This document shows positions 1 through 55,191 of a stretch of DNA of 55,191 bases, piece by piece. The notes under the pieces were generated by a model that was given only the letters and a program-made list of their open reading frames with translations, made no database searches and had not been told where the DNA came from. The DNA lies in contig JAQUOT010000001.1 of NCBI GenBank assembly GCA_028716945.1, positions 347,280-402,470 of the forward strand, written 5' to 3'. This stretch comes from Candidatus Nanoarchaeia archaeon. GTDB lineage: Archaea > Nanobdellota > Nanobdellia > SCGC-AAA011-G17 > JAFCDX01. A program made the position numbers and the translations under genes. Position 1 is the first letter of the stretch. Each line of letters begins with the position of its first letter.

Positions 1-567
1 TTCTTCATTTAATTGCTCTCCCAAAGATAAATAAGTACCTAATATATTTTTTTGTATCTTCGGTCCAATTTCTCTTACTTTTTTTATTTCTCTTATAAAT
101 TCTTCTTCACTTTCTGGATTTATCTCTTTTATCTTTTTTAATAAAAGAATATTTTGATTTAAAATAAAAAGTATTTTAGAGATATTTTCATTATATTCTT
201 TTTTTAAATTATTTTCTATTATTTTATCTTGTACCCAAGAGGCTCTTTCGATATTTGCTTCAAATGCATACCTCGCAAATTTAATAAAATCTTCATTTTT
301 AATTTTAGTAAAACGACATTTATTTTTAATTTTTATATTTATTAAACTCTTTAGAAGATCTAAAGTTTTTCTCTCATAATTTAATAAAATTTTTTCTTTT
401 AGTAAATTATTCATACATTTTATAACTTGGTCGAGGGTTATACTTATACATACTTCTTCGGTTCTACGAATTATTATGTTTTTAGAAAGTATATCGTTAT
501 TGAATTCAGAATAATCTATTATAGATTGCATTGGCATATCTTCAATTAAGCAAGTTTTTGTATCCAT
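1..567 (-). CDS. Hypothetical protein, C-terminal end cut by the window edge
   Basis: An open frame runs leftwards from ATG at 567 for 189 codons and leaves the window without a stop. The protein is lysine- and isoleucine-rich and mostly helical. Near its visible end it has VREIGPKIQKNILG, which resembles a helix-hairpin-helix DNA-contact motif (inference). A BRE/TATA promoter lies about 27 nt upstream, so the message is probably leaderless. I do not recognise the family. Confidence 0.6.
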   Translation of the reverse strand, partial: MDTKTCLIEDMPMQSIIDYSEFNNDILSKNIIIRRTEEVCISITLDQVIKCMNNLLKEKILLNYERKTLDLLKSLINIKIKNKCRFTKIKNEDFIKFARYAFEANIERASWVQDKIIENNLKKEYNENISKILFILNQNILLLKKIKEINPESEEEFIREIKKVREIGPKIQKNILGTYLSLGEQLNEE

Positions 568-589
568 CTAATTTAAAACCTCTGTAAGC

Positions 590-604
590 CTTATAAACCT
601 TTCT
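590..604 (-). promoter_or_regulatory. BRE/TATA promoter of the gene starting at 567
   Basis: On the minus strand AGAAAGG (BRE-like) is followed by TTTATAAG. The TATA centre (about 594) is 27 nt from ATG 567, which implies a leaderless or near-leaderless transcript. Confidence 0.6.
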
Positions 605-638
605 AAACTGTTCGTATAAGAACGATTAAATGAAGCAA

Positions 639-653
639 TTATCGTCGAGAATT
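639..653 (-). repeat. Stop-codon repeat, copy 1
   Basis: Minus-strand AATTCTCGACGATAA overlaps the end of the TAA stop of the 65-residue gene. The same 15 bases recur at 1669-1683 and 2309-2323, each time at a stop codon. Confidence 0.7.
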
Positions 654-849
654 AAATAGTTATCCTTCTAAGTGGTGCTAATGAATTATCATAATGGTAT
701 GTACTTAGTTTTTGTATTTGGTCTTTAATTTTTCTTAAGGCTTTTGAAGAATATTGTTGATTAGGTTCATTTGCAGATAATCCTTCAGAAGGGAGTAATG
801 CTTCTATTGTTTCCATAGATATAAAATAATCTTTTTTGGTTTTTTTCAT
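652..849 (-). CDS. Small basic hypothetical protein (65 aa)
   Basis: A 65-residue charged protein with Lys-rich N and Arg-rich C termini and no recognisable domain. A promoter with CGAAAG and ATTTAAAC is centred 25 nt upstream of ATG 849, so the message is predicted to be leaderless. The stop runs directly into the 15-bp repeat seen after two other genes of this cluster. It lies among small accessory genes next to a toxin-antitoxin pair. Function unknown. Confidence 0.55.
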   Translation of the reverse strand: MKKTKKDYFISMETIEALLPSEGLSANEPNQQYSSKALRKIKDQIQKLSTYHYDNSLAPLRRITI

Positions 850-869
850 ATAATTAAGAATACCTAAAA

Positions 870-885
870 GTTTAAATTACTTTCG
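870..885 (-). promoter_or_regulatory. BRE/TATA promoter of the gene starting at 849
   Basis: Minus strand: CGAAAGTA then AATTTAAAC, centred 25 nt before ATG 849. The upstream part matches the promoter at 1643-1656. Confidence 0.55.
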
Positions 886-895
886 AAAAGAACGA

Positions 896-1386
896 TTAAA
901 TGAATTCATCTTCAATAGAAGTTATTTCATCCCCAATAATTCTTTCAATCCTAGATCCTTCTTCTGGTTTTTCCAACTCTTCTCTATCGTGGGGATGAAA
1001 ATAAGGTTTATCTTCGTATTTATTTTCTGTTCGATCTATTACCTTATGTATTGCTCGAGCTATTTCAATAGCATATCCTTTAAGTCTAGATTTATATTCT
1101 TCATCTTTAGAAGAAAAAAATTCTTTTCTATACCTAAATAAGTTTACTAAAAGAACTTCTATTCTAAAATATGATCTATTTTCATCAACGCTTTTATTGA
1201 ATTTTGGTTTTTGATATTCTAATTTATTTTTAGTTTTATCGTTGGGAATCTTTATTTTTTTAGTTGGGTTAATACTTCATAAAACAGTTTAATTTCTTGT
1301 TTAGATGTCAGTTTAAGAGTAATATTGTTGTTAGGATTGCAAAGCCATCTCTCGATATCTTTTTGACTAGAATATATTTTTTTCAT
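896..1386 (-). CDS. Hypothetical protein split by a -1 shift at an A7 run
   Basis: Translation from ATG 1386 gives 44 residues and stops at 1252-1254, just after A7 (T7 at 1255-1261 on the plus strand). Re-reading one base at this run opens a frame of more than 110 further codons, ending at TAA 896-898, for a joined protein of 163 residues. The downstream frame contains no ATG, so it is unlikely to be an independent gene. The start overlaps the stop of the 79-residue gene as ATGA, which indicates translational coupling. The protein is charged and helical with an acidic C terminus; family unknown. Either this is a recent frameshift mutation, an assembly error, or programmed slippage on A-AAA-AAA. 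Confidence 0.6.
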
Positions 1387-1622
1387 ATTCCATTACGGGC
1401 TAAAGGCCCCCTATATTGATGAGTCTCTTTACGTTGAATTGGCAATCCTAAATATTCATCTTCATGATGTTTAAAAGTTCCATTTGAATTAAGTAAATCC
1501 TCTCCATTATCAGTTAATTTGTATGCATATTTAACCGCATAAGTTGTTAAGACATTAAGCATAAATAAAAGGCTAGATCTTTCTTCATTTACTTTTTGAA
1601 CTAAATTTGGTTTTTCTGCCAT
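1383..1622 (-). CDS. Hypothetical protein (79 aa)
   Basis: A 79-residue protein with a helical N-terminal half (NVLTTYAVKYAYKLTDNGEDLL) and a basic C terminus. It has its own BRE/TATA promoter centred 25 nt upstream (leaderless). Its TGA stop overlaps the ATG of the next gene, so the two form a coupled pair. No family recognised. The middle could be a small winged-helix fragment, but this is weak. Confidence 0.55.
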   Translation of the reverse strand: MAEKPNLVQKVNEERSSLLFMLNVLTTYAVKYAYKLTDNGEDLLNSNGTFKHHEDEYLGLPIQRKETHQYRGPLARNGI

Positions 1623-1642
1623 AAAATAAAGATAACCTAAAA

Positions 1643-1656
1643 ACTTAAATACCTTT
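1643..1656 (-). promoter_or_regulatory. BRE/TATA promoter of the gene starting at 1622
   Basis: Minus strand: CGAAAGG followed by TATTTAAGT, centred 25 nt before ATG 1622. Leaderless spacing. Confidence 0.6.
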
Positions 1657-1668
1657 CGAAAAACAATT

Positions 1669-1683
1669 TTATCGTCGAGAATT
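1669..1683 (-). repeat. Stop-codon repeat, copy 2
   Basis: The 15-base AATTCTCGACGATAA begins at the stop codon of the ribbon-helix-helix protein and lies between it and the promoter of the following gene. Confidence 0.7.
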
Positions 1684-1925
1684 TAGTTATTTAAATTATT
1701 TTTAATTAATTTTTCTATAACATTAGATATTTTTAAACTATTCTTTTCACAATAAGCCCTAAATTTTCTTAAAATTTCGCTATCTATAGTGATATCTATT
1801 CTTTCCTTTTTAGTAAATTTTGGGACTCTTCCAGTTTTTTCAAAGTCCATTAAGGCCTCAAATACTTCTGGCTTTTCTTTAATAATTTTTTTAGCCAAAT
1901 CCACAAATTCTTTATCTTGTAACAC
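1683..1925 (-). CDS. Ribbon-helix-helix protein, probable antitoxin
   Basis: 80 residues. The C-terminal half, ERIDITIDSEILRKFRAYCEKN followed by SLKISNVIEKLIKN, has the beta-strand plus two-helix pattern of MetJ/Arc-type ribbon-helix-helix DNA-binding proteins. The N-terminal half is a charged helix that could contact the toxin. It starts 14 nt inside the end of the Doc-like gene, so the pair is one transcript with the toxin first. RHH antitoxins usually repress their own promoter, here most likely the one at 2271-2280. Doc toxins normally pair with Phd-type antitoxins, so this partner is unusual. Confidence 0.65.
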   Translation of the reverse strand: MLQDKEFVDLAKKIIKEKPEVFEALMDFEKTGRVPKFTKKERIDITIDSEILRKFRAYCEKNSLKISNVIEKLIKNNLNN

Positions 1926-2244
1926 TTTTAATTAATACCTCAATTTCTTTTATACTAGTTATATTCTTTTTAACTATTTTTTCGATGATTTTATCTAATT
2001 TATAAGCATCATAAGCAAATTTATTTGCTTCGAAATAAGTTAATATTAAGGCTGCGGCAGTTCTTTTATTGCCCTCTTCAAAAATATGATCAATTAAGAT
2101 TGCTCTTGTTAAACAAGCTGCCTGTCTCAACCAACTTTTAGTATTTTTTAAAGTGGATATAGTATATTCTAAACTTGTTTTATTTACGACAATGCCTTTA
2201 TCGAATTGTTTATTTATCTCTATAACATCTTCTTTTCTTAACAT
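1912..2244 (-). CDS. Doc-type Fic-family toxin
   Basis: About 110 residues. The HIFEEGNKRTAAALIL segment matches the HxFx(D/N/E)xNKR catalytic signature of Doc proteins, Fic-fold kinases that phosphorylate EF-Tu in the phage P1 system. Lys in place of the second Gly of classical Fic proteins points to kinase rather than AMP-transfer chemistry (family knowledge). I chose ATG 2244 over ATG 2256 because the TATA box at 2271-2280 would place transcription start near 2249. It overlaps the downstream RHH gene by 14 nt. The small size, position and partner support a toxin-antitoxin module; the cellular target is not visible here. Confidence 0.72.
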   Translation of the reverse strand: MLRKEDVIEINKQFDKGIVVNKTSLEYTISTLKNTKSWLRQAACLTRAILIDHIFEEGNKRTAAALILTYFEANKFAYDAYKLDKIIEKIVKKNITSIKEIEVLIKSVTR

Positions 2245-2270
2245 TTTTATACACATAAATACACACGATT

Positions 2271-2280
2271 AATATATAAA
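2271..2280 (-). promoter_or_regulatory. TATA box of the toxin-antitoxin operon
   Basis: Minus strand: GGAAGA followed by TTTATATATT, centred about 31 nt before ATG 2244 and 19 nt before ATG 2256, favouring the downstream start. Confidence 0.55.
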
Positions 2281-2308
2281 TCTTCCTATTTTGCAGTAAA
2301 CAAATACT

Positions 2309-2323
2309 TTATCGTCGAGAATT
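2309..2323 (-). repeat. Stop-codon repeat, copy 3
   Basis: The third exact copy of AATTCTCGACGATAA begins at the stop of the 43-residue membrane peptide. Confidence 0.7.
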
Positions 2324-2454
2324 TAATTAGAACCTAATAATAAAACCAAAGCAAATATAATTAGCGTAGGATAACCTGGTGCATTTCCAAGGGTTTTAAT
2401 ATACCAATTACAATAATTGCACATTATTTTTAGCAATTTTTCTTTTGTAGGCAT
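2323..2454 (-). CDS. Small membrane peptide (43 aa)
   Basis: ATG 2454 to TAA 2323-2325. It begins MPTKEKLLKIMCNYCNWYIK, has CxxC, and ends with a hydrophobic segment TLIIFALVLLLGSN. TATA (TTTATAAA at 2476-2483) is centred 25 nt upstream, giving a leaderless start. A correctly placed promoter and the stop-codon repeat support a real gene. The coding call rests on these and not on homology. It lies just upstream of the toxin gene and may belong to the same accessory cluster. Confidence 0.45.
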   Translation of the reverse strand: MPTKEKLLKIMCNYCNWYIKTLGNAPGYPTLIIFALVLLLGSN

Positions 2455-2554
2455 ATAAAATTAATGCAAAATCGATTTATAAATTTATTTATTCTCCTTA
2501 ATTTATATGTTTTTAGACAACTATGCTTAAATATTAAGTTTATTCTGCAAAAAT

Positions 2555-3043
2555 ATGGAAAATTTAGAAGAAAAACAAAGAAAGATTAAAAAAAATTTAT
2601 TGAAATATGGTATTCGCGAAGAAAAATTTGAATATAATAATAGTTTTTTAATTAATCCGCATGCTTGGTTATGTAATAAAGAATATAGGGTTATCTTCAG
2701 AAAAAGAGCTAAATTAATAAAAGAAGAGCATATTCCAATAACCCAAAGTACATTAAATGCGAGATTTAAAGACTTAAAAGATTGTAGAGTTATAGAATTT
2801 GAAGTTTATATGCTTGCGAATAATGGATCTTCTGTCGAGGAAAAAATTCCTTTCATATCTTATTTTGAAAGGGGAGAAGAAGCTTTTGAACATTTATCTG
2901 AAAGATTATCTCATCAAAATAAAAATTTATTCTTATTATATCACGATGGAGACTTAAATGCTTACCATATATATTTTTCCGACGATGAAAATAAAAAATT
3001 AGAATTTAAAGATTTAGAAATTATCGTAGACTTCGAAAAATAA
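2555..3043 (+). CDS. Hypothetical protein (162 aa)
   Basis: Soluble mixed alpha/beta protein rich in Lys, Glu and aromatics, with no motif I recognise. TATA (CTTAAATATT, 2526-2535) is 25 nt before ATG 2555, so it is leaderless. It is the only plus-strand gene of the accessory strip and is followed by about 230 nt of AT-rich spacer. That spacer contains repeated AAGAGTTTAAG-type words and an imperfect relative of the stop-codon repeat (TTCTCGTCGATATAA, 3186-3200). Confidence 0.6.
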   Translation: MENLEEKQRKIKKNLLKYGIREEKFEYNNSFLINPHAWLCNKEYRVIFRKRAKLIKEEHIPITQSTLNARFKDLKDCRVIEFEVYMLANNGSSVEEKIPFISYFERGEEAFEHLSERLSHQNKNLFLLYHDGDLNAYHIYFSDDENKKLEFKDLEIIVDFEK

Positions 3044-3205
3044 AAAAGATATTTCTTGTGATAGCAAGCAAAACATTTAAGTTATTCTTAAAGAGTTTAA
3101 GCAGAATAGAGACAAAAGAGTTTAAGTATTACTTAAAACTTTTAATAAAATAAAAATTCTAAACCTTTCTTCGGAAAATCTAGATTTCTCGTCGATATAA
3201 AAAGA

Positions 3206-3264
3206 TTTATAAATAAAACAAACAGATTAAATACAATAATTAATAAAAAAATTATGTGAGGTGA
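3206..3264 (+). promoter_or_regulatory. Promoter and Shine-Dalgarno of the 39-residue gene
   Basis: TATA TTTATAAA lies at 3206-3213 with GAGGTGA at 3258-3264, six bases before ATG 3271. Unlike its leaderless neighbours this gene has a roughly 35-nt leader with a strong Shine-Dalgarno. Confidence 0.55.
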
Positions 3265-3270
3265 AAATAA

Positions 3271-3390
3271 ATGGGAAAAATTTTAGTAAAAAATGTAGTT
3301 CAAAGAAAAAAAGGTTATCTTTACTATGTAGATGGAAAAGGTAACGTCTGCGAAGCTCAAATGGCTCGTGGAGGAAAAAAGAAAAGATAA
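3271..3390 (+). CDS. Small basic protein (39 aa)
   Basis: MGKILVKNVVQRKKGYLYYV then a short hydrophilic turn and a Gly-Lys-rich C terminus ending GGKKKR. The basic tail and beta-strand-like N terminus suggest a ribosome- or nucleic-acid-associated peptide (inference). A TATA box, a strong Shine-Dalgarno and a clean stop support translation. I do not recognise a named family. It would be missed by callers with a 50-residue cutoff. Confidence 0.65.
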   Translation: MGKILVKNVVQRKKGYLYYVDGKGNVCEAQMARGGKKKR

Positions 3391-3420
3391 ATTCTAAATT
3401 TTTTATTTTTCTTTTTTTAT

Positions 3421-4455
3421 TTAATATTTTTGTGTAAAAGATCCACCCAATAGTTCATTTTTTGTTATGGAATAGTCTGTATGGGTAACATTATTTTTTA
3501 TAAGATATCTAGAAAAACCAATAATGTGTTTAATCCATTCTTTTCCTGAAAGTCCTCTAAAATGTTCTTTTAATTTATCTAAACTTAATCCATTAAGATT
3601 GCTTTTACTCATCTTAGATCCATCTTCGCTATAAAATAGAGGACCCACTAAATATTTTGTTCCAATTGTTTTATTAAACAAACATGCAGCTTCGTTGAAC
3701 ATCTTTATTTTATCTACTTTTTTGATTTGATTTTGTCCATGTAATTCATTATAATCTCCACCAAATACATGAACGTCTGAGAGAGGTTCTACTAATCCAT
3801 CTCTTATAGGATCTATTAAAAAATGAACCGGTAGTTCTATATTGGGATCAAATAAATAATATTCTCTATCTTCATCGCATTGTTTACAATGAGATTTTAT
3901 TTTTTTACTTATATTATCATAATCTGAAAAACTTTTTGTTGCAGTTTTACAAGTTGGACATATTGGGAAAACTGGAACTTTTCCATGCTTAAGATTATCC
4001 ATACCTAATATTTCTTTTAAATGTGTTGGATCTGAAAGTAATCTTTCAATTCCCCATCTATATGATTCATTTTTTTGTATATCTGAAAGTTTGCTAAAAG
4101 TAAATTCTACTCCTAATTCTTCAGATAATAAGCTTACATAGTCTTTTATATTTGCTGTACTATGATCTGCAAAAGTTTCATGACACTCATACGCGTCTGG
4201 TAAATGATTATAAGTCTTTAAGGTATTTCCATCAACCCCTTGAGCATCAATATCACAGATAGTTACATTTAATTTGGATTTATGTGTTCCAAGAGAATTA
4301 ACCAGCCATGCAGCATACGCCAAGGTTATCATATTTCCTAAATGAATTATTCCAGAAGGCCTTAAACCTACTTCAACTTTATAGTTTTCTTTAGGTGATT
4401 CCTCTTTTAAATGAAGAACCAATTCATCAAGATTTGTGAAGACATTTAATTTCAT
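3421..4455 (-). CDS. Class I lysyl-tRNA synthetase-like protein, short form
   Basis: 344 residues. GLRPSGIIHLGN carries the HIGH-type signature, ICDIDAQGVDG and the following YNHLP resemble class I LysRS, and two CxxC pairs (CPTC, CKQC) form a probable zinc knuckle. GSKMSKS is a KMSKS motif where class I LysRS normally has MSSSKG. Archaeal class I LysRS is about 500 residues with a C-terminal helical anticodon-binding domain; here only about 60 residues follow KMSKS, so that domain is missing. It could be a divergent LysRS, an editing or amino-acid-activating paralogue, or a tRNA-independent ligase. A TATA box at 4481-4488 gives a near-leaderless transcript. Confidence 0.6.
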   Translation of the reverse strand: MKLNVFTNLDELVLHLKEESPKENYKVEVGLRPSGIIHLGNMITLAYAAWLVNSLGTHKSKLNVTICDIDAQGVDGNTLKTYNHLPDAYECHETFADHSTANIKDYVSLLSEELGVEFTFSKLSDIQKNESYRWGIERLLSDPTHLKEILGMDNLKHGKVPVFPICPTCKTATKSFSDYDNISKKIKSHCKQCDEDREYYLFDPNIELPVHFLIDPIRDGLVEPLSDVHVFGGDYNELHGQNQIKKVDKIKMFNEAACLFNKTIGTKYLVGPLFYSEDGSKMSKSNLNGLSLDKLKEHFRGLSGKEWIKHIIGFSRYLIKNNVTHTDYSITKNELLGGSFTQKY

Positions 4456-4520
4456 TTTATTTTAATTATTACATCTTTACTTTATAAATGTTTCTATTTT
4501 AATCACTTAATAGTAATTAC

Positions 4521-5354
4521 TTAAAAAGTATCTAAAGGGCTTTTAACCTTCTTTAATTGGGTTTTACTAACTTTTGTATAGAATTGTGTTGTTTGTAAAT
4601 TAGTGTGAGCTAATAATTCTTGAATTAATCTAATGTCAACTCCATATTCAAGTAAATGTGTAGCAAAAGCATGTCTAAGTAAATGACAATAAACATGTTT
4701 TTTTATTCCAGATCTTTTTGCAACTCTACTTACAACTCTTTGAATTGCTCTAACGCTTATAGGTTCATCCCTATTTTTTCCATAGAAAATATAAGTTAAA
4801 TCTGGCTCTTCTTTCATATATTCTTTTAAATCTTTAATTAAAGTTTCTGATAAAATAAAAAATCTATCTTTCCCTCCTTTTCCAGATTTTAATAATCCAG
4901 TTTTATCTTCAATATTAATATCTGCCATTCTTATTTTAGAACATTCACTTACTCTTAATCCAGAAGAATACATAATTTCAATCATTAATTTATTTCTTAA
5001 GGTTTTTGAATTATTTATTAAAACTTTTATTTCTTCTTTAGTTAAAACATCTGGCAATTTTCTTACTTTTTTTGGAGTTTTTATATCATCCATTATTTTT
5101 TTCTTTAATAATCCATCATAAAAGAATTTCAAAGAAGCTTTTGCTAATGCAGCAGAAGAACAATCATATTTTTTTTCTGATAATAAATATGCTAAGAATT
5201 TTTTTACATCATCCTCGGTTATTTTAGAACAATCTTTTTTTATAAAGTTAAGAAACATTTCGTTATAGAAGCAATAAGCTTTTTGTGTTTGTTTAGATTT
5301 CCCTTGAATTTGTAATTCGGTATTGATTTTTTCCAAAACCGTTTTTTTATCCAT
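4521..5354 (-). CDS. xerA: XerA-type tyrosine recombinase
   Basis: 277 residues, the usual archaeal Xer length. The SAM-like N-terminal core-binding domain spans about 1-95 and the catalytic domain about 100-277. Visible catalytic residues are Arg134 (SSGLRVSE), Lys159/162 (KGGKDR), His224 and Arg227 (CHLLRHAFATHL), His250 (LLAHTNLQTT) and nucleophile Tyr259. The C terminus KKVKSPLD is typical of XerA. In archaea this enzyme resolves chromosome dimers at a dif-like site. An integrase role for the neighbouring accessory strip is possible but no att sites are evident. The promoter GGTTTAAATAATAATG gives a nearly leaderless start at 5354. Confidence 0.85.
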   Translation of the reverse strand: MDKKTVLEKINTELQIQGKSKQTQKAYCFYNEMFLNFIKKDCSKITEDDVKKFLAYLLSEKKYDCSSAALAKASLKFFYDGLLKKKIMDDIKTPKKVRKLPDVLTKEEIKVLINNSKTLRNKLMIEIMYSSGLRVSECSKIRMADINIEDKTGLLKSGKGGKDRFFILSETLIKDLKEYMKEEPDLTYIFYGKNRDEPISVRAIQRVVSRVAKRSGIKKHVYCHLLRHAFATHLLEYGVDIRLIQELLAHTNLQTTQFYTKVSKTQLKKVKSPLDTF

Positions 5355-5388
5355 ATATTCTTATACGAACATTATTATTTAAACCTTT

Positions 5389-5784
5389 TTAATTCACTTT
5401 TGCTTTAAGAATCCAGTCTCTTTTCATATAATCATCAATAATTTGTTTCATTTCTTCAGGAATTTCTTCTTTGGGAGAATGTATTTTGGATATCATTAAT
5501 AAACCCATAAATTCTGTGTGTAAATTTTCTAATTGTGCTTTTTTACTCTGGTAAAGTTTGGAGGTTGTATTTAATTTTCTAATATAATTATCTAAATAAA
5601 TCATATTCCCATAAACTCTAGAAAATTGATTAATAGTATAAGTCTCAAAAAATTTGAGTTGTTTTTTTACAAAATTAGAATCTTCATTAAAATGTTCTTC
5701 TAAACTTCGTGCAATTTTTAAAAATTTAACAACTTCTCCTTCAGCTATTGCATTAATTCCATACTTTTTATAATGTGTTTGCAT
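5389..5784 (-). CDS. Hypothetical helical protein (131 aa)
   Basis: An almost entirely helical 131-residue protein with heptad-like stretches (KKQLKFFETYTINQFSRVYG) and no catalytic motif visible. It lies upstream of xerA in the same orientation, but each has its own AT-rich promoter region. Family not recognised. Confidence 0.55.
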   Translation of the reverse strand: MQTHYKKYGINAIAEGEVVKFLKIARSLEEHFNEDSNFVKKQLKFFETYTINQFSRVYGNMIYLDNYIRKLNTTSKLYQSKKAQLENLHTEFMGLLMISKIHSPKEEIPEEMKQIIDDYMKRDWILKAKVN

Positions 5785-5820
5785 AAAAAATCTTTTAATT
5801 GATTCTTTATATACCTTTCT

Positions 5821-6084
5821 TTATGCAAGATAAATAAGAAATCCTTTTTCTTCATCACGCATTATAAAATATCCCCTATCATATCCTAAATAGTTAATTT
5901 TAACACCTTTTTTTGCTCGCTCATTTATGAATTCAGTAATTCTATTATTATAACAAGGCATTTTTGTTTTTCCAAGTTCTTCTTGTACTAATCTTCTCGC
6001 TTTTCCCTGTCTGATTAATTCTGCTACAAATCTTGCTGCTACACCACTTAAATTTTTTTCTCCTACTAACAGATCTAAACTCAC
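5821..6084 (-). CDS. Hypothetical protein (87 aa), GTG start
   Basis: Starts at GTG 6084 after AGGTGA, which overlaps the stop of the upstream membrane protein gene, so it is the last gene of the TraB/M50-like operon. The protein has a basic helical N-terminal half (AARFVAELIRQGKARRLVQEEL) and a beta-rich C terminus (VKINYLGYDRGYFIMRDEEK). No family recognised. Confidence 0.55.
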   Translation of the reverse strand: MSLDLLVGEKNLSGVAARFVAELIRQGKARRLVQEELGKTKMPCYNNRITEFINERAKKGVKINYLGYDRGYFIMRDEEKGFLIYLA

Positions 6085-6091
6085 AAGTCAC

Positions 6092-6853
6092 CTACTTCTT
6101 TTCATAAATGTAAATGTAAAACATCATTATTGCAAATGAAATTAATATTGTTGTTATTGTAGCTAAAATAAAATTTATTTGACTTAAGGCCAAAGAAAAT
6201 GCAAAAAAAGCAATACTAAAAATATAAAATGATAAAGAACCAAATAAAATTTCTAAACCTTCTAATCCCGGTAAAGGAACTAAACTAAAAACACATATCC
6301 ACAAATTTATTATAATAAATAAGTCAAAATTTATTCCTGTCCAAGCTGCTAAATTGGATAATACTAAAACCAAAAGTAAATTCACTAATGCTCCAGAAAA
6401 TATTACAATTGCTTTTTCCATACCGGTTATTTTTGGAAAAACCCTTCCAATTCTTTTTGATTCATTAGTTTCTATAACTGTAGTTCCTGTTGCAGCAAAA
6501 AACCACAATCCATTTGAAATTAAAGTAATAAAAATTGAAAATAAATAAGCTGGAAGTCCTTCAATTGTCCAAGGTCCAACCTTTTTTGGAAATTTATCTT
6601 TTAGTCTATAACTATACCTTTTAATTTTCCATAAATCAAATTCGGTTTGACACCCATATTTCTTTGCGACTAATTTTTGAACTAGTTGATGTAATAAAAC
6701 TGAAATTGAAACTACCAATAAAACTAAAACAAAATTTGTTAACCAATGATTCCAATTAAAAACATCGGCTTTATCATTATACCCAAAAATAAAACCTAAA
6801 ATTAAGATAGCAATAACAAGTCTATTTACCTCTTTTTTGCTAAATATTCCCAT
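6092..6853 (-). CDS. M50 (site-2 protease)-like membrane protein, catalytic residues lost
   Basis: 253 residues with about six membrane segments. The order of elements matches M50 metalloproteases: a first motif in a membrane helix (LLHQLVQKLVAKKYG at the HExxH...A..G site), FSGALVNLLL at the AGPLxNLLL site, and NLWICVFSLVPLPGLEG at the NLLPxPxLDG site. The zinc and catalytic residues are changed (Glu to Gln, second His to Gln, Asp to Glu), so proteolysis is unlikely. Inactive relatives often act as membrane chaperones or regulators (family knowledge). Its start overlaps the end of the TraB-family gene, indicating co-expression. Confidence 0.6.
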   Translation of the reverse strand: MGIFSKKEVNRLVIAILILGFIFGYNDKADVFNWNHWLTNFVLVLLVVSISVLLHQLVQKLVAKKYGCQTEFDLWKIKRYSYRLKDKFPKKVGPWTIEGLPAYLFSIFITLISNGLWFFAATGTTVIETNESKRIGRVFPKITGMEKAIVIFSGALVNLLLVLVLSNLAAWTGINFDLFIIINLWICVFSLVPLPGLEGLEILFGSLSFYIFSIAFFAFSLALSQINFILATITTILISFAIMMFYIYIYEKK

Positions 6854-7506
6854 TTTTTTATTTCGTTTATTATTTCTTTTTCATGACCTGCGCCAACAAT
6901 AGCAATTATACTATTATCTTGTTGCATTAGATTATATAAATTTTGTGCCATGTACTTATTTCTTTCATCTACTAAGACTAAATAGAAATTGGGGTATTGT
7001 TTTTTAACATTCTTTGTTAATTTATCTATGGTTTTTTGATCAGGAACTTTTTTCAAATCAAAATTTATTTTTTCTCTAACAAAAAGACTTTTGATGACAT
7101 CTTTAATGAATCTAAATTTTTCTTTCCAAGTTAATTTTTGAGATAGTCTCCTTAAAGTAATAGAAATATCTTGGTCAATTAGAGCAATTTGTGCATTTAT
7201 TTCTCTTGCTTCTCGTATAGCCACTCTCATTTCAGAACCAGGAGTTACTCCAACAAGTTTTCCCATCTTTTTTTCTGCAAATGCCCCAATAAAATTAAAT
7301 AAAAACCCCTTAAGTCCAAATCTTTGAATATCTCTTAGTCTTAATTTATATTTTTTCTTAGAAAGCAAAGCTTGAAATCTTGGTTTATCTAATTCTAAAG
7401 CAACTATTTCTGGTTTTTTTTCACGAATTATGGTTTTAACTTCTTCTATACTTTGTATAGCAATATGCGAAGTTCCAATTAAAGTCAGATTCTTGTAAGT
7501 TATCAT
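6826..7506 (-). CDS. TraB/PrgY-family protein
   Basis: 226 residues with the family signatures LIGTSHIAIQSIEEV, VALELDKPRF, GVTPGSEMRVAIREA and a C-terminal VGAGHEKEI. TraB-domain proteins share a fold with Tiki/erythromycin-esterase-like enzymes and were first described as pheromone-shutdown factors; GTSH and GAGHE contain the putative catalytic His/Glu residues. Archaeal members usually carry a C-terminal membrane domain. Here the protein ends after the core, and the next gene supplies a membrane protein overlapping by 28 nt. A minus-strand TATA box near 7526-7534 gives a leaderless start. Confidence 0.75.
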   Translation of the reverse strand: MITYKNLTLIGTSHIAIQSIEEVKTIIREKKPEIVALELDKPRFQALLSKKKYKLRLRDIQRFGLKGFLFNFIGAFAEKKMGKLVGVTPGSEMRVAIREAREINAQIALIDQDISITLRRLSQKLTWKEKFRFIKDVIKSLFVREKINFDLKKVPDQKTIDKLTKNVKKQYPNFYLVLVDERNKYMAQNLYNLMQQDNSIIAIVGAGHEKEIINEIKKWEYLAKKR

Positions 7507-7512
7507 TAAAAA

Positions 7513-7576
7513 GGAAAATTATATAAACTTAAAAAGTTTGCCATTAGTATCCACTCATAAAGGATTAATAAGGAGG
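7513..7576 (+). promoter_or_regulatory. Promoter and Shine-Dalgarno of the PRC-barrel gene
   Basis: TATA ATTATATAAAC (7513-7523) and AGGAGG (7571-7576) seven bases before ATG 7583. The Shine-Dalgarno decides the start against an upstream in-frame codon. The region is divergent with the TraB-family promoter. Confidence 0.65.
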
Positions 7577-7582
7577 AATAAA

Positions 7583-7873
7583 ATGTTAAGAGTCAGAAAC
7601 GTAACAGAACTTTTTGAAATGGGAGTTTACACTGATGAAGGTTCTTTCTTTGGAGTTGTAGAAGAATCAATTTTACAAGGAAATAAAATTGCTGGTTGGC
7701 GTGTAAGAGCAACAAAAGGTTCATTATTGACTAAAATGCTTGGCGGTGCAAAAGGAGTTATAGTTCCACATCCACTTGTTAAAGCAATAGATCAAGTAAT
7801 GATCATATCAAAAACAGCAATTCCATCAATGGAAGATGGTGAAAATTCTGCAATACAAGAAGATTTAGATTAA
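7583..7873 (+). CDS. PRC-barrel domain protein
   Basis: 96 residues from ATG 7583. The pattern MLRVRNVTELFEMGVYTDEG...GVVEESILQGNKIAGWRV with a following VIVPHPLVKAIDQVMII is that of archaeal PRC-barrel proteins, small beta-barrels related to RimM and photosynthetic reaction-centre H subunits and often linked to RNA or membrane complexes. The C-terminal tail is acidic. It stands at the head of the secretion locus, divergent from TraB. A role in that locus is not demonstrated. Confidence 0.7.
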   Translation: MLRVRNVTELFEMGVYTDEGSFFGVVEESILQGNKIAGWRVRATKGSLLTKMLGGAKGVIVPHPLVKAIDQVMIISKTAIPSMEDGENSAIQEDLD

Positions 7874-7957
7874 ATTTCGTTTTTTTATTAAAAATATTAT
7901 TTTTTCTTTATATTATTAAACAATAAGCTTTATAAATAATATATCCTATAAAAAGAT

Positions 7958-8539
7958 ATGGCAAGTTCACCATTGGCAGGAGCCATTGAATTTTTTCAAT
8001 CGTTTGGATTATTTGATATATTGCTGCCTTTCTTATTAGTTTTCACAATTGTTTTTGCAATTTTAGAAAAAACAATGATTTTAGGTGCAGAAGATAAGAA
8101 ACCAAAGAAAAATCTTGATTCCATGGTTTCTTTTGTTATCGCTTTATTGGTTATAGCAAGTAATAAAGTAGTTACTGCAATGACAAAAGCCTTACCTAAT
8201 ATAATTTTATTAGTTATTGTTTCAATTAGCTTTTTATTAATGATAGGAGTATTTGCAACTACAGATGAATTTGATTTAAAAAAGAAACATAAAACTTTTT
8301 ATTATATCTTTACAGTAGGTATGTTTGTGGGTGTTATAATAATATTTATGGCTTCAATTTCATCACAATCAGTTTACTGTACATCTGGTCAAGAATGTTC
8401 TTGGTTAGAAATTTCATATAATTATGTTATGAACCATTGGGGGGGTTCTGCAGTTTCAAGTATAGTTTTATTAGCGGTGATTATAGGTGCGATCTTATAT
8501 GTAACTGGATTTAAGACAAATAAAAAAGAGGAAAAATGA
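7958..8539 (+). CDS. Multipass membrane protein, paralogue 1 of 3
   Basis: 193 residues with about five hydrophobic segments. The N terminus FQSFGLFDILLPFLLVFTIVFAILEKT aligns with the next two proteins (YLLPFLLVFSIVFALLEK and YFLPIFTFLFIFAALYALLDK), each followed by a KILG or MILG turn. The three genes overlap or abut (8536, 9068) and form one operon. No known family recognised. The position just before the coiled-coil and ATPase genes suggests a membrane part of the type IV pilus-like machine (inference). Confidence 0.6.
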   Translation: MASSPLAGAIEFFQSFGLFDILLPFLLVFTIVFAILEKTMILGAEDKKPKKNLDSMVSFVIALLVIASNKVVTAMTKALPNIILLVIVSISFLLMIGVFATTDEFDLKKKHKTFYYIFTVGMFVGVIIIFMASISSQSVYCTSGQECSWLEISYNYVMNHWGGSAVSSIVLLAVIIGAILYVTGFKTNKKEEK

Positions 8540-9066
8540 GTGTAGCTTCAACATTTCAATCATTACAGGCAATGGGAGTATATGAATATTTACTTCCTTT
8601 CTTACTAGTATTTTCAATAGTTTTTGCTTTATTAGAAAAATTAAAGATTCTAGGAAAGGATAAAGAAGAGAATCCAAAAACAAATATTAATGTTGTAGTT
8701 TCTTTGGTAATGGGTGCATTATTAATTGCACAACCACAAATAGTTTACCTAATAAATCAATTTTTACCAAAAGTTTCTTTGTTAATTATAGTTGCTTTAA
8801 TGTTTTTAATGGTCGCAGGAATGTTTGGAACGCCTACTGAAGATTGGGGAGGAATAGCTTTGGTTGTTGCTTTAATAATTTCAATACTTGGAATTATATG
8901 GGCATTATCTCCTAGCGCAGGATTATATATGCCAACTTGGTTCCATCCTACTGATGAAGATAAAGCTTGGGTAATTTTAATAGGTACAATTGTAGTTGTA
9001 GTAGCAATGTTTAGTAGAAAAGAAGCAAAGACACCAAAATCTTTGAAAGATTATATATTCAAATAA
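8536..9066 (+). CDS. Multipass membrane protein, paralogue 2 of 3
   Basis: 176 residues, starting with ATGA overlap on the previous stop (translational coupling). It shares the MGVYEYLLPFLLVFSIVFALLEKLKILG block with its neighbours. Hydrophobic segments lie at about 15-35, 55-75, 80-100, 110-130 and 148-166, and the C terminus is Lys-rich. Confidence 0.6.
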   Translation: MSVASTFQSLQAMGVYEYLLPFLLVFSIVFALLEKLKILGKDKEENPKTNINVVVSLVMGALLIAQPQIVYLINQFLPKVSLLIIVALMFLMVAGMFGTPTEDWGGIALVVALIISILGIIWALSPSAGLYMPTWFHPTDEDKAWVILIGTIVVVVAMFSRKEAKTPKSLKDYIFK

Positions 9067-9067
9067 A

Positions 9068-9595
9068 ATGGCAACTTTAATGGATATGGGTTTGTTAAAT
9101 TATTTTTTACCAATTTTTACTTTCTTATTTATTTTTGCGGCATTATACGCTTTATTAGATAAAACAAAAATTCTTGGAGATAATAGTGCATTAAAATTTA
9201 TAGCAGCATTTTCTGTTGCTATGATAACTTTATTTACAGCTTCAATTACCGATTTAATTAATTATGTTATTCCTTGGTTTGTTTTTATTGCAATATTTTT
9301 AATTTTATTATTTGGAGTATTGATGCACTTTGGAATAAAAGAAGAAAATATTTGGAATAATCTAAGTATGTGGACAGTAATGATAATCGCATTTTTAATT
9401 TTATTAATCGGATTAACTCAAGTATTTGGAGATGTATTTACTCCTTACCAAACCGTAGGAAATACAACCAAAACAATTAGTTCTGAAACTTTAAGAACCT
9501 TATTTCATCCAAGAACTTTAGGAGCTATATTCATGTTAATAATCGCTTCATTAACTGTTAGATTTGTAGGTCACCAAGTTGGTGGAAGTAAATAA
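9068..9595 (+). CDS. Multipass membrane protein, paralogue 3 of 3
   Basis: 175 residues, starting one base after the previous stop. MGLLNYFLPIFTFLFIFAALYALLDKTKILG matches the paralogue block, and about five membrane helices are predicted. It closes the three-gene operon and converges on the coiled-coil genes of the opposite strand. Confidence 0.6.
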   Translation: MATLMDMGLLNYFLPIFTFLFIFAALYALLDKTKILGDNSALKFIAAFSVAMITLFTASITDLINYVIPWFVFIAIFLILLFGVLMHFGIKEENIWNNLSMWTVMIIAFLILLIGLTQVFGDVFTPYQTVGNTTKTISSETLRTLFHPRTLGAIFMLIIASLTVRFVGHQVGGSK

Positions 9596-9598
9596 AAA

Positions 9599-10171
9599 TT
9601 ATCTTTTTTTCTTTAAATCTTCTGTTATTTTGTTTAATTCTCTAATATTTGTTGCTAAAGGCTGCATTATTCTTTCTAGAACTTTTTCAAGAGCTTTCAT
9701 CTCTGCTCCAACATTTGTCATAGTTTGATGATAATCTTCTATTTTACCAATAACTGCATTTTGTAAATTTCCAAATCTCTCTTCAATTCTTATTACTTCT
9801 TGTTTTATTGATCTTATATCGGTATTAATTTTTTCTCTCCATATTGCGATATTTCCAACATTGGTCATTAATTCTTCCCATTTTTCATTAACTACTGCTT
9901 CTGTTATTTCTTCTATTTGTTCTTGGAAATCTCTTCTTGGTTGTTCTGTCATTGGAACTGAAGTAGCAGGTATCAAAGGAGTATTTGGAATATCTTCCAT
10001 AGGTTCTTCAGAGGATTCTTCTGGTATTTCTGGTTCAGCAGAAGGAGCTTCTTCCATTGCTTGTGTTGCAATTTCTTCTTTAGGTAACATAGAAGGTTGC
10101 ATTCCACTAATTCCTGGATTATCAGAATTTCTTGCTACACCTTCTTTTATATCTCTAAAATCGTTTGCCAT
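9599..10171 (-). CDS. Coiled-coil protein with acidic Pro-rich N terminus
   Basis: 190 residues. Residues 1-80 are low-complexity, acidic and Pro-rich (EEIATQAMEEAPSAEPEIPEE). Residues about 85-190 form a long coiled coil with EKWEELMTNVGNIAIWREKI. The W-based entry into the coil and the context recall archaellum accessory FlaC/FlaD-type proteins that sit beside the FlaI ATPase, but similarity is too weak for a firm call. It is in one operon with the next coiled-coil gene, opposite in direction to the ATPase gene. Confidence 0.55.
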   Translation of the reverse strand: MANDFRDIKEGVARNSDNPGISGMQPSMLPKEEIATQAMEEAPSAEPEIPEESSEEPMEDIPNTPLIPATSVPMTEQPRRDFQEQIEEITEAVVNEKWEELMTNVGNIAIWREKINTDIRSIKQEVIRIEERFGNLQNAVIGKIEDYHQTMTNVGAEMKALEKVLERIMQPLATNIRELNKITEDLKKKR

Positions 10172-10174
10172 TAT

Positions 10175-10525
10175 TTACCTCTTTTCTTTTACCAGCTTTA
10201 TAACCTCTGCTTCGGTTACAAATTTCATAGGGTCCCACAACTTAATATACTTTTCTAAAATTAATAAATTTTCCTTTCTAGCAAAATTTTCCATCTCTTT
10301 TATGAAATGTCTCATCATTTCTTTATTATTAGATAATTCTTCTTTTAAATCCCTTAAATCGGTATTTATAATCTTTATTTCTTGTATAATTCTTTTATAC
10401 TCTTCTAGCATATTTTGATTAACGACTAGCAATTTCTCTCTTAAAATGTTCTGCTTTTCTTCAAGAACTCTTATTCTAGCATTTAAATCTGCTAGAACGT
10501 TTTCAGCTGTTGTCACCTCAGGCAT
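10175..10525 (-). CDS. Coiled-coil protein (116 aa)
   Basis: Helical throughout (VLADLNARIRVLEEKQNILREKL; DLRDLKEELSNNKEMMRHFI). The last residues, KYIKLWDPMKFVTEAEVIKL, contain a WDPMKFVTEAEV motif suited to a docking tail. It is the first gene of a two-gene minus-strand operon, three bases from the next start. It may be a cytoplasmic accessory of the adjacent ATPase (inference). Confidence 0.55.
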   Translation of the reverse strand: MPEVTTAENVLADLNARIRVLEEKQNILREKLLVVNQNMLEEYKRIIQEIKIINTDLRDLKEELSNNKEMMRHFIKEMENFARKENLLILEKYIKLWDPMKFVTEAEVIKLVKEKR

Positions 10526-10589
10526 TTTAAATCGAAAGTTTTAATAGTTATAATTATTAAAGTATATAAACCCCTATATAAATGTATTT

Positions 10590-12905
10590 ATGTATAAAAT
10601 GTTATTTAGCAAGAAAACAAAGCCAGGTGATTACGAAGTAATAAAAGAAGGTAATGAAGAAATTATGTGGATGAATTATAATAATTATTCATTCTCTCCT
10701 TCAATTGAAGATAGCGATATTTGTATGTCCAAAACAATAGAATATTTAATACAAAATCCAAGTGTACATAAAATTGTTTTTTCTCAGTATGGTAAAAATT
10801 ATGAATATAGTTTTGATAACACTTCGATGTTGATAGAAATAGCAAACATACACAATTATTTTTTAAAACAGAAAAAAATTTTATCTTTGGGTGCAATGGG
10901 AACAAGTTTAGAATGTACTACTTGTTTGCCCGAAAGATTATCTCAAGTTCAATACATAATTCTTAATTTGTTAAGATCAGACCCAATTGGAGCTTACGTA
11001 GAATTGAAAAGATTAGTTAGAGAAGAAACAATTTTACAGGGAAAAACTACAATACCTAAATGTTCAGAATGCAGACAACATTATATTAATTTATTGAGTT
11101 TAGTAAAAAACTTTTTAGACCAAACAAAATTAATTGCTATGGCAAAACCATATATTGATGGTTATCAAATTGGAACAAGGGAAGTCTACAGAAAAATTTT
11201 CAGAGCAGTAATAACTCCAGATTTTATGTATACTAGATTAATGGCAGATCCTCCTCTAAATGGAGAAGAGATAGATGCTTATTCGATTGATGCAAAAACA
11301 AATGTAACTATTTTTAGAACTCCCGGAGATATAAAATTATTATATCACCTAGAACCTCCTGAATTTAAAATTTCTGAAGATAAATATATGTTATTAACTT
11401 TAGCAAAATCTGTTTTATCAGAACACAAACCAAAAGCAGAAGAGTTCGTAGATCCAGAAAGAATAAGAAGAACTTTTTTTAATATAGGAAAAGATTTGCT
11501 TACTGAATTAGCAACCCATAGAGGTATAGAAATTTCTTATAACGAAATAGAAGAGTTAGCAGATATCTTAGTTAGATATACTGTTGGTTTTGGATTAATT
11601 GAAATTTTATTAAATGATAAAAAAGTACAAGATATTTCTATAAATGGTCCTATAGGACAAACTCCAATATTTTTAGTACATGCGGATTATGATGAATGTG
11701 TTACAAATATTTATCCAAGCTTAGATGATGGAGAAGGATGGGCAACCAAATTTAGATTATTATCCGGAAGACCTTTAGACGAAGCAAATCCTGTTTTAGA
11801 TACAGAATTAACTCTTCCAAATTCAAGAAACAGAGTAGCAATAATCACTAGACCATTAAATCCCAGCGGTTTGGCTTTTTCATTAAGAAGACACAGAGAC
11901 AAACCTTGGACTTTGCCCTTATACATTGAGAATAGAATGTTGTCTCCTTTAGCAGCTGGTTTAATTAGTTTTTTAATTGATGGAGCAAGAACAATGATTG
12001 TTGCAGGTACAAGAGGTTCTGGTAAAACCAGTTTCTTAGATTCTTGTTTGTTAGAAATAATGAGAAAGTTTAGAATAATTACTGTTGAAGATACCTTCGA
12101 ATTAAGTACAGATAAACTTCGTGATCTTGGTTATAATATTCAACCTATGAAAGTAAGAGCTGCTTTAATGGGAAAATCTTCTGAAATTGCAGCAGACGAA
12201 GGCATAAGAACTTCATTAAGAATGGGAGATTCTTCTTTAATAGTTGGAGAAATTAGAAGCACAGAAGCTTTAGCTTTGTACGAAGCAATGCGTGTCGGTG
12301 CTCTTGCTAATGTAGTAGCAGGAACAATTCATGGAGATAGTCCTTATGGTGTTTTTGATAGAGTTGTAAATGATTTAAAAGTTCCTAGAACAAGTTTCAA
12401 AGCTACAGATATAATAGTTATTTGTAACCCAATAAGGAGTCCAGATGGAATGCATAAATGGAGAAGAATAACTCAAATTACTGAAGTAAGAAAAGAATGG
12501 GAAGAGGACCCTTTAAAAGAAAATGGTTTTGTAGATTTAATGAAATATGATTCAAAAACAGATTCTCTACAACCAACTGATGCTTTAATTAATGGGGAAT
12601 CAGATGTTATAAAAAGTATAGCCGGAAATATAAAAGAATGGGCAGGAAATTGGGATGCAGTATGGAATAATATCCTATTAAGAGCAAAATTAAAAGAGAC
12701 TTTAGTTAAATATTCTAAAATGACTAACATGCCAGAATTATTAGAATCAGAAACAGTTGTTTTATTTAATGACATATTTCATAAAGTTTCTGGTGATGTA
12801 AAGACAGAAACAGGAAAATTAGATAATAAAAAAATATTTTTTAGATGGGAAGACGAATTGAAAAAGTATATTAAACAAAAAACATTTGAAAAATCTAGAA
12901 TATAA
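10590..12905 (+). CDS. Type II/IV secretion (TadA/FlaI/GspE-like) ATPase
   Basis: 771 residues. The N-terminal third is lineage-specific and contains CTTC and CSEC pairs that may bind zinc. The T2SSE domain occupies about 290-640: Walker A GTRGSGKTS near 475, Walker B-type SLIVGEIRSTEA near 550, then the histidine box GTIHGDSPYGVFDRVV. It powers assembly of archaeal type IV pili or archaella by driving conformational change in the TadC/FlaJ platform, encoded next. TATA AGTATATAAAC lies 25 nt before ATG 10590 (leaderless). Confidence 0.88.
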   Translation: MYKMLFSKKTKPGDYEVIKEGNEEIMWMNYNNYSFSPSIEDSDICMSKTIEYLIQNPSVHKIVFSQYGKNYEYSFDNTSMLIEIANIHNYFLKQKKILSLGAMGTSLECTTCLPERLSQVQYIILNLLRSDPIGAYVELKRLVREETILQGKTTIPKCSECRQHYINLLSLVKNFLDQTKLIAMAKPYIDGYQIGTREVYRKIFRAVITPDFMYTRLMADPPLNGEEIDAYSIDAKTNVTIFRTPGDIKLLYHLEPPEFKISEDKYMLLTLAKSVLSEHKPKAEEFVDPERIRRTFFNIGKDLLTELATHRGIEISYNEIEELADILVRYTVGFGLIEILLNDKKVQDISINGPIGQTPIFLVHADYDECVTNIYPSLDDGEGWATKFRLLSGRPLDEANPVLDTELTLPNSRNRVAIITRPLNPSGLAFSLRRHRDKPWTLPLYIENRMLSPLAAGLISFLIDGARTMIVAGTRGSGKTSFLDSCLLEIMRKFRIITVEDTFELSTDKLRDLGYNIQPMKVRAALMGKSSEIAADEGIRTSLRMGDSSLIVGEIRSTEALALYEAMRVGALANVVAGTIHGDSPYGVFDRVVNDLKVPRTSFKATDIIVICNPIRSPDGMHKWRRITQITEVRKEWEEDPLKENGFVDLMKYDSKTDSLQPTDALINGESDVIKSIAGNIKEWAGNWDAVWNNILLRAKLKETLVKYSKMTNMPELLESETVVLFNDIFHKVSGDVKTETGKLDNKKIFFRWEDELKKYIKQKTFEKSRI

Positions 12906-12919
12906 GAGGTGGGAGTATA
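12906..12919 (+). promoter_or_regulatory. Shine-Dalgarno supporting an ATA start for the TadC-like gene
   Basis: GAGGTGGG (12906-12913) directly follows the ATPase stop, and the in-frame codon at the right distance is ATA 12917. No ATG, GTG or TTG lies in this frame until ATG 13046. Confidence 0.5.
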
Positions 12920-15139
12920 GCTGATAAAGAAACAGAAAAGATTATTGCAAGATATGAAGAATTATTAAAAGGAAAAATAGAAACAGAAGACGTTGATACT
13001 CCTATAAAATTTTCTCATGAATATGAAGAGTTTAGGGCAGAGTTAATGCCAAAAACTTCTTCTAGATATGAATCTTTGTGTAATCTTGCAGAAAAAATAA
13101 TTACAATAAAACCAAATGAAAATACCAGACCAAAATTAGAAAAAGCAATAGAAATAACTCACTTAGACATAAGTCCAAACGGTGCAACAAGCTTAGCTGT
13201 TTTAGCTGCTATATTTTTAGTATTAATTGCAATTCTGCTTTCGGCTGGTTCTTATTTGTTATCTACTCCAGAACAAGGAGCTGTTAATACTGAAACAAGT
13301 TTAAATGAACAAGGCACTGGAACACCAATGTTATTTTTTCCATTGATATTAATTATACTTGCTGCAGTTATTTTAAAACCATTATCAAATGCCCCAATTT
13401 ATTTTGCAAATAAATGGCGTTTGAAAGCTAGCAATCAGATGGTTCTTTGCGTTTTATATATTGTTATGTATATGCGTCATACCTCAAATTTAGAGCACGC
13501 AATTAAATTTGCAACAGAGCACATTGGTCCCCCATTATCTTTAGATTTTAGAAAAGTTTTTTGGGATATAGAAACAGGGAAATATTCTACAATAAAAGAA
13601 TCTTTAAATGCTTATTTGGAAAATTGGAGAGATTATAATTTAGAATTTGTAAATTCTTTTCATTTGATTGAATCTTCTTTGTTAGAACCTTCTGAAGAAA
13701 GAAGAATACAATTGCTCGATAAAGCACTTGATGTTATGTTAACTGGAACATATGAAAAAATGTTGCATTATGCTCAAGAATTAAAAAATCCAATTACAAT
13801 GTTACATATGCTTGGAGTAATATTGCCTATCTTGGGATTAATCATATTTCCTTTAGTTTCTTCTTTTATGGGAGGATTAGTTAAATGGTATCATCTGGCA
13901 TTGCTTTATGATGTTATTTTACCTTTAGCAGTATTTACTTTTGGTTATGATGTTCTTAGTAAAAGACCTACAGGTTATGGAGAATCTTCAATAGAACAAG
14001 ATATGTTGAAAGAAAAAAAATCAAAATTCTTTCCAGCAATTGTAATAATCTTATTCTGTTTTGTAGGATTATCCCCTTTATTTTTACATGCAGCTTACCC
14101 AAATCAAGATTATCAATTTTATAAATTTGGAAATTTTTCAGATTTTAGATGTGATAAAATAGTTGAATCAGGAAAAACAACAACTGAATGTATTGGTCCA
14201 TTTGGTTTAGGAGCAGTATTATTAAGTTTATTTTTCCCATTGGGTTTGGCTTTAGGTTTATCAATTTATTATAAAGGAATGGCCAAAGATTTAGTTAAAA
14301 TGAGAGAAGAAACAAAATCTCTTGAAAAAGAATTTGCTTCTTCATTATTCCAATTAGGTAATAGACTTGAAGATGGTATCCCCGCAGAATTAGCAGTAGG
14401 TACGGTTGCACAAAATATGTCTAGTACTCCTACTGGAGATTTTTTCAGAATAGTTAGCGTTAATATAAGAAACTTAGGAATGAATTTAAAAGAAGCAATT
14501 TTCAATGAAAAAACAGGAGCAATTTTATCTTATCCTTCAACATTAGTTCAATCTTCTATGGAGGTTTTATTAGAAAGCGTTAAAAAAGGCCCAAGAGTTG
14601 CTGCAAGATCTTTGATTAGCATTTCAAATTACGTTGATGAAATTCACAGAGTAAATGAAAGATTAAAAGATTTATTAACAGAAATAGTTTCTTCTATGAA
14701 ATCTCAAATTTCTTTTATGGCTCCAGTTATAGCAGGAATTGTTGTTGGAATTGGATCTATGATTAGTGGGATAATTGCTAATATGTCAACATTATTTGGA
14801 AATATTAGTTCCAACGCAGGAGAAGGAGCAACTATTGGAGGAAATATTATGGCTGCAGCAAATTTATTTAAAGTTAAAGATATAATCCCCTCCTTTTATT
14901 TCCAACTCGTTGTAGGTGTTTATGTTGTAGAAATTATTTATATTTTAACAATACTAGCAAATGGTATAGAAAATGGTCCAGATAAATTAAATGAAAAATA
15001 TTTACTTGGTAAAAATTTATTTAGGGGAGCAATGTTATACTTTATATTGGCTTTTGTGGTAATCTTCTTATTTAATTTATTAGCTTCAACAATCTTAGGT
15101 AGCTCAAACTTAACTTCTGGATTGTCTTCTGGAGGTTAA
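12917..15139 (+). CDS. TadC/FlaJ-like type IV pilus platform protein
   Basis: About 740 residues if translation begins at ATA 12917, or 697 from ATG 13046. The 43 codons in between are open and protein-like (ADKETEKIIARYEELLKGK), and a Shine-Dalgarno precedes the ATA. The protein has two T2SSF-type cytoplasmic regions (about 145-260 and 430-590 from the ATG) framed by roughly nine membrane helices. This is the polytopic platform that works with the secretion ATPase. It follows the ATPase by 11 nt in the same operon. The length and duplicated F domain are typical of archaeal FlaJ/TadC fusions. Confidence 0.82.
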   Translation: MADKETEKIIARYEELLKGKIETEDVDTPIKFSHEYEEFRAELMPKTSSRYESLCNLAEKIITIKPNENTRPKLEKAIEITHLDISPNGATSLAVLAAIFLVLIAILLSAGSYLLSTPEQGAVNTETSLNEQGTGTPMLFFPLILIILAAVILKPLSNAPIYFANKWRLKASNQMVLCVLYIVMYMRHTSNLEHAIKFATEHIGPPLSLDFRKVFWDIETGKYSTIKESLNAYLENWRDYNLEFVNSFHLIESSLLEPSEERRIQLLDKALDVMLTGTYEKMLHYAQELKNPITMLHMLGVILPILGLIIFPLVSSFMGGLVKWYHLALLYDVILPLAVFTFGYDVLSKRPTGYGESSIEQDMLKEKKSKFFPAIVIILFCFVGLSPLFLHAAYPNQDYQFYKFGNFSDFRCDKIVESGKTTTECIGPFGLGAVLLSLFFPLGLALGLSIYYKGMAKDLVKMREETKSLEKEFASSLFQLGNRLEDGIPAELAVGTVAQNMSSTPTGDFFRIVSVNIRNLGMNLKEAIFNEKTGAILSYPSTLVQSSMEVLLESVKKGPRVAARSLISISNYVDEIHRVNERLKDLLTEIVSSMKSQISFMAPVIAGIVVGIGSMISGIIANMSTLFGNISSNAGEGATIGGNIMAAANLFKVKDIIPSFYFQLVVGVYVVEIIYILTILANGIENGPDKLNEKYLLGKNLFRGAMLYFILAFVVIFLFNLLASTILGSSNLTSGLSSGG

Positions 15140-15173
15140 TAAAGTTTATATATTATATTAAAATAAAGATACC

Positions 15174-15299
15174 ATGGAAATAGAATCAAAACAACTTAAA
15201 ACAATAGGATTTTTAATTTTATTACTAATTATAATTTATTTTCTCTATCGTATTATAAGATATACAATTCTTGGGGGGATTTTTGGTGCAATCGCGTAA
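15174..15299 (+). CDS. Small single-pass membrane protein (41 aa)
   Basis: ATG 15174 to TAA 15297-15299. MEIESKQLKTIGFLILLLII starts a membrane span that runs on into IYFLYR. It overlaps the start of the next gene by 14 nt. TATA TTATATATT near 15146-15155 would make it the first cistron after the platform gene with a near-leaderless transcript. Function unknown; probably part of the pilus machine. Confidence 0.5.
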   Translation: MEIESKQLKTIGFLILLLIIIYFLYRIIRYTILGGIFGAIA

Positions 15300-16098
15300 A
15301 GGAATAGAAACTTTGACTGTAATACTAATTATATTTTTATTAAGTATGGTTTTATTATCTTATGTTACATATAAATTCATAGAACAAGGAGAAGGAATAG
15401 CAAGTACTGCTACATGTAGAACAAGCGTAGAATTAAAAGCCAAAGCAAAATTAGGTGGATTAGGTCAATTATTGGGAGTAGATATTCCATTAAATTGTCC
15501 AGCCAGTTACCTTCTCATTGAAAATAAAAAAGATGCTAAAGAACAAATTGCTGAAGAAATGTATGACTGTTATTATAAATATGGTGAAGGAAAAATAGAT
15601 TTTATGGATGATTATTCTTTTTCAGGAAAAGAAATACAGTGTTTTCTTTGTTCAAAAATAACTTTTAAAAAAGAAGAATTTAAGGATCAAGAAATAACTG
15701 ATTTCGGAAAATATTTTTTGGAAGAGGGATATGCTCAAGATATGTATAATATACAAAATGAAGCAGGAATAACTAAAGCCGGGCTAAATTCAATTCCAAC
15801 AAAAAATCCAATTTATTTATTATTTGTTGCAGATAAAAGAAAAAATGTTTTGGAAACTTTGAAGACAAATGAGAATGTTTTTTTATCTGGTTGTTTGGGT
15901 GGAACTATAATTGGTGGAGAAATAGGATCAGCTTTTGCGATAGTTGGAGCAGTGCCTGGAGCAATAGGAGGATGTTTTGCTGGGGGTGTAGCATATTCTG
16001 CAGCTTTATTAACAAGTTATACTTCCTATACATATTGGACAGATTCAGAAGATTTAGTAAATTTATGTAGCGGAAAAGATACGGAGAAAAATAAATAA
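15286..16098 (+). CDS. Pilin-leader protein with Gly-rich hydrophobic C terminus
   Basis: Start chosen at GTG 15286, because a GGGGGGAT tract lies six bases upstream and MQSRKGIETLTVILIIFLLS then forms a prepilin-type leader (basic tip, KG, Glu at +5 region, hydrophobic stretch). 270 residues; the exposed part has Cys pairs (CYYKYG, CFLCSK). A second hydrophobic Gly/Ala-rich segment near the C terminus (GAVPGAIGGCFAGGVAYSAALL) could insert in membrane. It belongs to the run of pilin-like genes that follows the ATPase and platform. Confidence 0.6.
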   Translation: MQSRKGIETLTVILIIFLLSMVLLSYVTYKFIEQGEGIASTATCRTSVELKAKAKLGGLGQLLGVDIPLNCPASYLLIENKKDAKEQIAEEMYDCYYKYGEGKIDFMDDYSFSGKEIQCFLCSKITFKKEEFKDQEITDFGKYFLEEGYAQDMYNIQNEAGITKAGLNSIPTKNPIYLLFVADKRKNVLETLKTNENVFLSGCLGGTIIGGEIGSAFAIVGAVPGAIGGCFAGGVAYSAALLTSYTSYTYWTDSEDLVNLCSGKDTEKNK

Positions 16099-16099
16099 T

Positions 16100-16252
16100 A
16101 TGAACAAAAAAGCAAGTTTAGAGATAGATAAATTAGGAAAATTACTTTTTGCTTTAGCCGTTTTGTTAGCTTTATTACTTTTAGTTTGGTTTGGAAAAGA
16201 AAAAATGTTTGCTGTTTTAGCAGATTTTTTTAATAAACTCAGATTGGGATAA
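16100..16252 (+). CDS. Small pilin-like protein (50 aa)
   Basis: ATG 16100 to TAA 16250-16252. MNKKASLEIDKLGKLLFALA and the hydrophobic residues after it make a type III-signal-like N terminus with Glu near +4, as in archaeal pilins, with a short amphipathic tail. It sits one base after the previous stop and three bases before the next start, so it is tightly operonic. Confidence 0.55.
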   Translation: MNKKASLEIDKLGKLLFALAVLLALLLLVWFGKEKMFAVLADFFNKLRLG

Positions 16253-16254
16253 AA

Positions 16255-16914
16255 ATGACAGAAGAATTAGGATTAACTAGATTAATTGAAATTGTATTAG
16301 TCATAGCCGTAATAATAGTTGGATTTTTATTATTAACCTTCGGATATCAACCCTTAGTAAAAGCAATTTATAATTTTATAGATATAGATACTGGACAAAA
16401 CCAAGAACAAGTTGTAAGTGCTTTTACTAGTTTACAAGTAAACTATGATACCTGTTTTGCTTCACAAAAAAAAGAATGTCTTTGTAATTTTGATATACCT
16501 TTATTTCCCAAGGATTATAGAATTATAATAAATAAAAGGATAATAAGCTTAGAGAAAAGAAATAAAGAAGATTTATCTATTTGGGATCAATTAGAAAGTA
16601 CTCAACCCATAAAAAATAAATTTATTAATAAAAATATGGATTGCTACCTTAATTCTTGGAATCAAGATGAAAAAGGAACAACACAAGATTTTAGTTATCC
16701 TGCAATTATTTCTTATATAGGAACAGCTTCGTTAGAAATTCAAGAAAGTCCAAAGTTAATTACTAAATACTCTTTTATCCAAGACCATCCATTATTATAT
16801 AAAAAGGATGAAAATACTATATGTTTTGTTATAGATAAGCCACAATCTGGAAAATCTATATTAAATGATGAAGCAAGGGCTTTAATTACCACTTCCGGAT
16901 TTGATAGATGTTAA
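16255..16914 (+). CDS. Membrane-tethered secreted protein (219 aa)
   Basis: Short N terminus, membrane helix about 10-34 (IEIVLVIAVIIVGFLLLTFGY), then an exposed domain of about 180 residues with several Cys (CFASQKKECLC). It lacks the basic KG leader tip of its neighbours, so it may be anchored rather than processed by a prepilin peptidase. Part of the pilin-like operon. Confidence 0.6.
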   Translation: MTEELGLTRLIEIVLVIAVIIVGFLLLTFGYQPLVKAIYNFIDIDTGQNQEQVVSAFTSLQVNYDTCFASQKKECLCNFDIPLFPKDYRIIINKRIISLEKRNKEDLSIWDQLESTQPIKNKFINKNMDCYLNSWNQDEKGTTQDFSYPAIISYIGTASLEIQESPKLITKYSFIQDHPLLYKKDENTICFVIDKPQSGKSILNDEARALITTSGFDRC

Positions 16915-16961
16915 TCAAAACATTTAAATATTTATATTTAACCTTTATATTAGGTGATTAA

Positions 16962-17321
16962 ATGAAAAATAAGAGAGGACAAGGAATTTCTATGGATGTT
17001 ATAATTATTACTATAATTGTAGTTATAGTTTTAGTTATAGTTGCAATCTTTTTTACAGGAGGAATGGCAAGTTTAACTGCTAAAATAAAGTCTTTATTTG
17101 GTAGTCAATTAACAGATCTTCCAGAAGCAACAACTAGATGTACTAATTATTGTACACAATATGAAATGAGCCCAGTAATCCAATACAGAGATAATTTCTG
17201 TACTCAAACCTTCAATGTTGACCTAAATGGTAATGGAAATATTGGGGCGGATGAAAAAGGATTAACTTGTAAAAAATTAGGAATGAGCTGTCCGGTAATA
17301 GAATCAGAAGGGGCTTGTTAA
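16962..17321 (+). CDS. Cys-rich pilin-like protein (KRGQ leader)
   Basis: 119 residues. MKNKRGQGISMDVIIITIIV and onward is a class III signal peptide: basic tip, KRG|Q processing site, then about 20 hydrophobic residues. The exposed domain has seven Cys (CTNYC, CTQ, CKK, CP, C-terminal GAC) and NLNGNGNIGADEKG-like Asp/Asn/Gly loops that could bind calcium. AGGTGATTAA before ATG and a TATA box near 16927-16937 suggest an internal promoter. Confidence 0.65.
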   Translation: MKNKRGQGISMDVIIITIIVVIVLVIVAIFFTGGMASLTAKIKSLFGSQLTDLPEATTRCTNYCTQYEMSPVIQYRDNFCTQTFNVDLNGNGNIGADEKGLTCKKLGMSCPVIESEGAC

Positions 17322-17339
17322 TTCCTTTTTATTTTTAAA

Positions 17340-17516
17340 ATGAATAAAAAAGCGCAGGAATTACCAATTAAAACTATAATTGTTTTAATTCTTGCTCTAA
17401 TAGTTTTTATTGTTTTAATTATACTCTTTGGTGGAGGATCTTCTAAAATAATATCAAAAATTTTAGGTATAATAAGTGATACCATTGGTACGGCCGGAGC
17501 AATGCCAAAGGCATAA
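17340..17516 (+). CDS. Small pilin-like protein (58 aa)
   Basis: ATG 17340 to TAA 17514-17516. MNKKAQELPIKTIIVLILAL continues as a hydrophobic helix, with NKKAQE fitting the prepilin leader pattern. A Gly/Ser turn and short amphipathic tail follow. It ends one base before the start of the murein hydrolase gene, so the two are probably co-translated. Confidence 0.6.
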   Translation: MNKKAQELPIKTIIVLILALIVFIVLIILFGGGSSKIISKILGIISDTIGTAGAMPKA

Positions 17517-17517
17517 A

Positions 17518-19158
17518 ATGAAAAAAGGTGAAATTTGGACTTTAGAAAATTTAGCATACTTGATTTTGGGTGCGGCAATTACTTTTGCCCTTATTAAGTT
17601 TATTCTTATGCTCCTTAATATTCTTACGCCTGTTCCTGCTTGTATGGATTTACAATCAACAAGTTCTTTAGATAATTTTTTGCAATCTGTAAAAGATACT
17701 AGTACTGGATCTTCTGTAATTGCTTTCGGTAAGAAACAATGTATTTTTGTAGGATTTAACAAAGAAAATCCAAGTTTAACAATAACTTATCCAGATATCA
17801 AATCTTCAGAAATTTCTGGAAAATCAAAAGTATGTATTTGTCAACTTTCTCGTACAAAAGAAGGAATTTCTTGTACAAATAATATTTATTGTGGGAAAGA
17901 AGAGCTTGATGATGTTTTATCAAATGTTAATGAAGTAAAGTTTGCTTATTCAGAAAAACCCTTTTTTACTACAGATAAAGACGAGTCTTTTAAAACAATT
18001 TATTTTAAAAAGGAAGCAGGACTTTTAATAGTTTCTGAAAAAGAATTAGATACAGAATTACAAAATGTAGATGAAGAAAATCTAAATACCATAACCGCTC
18101 CAACACAATATGAATCATTTATACAAGCAGCCCACAATCAATATCCTAATGTTCCGGTAGGTTTGATAAAAGGAATAATAAAAAAAGAATCTGATTATGT
18201 CCCAGATGTTGTTTCTAGTTCTGGAGCAGTAGGTTTGATGCAATTAAAATCGGGAACTGCAAGGGACCAAGGATTAAATGTTCCTGAATATGCTCCAGGA
18301 AACTGTGTAAATACAGTAGATACTTGTAGTACTTTAACTGATGAAAGATTTGATCCAGAAAAAAATATTTTGGGAGGAACAAAATATCTGAGTTTCTTAT
18401 TAAAAAAATATGGAGATATAGAATTAGCTATAGCTGCTTATAATGCTGGTCCTGGAACTGTAGATGCAGCTAAAGGAATTCCAAATACACAAACCCAAGA
18501 TTATGTTTCTAAAACATTACTTTATAAAAGCGAATATGAAACCCAACAAGTTCCTACTGAAGTTTTTGAATCTACACCTACCAATTGTGAAAAAATAGAA
18601 CCTCTTTTAGGAAGAACAATTTCTTTAAATACAAATTATTATGACAGACCAGAAATTAAAAGAGGAGCATATAGATGTAAAAACCAAGTTAATCTAATAG
18701 TTTTACATCATACTGGAGGATATTCTTTTAAAGACACATATAACAGTTTTGTATCAACTGGTTTATCTGTGCATTATGTTATTGATAAAGATGGAATTAT
18801 TTATTATTTAGTTCCAGAGAACCAAGTAGCAAATCATGCTAAAAATTACAATACTCGTTCAATAGGTATAGAAATAGTAAATAGCGGATATGCAAAAGAT
18901 CAATATACCGAAGCACAATATAATTCTATTAATGCATTAATTAATGATATAACCTCTAGATATGGTTTCCCTAAAGATAATGTACATATCAAAGCTCATT
19001 ATCAAATCTCTTCTATTGGAAAATGGGATCCTTCTCCAAACTTTTCTTGGGCAAAAATTGGATTACCAAACCACCAAACTTATGTAGCAATGGTCAGTAG
19101 TTGTGGTGGTATGGGTACTTGGGGTTATAATTGTAATCAATTAACTAATATTGCTTAA
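17518..19158 (+). CDS. Pilin-leader murein hydrolase: lytic transglycosylase plus Amidase_2
   Basis: 546 residues from ATG 17518. Residues 1-45 (MKKGEIWTLENLAYLILGAA...) are a pilin-type leader and membrane helix. About 200-345 is a soluble-lytic-transglycosylase domain: catalytic Glu224 in IIKKESDY, SSSGAVGLMQL, and AYNAGPG. About 375-525 is an N-acetylmuramoyl-L-alanine amidase (Amidase_2/PGRP fold): VLHHTGG (His397), AHYQIS (His494) and WDPSPNF (Asp504) supply the zinc ligands, with Tyr/Glu-rich GIEIVNSG between. Both domains cleave bacterial peptidoglycan, at glycan and stem-peptide bonds respectively. The host lineage should have no murein, so the substrate is presumably another cell's wall. 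It is embedded in the pilus-like operon. Confidence 0.88.
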   Translation: MKKGEIWTLENLAYLILGAAITFALIKFILMLLNILTPVPACMDLQSTSSLDNFLQSVKDTSTGSSVIAFGKKQCIFVGFNKENPSLTITYPDIKSSEISGKSKVCICQLSRTKEGISCTNNIYCGKEELDDVLSNVNEVKFAYSEKPFFTTDKDESFKTIYFKKEAGLLIVSEKELDTELQNVDEENLNTITAPTQYESFIQAAHNQYPNVPVGLIKGIIKKESDYVPDVVSSSGAVGLMQLKSGTARDQGLNVPEYAPGNCVNTVDTCSTLTDERFDPEKNILGGTKYLSFLLKKYGDIELAIAAYNAGPGTVDAAKGIPNTQTQDYVSKTLLYKSEYETQQVPTEVFESTPTNCEKIEPLLGRTISLNTNYYDRPEIKRGAYRCKNQVNLIVLHHTGGYSFKDTYNSFVSTGLSVHYVIDKDGIIYYLVPENQVANHAKNYNTRSIGIEIVNSGYAKDQYTEAQYNSINALINDITSRYGFPKDNVHIKAHYQISSIGKWDPSPNFSWAKIGLPNHQTYVAMVSSCGGMGTWGYNCNQLTNIA

Positions 19159-19195
19159 ACAAAATCATTATAAATTAAAAAATATTCTTTTTTAT

Positions 19196-19651
19196 ATGAA
19201 TAAAAGAGGTACTGAAGAATTACAGTATATTTGGTTATCTTATATTTTTCTTGCACTCATAGTAGTATTAACTTTTTCAAGTTTAGTAATTAAAGTAAGG
19301 GATGATAAATTATTTGAACAAAAATCGTTGGCAATGGATTCTTCTTTTATGATAGATGCAATTTCTGCAAGCCCATATGATATTAATGCGAAAGTTACTT
19401 TTGAAAAAGAGGGTTATACTATCTCTTTTAAAAAACCTTGTTCAGTAGAAACTTATTTAGAAAAAGAAGAATCTTATTCAAGAGTCCCTTCGAAATATAA
19501 TTGTTATTCTAATTTAAATTTCGATGAAAAGATATCAAAAACACCTATAGTAGAATTCAAAAAAGAAAAGGGCGAGATTATAATTATTTCTCCAACTAGT
19601 TCAGTTGAAGGAGGAGAATTTAGTGGAGCAGGAGCAACTAGAGGTTATTAA
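19196..19651 (+). CDS. Pilin-like protein (NKRG leader)
   Basis: Start set at ATG 19196: a TATA-like CATTATAAATTAAA (19167-19180) is about 23 nt upstream and MNKRGTEELQYIWLSYIFLA forms the leader. 151 residues with one N-terminal helix, then an exposed beta-rich domain with two Cys and an acidic Gly-rich tail. The internal promoter suggests that downstream pilins can be expressed separately from the hydrolase. Confidence 0.6.
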   Translation: MNKRGTEELQYIWLSYIFLALIVVLTFSSLVIKVRDDKLFEQKSLAMDSSFMIDAISASPYDINAKVTFEKEGYTISFKKPCSVETYLEKEESYSRVPSKYNCYSNLNFDEKISKTPIVEFKKEKGEIIIISPTSSVEGGEFSGAGATRGY

Positions 19652-19652
19652 C

Positions 19653-20132
19653 ATGAACAAAAAAGCAGCTTTTCTTAGTATGGAATTGCCAGTTTGGTTT
19701 TTTAACTTGTTTGTTTTAATAGTAATTGTTGTTATATTTGCAATTGTAGTTTCTTCTTTTTTAGCTAGAGAAGTTGACACTTCTAAATACGAATCTTTAT
19801 TAATTTTAAATAATATCCATTCTTGTTTATCTTACACAGATGAAAGAACAGATTTTGGTGTTATAGATATAAATAAATTTACAAATTTAAATTCTTGTTT
19901 GAATATAAAAGATATACAATATAACTTAATTTTAGAAGATTTGGATGGTAACAATTTGGGGAATTTTTATTCTGATAAAACACAATTTGAATTAAATTGG
20001 CCTTTAAGAGATGTAAATTTAGAAAATCAAGAATATAGATTCTCTTCTGGGAAAGATTACACTATAATAAATAAAGAAGGGAAAAACCAAGGAGCAATAT
20101 TAACTTATAATTTTATAATAAAAAATGTTTAA
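19653..20132 (+). CDS. Pilin-like protein (NKKA leader)
   Basis: Start set at ATG 19653, one base after the previous stop; MNKKAAFLSMELPVWFFNLF gives the leader, continuing into LIVIVVIFAIVVSSF. 159 residues with two Cys in the exposed domain. It overlaps the next gene by 8 nt. Confidence 0.6.
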   Translation: MNKKAAFLSMELPVWFFNLFVLIVIVVIFAIVVSSFLAREVDTSKYESLLILNNIHSCLSYTDERTDFGVIDINKFTNLNSCLNIKDIQYNLILEDLDGNNLGNFYSDKTQFELNWPLRDVNLENQEYRFSSGKDYTIINKEGKNQGAILTYNFIIKNV

Positions 20133-20622
20133 ACAAACTGGAAAAAAAGGAATAGGTATGCTTTTGTATAATGCTGCCTCTGTAGTTTTAATCCTTTTGG
20201 CATTAGCTTTATTCGTATTTTTATCATTTTTTGCAGGCTCTGTTAATCAAAAACTTTTAGACAAAAGTGAAATAGAAGTAAATACCATTTTATTGAATTA
20301 TTTAAGAACTCCAGTAACTGTTGATGAACAAGAAATTTTAGTTTCAGATTTGATAAGATTGTATGTTAAAAACAAAGAAGAATATAAACCTGCTTTAGAT
20401 GAGATAAACAAAAAAACATTAAAAATTATATTTAAACAGTATAAATTATCTATAAATGGAGAAGTAATTTCTAGCGGAATTGCAATGAGCGAAGATTTTG
20501 AAAGTGGCGCTGTTTTGCAAGAGATGGATGCTGCCGCTTCTACAGTAGTTGAAACAACTTCTTCAGAATTTAATTTACCTGGATTTGATAAAGATATAAA
20601 AATAAGGTTGGTGGTAGAATGA
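20125..20622 (+). CDS. Pilin-like protein (KKGIG leader)
   Basis: 165 residues. MFKQTGKKGIGMLLYNAASV and a long hydrophobic run form the leader and helix; the exposed domain is charged and mostly helical without Cys. It overlaps both neighbours by a few bases (translational coupling). Confidence 0.6.
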   Translation: MFKQTGKKGIGMLLYNAASVVLILLALALFVFLSFFAGSVNQKLLDKSEIEVNTILLNYLRTPVTVDEQEILVSDLIRLYVKNKEEYKPALDEINKKTLKIIFKQYKLSINGEVISSGIAMSEDFESGAVLQEMDAAASTVVETTSSEFNLPGFDKDIKIRLVVE

Positions 20623-21350
20623 ATAAAAAAGGAATATTTTTACCTTTAATGGCGATAATGACTTTGATTTTTTCAGGAATATTTATTGGAATATTTTATT
20701 TTCAAATATTAAAAGATAGGTCAGAAAATGTAGGAGAACATGCTAGTAATCTAATAAATTTTTATACTCAACAAGAAATGTTTGCTTTTTCAATACAAGA
20801 AAGTGCAAAACTTGCTGCTTGTGATACTTTACAAACAACTTTTAAAAAAGGTTTATTAAAAACTGAAAGTTGCTTTTTAAACACTTATGCAGTCTGGGAT
20901 TTTAAATTATCCGATTGTAATCCAGATCCTGCCTTCGAATCTTCTGATTTTAAAGAAGAATTTGAAAAGAAATTTAAAGAGAGAACAACTCTTGTTTACA
21001 AAAATATAAATTATGAATTTAGAAACAAAATTAAAATAAAAGCCACTACAGACCCACTGCTTTTAGAAAAAGTAACAGGAAAATTAGATATAGACTATAA
21101 ATTAAACATAAATTTTAATCAAGAATTAAACGTAGATGTAACAAAAATACAAGGAATAATAAATGAGGCAAATAATCTCAATACCTGTTTATTATCTCAA
21201 TCTTTTGAAGTATGTTCTAAGAGTAGTAACTTAGAATGTATAAAAAGCGATAGTTTAATAAAGTGCAATGTACAAAATATTAAAAATCCATGTACTAACG
21301 AGGATATTGCATTTAAATTTGCATTGAAATCAAATTCAAATGTTGCTTAG
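20619..21350 (+). CDS. Pilin-like protein (NKKGI leader)
   Basis: 243 residues. MNKKGIFLPLMAIMTLIFSG and onward is the leader; the exposed domain has about nine Cys (CDTLQTT, ESCFLN, CNPDP, TCLLSQ, EVCSKSS, LECIKSD, KCNVQN, PCTN), so disulfides are likely. It is the last member of the pilin-like run, followed 12 nt later by the RPA-like gene. Confidence 0.6.
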   Translation: MNKKGIFLPLMAIMTLIFSGIFIGIFYFQILKDRSENVGEHASNLINFYTQQEMFAFSIQESAKLAACDTLQTTFKKGLLKTESCFLNTYAVWDFKLSDCNPDPAFESSDFKEEFEKKFKERTTLVYKNINYEFRNKIKIKATTDPLLLEKVTGKLDIDYKLNINFNQELNVDVTKIQGIINEANNLNTCLLSQSFEVCSKSSNLECIKSDSLIKCNVQNIKNPCTNEDIAFKFALKSNSNVA

Positions 21351-21362
21351 GGGGTAAAAAAG

Positions 21363-22349
21363 TTGTTGAATTTAAGTTATGAACAAATAATTTCTACTAT
21401 TTTAGAAAATACAACTATAACAAAAGAGGAATTACAAGATAGAATCAATGCAAAATTAAAAGAGCTTTCTAATTTAATAAGCAAGGAAGGAGCAGCGCAT
21501 ATCATTGCAAATGAATTAAATGTTAAATTATTAGATGTTCCTAAGGTTTTGAAGATAAAAGATGTCTTGCCTGGAATGAGATTAATTAATATGACTGGAA
21601 AAGTCATTAATTTTTATGGGGTTAGAGAATTTAATAAAGATGGAAGAAAAGCAAGACTAGCTACAATGCTTATTGGAGATGAAACAGCAACAACAAGATT
21701 GGTTATTTGGGATGAAGTTATAATAAATGAAATTTTAAAAGAAAATTTGAAAGAAAATGATATAATAAAATTACGTGGAGCTTCTTGTAGAGAAAATCAA
21801 GGATATAAAGAATTACATTTAGCTAGTAAAGCTCAACTATCAATAAATCCAGAAGGAGAAACCATATCAAATGTTCTCGTAAAACCAACTTTAATAAGAA
21901 AGAAGATATCTGAATTACAAGAAAATGATTATGCAGAAGTTCTTGGAACAATTGTACAAATGTTTGAGCCAAGATTTTTTGAAGTTTGTCCTTTATGTGG
22001 TGCTAGAGTAAGAATTGAAGATGGAGTTTTCGCTTGCAAAGAGCACAGTATAGTAGAGCCAAAACTAATTCCTTTTGTAAATTTCTTTTTTGATGATGGT
22101 TCAGCAAATATTCGTGTTGTTGCTTTTAGAAATCAAGCAGAATTAATTTTGGAAAGAAATGAAACAGAATTAGTAGAAATGAAAAATAATCTTGAAAAAT
22201 TTGAAGAATTAAAAAGTTCTGTCTTAGGTAAACAATTTTTATTAAAAGGGAAAGTTAATAGAAACGAAATGATGAATAGATTAGAATTTGCTGCAAATGA
22301 AGCAGAGTCAGTAGATTATACAAAATTAGCAGAAGTGTTATTAAAATGA
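21363..22349 (+). CDS. RPA-like single-stranded DNA-binding protein (OB folds and zinc finger)
   Basis: 328 residues with TTG start 21363 after a GGGGGT ribosome site. It has two OB-fold regions (about 65-170: GMRLINMTGKVINFYGVREF; about 175-290) and a zinc finger with CPLCG, then ACKEH, inside the second. This is the layout of archaeal replication protein A, which coats ssDNA in replication and repair. It is encoded directly after the pilin cluster, which is probably chance, and overlaps the following gene as ATGATG. Confidence 0.82.
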   Translation: MLNLSYEQIISTILENTTITKEELQDRINAKLKELSNLISKEGAAHIIANELNVKLLDVPKVLKIKDVLPGMRLINMTGKVINFYGVREFNKDGRKARLATMLIGDETATTRLVIWDEVIINEILKENLKENDIIKLRGASCRENQGYKELHLASKAQLSINPEGETISNVLVKPTLIRKKISELQENDYAEVLGTIVQMFEPRFFEVCPLCGARVRIEDGVFACKEHSIVEPKLIPFVNFFFDDGSANIRVVAFRNQAELILERNETELVEMKNNLEKFEELKSSVLGKQFLLKGKVNRNEMMNRLEFAANEAESVDYTKLAEVLLK

Positions 22350-22807
22350 TGTTTTATACTCATTTAGCTTTTGGGCTATTATGTTCTTTATTATCTTTAA
22401 AATATTTACCAGGTATTTCAAATAAATATATTTTTATTTTATTGGTTTGTTTAATCTCTATAGTTCCAGATATTGATGAAGCAGGATCTAAATTGGGTAA
22501 GAAATTATGGTTTATAGCAAAGTTATTTTCACACAGAGGATTTTTGCATTCAATTTATCCTCCAATTTTACTATTTTTATTGTTTAATTATGTATTTCAT
22601 TCAAGTTTGATTGCTTTCGCAATTTTAATAGGTTATTTTTCACATTTAATACTAGATGCTTTAACTGTTTCTGGAATAAATTTCTTAAATCCTATTTTAA
22701 CATTTAGAGTATCTGGTTTTATTAAAACAGGTTCAATATTTGAAATCTTGTTATTTTTGGCTTTATTGGGATTGGATGTGTTTTATATCTTTAAACTAAT
22801 AGTATAG
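22346..22807 (+). CDS. YdjM/DUF457-type membrane metal-dependent hydrolase
   Basis: 153 residues, about four membrane helices. The conserved polar positions of the family are present: FYTHLAFG, IVPDIDEAGS, SHRGFLHS and GYFSHLILDALT. These His/Asp residues line a putative metal site in the membrane. The family (including LexA-regulated YdjM) has no firmly established substrate. It overlaps the RPA-like gene by four bases. Confidence 0.75.
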   Translation: MMFYTHLAFGLLCSLLSLKYLPGISNKYIFILLVCLISIVPDIDEAGSKLGKKLWFIAKLFSHRGFLHSIYPPILLFLLFNYVFHSSLIAFAILIGYFSHLILDALTVSGINFLNPILTFRVSGFIKTGSIFEILLFLALLGLDVFYIFKLIV

Positions 22808-22866
22808 AAAGTTTTTTAAAACTCCTTGTTCTCAAACTTTATACAGCCCCATAGTCTAGTGGCCAA

Positions 22867-22887
22867 ATTGGTTAAAACCAAGGCTAG
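22867..22887 (+). other. BHB intron in the D-loop of tRNA-Gln (21 nt)
   Basis: It lies just before the 3' D-stem. Stem TTGGTT/AACCAA with a 2-nt loop, central helix GGCC/GGCT, bulges AAA and AGG, cuts after the second base of each bulge. The AAA-TTGGTT...AACCAA core equals that of the alba intron. Confidence 0.75.
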
Positions 22888-22903
22888 GGATAGGAGACTT
22901 TGG

Positions 22904-22916
22904 ATTTCGAAAAGAA
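22904..22916 (+). other. Canonical 37/38 intron of tRNA-Gln (13 nt)
   Basis: Minimal bulge-helix-loop: CTTT pairs with AAAG across a 6-nt loop, bulges GGA and AAA. Removal gives loop CTTTGGA. Confidence 0.8.
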
Positions 22917-22955
22917 ATCTTCTGACCCAGGTTCGAATCCTGGTGGGGCTAATTT

Positions 22956-23924
22956 TTATTCTTCTGGATAATAAAGCAACTTTTTGTATTCTCTGGCCGT
23001 AAAATACTTCCACTCTCTTATTTCTGGAAATTTTTCTTTTAAATCATCTATTATTTTGAGAAATTCTTCTTTGTTTTTAACTTCTAAATCAAATTCAAAA
23101 TCACTTCTTCCAAGAGTTTGATCAACATATATTATGTTTGGATGAATATGACAATAATTAATCAAATCTTTTAATCTTGAAATATCATCTAAAATAAGAT
23201 CTACTTTATAATATCCATAATCTACTTTAGAGAAATCAAAATTAAATCTATAACCCTGTATTACTCCCTTCTTTTCTAATTGTTTAATCCTAAAAGCAAC
23301 AGTCATTACTGGTTGTTTAATCTTATTTGCTATTTCTATTATTGGAATTCTAGCATTTTTGGCTATTAATTTTAATATTTTTATATCCAAATCATCAACT
23401 TTTTCTAAATTATATTCTTCTCCAATAACTTCATAGTCAAATTTATCTTCTTTCTTGTCTAAAATATACCCTCTATGAAAATGATAAGCTTTTGTGAAAA
23501 TACTTATTTCATCATTTTTTATAAATTTCTTAAAATTCTTTTTAAATTCTATATAAAATTTTTCAAAATCATAGATATTTTTAACATAAGTTCCAAAACC
23601 AATATCATAATCCCCATCTATCTTTATAACATAGAAGACTTTTTGATTATTTACAAGAAAATCAATTATTTCTTTTTCTTTGCTTAAAGGACAGCTTATT
23701 AATTTTAAATATACCCTTATAGAAGAATAGCCTAATTTATAGAAGTTTATAATGGAATAATAACTTTTGATGTACCCCTCTCTTTCTAGCTGTTTAATTC
23801 TATAGTTGACAATATCTTTTGATAAGCCTACTTTTTTAGCAATTTGTGTATTTGGCTGTCTAGAATTTGAATCTAACTGGTAAAGGATCTTCTTATTTTT
23901 TAAATCTAAATTATTTTGTGTCAT
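22956..23924 (-). CDS. Tandem Lrp/AsnC-family transcription regulator
   Basis: 322 residues, about twice a normal Lrp. It has two units: HTH 1 (NTQIAKKVGLSKDIVNYRIKQLEREGYI) with a sensor-like alpha/beta domain, then HTH 2 (IPIIEIANKIKQPVMTVAFRIKQLEKKGVI) with a second alpha/beta domain. It could bind DNA as a pseudo-dimer within one chain. The gene ends five bases from the convergent tRNA-Gln. A TATA-like region upstream (23935-23950) faces the plus-strand gene at 24040. Confidence 0.8.
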   Translation of the reverse strand: MTQNNLDLKNKKILYQLDSNSRQPNTQIAKKVGLSKDIVNYRIKQLEREGYIKSYYSIINFYKLGYSSIRVYLKLISCPLSKEKEIIDFLVNNQKVFYVIKIDGDYDIGFGTYVKNIYDFEKFYIEFKKNFKKFIKNDEISIFTKAYHFHRGYILDKKEDKFDYEVIGEEYNLEKVDDLDIKILKLIAKNARIPIIEIANKIKQPVMTVAFRIKQLEKKGVIQGYRFNFDFSKVDYGYYKVDLILDDISRLKDLINYCHIHPNIIYVDQTLGRSDFEFDLEVKNKEEFLKIIDDLKEKFPEIREWKYFTAREYKKLLYYPEE

Positions 23925-24039
23925 TTACTATTAAAAACAATATAACTATATAAATATTGTGTTTTGAAGTATTTTTAGATAAAATATTTTATATAATCTT
24001 ACACTACTACTTATTAGGAATAAATGAGGAGAAAATAAA

Positions 24040-24759
24040 ATGAATAAATCAAAAGTTAATAGTTTGTATAAAGGACTAAAAGATTTGCTTGATGATGACT
24101 ATTCGAGAATCTGTGAAGATACTGATCTCTCTGAAATAAATTTTTTACAGGACATTAAATTATTTAATAAAATATGTGACGTACTTCCTCAAAAAGATAA
24201 AGAATCTTTAGAAAGATTAGCAACAAAATTTATAAATGTAACAAAACTTGTTAGAGAAAATAAATTAATTTTAAAAGTTAATGATATTCAAAAAGCATAT
24301 AACAAAAATGAACTTAAATTTTCAGTACATTTTATAGATAATCTTAAAGGAGATTTTTTATTATATTTTATCCCAACTTATACTTATGCATTTAATTTTA
24401 TTGATAAAAAACAGGAATATAATCCAAATCAAGTTATAAAAATAGGCCCTGATATTTTTGATTATTACCCTGAAGCCTATATTGATAAAACTGGAGTTTC
24501 TATGAAGCTTACCCGCTATGATGAATCACCTAGCTTAGCTATTCCAGAATTTAAATCTTATTTTACAAAGCATATTAAAAAAAGAGAAGAGGAAGATGAA
24601 CATTGGCGTGCATTTAGGGACTTTTCGGATGTTCCAATTTTATTTGATATAAAAAAGTTACTTGCAGAAGGATATGATATAATACAGAGAAAAAAAGAAA
24701 ATAGGGCTATACGAGAGGAAGAGAAAAAAATTTTAGATAGTAAAGGAAAAAAATTCTAA
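24040..24759 (+). CDS. Hypothetical protein (239 aa)
   Basis: Soluble charged protein. The N-terminal half is helical; the middle is beta-rich (ELKFSVHFIDNLKGDFLLYF) and has YAFNFIDKKQEYNPNQVIKIGP; the C-terminal tail is very basic/acidic (KKKENRAIREEEKKIL). TGAGGAG stands 9 bases before ATG. I recognise no family. Lrp genes often regulate a divergent neighbour, so this is a candidate target of the tandem Lrp protein. Confidence 0.6.
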   Translation: MNKSKVNSLYKGLKDLLDDDYSRICEDTDLSEINFLQDIKLFNKICDVLPQKDKESLERLATKFINVTKLVRENKLILKVNDIQKAYNKNELKFSVHFIDNLKGDFLLYFIPTYTYAFNFIDKKQEYNPNQVIKIGPDIFDYYPEAYIDKTGVSMKLTRYDESPSLAIPEFKSYFTKHIKKREEEDEHWRAFRDFSDVPILFDIKKLLAEGYDIIQRKKENRAIREEEKKILDSKGKKF

Positions 24760-24836
24760 ATTAAAATGACAGAAAAAATTTAAGTCCAAATAATCGAAGA
24801 ATAAACGTTTAAACACGATCTTCTATTAAAAAGATA

Positions 24837-24931
24837 GGTTTATAAATAAGATAAAAGCAATAAAATTAGGATAGACCGGTTACGGCTTGTTTATACCATT
24901 AAACTAAGCTTATTCTCGGTTAAACTGAAAA
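24837..24931 (+). promoter_or_regulatory. Promoter and possible structured leader of rpsO
   Basis: TATA AGGTTTATAAATAAG (about 24836-24850) predicts a leader of roughly 60 nt without a Shine-Dalgarno. The leader contains complementary segments (GGCTT/AAGCT and GGTTA/TAACC-like) and two TTAAACT words. It could be an autoregulatory S15 leader, but the pairing is weak. Confidence 0.3.
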
Positions 24932-25390
24932 ATGGCAAGAATGTATGGACATATCAAAGGACAAAGCGGATCTAAAAAGCCCTTTAAAAAAATTAAACCT
25001 ACCTGGTTAAAGTATGATTCAAAAGAAGTTGAACAAATCATAATCAAACTATTTAAAGAAGAAAAAACTCCTAGTCAAATAGGAATTATTTTAAGAGATG
25101 TTTATGGTATTCCAGATGTTTCTATAATATTGAAGAAGAAATTATTACAAGTTTTAAAAGATCATGATTTATCAACAAAATTGCCTGAAGATTTAACTGC
25201 TTTGATTAAAACACAGATTAAATTAAATAAACATGTAGAAAAAAATAAAAAAGATATGTCTGCTAAGCGTGGATTAATTCTAGCCGAATCTAAAATTAAT
25301 AGATTAATAAACTATTATAAAAAAATTGGAAGACTTCCAAAAGATTGGAAATACAGCCAAGAAGCAGTTAAATTAATTATGGGCGGATAA
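24932..25390 (+). CDS. rpsO: 30S ribosomal protein S15 (S13e type)
   Basis: 152 residues, the archaeal/eukaryal length. MARMYGHIKGQSGSKKP, then the three-helix bundle with PSQIGIILRDVYGIPDV and KRGLILAESKINRLINYYKKIGRLP, which binds the 16S rRNA central domain. It heads the classical archaeal S15-RecJ-S3Ae order. Confidence 0.95.
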   Translation: MARMYGHIKGQSGSKKPFKKIKPTWLKYDSKEVEQIIIKLFKEEKTPSQIGIILRDVYGIPDVSIILKKKLLQVLKDHDLSTKLPEDLTALIKTQIKLNKHVEKNKKDMSAKRGLILAESKINRLINYYKKIGRLPKDWKYSQEAVKLIMGG

Positions 25391-25405
25391 GCCTTTATTT
25401 TTAAA

Positions 25406-26848
25406 ATGGATAATTATGAAAAGTTTATTAGTTATGTAAATGATATTGTAGATAAATTCAAGAATTTAGAAAACTTAAAAGAAGAACCAATAAAATTAAT
25501 TTCTCACAGAGATGCTGATGGTATTTGTTCTGCGGCTATAGCAAGTGCAGCTTTTAAAAGAGAAGATTTAAAATTTTCTATTTCTACAGTAAAACAATTA
25601 ACAAAGAAAAAATTAGAAGAATTAAAAACTGAAGATTATAAAGTTTATTTCTTTACAGATTTGGGTTCTGGGAGCATACATTTTATGAAAGAAATTTTAA
25701 AAGATAAAACAATTTTTATTTTAGATCATCATATCATAGACAAAGATATTTTAAAAGAAAATTCAGATAATATCTTTGTAATAAATCCACATTTGTTTGA
25801 TATCGACGGTTCTGTTGAAGTTTCTGGATCAGGAGTTACTTATATATTCTTTAAGAATCTAAATGAAAAAAATATAGATTTAGCTCATTTAGCTTTGATA
25901 GGTGCTTTAGGAGATATCCAAAGTAATGATTGTAATGGTAATGACGAAGACAAATTTAGTTATTTAAATCAAAGAATTTTGGAAGATGCTGTTTCTATGA
26001 AAAAAATTAAAGTAGAAAGGGGATTAAGAATGTTTGGAGCTCAAACAAGAGCAATTCATAGGTTATTAGAATATAGTACAGATCCATTTATACCAGGAAT
26101 TACTGGCTCAGAAGAAAATGCAACGCATTTATTAAATGAATTAGGAATTCCTGTAAAAAATTCAGATAATAAATTTAGAAGATTATGTGATTTATCTGAA
26201 GAAGAAATTAAAAAATTAACAACCGCAATTATCTTAAAAAGAATGGGAAGTGAAAAAAATCCAGATGATGTTCTTGGTGATATTTATACTTTGGTAGATG
26301 AATCAGAAGATTCTGTAACAAGAAATGCAAAAGAATTTGCAACGTTATTAAATGCTTGTAGTAAAATGGGAAAACCTTCTTTAGGAATTGGAGTATGTTT
26401 GAATGATACTGTTTCAAAAGAAAAAGCAAATTTATTATTATTAGATTATAAAAGAGAGATTATTAAAGCACTAAATTGGTTCTATTCAAAAAGAAAAACA
26501 GAAATGGTACAAGAAGGAGAGGGTTATGTTTTGATAAATGCAGAAGACAATTTGAGAGATACGATGATAGGAACTTTAACTTCTATGGTTACCAAATCCA
26601 ATTTATATCCGACTGGAACAATTATAATGACTGTAGGTCACACTTTAGAGGGTTGTCTAAAAGCTTCTATACGAGGAATAGATACAAAAAAAGATCTTAG
26701 AAAATTAGTAGAAAGCATATCTGATAAATTACCTTTAAAAGATGCAGAATTCGGAGGCCATGGAGAAGCCGCAGGTTGTATACTCTCTTTAGAGCAAGAA
26801 AAAGACTTTTTAAGCACAGCTATACAGGTTTTAAAAGAAGCTAAATAG
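25406..26848 (+). CDS. RecJ-like (GAN-type) single-strand exonuclease, DHH family
   Basis: 480 residues. The DHH domain has SHRDADG (34-39), FTDLGSG and LDHH (107-109), and the C-terminal DHHA1 domain has GGHGEAAGC near 450. These motifs bind two metals for 5'-3' or 3'-5' ssDNA/RNA hydrolysis. In archaea the protein associates with GINS and primase in the replisome (family knowledge). The position between S15 and S3Ae genes is conserved in many archaea. The start codon is 15 bases after rpsO. Confidence 0.9.
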   Translation: MDNYEKFISYVNDIVDKFKNLENLKEEPIKLISHRDADGICSAAIASAAFKREDLKFSISTVKQLTKKKLEELKTEDYKVYFFTDLGSGSIHFMKEILKDKTIFILDHHIIDKDILKENSDNIFVINPHLFDIDGSVEVSGSGVTYIFFKNLNEKNIDLAHLALIGALGDIQSNDCNGNDEDKFSYLNQRILEDAVSMKKIKVERGLRMFGAQTRAIHRLLEYSTDPFIPGITGSEENATHLLNELGIPVKNSDNKFRRLCDLSEEEIKKLTTAIILKRMGSEKNPDDVLGDIYTLVDESEDSVTRNAKEFATLLNACSKMGKPSLGIGVCLNDTVSKEKANLLLLDYKREIIKALNWFYSKRKTEMVQEGEGYVLINAEDNLRDTMIGTLTSMVTKSNLYPTGTIIMTVGHTLEGCLKASIRGIDTKKDLRKLVESISDKLPLKDAEFGGHGEAAGCILSLEQEKDFLSTAIQVLKEAK

Positions 26849-26890
26849 AAAGCTTTATTAAATTAATCTCTCAAAAAAATCTAAATTAAA

Positions 26891-27463
26891 ATGGTAGAAC
26901 AGACAACAATAAGCAAAAAAAACTTGAAAAAAATTTGGGTGCCTTTAATGGCCTCTAAAGAGTTTACTAATGTAGAATTAGGAGAATCTCATGTTTATGA
27001 TGTTTCTCAATTGGTTGGAAAAGTAATAGATGCAAATTTATCAATGCTTACTGGAGATCCAAAAAAACAAAATTTCAAAGTTATTTTCAAAGTTAAAGAA
27101 ATAAAAGAAAACAAAGGTGCAACAGAAATAATGGGGTATGAAATTGTTAAGGCTTATTCAAGAAGATTAACAAAAATGTCTAAAGGAAAAATTGATGAAA
27201 CTAAGAATTTAAAGACAAAAGATAATGTAAAAGTTATATTAAAAATATTAGCTCTTTCAAAACATAAACCACAAAACGCAGTTTTAACTGCAGTAAGAAA
27301 AAAAATGGATGAAGATGTAAAAGAATTTGTTAAAAATTCAAATTATCAAGAATTGATAGATGCTATAATTTCTTTTAGATTACAAAAAGACCTTCAAAAA
27401 GACCTTAAAAAGATATATCCTTTATCTTATTTAGTTGTTAAAACCTTTAAAAAAATAGAATAG
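26891..27463 (+). CDS. rps3ae: 30S ribosomal protein S3Ae
   Basis: 190 residues. It includes KKIWVPLMASKEFTNVELGES, GKVIDANLSMLTGDPKKQNFKV, the AYSRRLTKMSKGKID block and the C-terminal LVVKTFKKIE, all typical of eukaryal/archaeal S1e (S3Ae). It closes the S15-RecJ-S3Ae group and is followed by two tRNA genes. Confidence 0.95.
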   Translation: MVEQTTISKKNLKKIWVPLMASKEFTNVELGESHVYDVSQLVGKVIDANLSMLTGDPKKQNFKVIFKVKEIKENKGATEIMGYEIVKAYSRRLTKMSKGKIDETKNLKTKDNVKVILKILALSKHKPQNAVLTAVRKKMDEDVKEFVKNSNYQELIDAIISFRLQKDLQKDLKKIYPLSYLVVKTFKKIE

Positions 27464-27529
27464 AAACCTATTTAAATTTAGTTCTGGAATTGATTCTTAT
27501 GCCTCAGTAGCTCAGTGGTGGAGCAGCTG

Positions 27530-27543
27530 TTCAGTGAGCTGAA
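27530..27543 (+). other. BHB intron of tRNA-Thr at 30/31 (14 nt)
   Basis: Non-canonical position in the 5' anticodon stem. Central helix CAGC/GCTG, 7-nt loop, bulges TGT and AAA. Confidence 0.8.
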
Positions 27544-27550
27544 ACTTGTA

Positions 27551-27563
27551 CCACTAGTGAGAA
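27551..27563 (+). other. Canonical 37/38 intron of tRNA-Thr (13 nt)
   Basis: Same 13-nt geometry as in tRNA-Gln: 4-bp helix CTTG/TGAG (two wobble pairs), 6-nt loop, bulges TAC and AAA. Confidence 0.78.
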
Positions 27564-27613
27564 ATCAGCAGGTCGCCGGTTCAAGTCCGGCCTGAGGCTC
27601 ATTTTTATTTTAA

Positions 27614-27705
27614 GGACCCATAGTCTAGAATCTTAAAAAGATGGACAATGGTACGACGTCGCTTTGACTTAGCGAAGATCAAGGGTTCGATTCCCTTTGG
27701 GTCCA
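27614..27705 (+). tRNA. tRNA-Val(GAC) with a D-loop intron
   Basis: 92 nt: acceptor GGACCCA/TGGGTCC, discriminator A, T arm AAGGG-TTCGATT-CCCTT, anticodon stem TCGCT/AGCGA with loop TTGACTT (GAC). Removing 27629-27648 (20 nt) restores the standard TAGTCTAGTGG D-arm sequence and a 72-nt tRNA. BHB check: central helix GTCT/GGAC, intron stem ATCTT/AAGAT, bulges AGA and AAT. Position 37 is T rather than the usual purine, which is odd. The gene abuts the stop of the convergent PAP2-type gene. Confidence 0.8.
27629..27648 (+). other. BHB intron in the D-loop of tRNA-Val (20 nt)
   Basis: Full BHB with intron helix ATCTT/AAGAT, central helix GTCT/GGAC, 3-nt bulges AGA and AAT. It sits between the D-stem and the GG of the D-loop, a different site from the tRNA-Gln D-loop intron. 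Confidence 0.75.
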
Positions 27706-28329
27706 CTATGAATTATAATGGTTTATTTTATTAAAAATCCATTTCCCAATTTTAAATGTTCCATAAGTTATGAAGAATGCACTAAAAACATCAATACTAT
27801 AATGAACATGCATCAATAAAACAGTTATACCCATAATTATTGAAGTTATTAAAAAGAAATATCTTATCTTTTCTCCCTTAAATAACAAGAACCCTAAAAA
27901 GGCGATAGCAGTATGTCCTGAAAAAAATAAATCGTTTTGGAAAGTTAAAAAAGAAATTATATAAGGAGTATTAAAAGTTAAGGCATCTGAAGGTACTTTT
28001 AAATGAGTAAAACAAGTAAAAGCAGAACGTACCATTATTAATAAACTAAATTGACTTATTACTTTATGAAGATCTTTTACTCTAAATAATAATGGATAAA
28101 TAAAAAGAACCAATATCATAAAAATCATTCCGTAAGTAAATATAAAATCTAAATCTACTGTTGGAATATTATCTAAAATAAGATCTGGTGCTACCACCCC
28201 AGGAATTTCTGAAACATAAATTCCTGCTGCATAATCAAGAACTGTTGATATTAATAAAAAAACTAAAGAAATTAAAATTAAATATTTATGATTCCATATC
28301 TCTCTTTTCCATTCTTCCCATTTGTGCAT
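27706..28329 (-). CDS. PAP2-like / sphingomyelin-synthase-type membrane phosphatase
   Basis: 207 residues, six membrane helices. NDLFFSGHTAIAFLG and MHVHYSIDVFSAFF carry the SGHT and HxxxD catalytic motifs of the PAP2_C (sphingomyelin synthase-related) group. The first PAP2 motif (KxxxxxxRP) is absent, as in that subgroup. A lipid-phosphate phosphatase or head-group transferase in the membrane is likely; the substrate is not predictable. The stop abuts tRNA-Val. Confidence 0.72.
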   Translation of the reverse strand: MHKWEEWKREIWNHKYLILISLVFLLISTVLDYAAGIYVSEIPGVVAPDLILDNIPTVDLDFIFTYGMIFMILVLFIYPLLFRVKDLHKVISQFSLLIMVRSAFTCFTHLKVPSDALTFNTPYIISFLTFQNDLFFSGHTAIAFLGFLLFKGEKIRYFFLITSIIMGITVLLMHVHYSIDVFSAFFITYGTFKIGKWIFNKINHYNS

Positions 28330-28347
28330 ATTAAAATTACAATTTAC

Positions 28348-29553
28348 TTATTTAAATAATTTATTAATTAGGAATACCTTATCATTTTTTCTTACTATAT
28401 TATCAAATTTTATCCCAATTATTGCTCCTTTTTTGGCAATATCTACTTTTTTATCATTAATTTCAATAGAATTTACTTTTTGTTCTATTACTCCCGTTGT
28501 TGGACCTTGAATCATTATTAAATCATTTATTTTCAAATCTTTAGTTAATAACTTAATCTCAGCAACGTTTATGTTTTTATAGTAATTTTTTACAATTCCA
28601 ATTAAAACTTTTTTTCTTATTGCTTGGTTGTCTGGACTTGTAAATTCATTAATGGGCTTTCCAAGATAAAATCCAGAACTAAAATCTCTATTATAAACTG
28701 TTTTTAACTCAGAAATTAAGGCTTGTTTAAAATTATTTGTTAATTTATTTTCAAAATAAGCATCAATTGCTTTTCTATAAACCCTTGTAACAACAGAAAC
28801 ATAATCAGGACTTCTAGCCCGCCCTTCAATTTTAAAAGCATCAATTCCAGCTTCAATTAATTTTTCTATAAAAGGCAAAGTGCATAAATCTTTTGGACTT
28901 AAAACAGCATCATTTTCCAATCCTAATTCATAACCAATTCTTTTATCTTTTACAATATAATTTCTTCTGCAGGGTTGTAAACAATCACCACGGTTTGCAG
29001 ATCTTCCAAAAACAAACTGGCTTGTAAAACATCTTCCAGATAGTGCAACGCACATTGCACCATGAATAAAACATTCAACTTGTATATTGGATTTTTTCTT
29101 TATTTCTTTTATTTGTTCTAAACTTAACTCTCTTGCTAAAATAATTCTTTCAGCTCCAAGATTTTTATAAAATTTAGCAGATTCAATATTTGAAACAGAA
29201 GCCTGAGTACTTATATGAAAAGGTAGTTTTAATTTTTTAACTTCTTGTATAACCGAAAAATCCCAGCAGATGATTGCATCTATTTTTGCTTTTTTAGCAG
29301 TTTTTAATATTTTTTTAATTTTATTTAGTTCATTATTATAAATTATTGTGTTTAAAGTTAAGTAAGCTTTTACTTTATTTTTGTGACATATATCCACAAC
29401 TTTTTTTAGCTCATTTAAAGTAAAATTATTTGCAGTAATTCTCATATTAAGTTCTTTTACTCCAAAATATATAGCATTACAACCAGATTTTATGGATGCA
29501 GTAAGACTTGTAAAGTCAGATACAGGACTTAATAATTCGGGTTTATTTTTCAT
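28348..29553 (-). CDS. Peptidase U32 family protein (TrhP/YegQ-like)
   Basis: 401 residues from ATG 29553, chosen because TATA ATATTTAAAC (29575-29584) lies 26 nt upstream. KPELLSPVSDFTSLTASIKSG and GCNAIYFGVKELNMR start the TIM-like barrel. ECFIHGAMCVALSGRCFTS followed by GDCLQPCRRNY provides the U32 signature with four conserved Cys. Bacterial members hydroxylate tRNA uridine-34 or act with RlhA on rRNA; true protease activity is doubtful. The product is probably an RNA-modification enzyme (inference). Confidence 0.82.
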   Translation of the reverse strand: MKNKPELLSPVSDFTSLTASIKSGCNAIYFGVKELNMRITANNFTLNELKKVVDICHKNKVKAYLTLNTIIYNNELNKIKKILKTAKKAKIDAIICWDFSVIQEVKKLKLPFHISTQASVSNIESAKFYKNLGAERIILARELSLEQIKEIKKKSNIQVECFIHGAMCVALSGRCFTSQFVFGRSANRGDCLQPCRRNYIVKDKRIGYELGLENDAVLSPKDLCTLPFIEKLIEAGIDAFKIEGRARSPDYVSVVTRVYRKAIDAYFENKLTNNFKQALISELKTVYNRDFSSGFYLGKPINEFTSPDNQAIRKKVLIGIVKNYYKNINVAEIKLLTKDLKINDLIMIQGPTTGVIEQKVNSIEINDKKVDIAKKGAIIGIKFDNIVRKNDKVFLINKLFK

Positions 29554-29574
29554 GTTTTTTAATGTAAATTTGAG

Positions 29575-29606
29575 ATATTTAAACATATTCAAAAACTTTA
29601 TATATT
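29575..29606. promoter_or_regulatory. Divergent leaderless promoters of the U32 gene and the surface operon
   Basis: Minus-strand TATA at 29575-29584 serves ATG 29553. Plus-strand CTTTATATATT at 29596-29606 serves ATG 29626. Each lies 25-26 nt from its start codon. Confidence 0.65.
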
Positions 29607-29625
29607 GACTTTTAATAGTATTTAT

Positions 29626-31629
29626 ATGGAAAAAAGAGGCCAAGTAACGATTTATCTAATCTTTGGTTTTGTCATTTTAATATTAGTTATTTCTGCATTT
29701 TTTGTAAGACAATATATAATTCAAAGTAATATAGATATAAACATAGCAGGAACAGGAACTGTACCAGAACAGGCTGTTCCTATAAAGACCTATATTGATT
29801 CTTGCGTTTATGATATAACAAAACAAGCTATAATCACTTTAGGAATGCAAGGAGGTTATATTCAACTACCTAGAGACGATTTGCCTGTTACTCCTATGAC
29901 TCCTTTTTCAAATAGATTAGAATCTTTTCCAGGATTATATACTGCTTATTGGTTTTATGAAACCTCAAATGGAATCCAACAAGAACAAATTCCTACAATA
30001 GAATCTATGGAAAAAGAAATTGGAGATTATGTTTCTAATAATCTTGCAGAATGTATTGATGGATTAAATCAATTTACAAACCAAGGATATTCATTTACTA
30101 TTAATACAAATGCTAAATCTGAGGTTTCTATTTTAGATGATTCTGTTACTGTTTCAATTACTATGCCTGTAAATTTATCTATTAAAAATATTAATTTTAA
30201 TTTGAAAGAACATCAAGCAAAAGTTGATGTTCCTTTGGGAAGGATGTATAAAGTTTCTTCTGGTATAATGAAACAACAAAGAACAAATTTCTTTGAAGAA
30301 AAAACTATAGATATGTTAGTTGCTTATGAAAACATTCCATTTTCAGGAACTTCCTTTGATTGCAAGCCAGAATTCTGGTCAAAACAGGAAACTATAAATA
30401 ATTTAAAAGAAGCTTTATCTATTAACACTCCGGCCTATAAAGTTAAAGGCTCACGATTTACAGAAATAAATTCAGATTCCGAATATTTCTTAATAGACTC
30501 AGAAACTCCTGCTACAGGATTAGATATTAATTTTATGTATTCAAAGAGATGGCCAATGATAGTAGAAATAGTTCCAAGCGATGGAGATATTCTTAAATCA
30601 GATTCTTTAACTCAAAAATTATCTGATTATGCTGGACCTATTGCTTACTTGGTTTGCATTTATAATTATAATTTTATTTATGATATAAAATATCCTCTTT
30701 TAGTAACTTTAACGGATACAGCTGTTTTAGATGGACAAGGTTATACTTTCCAATTTGCTTCAGAAGTTATTATTGATAACAATCAACCAAAGAAAAATAT
30801 TTATGGAACTTATGATCAACCAGAATTACAAGCAGAAATCTGTAAAAACCCTTCAACAAAAATAGATGTTTATACTTTTGCTCCAGATAATTATGGAAAT
30901 ACAATTCCTTTGAAAGAAGCAAATATAAACTTCAAATGTTTTACTACACAATGTGAAATGGGAACTACAAATCAAGATGCTTATCTATCTGGGTTATTCC
31001 CTCCATGTATAAATGGGGCAATAATTGCAGAAAAAGAAGGTTATTATAAAGCAAAACAAACTGTTTCTACAAACCAAGAAAAAAGTATTTCATTAATTTT
31101 AGAATCAATATATAAAATAACTCCTACTGTAAAATTAATTGATAAAAATACTGGACAAATAAGAGAGCCTTATGATTCAGAAACAGTCATTTTTGAATTA
31201 AAAAATATGGATAATGATTTTTCAACATCTTTTTCTTATTCAATCAAAGAACCTTCCGAACCAATTGACTTAATTCCTGGAAGATATGAAATTAAATCTT
31301 ATATTATGGGAAGTAGTACTTGGCCTATAAAAATACAAGGCGGAGACATAGAAAAATGTATAAAAATACCAAAAACTACTTTATGGAATGTATTTGGGTC
31401 TGAAGAACAATGCTTTACAACAAAAATAGAGGATATAACTGTAGATCAAGCAATAAAAGGAGGAGCAGAATTTGAATTTGAAATAGAAAGAGAAAAAATT
31501 ACAAGTAAAAATATTATGACCTTTTATACTGTTGTTGATCAATTCCCTTCAAATTATGAAAGTTTAAATTTAGTTTATAATTCAATACAGGAAAACGCAG
31601 GTTTACCTTTATTTAAATATCCAGAATAA
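29626..31629 (+). CDS. Large secreted protein with KRGQ prepilin leader
   Basis: 667 residues from ATG 29626. MEKRGQVTIYLIFGFVILIL is a class III signal and membrane helix. The rest is exposed: an N-terminal region with VPIKTYIDSCVYDITKQAII and VSNNLAECIDGLNQF, a middle beta-rich region, and a C-terminal part with carboxypeptidase-regulatory/Ig-like strands (SLILESIYKITPTVKLIDKN). No enzyme motif is seen. It is the first gene of a three-gene surface operon, one base before the 2155-residue protein. It may be a large minor pilin or adhesin of the secretion machine. Confidence 0.65.
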   Translation: MEKRGQVTIYLIFGFVILILVISAFFVRQYIIQSNIDINIAGTGTVPEQAVPIKTYIDSCVYDITKQAIITLGMQGGYIQLPRDDLPVTPMTPFSNRLESFPGLYTAYWFYETSNGIQQEQIPTIESMEKEIGDYVSNNLAECIDGLNQFTNQGYSFTINTNAKSEVSILDDSVTVSITMPVNLSIKNINFNLKEHQAKVDVPLGRMYKVSSGIMKQQRTNFFEEKTIDMLVAYENIPFSGTSFDCKPEFWSKQETINNLKEALSINTPAYKVKGSRFTEINSDSEYFLIDSETPATGLDINFMYSKRWPMIVEIVPSDGDILKSDSLTQKLSDYAGPIAYLVCIYNYNFIYDIKYPLLVTLTDTAVLDGQGYTFQFASEVIIDNNQPKKNIYGTYDQPELQAEICKNPSTKIDVYTFAPDNYGNTIPLKEANINFKCFTTQCEMGTTNQDAYLSGLFPPCINGAIIAEKEGYYKAKQTVSTNQEKSISLILESIYKITPTVKLIDKNTGQIREPYDSETVIFELKNMDNDFSTSFSYSIKEPSEPIDLIPGRYEIKSYIMGSSTWPIKIQGGDIEKCIKIPKTTLWNVFGSEEQCFTTKIEDITVDQAIKGGAEFEFEIEREKITSKNIMTFYTVVDQFPSNYESLNLVYNSIQENAGLPLFKYPE

Positions 31630-31630
31630 A

Positions 31631-34600
31631 ATGAAAGATATAAATAAAATGTTTATTGCAATGTTTATGATAGTGATAACTATTTTGATTGTACCTGCTT
31701 CTGTTTATTCTGTAACGGACATAACTGTAAATCCAACTTTTCCAACAACTACTACAAGTACACTTCCACAAGATGAAAGAGATATGGGAGAAGCTATCGT
31801 TGTTAATGTAGAACAAGTAGAACCTACTAATGGAATTATTAAATCACAATGGATTGAAGGAGGAAATTTTCCCGTAGGTGTTTATCTAACAGGACACACT
31901 TTAGGTTCTTTGTTAATGCAAGGTAATTCTCCTTCAATGGAACCTTTTGTTGGAAATCCTATAATAAAAAATGCAAATGTTTATCCTGTTGGATCTGAAT
32001 CAAATAATTATCTTATTTCTGCTCAATATATTGCTCCTGAAATGAGTGCTAAATCTGTAGAAAATTTAGGTTATGTTATTCTTATGCTAAGACAAATAAA
32101 AGACGAAACAAAAATTCCTAATGAAATTAATTTAAATTTAAGTATGCGTATATATTTTGATTTCACTAGAGGTTTTGGAGATGTTTCTTCTCAAGATTTA
32201 ATTTTAGAAGAAAGTCCTGAAGAAACAGTTTGGAAAACTACACAAGCTGATAAAAATGCTTTTTTCAATAGAAAAGGTTATTTGAGAGCAACCTTGATTG
32301 AGGGTAATAGAGCAAAGATACAAGTTTATGGTTCTAATTTTGGAATATTGAGTCTTGGAGATGCAAGTGAATTAGAAAGACGGGGTGTTGTAACAATGAG
32401 TCCTGGAGAAACAAGAGTATTATCTCTGCCAGGAGTTTCTTCATTTTTCCATGATAGATTTAGTTTAACTTTAATTAAAGTATCAGAACCAGAAAATACT
32501 GCAACCTTAGATACAACTGTTTATGGTGAAAAAACACAAAGAGTTGTAGCCGTAGGAATGAAAATATATCCTGGATCTGATTGGACAGTAACTCAAATAG
32601 TTGGTGGAAATAGTTGTACTTATAGTGCCGATTGTGAATCAGGCTATATTTGTGATATTAATAAAAAATGTGTTATTGATCCATTAAAACCTAAACCAAC
32701 TACGCCTTCAGATAGTTGTATTGATTTAGCTCAACCAGATTGTGAAAAAAAGAGTAATTGTGTATGGCAACAAGGTGAATGTGCCTCAAAAAGTTCACAG
32801 CAACTAGTTAAAATAAGAAATTCTTTTGGAGATGAAAGAACCTTAGATCTTTTTATAAATAAAGATAAACGAGATATTGGAGCAATAACAGATCCAAAAA
32901 CTTACGAAGGAGAAATATGTACAGAAGTAGATGTTATTCCAACTTCTGAAGGAGATTTGCTTAAAGAACAAGAAGGAATAAAATATCTTCTAGATTATTC
33001 AAAAGAGGGTAATAAAAATAATGAACAAACAAAAAAATTCTATTGTACCTCAATTAACCAATATAAAAAAGCAGCAGATATGGCAGGAAGTGACTCAAAA
33101 TATATTTATAATGCTAATTTAATGTTAGGAGATGCTTATATAAGTTTAGCAGATATAGTCTCGTGGGATAAAGTAAATATAGCAAGGAGATTAGCAGAAT
33201 ATTATTATGGAAAAGCAGGTTCTACAAGTGATGTAACAAATAGAATTACAAATATTAGAAATTCAATTAATACAAATACTCAATCTAGTATAGTTTCTAT
33301 ACCTGAAGATGGAGCATATGTAAGTCTAGTTGAAGTAAATTCAGTTTTGCCTTCACAAAAATCTACTGCTGATTTAAGAATTGGTGGACAAACAGTTACA
33401 GTATACGAAGGAGGGGAGATTGAAGCCTTGGGGGGGAAATATAATACTTCTCCAATTAAAAATTTTAGATGGATAGTATATAGTATTCAAGGGACTAGAG
33501 TTCTTTTAAAAAGAGAAAGTAGTTCTGTTTCAGGTACAACAACAATTTGGACTCCAGACCAAGATTTAGATATAATTTCTGGAACAATATCAAATACTTA
33601 TACAGAATATGATGCGAATAATGCTGGAATTGCAAGTTCTAAAAAAGAAATTTCTTTAATAAAAATAAACTCTAAAAAAAGAGCTTATGTTTCTGTTTCT
33701 CCAGGAACAGGAGAGTCATATTCAACTTCTAATTTCCAAGTTCATTTGAGTGTAAATAAAAGAGATATTCAATGGACTCCTGAACAGATAGATAAAATGA
33801 TTAATCAAACTAATAAACAAATAGAACAATTAACTAAATTCATTACACAATTGGATAATATAATTAAAACATGGAAAAATATTTGTCTTGTTACTTTTGG
33901 TTTATTGGTTGTTAAAAATGCTTTAACTTTTGGTGCAGCTGATAGAGCTTTAGCAAGAAAAGAAGTAATGCCTTATTATAATAATCAATGTAAACAAGAA
34001 GTTTTACTTAGTACAGGACCAAAAACAATTAGCCAATGTCTTTCTGGTAAGTCTAAAAATATTGAAGAATCTTTAGATCTTGTTCAAGAACGTATAAAAG
34101 AAAAAAAAGATTGCTCAAAAAAAGGAAATATTGATTCATGTATACAAGGAATGGATATTTGGAAAGAACATTCAGAAACTTTTACAGAAGCAGATCAATT
34201 ATACAAAGATTCTTTATTACCTACTCCTGTAGATAAATCGCTGCTGTTAGACTATAAAGAATGTCTACAGATAGAATCTGATACTAAATTGAATTCTAAT
34301 TTAGATATATTAAAAGAAGCAAATAAACAAAAATGTGATAATCTTAAAATTTCAATAGACAATAAAGTAAATGCTTATGAAAAGGCTAAAGAACTCACAG
34401 AAAAAGATTTTGGGAATTTAATTAAATTTAAGAATCTTAGTTTAGAAGAAAAAACACAAGCAGCAAACGAATTTAACACTGTTTATACAATGGGTTTGGG
34501 TGCTTATGCTGCACAACAACAAACGAAAACTTCTGACCCAAAAGTAGCAGAAAATATACAAAATGAATTTACAACTGCATTTAAAATATCTTCTGAAACT

Positions 34601-37600
34601 AAAGTTTTATTTTTACCTTATGCAATTAGAACAGCTACATCTACAGCAAATGGGAACCAAGATATTAAAGTAACTGCTTTCGAACAACTTGAAATTGATA
34701 AAGATACTGGAAAATTAAATGACTTAAAACCCACTTCTTTAATTCCTGCAACTTTAGCCGATTTATCTAATACAGATCCCACTAATCAATTGCTGAATCA
34801 ATGTAAACCAAAAGGAGCTACAGCAGAATTTACATCTTCTTGTTTAAGTACTACTGATTGGAAAATGAGTGGGTATAATGTATACAAAAGTACAACTGAA
34901 AATAAAATTGTAATTGCAGGAGAAACAACTTCATTTGATAGCACTGGTTTAAACACAAAATATGCAAAGAACGCAAAAGCAGAATTTGATAAAGATGGAA
35001 AGCCTTATTGTATTCCTACTGGAGAAGGAGGTAATTATGTTAAAATATTGAGTTGGTATGATTATGGAAATCCTCAAGATTGTACATATTGGAATGTAGG
35101 ACCAGATGGAATGTTGTGTTCTGGTGATGATAAAATAATTGTAGATAAAGAAAGAATAAATCAAGATCCAAGATCAATGGGTAAATGTGAAAATCTAGCA
35201 ACGAAATTCTCTAAGTGTACAGAAGGAGGAATTTTAGAGGGTTTAACAAATCCACAAACTGGAACAGTATTTAGATGTAGTCAACAAAGCTACAAATTAG
35301 CACAGCAAATAGCAGATGCAAATTGTCAAGACTTTATGGATCCAGATGATTGTAAGACTTTATTTGCGGTTTGTGATCCAGTAATGTGCCCCAATTCTAG
35401 ATTTAATCTTGGAGGGAATTATAATGTAGCTACAAGCGTAGTTGAAACAGGAATTATAGGATCTTTAGTTTTAGGCTCTACAAATTATCCAGAAACTCCA
35501 TTACCAATTTGTTTACCTGGAATTTCAGCTGGATTAAAAAATATAAGATCTCTATTAGAAGGATTTGTTGCTTGCTTACACAAATCAAGAACCGATCATG
35601 AAAATATTGGAATTTGTGATAAAATAAGATCTTTAGGAGTTTGCGAATTATTATGGAAAGAATTAATTAATATATTTGATATGAAAGGAGGAATAGTTAC
35701 TGCTCTTTCAGAAAAATTATTTGGAAAAGAATCTGGTGGTTCTGAATATTTATCTTTTGAAACTAATATGCAAACAACTTCGAATATGGTTAATTACTTT
35801 ACAAAGAATTATGCTACTAGTGCATTTTCAGCATACAATGCAATGAGTACTCAAGAATTTGGAACTAAAATATGTAAAGCAGCAATATTTGGAAAGTTCG
35901 CAGATGTAGGAAATTTAATGGATCAATTATCTGAACCAGAAAATCCTCCACAATTTTATGGAGAATTCGATGAAACTCCTGTATTAACTATGGCAGGAAA
36001 TGTTCCTGGGTCAGTAGTAGGAACTTTAGGAAGTGTACAACAAGTGTCTGGATATTCTGTTTATTACCATATATATGCTGGAACCATTCCTGAGGCAGTA
36101 AGGGTTGGATCCGCAGCTACTGGAATTCAATATGCTGTTTATTTAGTTGATCCTCAAGGGTATTATGTTCCTGCAACTTCAGAAACAAGCGGTGTTGTTT
36201 ATGAAACAATTCCTTATGGAGATTCTGCAGATAAAACTGTTAATATTGTTGGTAAAACTGGAATGAATCAGATATGTATAGTAATTAGTGGAAGAAAAGA
36301 ATGTGGTTTTGGAAAAGTAACTACTAATTATGCTTTAAACACTTTGAACGATAAACTTGTAGAGAGCGAATTAGCAAGAAAAATTACATCACAAAAACAA
36401 TGTACTCCAGACTCTCCAACCTTAAGTACAAGTTCTGGAAGTTTAGTTTTACCAGAAGAATATGGGGCTATAAGCACAGGAATAATAAGGACTTGTTCTA
36501 CTGTTAATCCTGGTTCTGGAACAAATCCAAATGATTGGAGACCAATTGGAACCTGTGGAAAAGATAAAACTGGAAATGATTTAGGTTCATGTTGGATAGA
36601 TACTAGAACAATCGATATTAAAAACGTTAAAGAACAGCAAGATGCATTAGCAAATTTAGAAGTAGCTCAATTAAAAGTAGAACAAAGTTCACAAAATTTC
36701 AAAGATATTGTTGGAAAATTATTTGATATAAAAACAAGCCAGAATTATTTCTCTCTTTTAGAAACAAAGTTAGAAGAAGCTAAGAAAAGTAAAACAATAG
36801 ATAAATCTGTTGATTTAATAAATTTATTAGCTGGAACTCCTTTCACAGGGCAGACAAAACAAATAACTGAAGTACCAACTACAACTACTGAAGTTGGAAC
36901 AACTGCTACGACTACAACTACAAACAAAGATGTTTCAGTTAATTATAGGGCATTATCTCTTTATTCTATGGATACTACCTCAAAGATATATTCTCAAATA
37001 AGGGTTGGAGAAATTTACAAAATGATTGGAGATCTTATTAAAAAAGGAAGAGATAAAAGCGCAGATTGTACTGCTCAAGGAAATACTTGGAACAAAGAGA
37101 AAGAATTATGTGAAACTGGAAGTAAAACGGTTGGTGCTGGAAGTGAAAATGGTGAAACCCAACCAACAGAAACAAAAATTGATTGTACAAAACTTTTTGT
37201 TGAAGATGTTTGTGTAGCAGCACATTGTGTTTGGAGTTCAACTGGGTGTAATAATCCCGTAAAGAAAACTATACTATCCAATACCCAAACAATAACTATA
37301 AATAAAGGAGAAACACAAACGGCTATATTAAAAGATTTTCCAGAATTTTTTATAACCTTAAAAAATTCAAATAAAGATGTTATAAGTGTAGATTGGCCTT
37401 CTGATTGTGGAAATCTTGCAGGAGGAAAAGATATTATAAATAAAGAAGAATCTTTTACCGTGGTTTGTAATAAATTTAATAAAAAAGTAAAATTGACAGT
37501 AAAAGATAGTAATAATAATTTAGCAAAAATACAAGTAGACTATCTTGGAGAAGCAAAAAAAAATTGTGAAGAAGGCTGTGGTTATACTTTGTTAGGCGTG

Positions 37601-38098
37601 ACTACTAGTTTTACTTGTAATGAAGAAAAATGTAAATCTCTTTTTGGTGGGGGTGTTTGTTATTACTCAGGTTTGGGAGTACCTCTTATAGGAGATAGAT
37701 GTACTAATTGTCCTACTGATTGTACCTCTTTAAAAGAAACTTATTGTACCAAATGCTCTTCTTGTGCATGGTATAAAGATAAATGTTGGAAAGACGAAGG
37801 ATGGATATGGTCTTTTAAAGATAAATCAGATACCAAATTAATCTCAGTTAATGATTTTTCTGAAATATGTTTAGAAACTTCAATAAATAAACTATTTATA
37901 GTACCAGCAGGTATAAGAGAACAAAAATTAGCTGATTTATTAGAATCTGCAAGTCCTTTAAATGATAATAATTTAAATGAAAAAAGATTAAGTATAGTAT
38001 TACCTTTATCAATTAGACAATATGAAGCTTTACCAATTGATTGTAAGAATGGAAAATGGTTTTTAGCTACAGAAGTTCCAAAAAAAGTACCACAATAA
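31631..38098 (+). CDS. Giant secreted Cys-rich surface protein (2155 aa)
   Basis: Sec signal peptide at 1-27 (MFIAMFMIVITILIVPASVYS). Several Cys-rich knots follow: CTYSADCESGYICDINKKC near 330-350, CIDLAQPDCEKKSNCVWQQGEC near 365-385, DCTKLFVEDVCVAAHCVW near 1855 and CTSLKETYCTKCSSCAWYKDKC near 2040. The repeated C...C.W...C pattern recalls PSI/plexin-like modules. Helical stretches (about 460-560, 720-1000) and a hydrophobic segment near 755 (ICLVTFGLLVVKNALTFGAA) lie between; Thr-rich linkers appear near 1760. There is no catalytic motif. A giant adhesin or attachment protein working with the preceding pilin-leader protein is plausible. Confidence 0.65.
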   Translation: MKDINKMFIAMFMIVITILIVPASVYSVTDITVNPTFPTTTTSTLPQDERDMGEAIVVNVEQVEPTNGIIKSQWIEGGNFPVGVYLTGHTLGSLLMQGNSPSMEPFVGNPIIKNANVYPVGSESNNYLISAQYIAPEMSAKSVENLGYVILMLRQIKDETKIPNEINLNLSMRIYFDFTRGFGDVSSQDLILEESPEETVWKTTQADKNAFFNRKGYLRATLIEGNRAKIQVYGSNFGILSLGDASELERRGVVTMSPGETRVLSLPGVSSFFHDRFSLTLIKVSEPENTATLDTTVYGEKTQRVVAVGMKIYPGSDWTVTQIVGGNSCTYSADCESGYICDINKKCVIDPLKPKPTTPSDSCIDLAQPDCEKKSNCVWQQGECASKSSQQLVKIRNSFGDERTLDLFINKDKRDIGAITDPKTYEGEICTEVDVIPTSEGDLLKEQEGIKYLLDYSKEGNKNNEQTKKFYCTSINQYKKAADMAGSDSKYIYNANLMLGDAYISLADIVSWDKVNIARRLAEYYYGKAGSTSDVTNRITNIRNSINTNTQSSIVSIPEDGAYVSLVEVNSVLPSQKSTADLRIGGQTVTVYEGGEIEALGGKYNTSPIKNFRWIVYSIQGTRVLLKRESSSVSGTTTIWTPDQDLDIISGTISNTYTEYDANNAGIASSKKEISLIKINSKKRAYVSVSPGTGESYSTSNFQVHLSVNKRDIQWTPEQIDKMINQTNKQIEQLTKFITQLDNIIKTWKNICLVTFGLLVVKNALTFGAADRALARKEVMPYYNNQCKQEVLLSTGPKTISQCLSGKSKNIEESLDLVQERIKEKKDCSKKGNIDSCIQGMDIWKEHSETFTEADQLYKDSLLPTPVDKSLLLDYKECLQIESDTKLNSNLDILKEANKQKCDNLKISIDNKVNAYEKAKELTEKDFGNLIKFKNLSLEEKTQAANEFNTVYTMGLGAYAAQQQTKTSDPKVAENIQNEFTTAFKISSETKVLFLPYAIRTATSTANGNQDIKVTAFEQLEIDKDTGKLNDLKPTSLIPATLADLSNTDPTNQLLNQCKPKGATAEFTSSCLSTTDWKMSGYNVYKSTTENKIVIAGETTSFDSTGLNTKYAKNAKAEFDKDGKPYCIPTGEGGNYVKILSWYDYGNPQDCTYWNVGPDGMLCSGDDKIIVDKERINQDPRSMGKCENLATKFSKCTEGGILEGLTNPQTGTVFRCSQQSYKLAQQIADANCQDFMDPDDCKTLFAVCDPVMCPNSRFNLGGNYNVATSVVETGIIGSLVLGSTNYPETPLPICLPGISAGLKNIRSLLEGFVACLHKSRTDHENIGICDKIRSLGVCELLWKELINIFDMKGGIVTALSEKLFGKESGGSEYLSFETNMQTTSNMVNYFTKNYATSAFSAYNAMSTQEFGTKICKAAIFGKFADVGNLMDQLSEPENPPQFYGEFDETPVLTMAGNVPGSVVGTLGSVQQVSGYSVYYHIYAGTIPEAVRVGSAATGIQYAVYLVDPQGYYVPATSETSGVVYETIPYGDSADKTVNIVGKTGMNQICIVISGRKECGFGKVTTNYALNTLNDKLVESELARKITSQKQCTPDSPTLSTSSGSLVLPEEYGAISTGIIRTCSTVNPGSGTNPNDWRPIGTCGKDKTGNDLGSCWIDTRTIDIKNVKEQQDALANLEVAQLKVEQSSQNFKDIVGKLFDIKTSQNYFSLLETKLEEAKKSKTIDKSVDLINLLAGTPFTGQTKQITEVPTTTTEVGTTATTTTTNKDVSVNYRALSLYSMDTTSKIYSQIRVGEIYKMIGDLIKKGRDKSADCTAQGNTWNKEKELCETGSKTVGAGSENGETQPTETKIDCTKLFVEDVCVAAHCVWSSTGCNNPVKKTILSNTQTITINKGETQTAILKDFPEFFITLKNSNKDVISVDWPSDCGNLAGGKDIINKEESFTVVCNKFNKKVKLTVKDSNNNLAKIQVDYLGEAKKNCEEGCGYTLLGVTTSFTCNEEKCKSLFGGGVCYYSGLGVPLIGDRCTNCPTDCTSLKETYCTKCSSCAWYKDKCWKDEGWIWSFKDKSDTKLISVNDFSEICLETSINKLFIVPAGIREQKLADLLESASPLNDNNLNEKRLSIVLPLSIRQYEALPIDCKNGKWFLATEVPKKVPQ

Positions 38099-38101
38099 AA
38101 A

Positions 38102-38842
38102 ATGTTTAAATTCCTAAAAAACAAATTTCAAAAATTATTAACAATTAACCTACTTTTTACAATAATTTTAATCTCTCTTTCTTTATTTATAAAAAAACAA
38201 GTTAATTCATATATGCAACAACTTTCAACAGCTTCTACTCAAATACAAAGTTTACAAGCTGCCTTACAAGAAAATATAACTTCTAATATAGCAGCAGCAA
38301 ATACCCAATTAACAGATTTAAATTCAATGATATCAAATATGGTATATTTTTGGTATATATTCATACCTTTATCTTTTTTTATAATTTGGTGTATATTCCA
38401 ATCCTATAATTTTTACACACTTTCAAAAGAAAAGAATTTTAAAAAATATCTATTAAGATTTTCAATAATAACAATTCCGTTTTATTTAATAATAATTTTT
38501 ATACTATCAAGACTATTTAACCAATTATCAGAATTTTCATTAATTTTTTCAATAATATATTTAATTATATTATTAATACTTCCATATTTCTTACTATTAT
38601 CTTATTTAAATATAAATTCTATTAAAAATATATTAAAATCAGCAAAAAATTGGAAATTAATTTTATTATATTTTGTTTTAATTCTTTTAATAATATCTTA
38701 TCTAACTGCTTGTTTTTTCTTAGGAATTTATACTCTGGCTTTTTTAATAGTTCCAATATTAATCTCTTTTTTAGTATTAATAATTATAATTTCTTTAATT
38801 ATTTTAATAGAAATGAAATTTAAAGCAATTCTTGAAAAATGA
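38102..38842 (+). CDS. Polytopic membrane protein (246 aa)
   Basis: About six hydrophobic helices with an extracellular or cytoplasmic coiled segment (about 35-75, QLSTASTQIQSLQAALQ). It begins three bases after the giant protein and is the last gene of the operon; it could anchor or export it (inference). No family recognised. Confidence 0.55.
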   Translation: MFKFLKNKFQKLLTINLLFTIILISLSLFIKKQVNSYMQQLSTASTQIQSLQAALQENITSNIAAANTQLTDLNSMISNMVYFWYIFIPLSFFIIWCIFQSYNFYTLSKEKNFKKYLLRFSIITIPFYLIIIFILSRLFNQLSEFSLIFSIIYLIILLILPYFLLLSYLNINSIKNILKSAKNWKLILLYFVLILLIISYLTACFFLGIYTLAFLIVPILISFLVLIIIISLIILIEMKFKAILEK

Positions 38843-38843
38843 G

Positions 38844-38958
38844 TGCGGAGAACAGGACTCGAACCTGCGTAGCACTAAGCACCAGGGCCTAAACTTCGCC
38901 TTCTTACAAATCTAAATTTGTAAAAATCTGGCCCGTTTGACCGCTCCGGCATCTCCGC
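38844..38958 (-). tRNA. tRNA-Leu(TAG) with a 33-nt intron
   Basis: Class II tRNA: acceptor GCGGAGA/TCTCCGC, discriminator A, D arm CCG/CGG, T arm GCAGG-TTCGAGT-CCTGT, 13-nt variable region. Removing 38895-38927 (between 30 and 31) yields an 82-nt tRNA with perfect stem CCAGG/CCTGG and loop TTTAGGC (anticodon TAG). The intron has a long hairpin (TTTTTACAAAT pairing ATTTGTAAGAA). The flanking BHB is relaxed: three central pairs (GCC/GGC). The promoter TTTTTAAAAT lies about 25 nt upstream of 38958. Confidence 0.82.
38895..38927 (-). other. Intron of tRNA-Leu at 30/31 (33 nt)
   Basis: 11-bp hairpin with TTAG-type loop, bulge AGA on the 5' side and GAA on the 3' side, central helix GCC/GGC. Same position (30/31) as the first tRNA-Thr intron. 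Confidence 0.7.
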
Positions 38959-38991
38959 ATACAAATTTAAAAGAAATCTATTTTAAAAAGC

Positions 38992-39186
38992 TTATCTTTT
39001 CTTTTTTATATACTTTTTATTTGGTTTTTGCCAATTATATCTTCTTAATTTAGCTGATCTACCAAAACCACAAGAAGAACATTTCTTATGTCTAACATGA
39101 TAAGATCTTTTTCCACAACGTCTGCATCTGGTAACTAGTCTTCTTTTACCAGATTTTCTACCCATAGAAGGAGTTCCAGTTCCCAT
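38992..39186 (-). CDS. rpl37e: 50S ribosomal protein L37e
   Basis: 64 residues. The zinc ribbon has Cys21, Cys24, Cys36 and Cys39 ([20 protein letters not shown]), followed by the basic tail [13 protein letters not shown]. It is in the conserved archaeal pair with the LSm gene, 14 bases downstream of it. Confidence 0.95.
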
Positions 39187-39200
39187 TGTTTAATCCTCAC

Positions 39201-39428
39201 TTATTGTGGTGAAATAAGTATTATTGTATCTCCTCTTACAAAGGTTGTTCCAAGCTTCCTTTTTATTTCTCCAGCTTCACGTTCTTCTGTATCGTCTAGA
39301 ACAACATTAATATGAATATCAAAAGCTTTTAGCTTTCCTATTAATTGTTTACCATTTTTTAGTTCTACAATTATTTTCTTGTTTCTTGCATTATTCAATG
39401 CATCTAAAGGTCTTTCAGATTCAGGCAT
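39201..39428 (-). CDS. LSm (Sm-like) RNA-binding protein
   Basis: 75 residues, the archaeal SmAP length. Sm1 motif: KKIIVELKNGKQLIGKLKAFDIHINVVLDD. Sm2 motif: FVRGDTIILIS. It forms a heptameric ring binding U-rich RNA. The co-transcribed L37e gene is a very widely conserved archaeal arrangement. Confidence 0.93.
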   Translation of the reverse strand: MPESERPLDALNNARNKKIIVELKNGKQLIGKLKAFDIHINVVLDDTEEREAGEIKRKLGTTFVRGDTIILISPQ

Positions 39429-39526
39429 ATTTAAAACCCCCTAGAATTTTGTTTAATTTATAGTATTTAAAGCATTCGGTTTTTAAAAAGGAAAAGATTT
39501 TTAAATGAAAATACTCCATTTTTTCT

Positions 39527-39904
39527 ATGGTAAGATCACATTTAAGAGCAAAAAGAAAAATAACTAGTGGAAAATATATTAGTTTTAGAAAGAAAAAAAT
39601 ATCTGAGTTAGCAGGAAATCCTATTCTAACTTCTTTGCAAGAAACTAAGAAAAAATCAGTAAGGATAAGAAGTGGTTGTACAAAACAAAAAATGTTGACT
39701 GCAAATTTAGCGAATGTATTTAATCCAAAAACAAAAAAATCAAAAGTTGTAAAAATAAAAACCATTGTAGAAAATCCTGCAAACAGACATTATGTTAGAA
39801 GAAATATTATGACTAAAGGGGCTATAATCGATACTGAATTAGGAAAAGCAAAAGTTACTTCAAGACCAGGACAAGAAGGAACCTTGAACGCAGTTTTAAT
39901 TTAA
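39527..39904 (+). CDS. rps8e: 30S ribosomal protein S8e
   Basis: 125 residues, typical of archaeal S8e: basic N terminus (RSHLRAKRKITSGKY), central beta barrel (VRIRSGCTKQKMLTANLANVF) and C-terminal MTKGAIIDTELGKAKVTSRPGQEG. Divergent from the LSm-L37e pair. Confidence 0.94.
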   Translation: MVRSHLRAKRKITSGKYISFRKKKISELAGNPILTSLQETKKKSVRIRSGCTKQKMLTANLANVFNPKTKKSKVVKIKTIVENPANRHYVRRNIMTKGAIIDTELGKAKVTSRPGQEGTLNAVLI

Positions 39905-40118
39905 TTTCTTACAAATTTTTAATGAAATAAGTAAAATTTTCTAAAAACCTATATTCTGTAATATTTATATTAGAATGAAACTTAAACTAATAATTTTGTA
40001 ATTTTAAACCAATTTGGTAAGTGTTAGAAGCCTTTAAAAGGTAAATGAAAACGTTTATATATGCGATTTAGACACTATTTATAAATCTTGTTATAGCATT
40101 GCAGGATGGTAACTAAAA
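39905..40118 (+). promoter_or_regulatory. Intergenic region with the tfb promoter
   Basis: 214 nt without a convincing gene. Two TATA boxes are visible, GTTTATATAT (40053-40062) and CTATTTATAAAT (40075-40086). The second predicts a leader of about 13 nt before ATG 40119. The stretch ACCAATTTGGT near 40010 is a short palindrome that could be an operator. TFB genes are often autoregulated, but nothing here proves it. Confidence 0.4.
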
Positions 40119-41039
40119 ATGCCTCATTATATTGAAAAATGTCCCGAATGTGGTTCTGTTAATTTAAGTATAGAAAAAGAAAGAGGCGAAGTTATCTGTC
40201 GTGATTGTGGTCTTGTTATAGAAGAAAAAATGGTTGATTTCGGTCAAGAATGGCGTGAATTTGAAGACAAAGCTGAATCAAGAAGAAGAACAGGTCAAGC
40301 TTTAACTTATACTAAATATGATAAAGGTTTAGGAACTTCTATTGGTCAAACAGGAGATATATTCCAATTAGGTGGAAAAGAAAGAAATAAATTCTTCAGA
40401 TTAAGAAAATGGCAGTACAGAGTATCAACTGCAATTGAAAGAAATTTAAAATTAGCATTAGCAGAATTAAAAAGAGTATCCTCATTTTTAAAATTACCAA
40501 AATCAGTTGATGAAGAAGCAGCAAGAATTTATCATATGGCTGTTCAAAGAGGTTTAGTTCGTGGAAGATCAATGGAATCTGTTGTTGCAGGAGCATTATA
40601 TGCTGCATGCAGAAGAAATGAAGTTCCAAGAACACTAGATGAATTATCTGAAGCTTCAGGTATAGAAAAGAAAGAAGTTGGAAGAACTTATAGATTTATT
40701 ACAAGAGAATTAGGAATTAGAATTTTACCTTCAGATCCTGTTGATTATTTACCAAGATTCGTTTCTGCTTTGAAATTAAGCGCAGATGCACAATCAAAAG
40801 CAGTCGAATTATTACAAAAAGCAACAAAAGCAGAATTAACTTCGGGTCGTGGACCAACTGGAATTGCAGCAGCAGCATTATATGTTGCAGCTTTATTAAA
40901 TAATGAAAAAAGAACACAAAGAGAAGTTGCAGATGTTGCAGGTGTTACCGAAGTTACAATCAGAAACAGATACAAAGAGTTGCTAAAAGAGTTGAATTTA
41001 AAAGATAAACTAAAAGAAAAGAAATTAGAAGAAAGATAA
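40119..41039 (+). CDS. tfb: Transcription initiation factor TFB
   Basis: 306 residues. N-terminal zinc ribbon with Cys8, Cys11, Cys27 and Cys30 (CPECGS...CRDCG), B-finger/linker (about 40-105), then two cyclin-fold repeats (about 115-200 and 210-300) including the C-terminal TEVTIRNRYKELLKEL recognition helix-turn-helix for BRE. It bridges TBP-TATA and RNA polymerase. The BRE/TATA elements across the window are its expected targets. Confidence 0.96.
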   Translation: MPHYIEKCPECGSVNLSIEKERGEVICRDCGLVIEEKMVDFGQEWREFEDKAESRRRTGQALTYTKYDKGLGTSIGQTGDIFQLGGKERNKFFRLRKWQYRVSTAIERNLKLALAELKRVSSFLKLPKSVDEEAARIYHMAVQRGLVRGRSMESVVAGALYAACRRNEVPRTLDELSEASGIEKKEVGRTYRFITRELGIRILPSDPVDYLPRFVSALKLSADAQSKAVELLQKATKAELTSGRGPTGIAAAALYVAALLNNEKRTQREVADVAGVTEVTIRNRYKELLKELNLKDKLKEKKLEER

Positions 41040-41040
41040 A

Positions 41041-41235
41041 ATGGATTTATATCAAGAATTATATTTATTGAAATCTCATAAGGGCATTGCTATGAGAGAA
41101 GGTTTTAAATTATTAAATGAGCCAGATGAAAAAGCAGATGAAAATTACAATAAAGCGCAAGTAAAATATCTTTCTGGTAATGGAAGAGGTCCAAAAGTTA
41201 TAGAATTTCTTATAGAAGAATCACAAGAAAAGTAA
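41041..41235 (+). CDS. Small hypothetical protein (64 aa)
   Basis: Starts one base after the tfb stop, so it is co-transcribed with it. Charged helical N terminus (MDLYQELYLLKSHKG) and a C-terminal VIEFLIEESQEK. No family recognised. It converges on the RNase Z gene with no spacer. Confidence 0.55.
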   Translation: MDLYQELYLLKSHKGIAMREGFKLLNEPDEKADENYNKAQVKYLSGNGRGPKVIEFLIEESQEK

Positions 41236-42129
41236 TTAAATTTCAATTTCTAAGAAATCTTTTGCACAAATTACTTGTTTTTTAAAGTATTTTTTTGCTT
41301 CTTTCTCTAAGTCTTTAGTATCTTTATATCTCTGTGAAAAATGTGTTAAAATTAATTTTTGTATATTTGATTTTTTTGCAATTTCTGCTACTTGTTTTAC
41401 TGTCATATGTTTGTATGCTTCTGCTCTATCTTTTAATTCATCTAAATAAGTAGCTTCAGAAATTAAAACATCTGAGTCTTTTGCTAATTCATAACAATTT
41501 TTACAAAGTTTTGTATCTAAAATAAATGCAATTTTTTTACCTTTAATTAATTTAGTTGCTTTTGAAGCTAGAATTTTCTTTCCATTCCAAATAATATCTT
41601 TTCCTTGTTGTAAATTTTTTAAAATAGGATGTTGTTTTAATCCAAATTTTTTCAAATAGTTTAAATCTATCCTTCTTTTATCATTTTCAATGAATTGGAA
41701 TCCATAACAAATTCCAGTATGATCTAATTTCAAAGCTTTTATTGAAAAATCTTTACTTTTACAAATAATTCCTTCTTTGATTTCATTAATATTATATTTT
41801 ATATTCTCTTCAATAGTTCCTGTTTTTATAGCACAAGCTAAAAATTCTTTTAATTTAGAAGGACCATAAATTTCAAGAGTTTTTTGATAATCATTTGCTC
41901 TAAGATATTGCATCAATCCAGGTAATCCAAATAAATGATCTCCATGCATATGTGATATTAAAATTTTAGTTAATTTTGTAGGTTTTAGACCAGCAATTTT
42001 CATCTGTCTTTGAGTACCTTCTCCACAATCTATCATAATACTCTCTTCATTATAATTTATCAAAATAGAAAACAAGCTTCTATCTTTTGTGGGTTGCATT
42101 GCTGCAGTACCTAAAAATATGATTTTCAT
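41236..42129 (-). CDS. rnz: Ribonuclease Z
   Basis: 297 residues from ATG 42129; earlier in-frame codons give a non-conserved N terminus that overlaps the divergent promoter. MKIIFLGTAAMQPTKDR begins the metallo-beta-lactamase fold; HMHGDH at 60-65 is the zinc motif; LKLDHTGICYGF and ILTHFSQRY give the later His/Asp ligands. It matures the 3' ends of tRNAs, fitting the neighbouring divergent endA gene. Confidence 0.92.
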   Translation of the reverse strand: MKIIFLGTAAMQPTKDRSLFSILINYNEESIMIDCGEGTQRQMKIAGLKPTKLTKILISHMHGDHLFGLPGLMQYLRANDYQKTLEIYGPSKLKEFLACAIKTGTIEENIKYNINEIKEGIICKSKDFSIKALKLDHTGICYGFQFIENDKRRIDLNYLKKFGLKQHPILKNLQQGKDIIWNGKKILASKATKLIKGKKIAFILDTKLCKNCYELAKDSDVLISEATYLDELKDRAEAYKHMTVKQVAEIAKKSNIQKLILTHFSQRYKDTKDLEKEAKKYFKKQVICAKDFLEIEI

Positions 42130-42190
42130 TTTAATAAGTCCAATTTTGGTATATAAAAAACTTTTTATACTCCTTTTCAAAGGGTATTAC

Positions 42191-42775
42191 ATGGCAAAAA
42201 AGGTAGAACCTAAGAAAGTTGAAACTAAATTAGAAATCATAGATTCTTCTAATGAGAAGTTTAAAGGACTCTTTGTAGGTCAAAATGTCTTAGCAGAAGA
42301 AAATAATGCTTCTAGAGAATTGTTTGATAAATCAAGATTCGGAGAAGTTAATGAAAAAGGAAAATTCCAATATGCCTTAATTGAATCTCTTTATTTACTT
42401 GAAAGAGAAAGAATAGAAATTTATGAAAAAGATAAACCTATGAAAATGAATGAGTTTATTAAAAAAGCAAGAAAATTCGAACCTAATTTCTGGACAAGAT
42501 ATTGTGTTTATAGGGATCTAAGAAAACGTGGATATATTGTTAAAACTGCTTTAAAATTTGGTGCAGATTTTAGAGTTTATGATCGTGGTGTAAAACCTGG
42601 AGATGAACATGCTAAATGGATAGTGTATCCTGTGCATGAATCAGAAACAATGACCTGGTATGAGTTTGCAGCAAAAAACAGAGTAGCTCATTCTACAAAA
42701 AAAAGATTGCTTTTAGGTATAGCGGATGAAGAATCTGATGTCACTTACTATGAAGTAAATTGGGTAAGGCCATAA
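42191..42775 (+). CDS. endA: tRNA-splicing endonuclease (EndA)
   Basis: 194 residues from ATG 42191. N-terminal alpha/beta domain (about 20-95) and C-terminal catalytic domain (about 98-190) with Tyr130 (FRVYDRG), His140 (DEHAKW) and Lys170/171 (HSTKKRLLLG), the general-base/acid triad that cuts BHB RNA. The length is that of a homotetrameric alpha4-type enzyme. It would cut the six tRNA introns and the alba mRNA intron found here. The D-loop, 30/31 and mRNA introns are non-standard substrates, which the classical alpha4 enzymes handle poorly; an extra subunit or broadened specificity is therefore implied. Confidence 0.92.
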   Translation: MAKKVEPKKVETKLEIIDSSNEKFKGLFVGQNVLAEENNASRELFDKSRFGEVNEKGKFQYALIESLYLLERERIEIYEKDKPMKMNEFIKKARKFEPNFWTRYCVYRDLRKRGYIVKTALKFGADFRVYDRGVKPGDEHAKWIVYPVHESETMTWYEFAAKNRVAHSTKKRLLLGIADEESDVTYYEVNWVRP

Positions 42776-42776
42776 A

Positions 42777-43049
42777 TTAAGATTTAGTCTCTTTTTTTCT
42801 GATGGAATATACACAATTAGGTTGCGGATGTTCACATTTGTTGCATAATTCAAAGTAAAGCTCGCCTTTATCATTTAGTCCAAAACATTCTACTCTAATT
42901 GTTTCTTGATCTTCATAATTTTTAGGCCTAGGTTGTCTATTTTGAGGTAAACGACTACCCTTATGATCTTCACAAATGGCCCCCGAAGTAGAATGCCTCA
43001 AAAATAACTCTAATTCATGTATATCTCTAATTCTGTCAATTGAATACAT
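42777..43049 (-). CDS. Small Cys/His protein (90 aa)
   Basis: Starts MYSIDRIRDIHELELFL. Possible zinc ligands are C-E-D-H near 26-28, C near 55 and CNKCEHPQPNC near 69-79. The family is unknown. It ends two bases from the convergent endA stop. Cys spacing suggests a zinc-binding fold. Confidence 0.55.
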   Translation of the reverse strand: MYSIDRIRDIHELELFLRHSTSGAICEDHKGSRLPQNRQPRPKNYEDQETIRVECFGLNDKGELYFELCNKCEHPQPNCVYSIRKKETKS

Positions 43050-43150
43050 ATTTACTTATTAAACTTTAAACTATTTAAATTTAATTATTACTTTATCTAA
43101 GTTAAAACCATAAACAAAACTTATTTATATTTATGCAATTCTAAAGAACT

Positions 43151-44119
43151 ATGTTTAATTTTGGTCAGAATAAGGTGAGCGGAGCAGAACAATTAAAGAA
43201 TTCTCAAGATTTGAAAGAGAAAGCATTTGCTTTTATTAGAAAGAATGGTCCTGTTTTGCCTATACAAGTAGGTAAAGAAATAGGTAGAGATACTTTCTAT
43301 GCGTCTGCCTTTTTATCAGATTTAGTAAGATCTAAAAAAGTTTTATTCACAAATGCTAAATTTGGAGGAAGTCCTTTATATTATGTTACAGGTCAAGAAC
43401 ACAAAATACAAACTTTATATAAACATCTTAAGGAAAAAGAAAGAGAAGCTTTTGATTTATTAAAACAAAAATTGGTTCTTAGAGATAAGGAATTACAACC
43501 AGCAATAAGAGTAGCTTTGAGAGAAATAAAAGATTTTGCAATACCTATAGATGTAAATGATAATGATATTACCGAAAGATTCTGGAAATGGTATATGTAT
43601 CCTGATTCTGAAGCGAAAAATAAAATTATGAGTAGTATGGGAGTAAAAGAAGAAAAATTAGAAGTTAAAAAAGAAGTTGTTAAAGAATTACCTGTAGAAG
43701 TACAAGAAATTAAAAAAGAAGTTGAGAAAGAAGAACCAAAAATAGAAGAAAAAATAAAAAAACCTAAAATTGAAAGAAAAAAGAATGAAACAAAAGTTAT
43801 AGAAAAAGGAGACTTTGAAAATAAAGTTCTTTCATTTTTAAAAGATCATGAAATAGATGCAATGGAATCAAAGATAATAAAGAAAGGAAAAGAATCTAAT
43901 TATATTGTTAAAGTCCCTACTAAAATAGGAAATATGACTTTTTTTGCAAAAGCACAAAATAAGAAGAAACTATCTATAGCAGATATATCTTTGGCATTTA
44001 ATGAAGCCGCCCAATCTAACTTGCCTTTATTATATATCACAAACGGAGAACCTACAAAGAAAATACAAGAATATATAGAAAAACAGCTAAGAAATAGGGT
44101 TATAATAAAAACCTTATAA
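43151..44119 (+). CDS. Winged-helix plus nuclease-like domain protein
   Basis: 322 residues. About 20-90 is a winged-helix-like region (AFAFIRKNGPVLPIQVGKEI then FYASAFLSDLVRSKKVLF). About 165-220 is a Lys/Glu linker. About 225-322 has the pattern DFENKVLSFLKDHEI, YIVKVPTKIGNMTFFAKAQNKKKLS and LPLLYITNGEP, reminiscent of PD-(D/E)xK/Mrr-like folds, though the metal ligands are not clear. It is leaderless (TATA CTTATTTATATTT at 43120-43132). It lies just upstream of rps17e. Confidence 0.55.
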   Translation: MFNFGQNKVSGAEQLKNSQDLKEKAFAFIRKNGPVLPIQVGKEIGRDTFYASAFLSDLVRSKKVLFTNAKFGGSPLYYVTGQEHKIQTLYKHLKEKEREAFDLLKQKLVLRDKELQPAIRVALREIKDFAIPIDVNDNDITERFWKWYMYPDSEAKNKIMSSMGVKEEKLEVKKEVVKELPVEVQEIKKEVEKEEPKIEEKIKKPKIERKKNETKVIEKGDFENKVLSFLKDHEIDAMESKIIKKGKESNYIVKVPTKIGNMTFFAKAQNKKKLSIADISLAFNEAAQSNLPLLYITNGEPTKKIQEYIEKQLRNRVIIKTL

Positions 44120-44164
44120 TTCTAAAATAGCAAGCTTTATAAAATAAAATAAGTGGTTTAAAAC

Positions 44165-44359
44165 ATGGGAAGAATAAAAACTAAGCTAATTAAGAGAAAT
44201 GCAATGGATATATTCAAAGCAGGTAAAGGAAGATTTGGAAATAATTTCGAAGCTAATAAAAAATTATCTGACGAACTAGCTAATATTCCTTCTAAAAAAC
44301 TAAGAAATGTTATAGCCGGGCATATTTCTAAACTCGTTAAGAAAAGTGCTTTAAAATAG
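44165..44359 (+). CDS. rps17e: 30S ribosomal protein S17e
   Basis: 64 residues: MGRIKTKLIKRNAMDIFKAG, FGNNFEANKKLSDELANIPSKK and LRNVIAGHISKLVKK, the standard short archaeal S17e. TATA CTTTATAAAATA at about 44133-44144 predicts an almost leaderless mRNA. Confidence 0.94.
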   Translation: MGRIKTKLIKRNAMDIFKAGKGRFGNNFEANKKLSDELANIPSKKLRNVIAGHISKLVKKSALK

Positions 44360-44426
44360 GGTTTTATGTATATTCTATAACATATATATTCTAGTAAATT
44401 GCAAATGGAAAATGGGTGCTCGCGAG

Positions 44427-44438
44427 ATTTATAAATGA
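44427..44438 (+). promoter_or_regulatory. TATA box of the homing endonuclease gene
   Basis: GATTTATAAATG centred 25 nt before ATG 44457, giving a leaderless transcript independent of rps17e. Confidence 0.5.
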
Positions 44439-44456
44439 AAAAAGATTATAATTTAA

Positions 44457-45389
44457 ATGCCTTTCAAAATTAGATACTCTTTGGAAGAGTATAATCAAGC
44501 AATAGCATTACATAAACAAGGATTAGGAAGTTTAAGAATTTCTAAAATTTTAGGATATAAAACTCGTGGGGCTATAGAAGATTGGATAAATAAAGGTAGA
44601 AAACCCTATTATTCTTCTAAAAAAAGAATGCAATATTGTAATTCTATAAAAACTGTAGAAAGAATGAGGGCGATGAATAAATTAACACAACCAAAAGCAG
44701 TTAAAATATCTGCAGAATTAAGAACAAAAAAATTACCTGAATATGCTAAAGAATTAACCGAAGAATTAGCTTATGTTTTGGGGGTTGTTTATTGTGATGG
44801 GCATGTATCGGTTAAACAAAGAAGAGTAATTTTATCTGCTACAGACCAAGATTTTGTATTAAATTTTAAAGATAAATTAGAAAAATGGAGTAAATTTAAA
44901 ACTAGATTTTATTCTAGAAATCTTAAAAAACCAGATTATATAAAAACTAGAAAATTACAATATGTTTCATATATTGATTCTAAAGAAGCAAGTGTATTTT
45001 TAAAAGAATTTGATCTTACTAAAATATTAAATTCTACTAATGAGATTAAATATTCCTTTTTAAAAGGATGTTTTGATAGTGAAGGAGGCGTTACTGAAAG
45101 AATAAGTTTTTATAATACTAATTTAGAATTTACCTTGTTAATTAAAAACCTTTTAAAATCTATAAATATAGATTCTACACTACTCTCTAGAGGTATAACA
45201 AATGAACACAGTAAAGCGAAAACTATTTATATTTTATCAATAAATAAGTTTATAGATAAATTAAATTATCTTAATAATATTGGGTTTTCAATAAAAAGAA
45301 AAGAAGAAAAATTACAAAAATACTTAGAAAATAAGTCAAAACTAAAAAATAAAGATAAGATTACAATTATAAATGACAAAATTGACTAA
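44457..45389 (+). CDS. LAGLIDADG homing endonuclease, free-standing
   Basis: 310 residues. Residues 1-50 look like a helix-turn-helix (EEYNQAIALHKQGLGSLRIS, KTRGAIEDWINKGRKP). Two LAGLIDADG motifs, LAYVLGVVYCDG (104-115) and FLKGCFDSEG (201-210), carry the two metal-binding acidic residues, so it works as a monomer. Such enzymes make site-specific double-strand breaks that copy their own gene or intron. It has its own TATA box and ends 11 bases before the intron-containing alba gene. The target is unknown; the intron insertion site in alba or a tRNA gene is an attractive guess. Confidence 0.9.
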   Translation: MPFKIRYSLEEYNQAIALHKQGLGSLRISKILGYKTRGAIEDWINKGRKPYYSSKKRMQYCNSIKTVERMRAMNKLTQPKAVKISAELRTKKLPEYAKELTEELAYVLGVVYCDGHVSVKQRRVILSATDQDFVLNFKDKLEKWSKFKTRFYSRNLKKPDYIKTRKLQYVSYIDSKEASVFLKEFDLTKILNSTNEIKYSFLKGCFDSEGGVTERISFYNTNLEFTLLIKNLLKSINIDSTLLSRGITNEHSKAKTIYILSINKFIDKLNYLNNIGFSIKRKEEKLQKYLENKSKLKNKDKITIINDKID

Positions 45390-45396
45390 GGAGGAA
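45366..45396 (+). promoter_or_regulatory. Probable alba promoter and Shine-Dalgarno
   Basis: AATTATAAATG (about 45365-45375), inside the end of the endonuclease gene, fits a TATA box. AGGAGG (45389-45394) stands six bases before ATG 45401, marking that ATG as the true alba start. Confidence 0.55.
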
Positions 45397-45400
45397 TAAA

Positions 45401-45736
45401 ATGGAAGAAAAACCAAAAGAAAAAGATAAAGATCTGCATGTTATCTTTGTGGGTAATAAACCGTTCATGAAATTGGTTTAAAAATATTGAACCAACATGT
45501 TTTACGTTACCGGAATAGTAATGCAGTTTACAACACAAGGAGCAACAGAAGTAAGTATCAGAGCAAGAGGAAAATTCATTAGTAGAGCAGTAGATATAGC
45601 CGAAGTTGCAACAAAGAGATTCCTAGAAAATCAAGTTGTTGTAAAAGATATAAGAATAAACTCTGAACAATTTAAAAACGAAGAAGGAAAAACAGTAAGA
45701 GTTTCTACTATAGAAATAGACCTAAATAAGAAATAA
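45401..45736 (+). CDS. alba: Alba chromatin/RNA-binding protein, gene interrupted by a BHB intron
   Basis: Join 45401-45471 and 45502-45736: 101 residues. Unspliced, the frame from ATG 45401 stops after 26 residues (ending HVIFVGNKPFMKLV), and a separate 79-residue frame from ATG 45497 begins MFYVTGIVMQFTTQG. Splicing by the BHB rule joins them as VGNKPFMNYVTGIVMQF, restoring the GNKPxMNYV motif of Alba/Sac10b, then TEVSIRARGKFISRAVDIAE and a C-terminal VRVSTIEIDLNKK. Alba dimers coat DNA and RNA. A strong Shine-Dalgarno precedes ATG 45401. A gene call starting at 45497 would remove the first beta strand and the nucleic-acid-binding Lys loop. Confidence 0.9.
45472..45501 (+). other. 30-nt bulge-helix-bulge intron in alba mRNA
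   Basis: Intron hairpin TTGGTT/AACCAA with an 11-nt loop. Central 4-bp helix CATG (45466-45469) with CATG (45496-45499). 3-nt bulges AAA (45470-45472) and TTT (45500-45502). Cutting after the second base of each bulge removes 45472-45501. The outer helix is weak (T-T mismatch then CGT/ACG). The intron length is divisible by three but contains in-frame stops TAA and TGA. Confidence 0.85.
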
Positions 45737-45748
45737 TTTCTTTTATTT

Positions 45749-46327
45749 TTATATTATATTTCCTATAGATAGTATTATAAAAATTCCTAAAGTATGTAGA
45801 ATATAAGCAATTATTACAAATTTCTTTAAAGACATTCTTTTTATAGAAGACATCAATGCAATTCCTATTTCCGATGGTAAAGGCGTTGCAATTATAAATC
45901 CTGCAAAAGTTGCTAAGAAATATTTTTTATATTTTCCAAAAACCTTTTCTTCTTCTTTTTCTAAGAATTTTACTACTTTTTCTTTTTCTAAACTTTTAAG
46001 TTCCTTTTTCAAAGGATATTTTATCAAAAAGAAGATTATTAGATCTCCAATTAAAGCCCCAATACCTGCGATTAGTGCTCCAAAAAATAAATTATGTTCT
46101 TTTGCTATTGCTAATAAAACTGCAGTTGCTGGAGCTGCTGTAAATCCATAAGCATAGAACCCCCCAGCAATTAAATATCCTAAATAACCTATCTCCAATA
46201 AAAATTCGTGAAATGGACCAAAATTTCTTCCTTCAAATATAATATAAGCTAGAATAATTGTTGCTAATAAGATTAAAGTCTTTGGGTGCTTTAATCTGTG
46301 TAAATGTTTTTTGTATCCTCTTTTCAT
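45749..46327 (-). CDS. DedA/VTT-like membrane protein
   Basis: 192 residues, about five membrane helices. YLIAGGFYAYGFTAAPATAVLLAIA, ALIAGIGALIGDLIIFFLIKY and IIATPLPSEIGIALMSS resemble the re-entrant and GDxxxF-type helices of DedA/VTT-domain transport proteins, but with a charged cytosolic loop (KKELKSLEKEKVVKFLEKEEEK) inserted. A lipid or small-ion transport role is possible. It lies next to tRNA-Met on the same strand. Confidence 0.55.
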   Translation of the reverse strand: MKRGYKKHLHRLKHPKTLILLATIILAYIIFEGRNFGPFHEFLLEIGYLGYLIAGGFYAYGFTAAPATAVLLAIAKEHNLFFGALIAGIGALIGDLIIFFLIKYPLKKELKSLEKEKVVKFLEKEEEKVFGKYKKYFLATFAGFIIATPLPSEIGIALMSSIKRMSLKKFVIIAYILHTLGIFIILSIGNII

Positions 46328-46334
46328 TGTAAAA

Positions 46335-46406
46335 TGGCACCTGCCGGATTTGAACCGGCGACGTCGAGCTCATGAGACTCGTACTCTACCGCTGAGCTAA
46401 GGTGCC
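46335..46406 (-). tRNA. tRNA with CAT anticodon (Met, or Ile2)
   Basis: 72 nt without intron. Acceptor GGCACCT/AGGTGCC, discriminator A, D arm GCTC/GAGT, anticodon stem CGAGT/GCTCG with loop CTCATGA, T arm GCCGG-TTCAAAT-CCGGC. CAT may be elongator Met, initiator Met or the precursor of tRNA-Ile(CAU); sequence alone does not decide, though the first base pair is G-C rather than an initiator A-U. Confidence 0.9.
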
Positions 46407-46423
46407 TTAAAAGAATTAGGATT

Positions 46424-46852
46424 CTAGTCTTTTAAAAGCTTTTTTATTCTGTCTGCTACCCTAATCATTTCTCCATCTGGGTATTTATGGGTAGCCCACT
46501 TCTCTATTAAGACACCATCTTTTTCAAACCGGGGTATTAAATGAAAATGAACATGTGGAACGAATTGGCCTGCTACTTTTTTGTTGTTTTGAATTATGTT
46601 TAATCCTTGACCATATTTTAACAAAGCCTCAGCCATTTTTTTAATTATTTTAGTTAATTCACATAATTCTTTGTCAGGAATATCTGTAATTAATTCATAA
46701 TGCTTTTTTGGCATTACTAAAGTATGTCCTCCTTGTGGACAAGCAGGACTTATATCTAACATTACAAAAACATCTTTATCTTCATATATTTTAGTACAAG
46801 GAATTTCTCCTTTTATTATTTTACAAAAAATACAATCTTTTACTTCAGCCAT
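46424..46852 (-). CDS. HIT-family nucleotide hydrolase (Hint-like)
   Basis: 142 residues. N-terminal DCIFCKIIKGEIP with a CxxC zinc site, the GGHTLVMPKKHY block, and the catalytic HVHFH triad in QFVPHVHFHLIPRF. HIT proteins hydrolyse AMP-linked or dinucleoside polyphosphate substrates. The start overlaps the end of the upstream alpha/beta hydrolase by 13 nt, so the two are an operon. Confidence 0.92.
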   Translation of the reverse strand: MAEVKDCIFCKIIKGEIPCTKIYEDKDVFVMLDISPACPQGGHTLVMPKKHYELITDIPDKELCELTKIIKKMAEALLKYGQGLNIIQNNKKVAGQFVPHVHFHLIPRFEKDGVLIEKWATHKYPDGEMIRVADRIKKLLKD

Positions 46853-47577
46853 TTTATTATATAATTACTAACTTCCTTTAAATATCTTTCTTCTCTAAAG
46901 TTATGTGCTGCCTCTTTTACTATGTGATAAGGAATTTTATATTTCTTGAATAGTTTTTCACATTTTTTATTATTGATAGATTTATCTTTTTCTGCTAAAA
47001 TTCCTAATGAAGGAATATTTAAAATTTTCAAGGCTTTATGTTTTTTATAAACAAACAATCGTTCTGTGAAGAATTTTCTTTTAAGAGTTATTTCATTTCC
47101 AAAAGCATCTTTATAACTTATTTTTCCTTTGATTAAAGTTATAAAAAATCTTAAAACCAGACTTAACATAAATTTTTTCTTTAAGTAAAACGCAGGAGCA
47201 ATAAATATAATTTTATTTGCATCTTTGTATTTTTGATATTCAAATAAAGAAATAGTTGCACCTAAACTATGTCCAACTAAAATAATTTCTTTAAATCCTT
47301 TATTCTTCATGAATTCAATTGCTAAATGTAACTCTTCTATATATTTAGAATAAGATTGATCTTCAAATTTTCCTTCAGATTCTTTATTTCCAGAAAAGTC
47401 ATATCTTAACAGATTATAATTTTTTTCTAATAAATTTGATAATCCAGAAGTAAAATAACCTTCTTTATGACCAGTAAAACCATGTACCATTATAATTGCT
47501 TTTTTAGTCTTTTTATTAATGTGTAAAATTCCTACAATCTTCTCTCCAAACTGATTTTTAAAAGATATCTTTTTCAT
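46840..47577 (-). CDS. Alpha/beta hydrolase (esterase/lipase-like)
   Basis: 245 residues. VHGFTGHKEG gives the oxyanion region, LVGHSLGATIS the nucleophile elbow (GxSxG), GILAEKDKSI the acid and KEAAHNFREE the catalytic His. There is no signal peptide, so it is cytosolic. The substrate is unknown. It is co-transcribed with the HIT gene. Confidence 0.85.
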   Translation of the reverse strand: MKKISFKNQFGEKIVGILHINKKTKKAIIMVHGFTGHKEGYFTSGLSNLLEKNYNLLRYDFSGNKESEGKFEDQSYSKYIEELHLAIEFMKNKGFKEIILVGHSLGATISLFEYQKYKDANKIIFIAPAFYLKKKFMLSLVLRFFITLIKGKISYKDAFGNEITLKRKFFTERLFVYKKHKALKILNIPSLGILAEKDKSINNKKCEKLFKKYKIPYHIVKEAAHNFREERYLKEVSNYIIKWLK

Positions 47578-47607
47578 ATTAAAAAATTAATAAAGAATTA
47601 TATAAAT

Positions 47608-47904
47608 TTATTCTTCTACGTCTTTTAGTTCTTCACTTATCTTCTTCACTTTTTCAAGTTTGTCGTTAAGTGCTTCTAATTGAGTTTGAACACGATCTTT
47701 GTTTTCATTTAATTTTGTTTCCCTTGATATTAATTCAGAAATCTTGTTTCTTAGTTCTACTTCTCTATCTCTTGTATATGCTAAAGAAGTTTTTAAATCT
47801 CCTAATTTTTTTTCTACACCGCCTTTATCCTTTTTAAGAATATTCAGCTCTTTTTTTATATCGTTTAAAGCTTGGTCAATAGCTTTCTTATCTTTTTTAA
47901 CCAT
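47608..47904 (-). CDS. Small coiled-coil protein (98 aa)
   Basis: Almost one continuous coiled coil with heptads from KKDKKAIDQALNDIKKELN through RETKLNENKDRVQTQLEAL to the end, and no other motif. Candidates include a prefoldin-like or scaffold protein; length and lack of the beta hairpins argue against classical prefoldin. Confidence 0.55.
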   Translation of the reverse strand: MVKKDKKAIDQALNDIKKELNILKKDKGGVEKKLGDLKTSLAYTRDREVELRNKISELISRETKLNENKDRVQTQLEALNDKLEKVKKISEELKDVEE

Positions 47905-47942
47905 AACTAATAATAAAAATTTATATTTATAAAACTTTCTAT

Positions 47943-48659
47943 TTATCGATTTATCTTATTTATTACCTTTTTTATAGAATTTGAAGCTTTTTCATAAGAT
48001 TCGTCTGAAATTACCCTTAAATCTTTTGCTTCATTAATCAATCTTAGTTGTTTTTTTAGTTTTATTAAGGTTTCTTGTTTTTTCTTAGTTTTTTTATAAT
48101 CTCCACATATTCTTTTTAGTTGTTCTGGAAGCTTCTTTTCTATATCTTTAAGTTTGTTTCTTTCAAAGATAATTAAAAAGGCTATTACTAGTATTGCTAT
48201 AATAATTAAAGAATATAAGCTATAAGAGAAATAACTTTTTTTATCTAATTTTAGTTCCACATTAAAGGGTTTTGAATCTGAAACAATTGAATCTTGATAT
48301 ATTGCTTCTGTTATAAAATTATATTTTCCTGGTTCTAATTTTTTAGTTAAATAAAATTCTTTTTTAACATTTAATTCCTTTTCTATAACAATTGTTTTTG
48401 TGTCTTTTGCTATTATTTTGTCATTAAGATATTTTATATAAAAATTAATAATAAATTGTCTTTTTTGTGTATCAGGTAAACCACTTATTCTTATATTCGC
48501 ATTTACAAAAGAATCTTGAGTTAGGGACGTATTTTCTAAAGTTAATTCTACATTGTAAGTAATTATACCCTCTTTTTGATTCATAATAATTTCGCTAGAA
48601 AATACTATAGGAATTAATAATAAAAATATTAACAACACTTCTTTTTTCATATTTTTCAT
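47943..48659 (-). CDS. Membrane-anchored surface protein (238 aa)
   Basis: Signal peptide (KKEVLLIFLLLIPIVFSS), an exposed beta-sandwich (about 22-150), membrane helix (about 155-177, YSLIIIAILVIAFLIIF) and a cytoplasmic helical tail of about 60 residues rich in Lys. The topology is that of a small receptor-like protein. ATG 48659 overlaps the HepT stop as TAATG; ATG 48650 is an alternative start. Confidence 0.55.
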   Translation of the reverse strand: MKNMKKEVLLIFLLLIPIVFSSEIIMNQKEGIITYNVELTLENTSLTQDSFVNANIRISGLPDTQKRQFIINFYIKYLNDKIIAKDTKTIVIEKELNVKKEFYLTKKLEPGKYNFITEAIYQDSIVSDSKPFNVELKLDKKSYFSYSLYSLIIIAILVIAFLIIFERNKLKDIEKKLPEQLKRICGDYKKTKKKQETLIKLKKQLRLINEAKDLRVISDESYEKASNSIKKVINKINR

Positions 48660-49009
48660 TATCTTTCTTGCTTAATATCCTTTTCTATTTTCTTAATTTG
48701 TTTTTCTAATAAAGGTAAATCTTCTTTTATGGTAGACCAAATAACACCTAAATCTACATCAAAATAGTGATGTATTATAATGTCTCTTAATCCTGCAATC
48801 TTTTTCCAAGGAATTTCTGGATATTTTTCTCTAAAAGAAATTGGAATATTTTTAACCGCTTCTCCTATAATTTCTAAACTTCTAACTACTGCATTAATTT
48901 TTTCTTTATCTTCATCAAATTCTTCTTTAGAAGTATCTCTAGTAAAATCATCTATATCTCTTATACTTTCAAGAATGTGTTCTATATAAATTAAGGGATC
49001 TTTATTCAT
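48659..49009 (-). CDS. hepT: HepT-like toxin (DUF86)
   Basis: 116 residues. YIEHILESIRDIDDFTRD then RSLEIIGEAVKNIP and the RDIIIHHYFDVD segment, which contains the R(x4-6)H and HxY features of HepT RNase/AMP-acceptor proteins. It pairs with the upstream nucleotidyltransferase, sharing an ATGA overlap, as in MntA-HepT toxin-antitoxin systems, where the transferase AMPylates HepT near its active site. Confidence 0.85.
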   Translation of the reverse strand: MNKDPLIYIEHILESIRDIDDFTRDTSKEEFDEDKEKINAVVRSLEIIGEAVKNIPISFREKYPEIPWKKIAGLRDIIIHHYFDVDLGVIWSTIKEDLPLLEKQIKKIEKDIKQER

Positions 49010-49464
49010 ATTATTTTTACCTCTTCACTAAATATTCTTTCTTTTAATAATGGATGTATAGAATTATAAGTCACTAAATCAACTTTCTTTTTTAATTTTT
49101 CTTCAAGTTCTATTTGAAGTCCGAAAAATTCAAGGCCCATATGTTTTGTAGGTTCTATTAAAATATCAATATCACTATTCTTTTTTTGTTTTCCAATAGC
49201 ATAACTACCAAAGATTCCTGCTCTCCCAATCTTATATTTTTTTAATATTTTTATTATTTTTGGCTTTAATTTTTCTAAAGCTACATTCTTTTTTATTGAA
49301 TTAAATTCTTGGTTAACTTGTAACTCTTTTGTTAATAATTCTTCTTTAGTTAGATTTTTACCTAGATATATTCTTTTTTTAGAAACCTTATCTTTATTTC
49401 TTATAGATAATACTCTGTAAAAGTACTGCTTTCCATTTCTATTTTTAATTTCTGTATATACCAT
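49006..49464 (-). CDS. mntA: MntA-like nucleotidyltransferase with N-terminal extension
   Basis: 152 residues. The catalytic part begins about residue 78: GIFGSYAIGKQKKNSDIDILIE is the GSx10DxD minimal nucleotidyltransferase motif. Residues 1-60 form an extension (GKQYFYRVLSIRNKDKVSKK then RIYLGKNL) that resembles the N terminus of the beta-helix surface protein at 52074-54476. TATA ACTATATAAATC (49485-49496) gives a leaderless start at 49464. It is the antitoxin of the HepT pair. Confidence 0.82.
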   Translation of the reverse strand: MVYTEIKNRNGKQYFYRVLSIRNKDKVSKKRIYLGKNLTKEELLTKELQVNQEFNSIKKNVALEKLKPKIIKILKKYKIGRAGIFGSYAIGKQKKNSDIDILIEPTKHMGLEFFGLQIELEEKLKKKVDLVTYNSIHPLLKERIFSEEVKII

Positions 49465-49533
49465 AGGTAGTGTACGGGCACAATACTATATAAATCTTTC
49501 TGTAGACGTACAATTATTAATATAACCGCCCTC

Positions 49534-50613
49534 TTATTTCTTCTTTAATATCCCTTCTTTGTAAGCATTTTTAATTAATTTTAATTTATCAGATAAATCT
49601 TCTTTTACAGGCAATCTCGGTTTTCTAATTTTAATATTTATTATTTTTATGTAATTTAAAATACCAATTATTAACATTATTATTAAAATTGCTGCTATTC
49701 CTATTATTAAATATAATTCTGATTTTTGCATACCTTTTATTGTTTTTGGAAGTACTTTAAAAGTCGAACTTGAAACAGCAGTAGTTTCTCCATAATCAAC
49801 TTTTATAGCTAAGATATACTCTCCTTCTTTTAAGTTTATATTTAATTTTTTATCATAAGTTATTGTATCTAGAACTGTAACCGATTCTTTTTCTATGTAA
49901 AGATCATTTCCTTCAAAGTCTTTTATAGTATATGTTACTTCTGCGTTTACTTCTTTTCCTGTATTTGCTTTATTGATTAAAGTTATTTTTGAAGTTAAAG
50001 GACTATTTTCTTCTATTTCATAAAATTCTTTGGGTATCTCTATACTTGCATCAAATAAGGGCTTTTCTGATTCTATTTCTATAAGTATAGGAATCATTTT
50101 TACTAAAGTTTTTGAAATTAATTGCAACTGTCCAGAATAAATTCCTGGTTTTTGAGTTCCATTGAATATTTTTAATTCTATCGTTCTTTCTTGTTTTGGA
50201 GGTATTACTAAATTAGTTGTTTCTATTTTAACAATTTCTTCTAAATTAATCAATTTTAATTCTAGGGTTAATTGTGTTTCTCCTTCATTATTTATTGTTA
50301 CAGTTTTAATTTCATCTTTTTCTATAGGTAAATAAGTTTGTATTAATTGAGGATATATACTGAATATAACTTTTGGTACTGCTGCACCACCACCTGCACC
50401 TCCTCCACCTCCAGACGGACTACTTGGAGTTACAGGTGTAGTTGTGGTTGATGAATCTAATGCCGGACCAACCCCTAATTGTTCATCTCCAACAAACATT
50501 TCTCCATTCATTTCTTGATCGCCTAGAGCAGGAATAAATAATTCTTCATCGGCTAAGGCTATAGTTATAATTAATAAAAAGAAGATGGGACCCAAAATTA
50601 AAACTTTTTTCAT
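49534..50613 (-). CDS. Membrane-anchored surface protein with Thr/Ser/Gly-rich stalk (359 aa)
   Basis: Start at ATG 50613 (signal peptide MKKVLILGPIFFLLIITIAL). A Thr/Ser/Pro and Gly-rich linker (about 60-80) is followed by Ig-like beta domains (about 85-280), a membrane helix (about 290-315, YLIIGIAAILIIMLIIGILNYI) and a short basic cytoplasmic tail. Probably a cell-surface protein. It starts within two bases of the end of the next gene upstream, so the pair is an operon. Confidence 0.65.
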   Translation of the reverse strand: MKKVLILGPIFFLLIITIALADEELFIPALGDQEMNGEMFVGDEQLGVGPALDSSTTTTPVTPSSPSGGGGGAGGGAAVPKVIFSIYPQLIQTYLPIEKDEIKTVTINNEGETQLTLELKLINLEEIVKIETTNLVIPPKQERTIELKIFNGTQKPGIYSGQLQLISKTLVKMIPILIEIESEKPLFDASIEIPKEFYEIEENSPLTSKITLINKANTGKEVNAEVTYTIKDFEGNDLYIEKESVTVLDTITYDKKLNINLKEGEYILAIKVDYGETTAVSSSTFKVLPKTIKGMQKSELYLIIGIAAILIIMLIIGILNYIKIINIKIRKPRLPVKEDLSDKLKLIKNAYKEGILKKK

Positions 50614-50614
50614 A

Positions 50615-51931
50615 TTAACCACTAATTATTAAATTACTTCCATTCCAGAATATTATTCCATTTCCTATAGAGATATTTGTTGTTGTTATATTTGTGGCAT
50701 TAAGTAATTGTGTAACATTTAAATTATCTATTTGTGTAAAAGTTTGATTATAGTTATAAATCAATGAATTGTTCAAAGAAGTAATATTATTATTAATATA
50801 ACTCATTAAAGAAGTATTGACTGCAGAAATATTAGACTGTAAATTGTTAGAAGATTCAGTTAAATAAGTAAGGGTAGCTAAAGTTTGATTATACCAATAT
50901 TTAATAAAATCAGTAATATAATTTGCAACGATAGAATTGTTCAAAGAAGTAATATTATTATTAATATAACTCATTAAAGAAGTATTGACTGCAGAAATAT
51001 TAGACTGTAAATTAATATCTCCTTCTGCATAACTAATATTGTAACTTCCATCACTCATATTATACCAATATTTATTATAAGTTGTATTAATCCATTCGTA
51101 AGTTGCATTGTAAGAACCATCTGCTCCACCATCACTCATATTATAAAGCCATTTTGTTACTGATTCATTTAATGTCGTAAAATTTGTATTTGTTATTGTA
51201 AGAATATAATTTGATTCATTATAATTATAATTTATAGACGCATTTAAATTAGTAATATTATCATTAATAGTTTTTAATAATGATTCATTTAAAGCGCTAA
51301 TATTTGTACTAATTACAACTAAAGCATAGGTGGTTTGATTATAAGCATAAGTTCCTAATTCACTTAAATTTTTTCCTCCAGAATAAACTGTTGAAGCATT
51401 TACATATCCTGTAACATTTACATTTCCAGTTACATTTAAATCTCCAGATATTCCTAGAGGGGTAGTTGATATGATCCAATTTGATATTTCTTTTATAGTT
51501 GAACCAAGTTTGAAAGAAATTTGTTGACCTAAGGTCATATTTCCAGTTATATTAATATAATTATATTTAACCTCTTTTCCCAAAGTTCTGTTAAAAAGTC
51601 CTGTGCTTATATTGTGGGTTTGTCTTAAAGTTAATGCACCTCCACTTGCTGCCCTATATTCACATAAATAAGAAGGAGTGTTATTTAAAGGACTTATATC
51701 TAATTCAGCAAAACCAATCCCATATTTATCTGTGGTTATAGTTTTTGTAACAGAGTGTAATACACTTGCACAAGTTTGATCAGAAGTAAAATCAAATCTA
51801 TAATCAAAAGCGGTGCTTGGTTGAACAGATCCTCCACTTAAAGGTTTAACATATATAGGGAAACTATCTGCAAAAACTATTCCACTCAATAATAAGAATA
51901 TCAGACTTAATAAAAAAATATTTTTTTTCAT
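50615..51931 (-). CDS. Asn-rich secreted surface protein with internal repeats (438 aa)
   Basis: Signal peptide MKKNIFLLSLIFLLLSGIVFA. From about residue 130 on it has many NxS/T sequons and degenerate repeats (NMSDGSYN, NISALNESL). Two exact 80-bp copies encode NLQSNISAVNTSLMSYINNN plus ITSLNNS twice. The exposed part looks like a heavily N-glycosylated helical fibre. It is co-transcribed with the downstream stalk protein. Confidence 0.65.
   Translation of the reverse strand: MKKNIFLLSLIFLLLSGIVFADSFPIYVKPLSGGSVQPSTAFDYRFDFTSDQTCASVLHSVTKTITTDKYGIGFAELDISPLNNTPSYLCEYRAASGGALTLRQTHNISTGLFNRTLGKEVKYNYINITGNMTLGQQISFKLGSTIKEISNWIISTTPLGISGDLNVTGNVNVTGYVNASTVYSGGKNLSELGTYAYNQTTYALVVISTNISALNESLLKTINDNITNLNASINYNYNESNYILTITNTNFTTLNESVTKWLYNMSDGGADGSYNATYEWINTTYNKYWYNMSDGSYNISYAEGDINLQSNISAVNTSLMSYINNNITSLNNSIVANYITDFIKYWYNQTLATLTYLTESSNNLQSNISAVNTSLMSYINNNITSLNNSLIYNYNQTFTQIDNLNVTQLLNATNITTTNISIGNGIIFWNGSNLIISG
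50766..50845 (-). repeat. 80-bp direct repeat, copy A
   Basis: Identical to 50934-51013 inside the same gene; the copies start 168 bp apart and in the same frame. Confidence 0.85.
50934..51013 (-). repeat. 80-bp direct repeat, copy B
   Basis: Second exact copy. Perfect identity at DNA level indicates recent duplication or gene conversion. Confidence 0.85.
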
Positions 51932-52073
51932 TTGTTAATCATAGCTCTCTTTTTAGGTATAGAAATTATATCTAACCTCTTTTCATACATATCTATTAGG
52001 ATATTTACATTTATAAACATTTTTATACCTTTCAAAATTATACTTATTCCACTTAATTTTTTATTTTTCATTT

Positions 52074-54476
52074 TTAACTGGGTGCCAGAGAAGAATTATA
52101 TAAAATAATATTACAATCATTACTTAAATCCAATAATCCAAAATTAGTTATATTTGATTTAAGATAAATATTTCCTGGATTAGTAATATAAATATTGTTT
52201 CCTCCTAAATCATAATTTGTAGTTAAATCACAATTATCTGCACAGTTTAGATTCCAATCTCCAGAATTATAGGAACAAGTATTTGTGATCGAAGTTATGT
52301 TTAATAAAATAGCCATAAATCCAGTAATATTGATGGATTCTGTTTGCGAATCATATGTTCCGTAGGTTGCATTTATAGTATAATTAGTATGATAAAAAGT
52401 GCCTGTTGTATTCTTCATATATTCTTGTAAAGTTAAAGTTAAATTTCCATTTATATCTGTGGTCCCATTCTTATATAATGTATCTGTTCTATTAAATGTT
52501 GAAACATTTGCTAAATTTAAGAAAGAACTTGTTGCCGTATCATATGAAATAATATCCAAATAATGATGTACATTTACAGTTATATTATTTCTATTTCCCC
52601 CAATAATAGATATATTAATTCCCCCATAATCATTTGTACAATTAGTTACATTTATTTCTCCTTTGGTGGTAATATAGGTGGCCAATGAGGTAAGATTAAT
52701 ATCTCTGCCCCAAGAATATGCATACCTTGTTACATTAATTATACTATCTTCTATAGAAATATTAATATTATTAAAAAACATAAGTCCAGTAGAATTTACT
52801 CCTCTCATTTGTATATTATTTCCTTTAAAAGTTATATTATCTCCCCATTGACCTGCAGTACTTCCATGATAATATCCGTTAGAATTATTACCCCACATAA
52901 AAATAGTATTATTATAATATCTTGTTCCTTTTTCATATCTTCCAGATATTCCTGTTGCTGACCCAGTAGAAGAATAAATAGAATTATTGGAATACTCATT
53001 ATTAATGGCCCAATAATTATACATTCCCATCCCCCCATTAGGAATATTAGTAACATTATTATTTTTTATTAAGTTGTAATTTGAACTATATGAATATAAA
53101 TTGAAAGTTGTTGCTTTATTAAAAGTATTATTAATTATATTTAAACCAGAACTAAATTCTGCATCTAAATTATAATAAGCTGCAGTTGTTCCACCATCAA
53201 ACCAGTTGTTTGTAATATTAATGTCTCTGGAAAGATAAACATACATATTTGAATATGCATCTACGCTTGTAAAATTATTATTATCTATAGTCCAATTATA
53301 TGAATTTATCATCATTAGACTATGATTTGTAAAATTACTATAATTTAAGGTGATATTATGACATGCTGCAAAAATAACTTGCCCATAATTGGAATAATTA
53401 ATTCCATCATAAACTACATTACTTACATTAAAAGTAAAATTAACTGGTTTTCCTTGTACTAAATTAGTATCATCTATAGAATGATTCATTTGTTGTAGTC
53501 TATTTTCTGTTACTGCAAAATTAAATCCAAACCCTCTTGAAGCATTTAAGATATTTTTACTAAAAATATTATTTTTTGAATAAACTATAAATATTAAATT
53601 AGCTGATACTCCATTGCTTTTTAGAGTATTACTGATGATTGTATTGTTTTCACTTGTTGTTTGAAGATAAATTGCATAACGGCCAGACGCAGAAATAACT
53701 ATAGTGTTGTTTATTACATAAGAATTATTAACATTAATAAGATTAATACCATATCCTTGACTAAAAATAGTGTTATTAATAATCTTATTATCATCACTTT
53801 TTTGCATATAGATGGCCCATGCTAAATTTTGATTAGAACCAGTTGTTATGTTACAATTTTTAATAGTAATATTATTATATCCCCCAGTATTATTAATTCC
53901 ATATGAAGAGGTTTTAGCAGAGAAATTAATTTTATAACCTTGACAATCTAAGACTATGTTGCTTGCGGTAATATTGAAACACATACTTGAAGCATTAACA
54001 TTATTTTGTAATTGGTATTCGGTTCCTTCTGTATCTAAAGCAATACCACAAGTATCAATTGCAGTCGTATCCATTAATTCAAATCCTCCAGATAATCCTA
54101 AACTCTTTTCTTGTTCTAAAGTAATATTTTCTTCTTCAGGAATTTCAGTTAAATTAGTTTCTTCTATTATTTCAGAATTGTTTATAGGTTCAATTAAACT
54201 AATGCTTTCAGATTCATTAAAAAAACTTTCATTTTCATTAGAAATAAAGAATCCAGTATAACTTCCAATAAAATAAAATCCAAAAAATAATAAAATTAAT
54301 ACTAGAGGTATTAAAAAAACGTTTCTATGTGGTATATTTGAATTAAAACCAAGAATTTTAGCTTCTTTTTTCTTAGCTTCTATTAAATTTCTACCAAGAT
54401 AAATACTTTTAGTTTTATTACCTTCTCTTTTGGTTGTATAATAATAAAAACTATCTCTAACCCTCTTTTTATGCAT
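52074..54476 (-). CDS. Beta-helix (NosD/pectate-lyase-like) surface protein (800 aa)
   Basis: Residues 1-50 are a basic cytoplasmic module (SFYYYTTKREGNKTKSIYLG then RNLIEAKKKEAKIL). A membrane helix lies at about 52-75 and an acidic linker at 80-120. About 140-600 has repeats of the N-N-x-I/T type (NNTIFSQGYGINLINVNNSY) typical of right-handed parallel beta-helices, with dozens of NxS/T sequons. The C-terminal part has Cys pairs (CSYNSGDWNLNCADNCDL) and more beta repeats. It is probably a type II anchored glycoprotein adhesin or polysaccharide-binding protein; no lyase catalytic residues are obvious. Leaderless (TATA GTTTATAAATG, 54500-54510). Confidence 0.72.
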   Translation of the reverse strand: MHKKRVRDSFYYYTTKREGNKTKSIYLGRNLIEAKKKEAKILGFNSNIPHRNVFLIPLVLILLFFGFYFIGSYTGFFISNENESFFNESESISLIEPINNSEIIEETNLTEIPEEENITLEQEKSLGLSGGFELMDTTAIDTCGIALDTEGTEYQLQNNVNASSMCFNITASNIVLDCQGYKINFSAKTSSYGINNTGGYNNITIKNCNITTGSNQNLAWAIYMQKSDDNKIINNTIFSQGYGINLINVNNSYVINNTIVISASGRYAIYLQTTSENNTIISNTLKSNGVSANLIFIVYSKNNIFSKNILNASRGFGFNFAVTENRLQQMNHSIDDTNLVQGKPVNFTFNVSNVVYDGINYSNYGQVIFAACHNITLNYSNFTNHSLMMINSYNWTIDNNNFTSVDAYSNMYVYLSRDINITNNWFDGGTTAAYYNLDAEFSSGLNIINNTFNKATTFNLYSYSSNYNLIKNNNVTNIPNGGMGMYNYWAINNEYSNNSIYSSTGSATGISGRYEKGTRYYNNTIFMWGNNSNGYYHGSTAGQWGDNITFKGNNIQMRGVNSTGLMFFNNINISIEDSIINVTRYAYSWGRDINLTSLATYITTKGEINVTNCTNDYGGINISIIGGNRNNITVNVHHYLDIISYDTATSSFLNLANVSTFNRTDTLYKNGTTDINGNLTLTLQEYMKNTTGTFYHTNYTINATYGTYDSQTESINITGFMAILLNITSITNTCSYNSGDWNLNCADNCDLTTNYDLGGNNIYITNPGNIYLKSNITNFGLLDLSNDCNIILYNSSLAPS

Positions 54477-54550
54477 ATTTACTGTGTGGTATACGCATTT
54501 ATAAACATTTTTATGCTAATTTTTAATCTTTTTATATACTTTAAACCATA

Positions 54551-54562
54551 AATATATATAAA
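54551..54562 (+). promoter_or_regulatory. TATA box of the exonuclease gene
   Basis: AATATATATAAA centred about 28 nt before ATG 54585, giving a leaderless transcript. Confidence 0.5.
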
Positions 54563-54584
54563 CTTATTAAATGTATAATAATCC

Positions 54585-55191
54585 ATGAAATTTCTTTTTT
54601 TAGACATAGAAACTGTACCTTTTAAAATAGAAAACGAACATATAAAAGAATATTTGATGGATAAAAAAATTTCTAAAGAAGCAAGAAGTCTTGATCCAAA
54701 TTATTCTAAAATTATTACAATTGGTTTGAAAGTTACAAATGAACCTACTAAAATATTATCTGGAGAAAATGAAAAAGAATTATTAACTAAATTCTGGGAT
54801 TTTATGAAAGATTTTGTTATGAAACATCCAATTTACAAAATAGTTACACATAATGGTTACAAATTTGATATACCTTTTATTTTGATAAGATCTTATTCAA
54901 ATGGAATTCAAATTCCAAGAGAAACACAAATTAATACAAATGTTTATTCTATGAAGGCTTCAAATCATTTTGATACAATACAATTTTTTTCTTTCAATGG
55001 AAATTTTATAAATCCTAATTTAGATGTTTTATGTAGGATGCATGGAATAGAAGTTCCTGAGAAAAGATTCTTTGGTAAAGATGTAGAAAGATTATATCAT
55101 GAAAATAATTGGGAAATTATAAACGAACATTGCAAACAAGATGTAGAAATGCTTGAGAAATTATTTGAAAAAGTTTGTATGCCTAATGCTT
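54585..55191 (+). CDS. PolB-type 3'-5' exonuclease (DnaQ-like), 3' end cut by window edge
   Basis: 202 codons visible. MKFLFLDIETVPF is the Exo I motif (DxE), THNGYKFDIPF is Exo II (NxxxFD), and NEHCKQDVEML is Exo III (YxxxD-like). This matches the predicted 3'-5' exonuclease related to the PolB exonuclease domain (DEDD superfamily). The reading frame continues past the window edge. It probably acts in DNA repair. Confidence 0.85.
   Translation, partial: MKFLFLDIETVPFKIENEHIKEYLMDKKISKEARSLDPNYSKIITIGLKVTNEPTKILSGENEKELLTKFWDFMKDFVMKHPIYKIVTHNGYKFDIPFILIRSYSNGIQIPRETQINTNVYSMKASNHFDTIQFFSFNGNFINPNLDVLCRMHGIEVPEKRFFGKDVERLYHENNWEIINEHCKQDVEMLEKLFEKVCMPNA

Follow-up and report, generated by a model that had tools for sequence, protein, structure and literature searches.

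The pilin-hydrolase fusion and its operon

The window, i.e., the whole 55,191-nucleotide stretch analyzed here, sits in a 536-kb contig of an 804-kb DPANN genome that is 97.6% complete. On its + strand lies a run of genes comprising an ATPase, a TadC-like protein, at least eight prepilin-like ORFs and an RPA-like OB-fold gene (Table 1), and the gene studied here is one of this run. Its ATG sits 1 nt past the 58-aa ORF before it, its reading frame is uninterrupted to the stop, and the next gene begins 37 nt after the stop. A GTG at 17476, called as the start by a mechanical caller, was rejected because it would overlap the 58-aa pilin-like ORF; raw Pfam coordinates were counted from this GTG and are shifted by +14.

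Table 1. Features of the pilus gene run and of the fusion protein, in positions of the window.
Feature	Position	Strand	Evidence or remark
Secretion/pilus ATPase (TadA/FlaI-like)	10590..12905	+	PF00437 (T2SSE); NCBIfam FlaI and TadA matches below cut-off
TadC-like membrane platform protein	13046..15139	+	Homologue in 362/371 phylum genomes; no Pfam match
Pilin-like slot o15271	15271..16098	+	N-terminal leader and helix; syntenic
Pilin-like slot o16255	16255..16914	+	Relatives' version bears SLT, SLT+Amidase_3 or M23
Pilin-like subunit (pilA type)	16962..17321	+	MKNKRGQGISMDVIIITIIVV; syntenic
Pilin-like subunit, 58 aa	17340..17516	+	MNKKAQELPIKTIIVLILALIV
Fusion protein (pilin-like N-terminus + SLT + Amidase_2), 546 aa	17518..19158	+	ORF, Pfam, PDB sequence relatives
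Prepilin-type leader MKKG	17518..17529	+	Sequence; predicted cleavage after Gly4; K/R-G/A pattern shared with most adjacent ORFs and slot homologues
Hydrophobic N-terminal helix, residues 9-36	17542..17625	+	Model; block pLDDT 96-97 over most, about 85 at end
Pilin-slot head domain, residues 37-190, conserved, with conserved cysteine pattern	17626..18087	+	Alignment of 26 slot homologues
SLT lytic transglycosylase domain, residues 207-325	18136..18492	+	PF01464, E 5e-26
Catalytic Glu224 codon	18187..18189	+	Aligns with catalytic Glu of SLT
Amidase_2 domain, residues 389-507	18682..19038	+	PF01510, E 5e-30
Zinc ligand His397	18706..18708	+	Conserved in 7/7 covered pilin-fused amidases
Zinc ligand His494	18997..18999	+	Conserved in 7/7 covered pilin-fused amidases
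Zinc ligand Asp504	19027..19029	+	Conserved in 7/7 covered pilin-fused amidases
Pilin-like subunit (pil19196)	19196..19651	+	ORF, synteny
Pilin-like subunit (pil19653)	19653..20132	+	ORF, synteny
Pilin-like subunit (pil20125)	20125..20622	+	ORF, synteny
Pilin-like slot pil20619	20619..21350	+	Slot most often bearing murein hydrolases in relatives
RPA-like OB-fold protein, conserved 3' boundary of pilin cluster	21363..22349	+	PF08646/PF01336; homologue in 359/371 genomes

The ATPase reached 111.7 bits with the TadA model TIGR03819, whose curated cut-off is 373, and 118.7 bits with the archaellum FlaI model (cut-off 550). As both scores lie below the curated cut-offs, the machine is described as Tad/archaellum-like and is not filed as Tad. 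The genome also encodes a prepilin peptidase of the family PF01478, while a search of it for the family PF06847 gave no match. Upstream of the ATPase (7958–9595 and 9599–10525), three small multi-helix membrane proteins were observed, together with two coiled-coil proteins on the opposite strand. Synteny with the sister genus G290 extends to the three small membrane proteins and to the longer of the two coiled-coil proteins; a convincing family match is absent, and they are possibly unrecognised pilus components. At the other end of the cluster, the RPA-like OB-fold gene, whose product is of a single-strand-binding type, keeps its place on the 3' side throughout the phylum.

The fusion protein begins with MKKG followed by EIWTLENLAYLILGAAITFALIKF, that is, with a leader and then a helix. 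Sequence, structural model and slot alignment agree on a class III (prepilin) leader, which the preliminary description of this DNA had proposed, and on an N-terminal hydrophobic helix; the leader pattern is also found in most neighbours and slot homologues. In the model of residues 1–190 (mean pLDDT 83), a long helix leads into a head made of a further helix and strands. Foldseek retrieved no PDB fold match for this model, and the label "pilin-like" therefore rests on the leader, the helix, the operon and the mutual homology of the slot proteins.

Behind the head, Pfam recognizes SLT and Amidase_2 only, each far over its cut-off, and no cell-wall-binding domain. A lytic transglycosylase domain with Glu224 and an Amidase_2 domain with a complete zinc site had been named in the preliminary description; both were recovered, and all four residue numbers proved exact. 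Alignment places the AmpD-type residues Glu452 and Lys502 in the Amidase_2 domain as well. The sequence relatives in the PDB are AmpDh2, AmpD, Slt70, lytic transglycosylase C and T7 lysozyme, and the full-length model, with a mean pLDDT of 72 and values mostly of 74–98 in the catalytic domains, has fold matches to Slt, Slt70, MltC, MltF, AmpD and endolysin/phage amidases. By fold, profile and catalytic Glu, the SLT domain is assigned to the GH23/SLT family and is predicted to cleave the murein glycan. Profile and His-His-Asp zinc triad mark the Amidase_2 domain as an AmpD-type N-acetylmuramoyl-L-alanine amidase, likewise with predicted activity. The joining of the two domains at 17518–19158 is not a product of chance.

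The producing genome and the pilin slot in its relatives

Archaea had been described as murein-free, and this genome agrees for two marker families: PBP transpeptidase and MurJ were not found in it, while bacterial controls scored. The producer thus appears to make no murein, so the substrate of the hydrolases should be foreign and a role on a wall of its own is unlikely. A second SLT gene in the same genome, encoding 278 aa (L036:8786-9622; G000:C1:433127-433510), is not linked to the pilus operon.

The operon is shared with the sister genus G290 nearly gene by gene, and at the level of the order the arrangement TadA-TadC-o15271-(pilA)-o16255-pilA-pilA-[fusion-protein slot]-pil19196-pil19653-pil20125-pil20619-OB recurs in dozens of genomes. 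Proteins homologous to the first 190 residues of the fusion protein form a slot family, usually of about 160–230 aa and enzyme-free, whose members all show the leader, a single helix and a head that contains cysteines. The fusion itself is patchy, and most genomes of the phylum carry the enzyme-free version of the slot. SLT+Amidase_2 occurs on this slot in G033 (truncated at the contig end), SLT in G225, G155 and G317, and an M23 domain in G290. Other pilin slots in the phylum carry SLT, Amidase_2, Amidase_3, NlpC/P60, M23 and VgrG3-like passengers. The search for the same fusion beside TadA/TadC genes in DPANN genomes, suggested in the preliminary description, was thus positive and far broader in its yield than proposed.

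Predicted wall-cutting passengers across the phylum

When the whole fusion protein was used as a query, matches were obtained in 91 of 371 phylum genomes. Linkage was examined in loci of up to 20 kb around the 40 best SLT/amidase matches outside those already retrieved. These matches were ranked by similarity to the fusion protein, almost always via the enzyme domains, so that pilus linkage was not the selection criterion. At no fewer than 13 of the 40 loci the N-terminus fits the pilin slot profile, which would have a chance of 4e-8 if pilin clusters cover 5% of a genome; 12 of these 13 (the exception is L145) hold further pilin-like ORFs, and many also hold the OB gene. Double fusions among the selected loci are SLT+NlpC/P60 (L124) and SLT+Amidase_3 (L145). 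At L114 (8122-9243 and 9078-12545), a pilin+M23 ORF overlaps an SLT ORF in a different frame, for which a frameshift or two genes are possible.

A sample of passengers not selected for hydrolases was drawn from 80 loci picked by TadC or OB alone (the class-level OB sample being 20 loci), and 99 distinct pilin-slot proteins of at least 280 aa were scanned with Pfam. The passengers were M23 (seven), SLT (four), Amidase_2 and Amidase_3 (two each) and, once each, NlpC/P60, a T6SS VgrG3-like C-terminal domain, M15 and VanY. Murein-cleaving families thus make up 8 of the 12 Pfam families matched, and the remaining four consist of CARDB on one protein and of three VWA models that overlap on a single other protein. 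Judged by their profiles, the recognisable passengers on pilin slots belong almost all to murein-acting families. Among about 50 sampled loci that contain a sizeable portion of the pilin cluster, a murein-type passenger was individually located in 13; the checked catalytic motifs are intact in seven of these, and an eighth, L252, bears NlpC and VgrG3-like domains. The protein in question (L252:13834-18273) is a pilin-slot protein of 1,480 aa that combines NlpC/P60 with the T6SS VgrG3-like C-terminal domain, a module of bacterial contact weapons.

Alignment shows the catalytic Glu in 14 of 15 pilin-fused SLT domains and in all 35 other SLT matches; at L145 the position is Thr. The zinc triad is kept in 7/7 covered pilin-fused amidases, the amidase of L127 being covered in part. 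The full HxxxD...HxH pattern was found in two of eight M23 passengers checked (L239 and L248), and the M23 domain of G290 is among the incomplete ones. Since the M23 passengers mostly lack part of the catalytic motif, some of them may bind rather than cut.

In the SLT tree, which is weakly resolved, the pilin-fused domains are interspersed with archaeal domains that have no such fusion, and they stand apart from the sampled bacterial ones. Parsimony gives 10 changes on this tree, of which the well-supported branches force only two. What shows repeated grafting is the variety of enzyme families that occur on one and the same slot, and the SLT tree is not its basis. A contig scan for SLT returned mainly bacterial domains and a few from named Woesearchaeota, the genome of the window possibly lying outside the scan.

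Predicted role and related systems

We consider it probable that the fusion is an archaeal modular minor pilin, which shows murein hydrolases on a type IV filament and thereby opens bacterial walls. This reading is based on the domains, the catalytic residues, the operon, the recurrence, the prepilin peptidase family and the two absent wall-synthesis marker families; from these we infer leader processing, incorporation into the filament, location at the tip, activity and a bacterial target. Counting against it are the want of a recognisable wall-binding domain and of a PDB match for the head, the incomplete motifs of most M23 passengers and the patchy distribution of the fusion. The fusion prepilin would be inserted in the membrane and its leader cut by the prepilin peptidase, after which the pilin would be built into the filament, probably at its tip, by the power of the adjacent TadA/TadC-like machine. 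The bulky C-terminal SLT and amidase domains would thus be displayed outside the cell, where the lytic transglycosylase would cut the glycan and the amidase the stem-peptide attachment in the murein of a neighbouring bacterium. In this way the small DPANN cell might breach a bacterium or fasten onto it, be it host, prey or competitor, and other lineages of the phylum would have grafted different murein-cleaving domains onto the same or adjoining slots. The purpose may be predation, host entry, attachment or competition. The preliminary description had a similar reading, of which the anchor, the domains, the operon, syntenic across the phylum, and the archaeal origin are supported, while the attack on bacteria is kept here as a prediction.

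Bacterial DNA misbinned with an archaeon would also place such a gene here, as the catalytic domains come from bacterial families and a few SLT matches in the phylum (L038, L039 and L050) are lipoprotein- or Tat-like and possible contaminants themselves. For 17518–19158, contamination is ruled out by a gene order common to many genomes of the phylum, by an N-terminus homologous to archaeal slot proteins and by the 536-kb contig, so that hardly any weight is left to it. In the genes around the locus, no hallmark of a virus came to notice. It is very improbable, too, that the hydrolases reshape a surface glycan of the archaeon itself to let the pilus pass. Bacterial secretion machines do employ lytic transglycosylases on their own wall, and the gene lies within a pilus operon; yet the two wall-synthesis markers are absent, most relatives have the operon free of enzymes, and amidase and endopeptidase passengers require stem peptides. 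VirB1-type specialised lytic transglycosylases, for instance, are separate proteins encoded with a bacterial secretion or pilus machine, and they open the producer's own murein. The archaeal protein is likewise encoded with a machine, but it is a pilin fusion.

More serious, though still unlikely, is a secretion of the pseudopilus type, in which the pilin part would anchor the enzyme at the membrane or on a short pseudopilus and the hydrolase, released or surface-bound, would scavenge murein fragments as food without penetrating live bacteria. The type IV filament superfamily, to which the machine belongs, includes secreting members; scavenging is the presumed way of life behind small DPANN genomes; and the same phylum has large Sec-type SLT proteins lacking pilin parts. 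A covalent pilin anchor, however, would leave the enzyme attached to the cell or its filament, an arrangement better suited to contact than to diffusible digestion. Somewhat less probable than this is a role as an adhesin, whose domains would chiefly hold on to murein or a related glycan and so fasten the archaeon to a bacterium, with catalysis secondary or lost. The incomplete M23 passengers, the VWA and CARDB passengers and the Thr of the L145 SLT domain would fit this, and the modules of bacterial modular pilins are mostly binding ones (PMC8179133). The retention of catalytic residues in nearly all SLT and Amidase_2 fusions speaks against it, and the double catalytic fusions SLT+Amidase_2, SLT+Amidase_3 and SLT+NlpC/P60 point to cutting.

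The modular minor pilin favoured here resembles the type IV pilins PilB and PilC of Streptococcus sanguinis, in which a foreign module stands C-terminal to the pilin part in a widespread cut-and-paste design (PMC8179133, PMC10191384). The known bacterial modules differ, having proteins or carbohydrates as their binding partners or being predicted peptidases of the S74/M26 kinds; the survey of modular pilins used a bacterial pilin motif, and archaea, amidase and hydrolase are absent from its main text (PMC8179133). The Kil/Tad predation pilus of Myxococcus xanthus, with its exchangeable Tip complexes, shares a Tad-like machine and several minor pilins with extra domains (PMC8460266, PMC12075869), and bacterial minor pilins bearing extra domains form pilus tips (PMC12075869). 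Its variable tips, its KilLMN proteins and its contact-dependent attack on bacteria are compared with the archaeal pilus by analogy only. It differs in being bacterial, and its described tip module has no known fold, in a paper silent on peptidoglycan and hydrolases.

The predicted use of murein hydrolases outside the archaeal cell is shared with the archaeal peptidoglycan hydrolases of Strock et al. (2025), which are prominent in Nanoarchaeota and two of which were shown to kill a bacterium (PMC12352652). That survey required a cell-wall-binding domain in addition to a catalytic one, a definition from which the fusion protein departs for want of the former, so pilin-anchored enzymes of this kind would escape it. 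It considered Sec/Tat signals, found a signal peptide in only 32% of the surveyed hydrolases, considered contractile injection systems and never mentioned pili (PMC12352652). The fam00969 proteins of Pacearchaeota and Woesearchaeota also bring a lytic transglycosylase domain into small DPANN genomes, with a proposed tie to bacterial hosts or prey, but they are described as very large and extracellular, and a pilus link is mentioned in neither report (PMC8204110, PMC9723730). Their published description is fitted by SLT proteins of 2,000–3,400 aa in the phylum (L117, L119, L129, L130, L133 and L136), which have no pilin N-terminus and lie away from the pilus clusters.

Bacteria-killing murein hydrolases of archaea (PMC12352652), transglycosylases of Woesearchaeota and Pacearchaeota (PMC8204110, PMC9723730) and modular pilins and predation pili of bacteria (PMC8179133, PMC12075869) are therefore known, and their combination, in which a modular pilin of an archaeon has a murein hydrolase as its passenger, is a candidate novelty. 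No published account of an archaeal pilin with a murein hydrolase was found by a search that left most subscription literature and preprints outside. The pilin fusion would provide a concrete route for the export and display of archaeal murein hydrolases, and it suggests that uncultivated DPANN archaea have bacteria for partners or victims. Cultivated DPANN are all reported to need archaeal hosts (PMC11291902). More tentatively, as a possibility that we would not yet call probable, the phylum-wide pilus with exchangeable hydrolase-bearing minor pilins may be a contact machine for opening bacterial walls; it would then be the archaeal counterpart of the predation pili of Myxococcus and Bdellovibrio, serving as a weapon against bacteria or for host entry, and its owners would live on bacteria and not only on archaea.

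The pilus slots offer a search handle for more anti-bacterial passengers in the phylum. Among the long pilin-slot proteins, those at L245:11588-14137, L055:6034-9126 and L243:16671-18374 (568–1,031 aa) have no Pfam match and are candidates for passengers of unknown kind.
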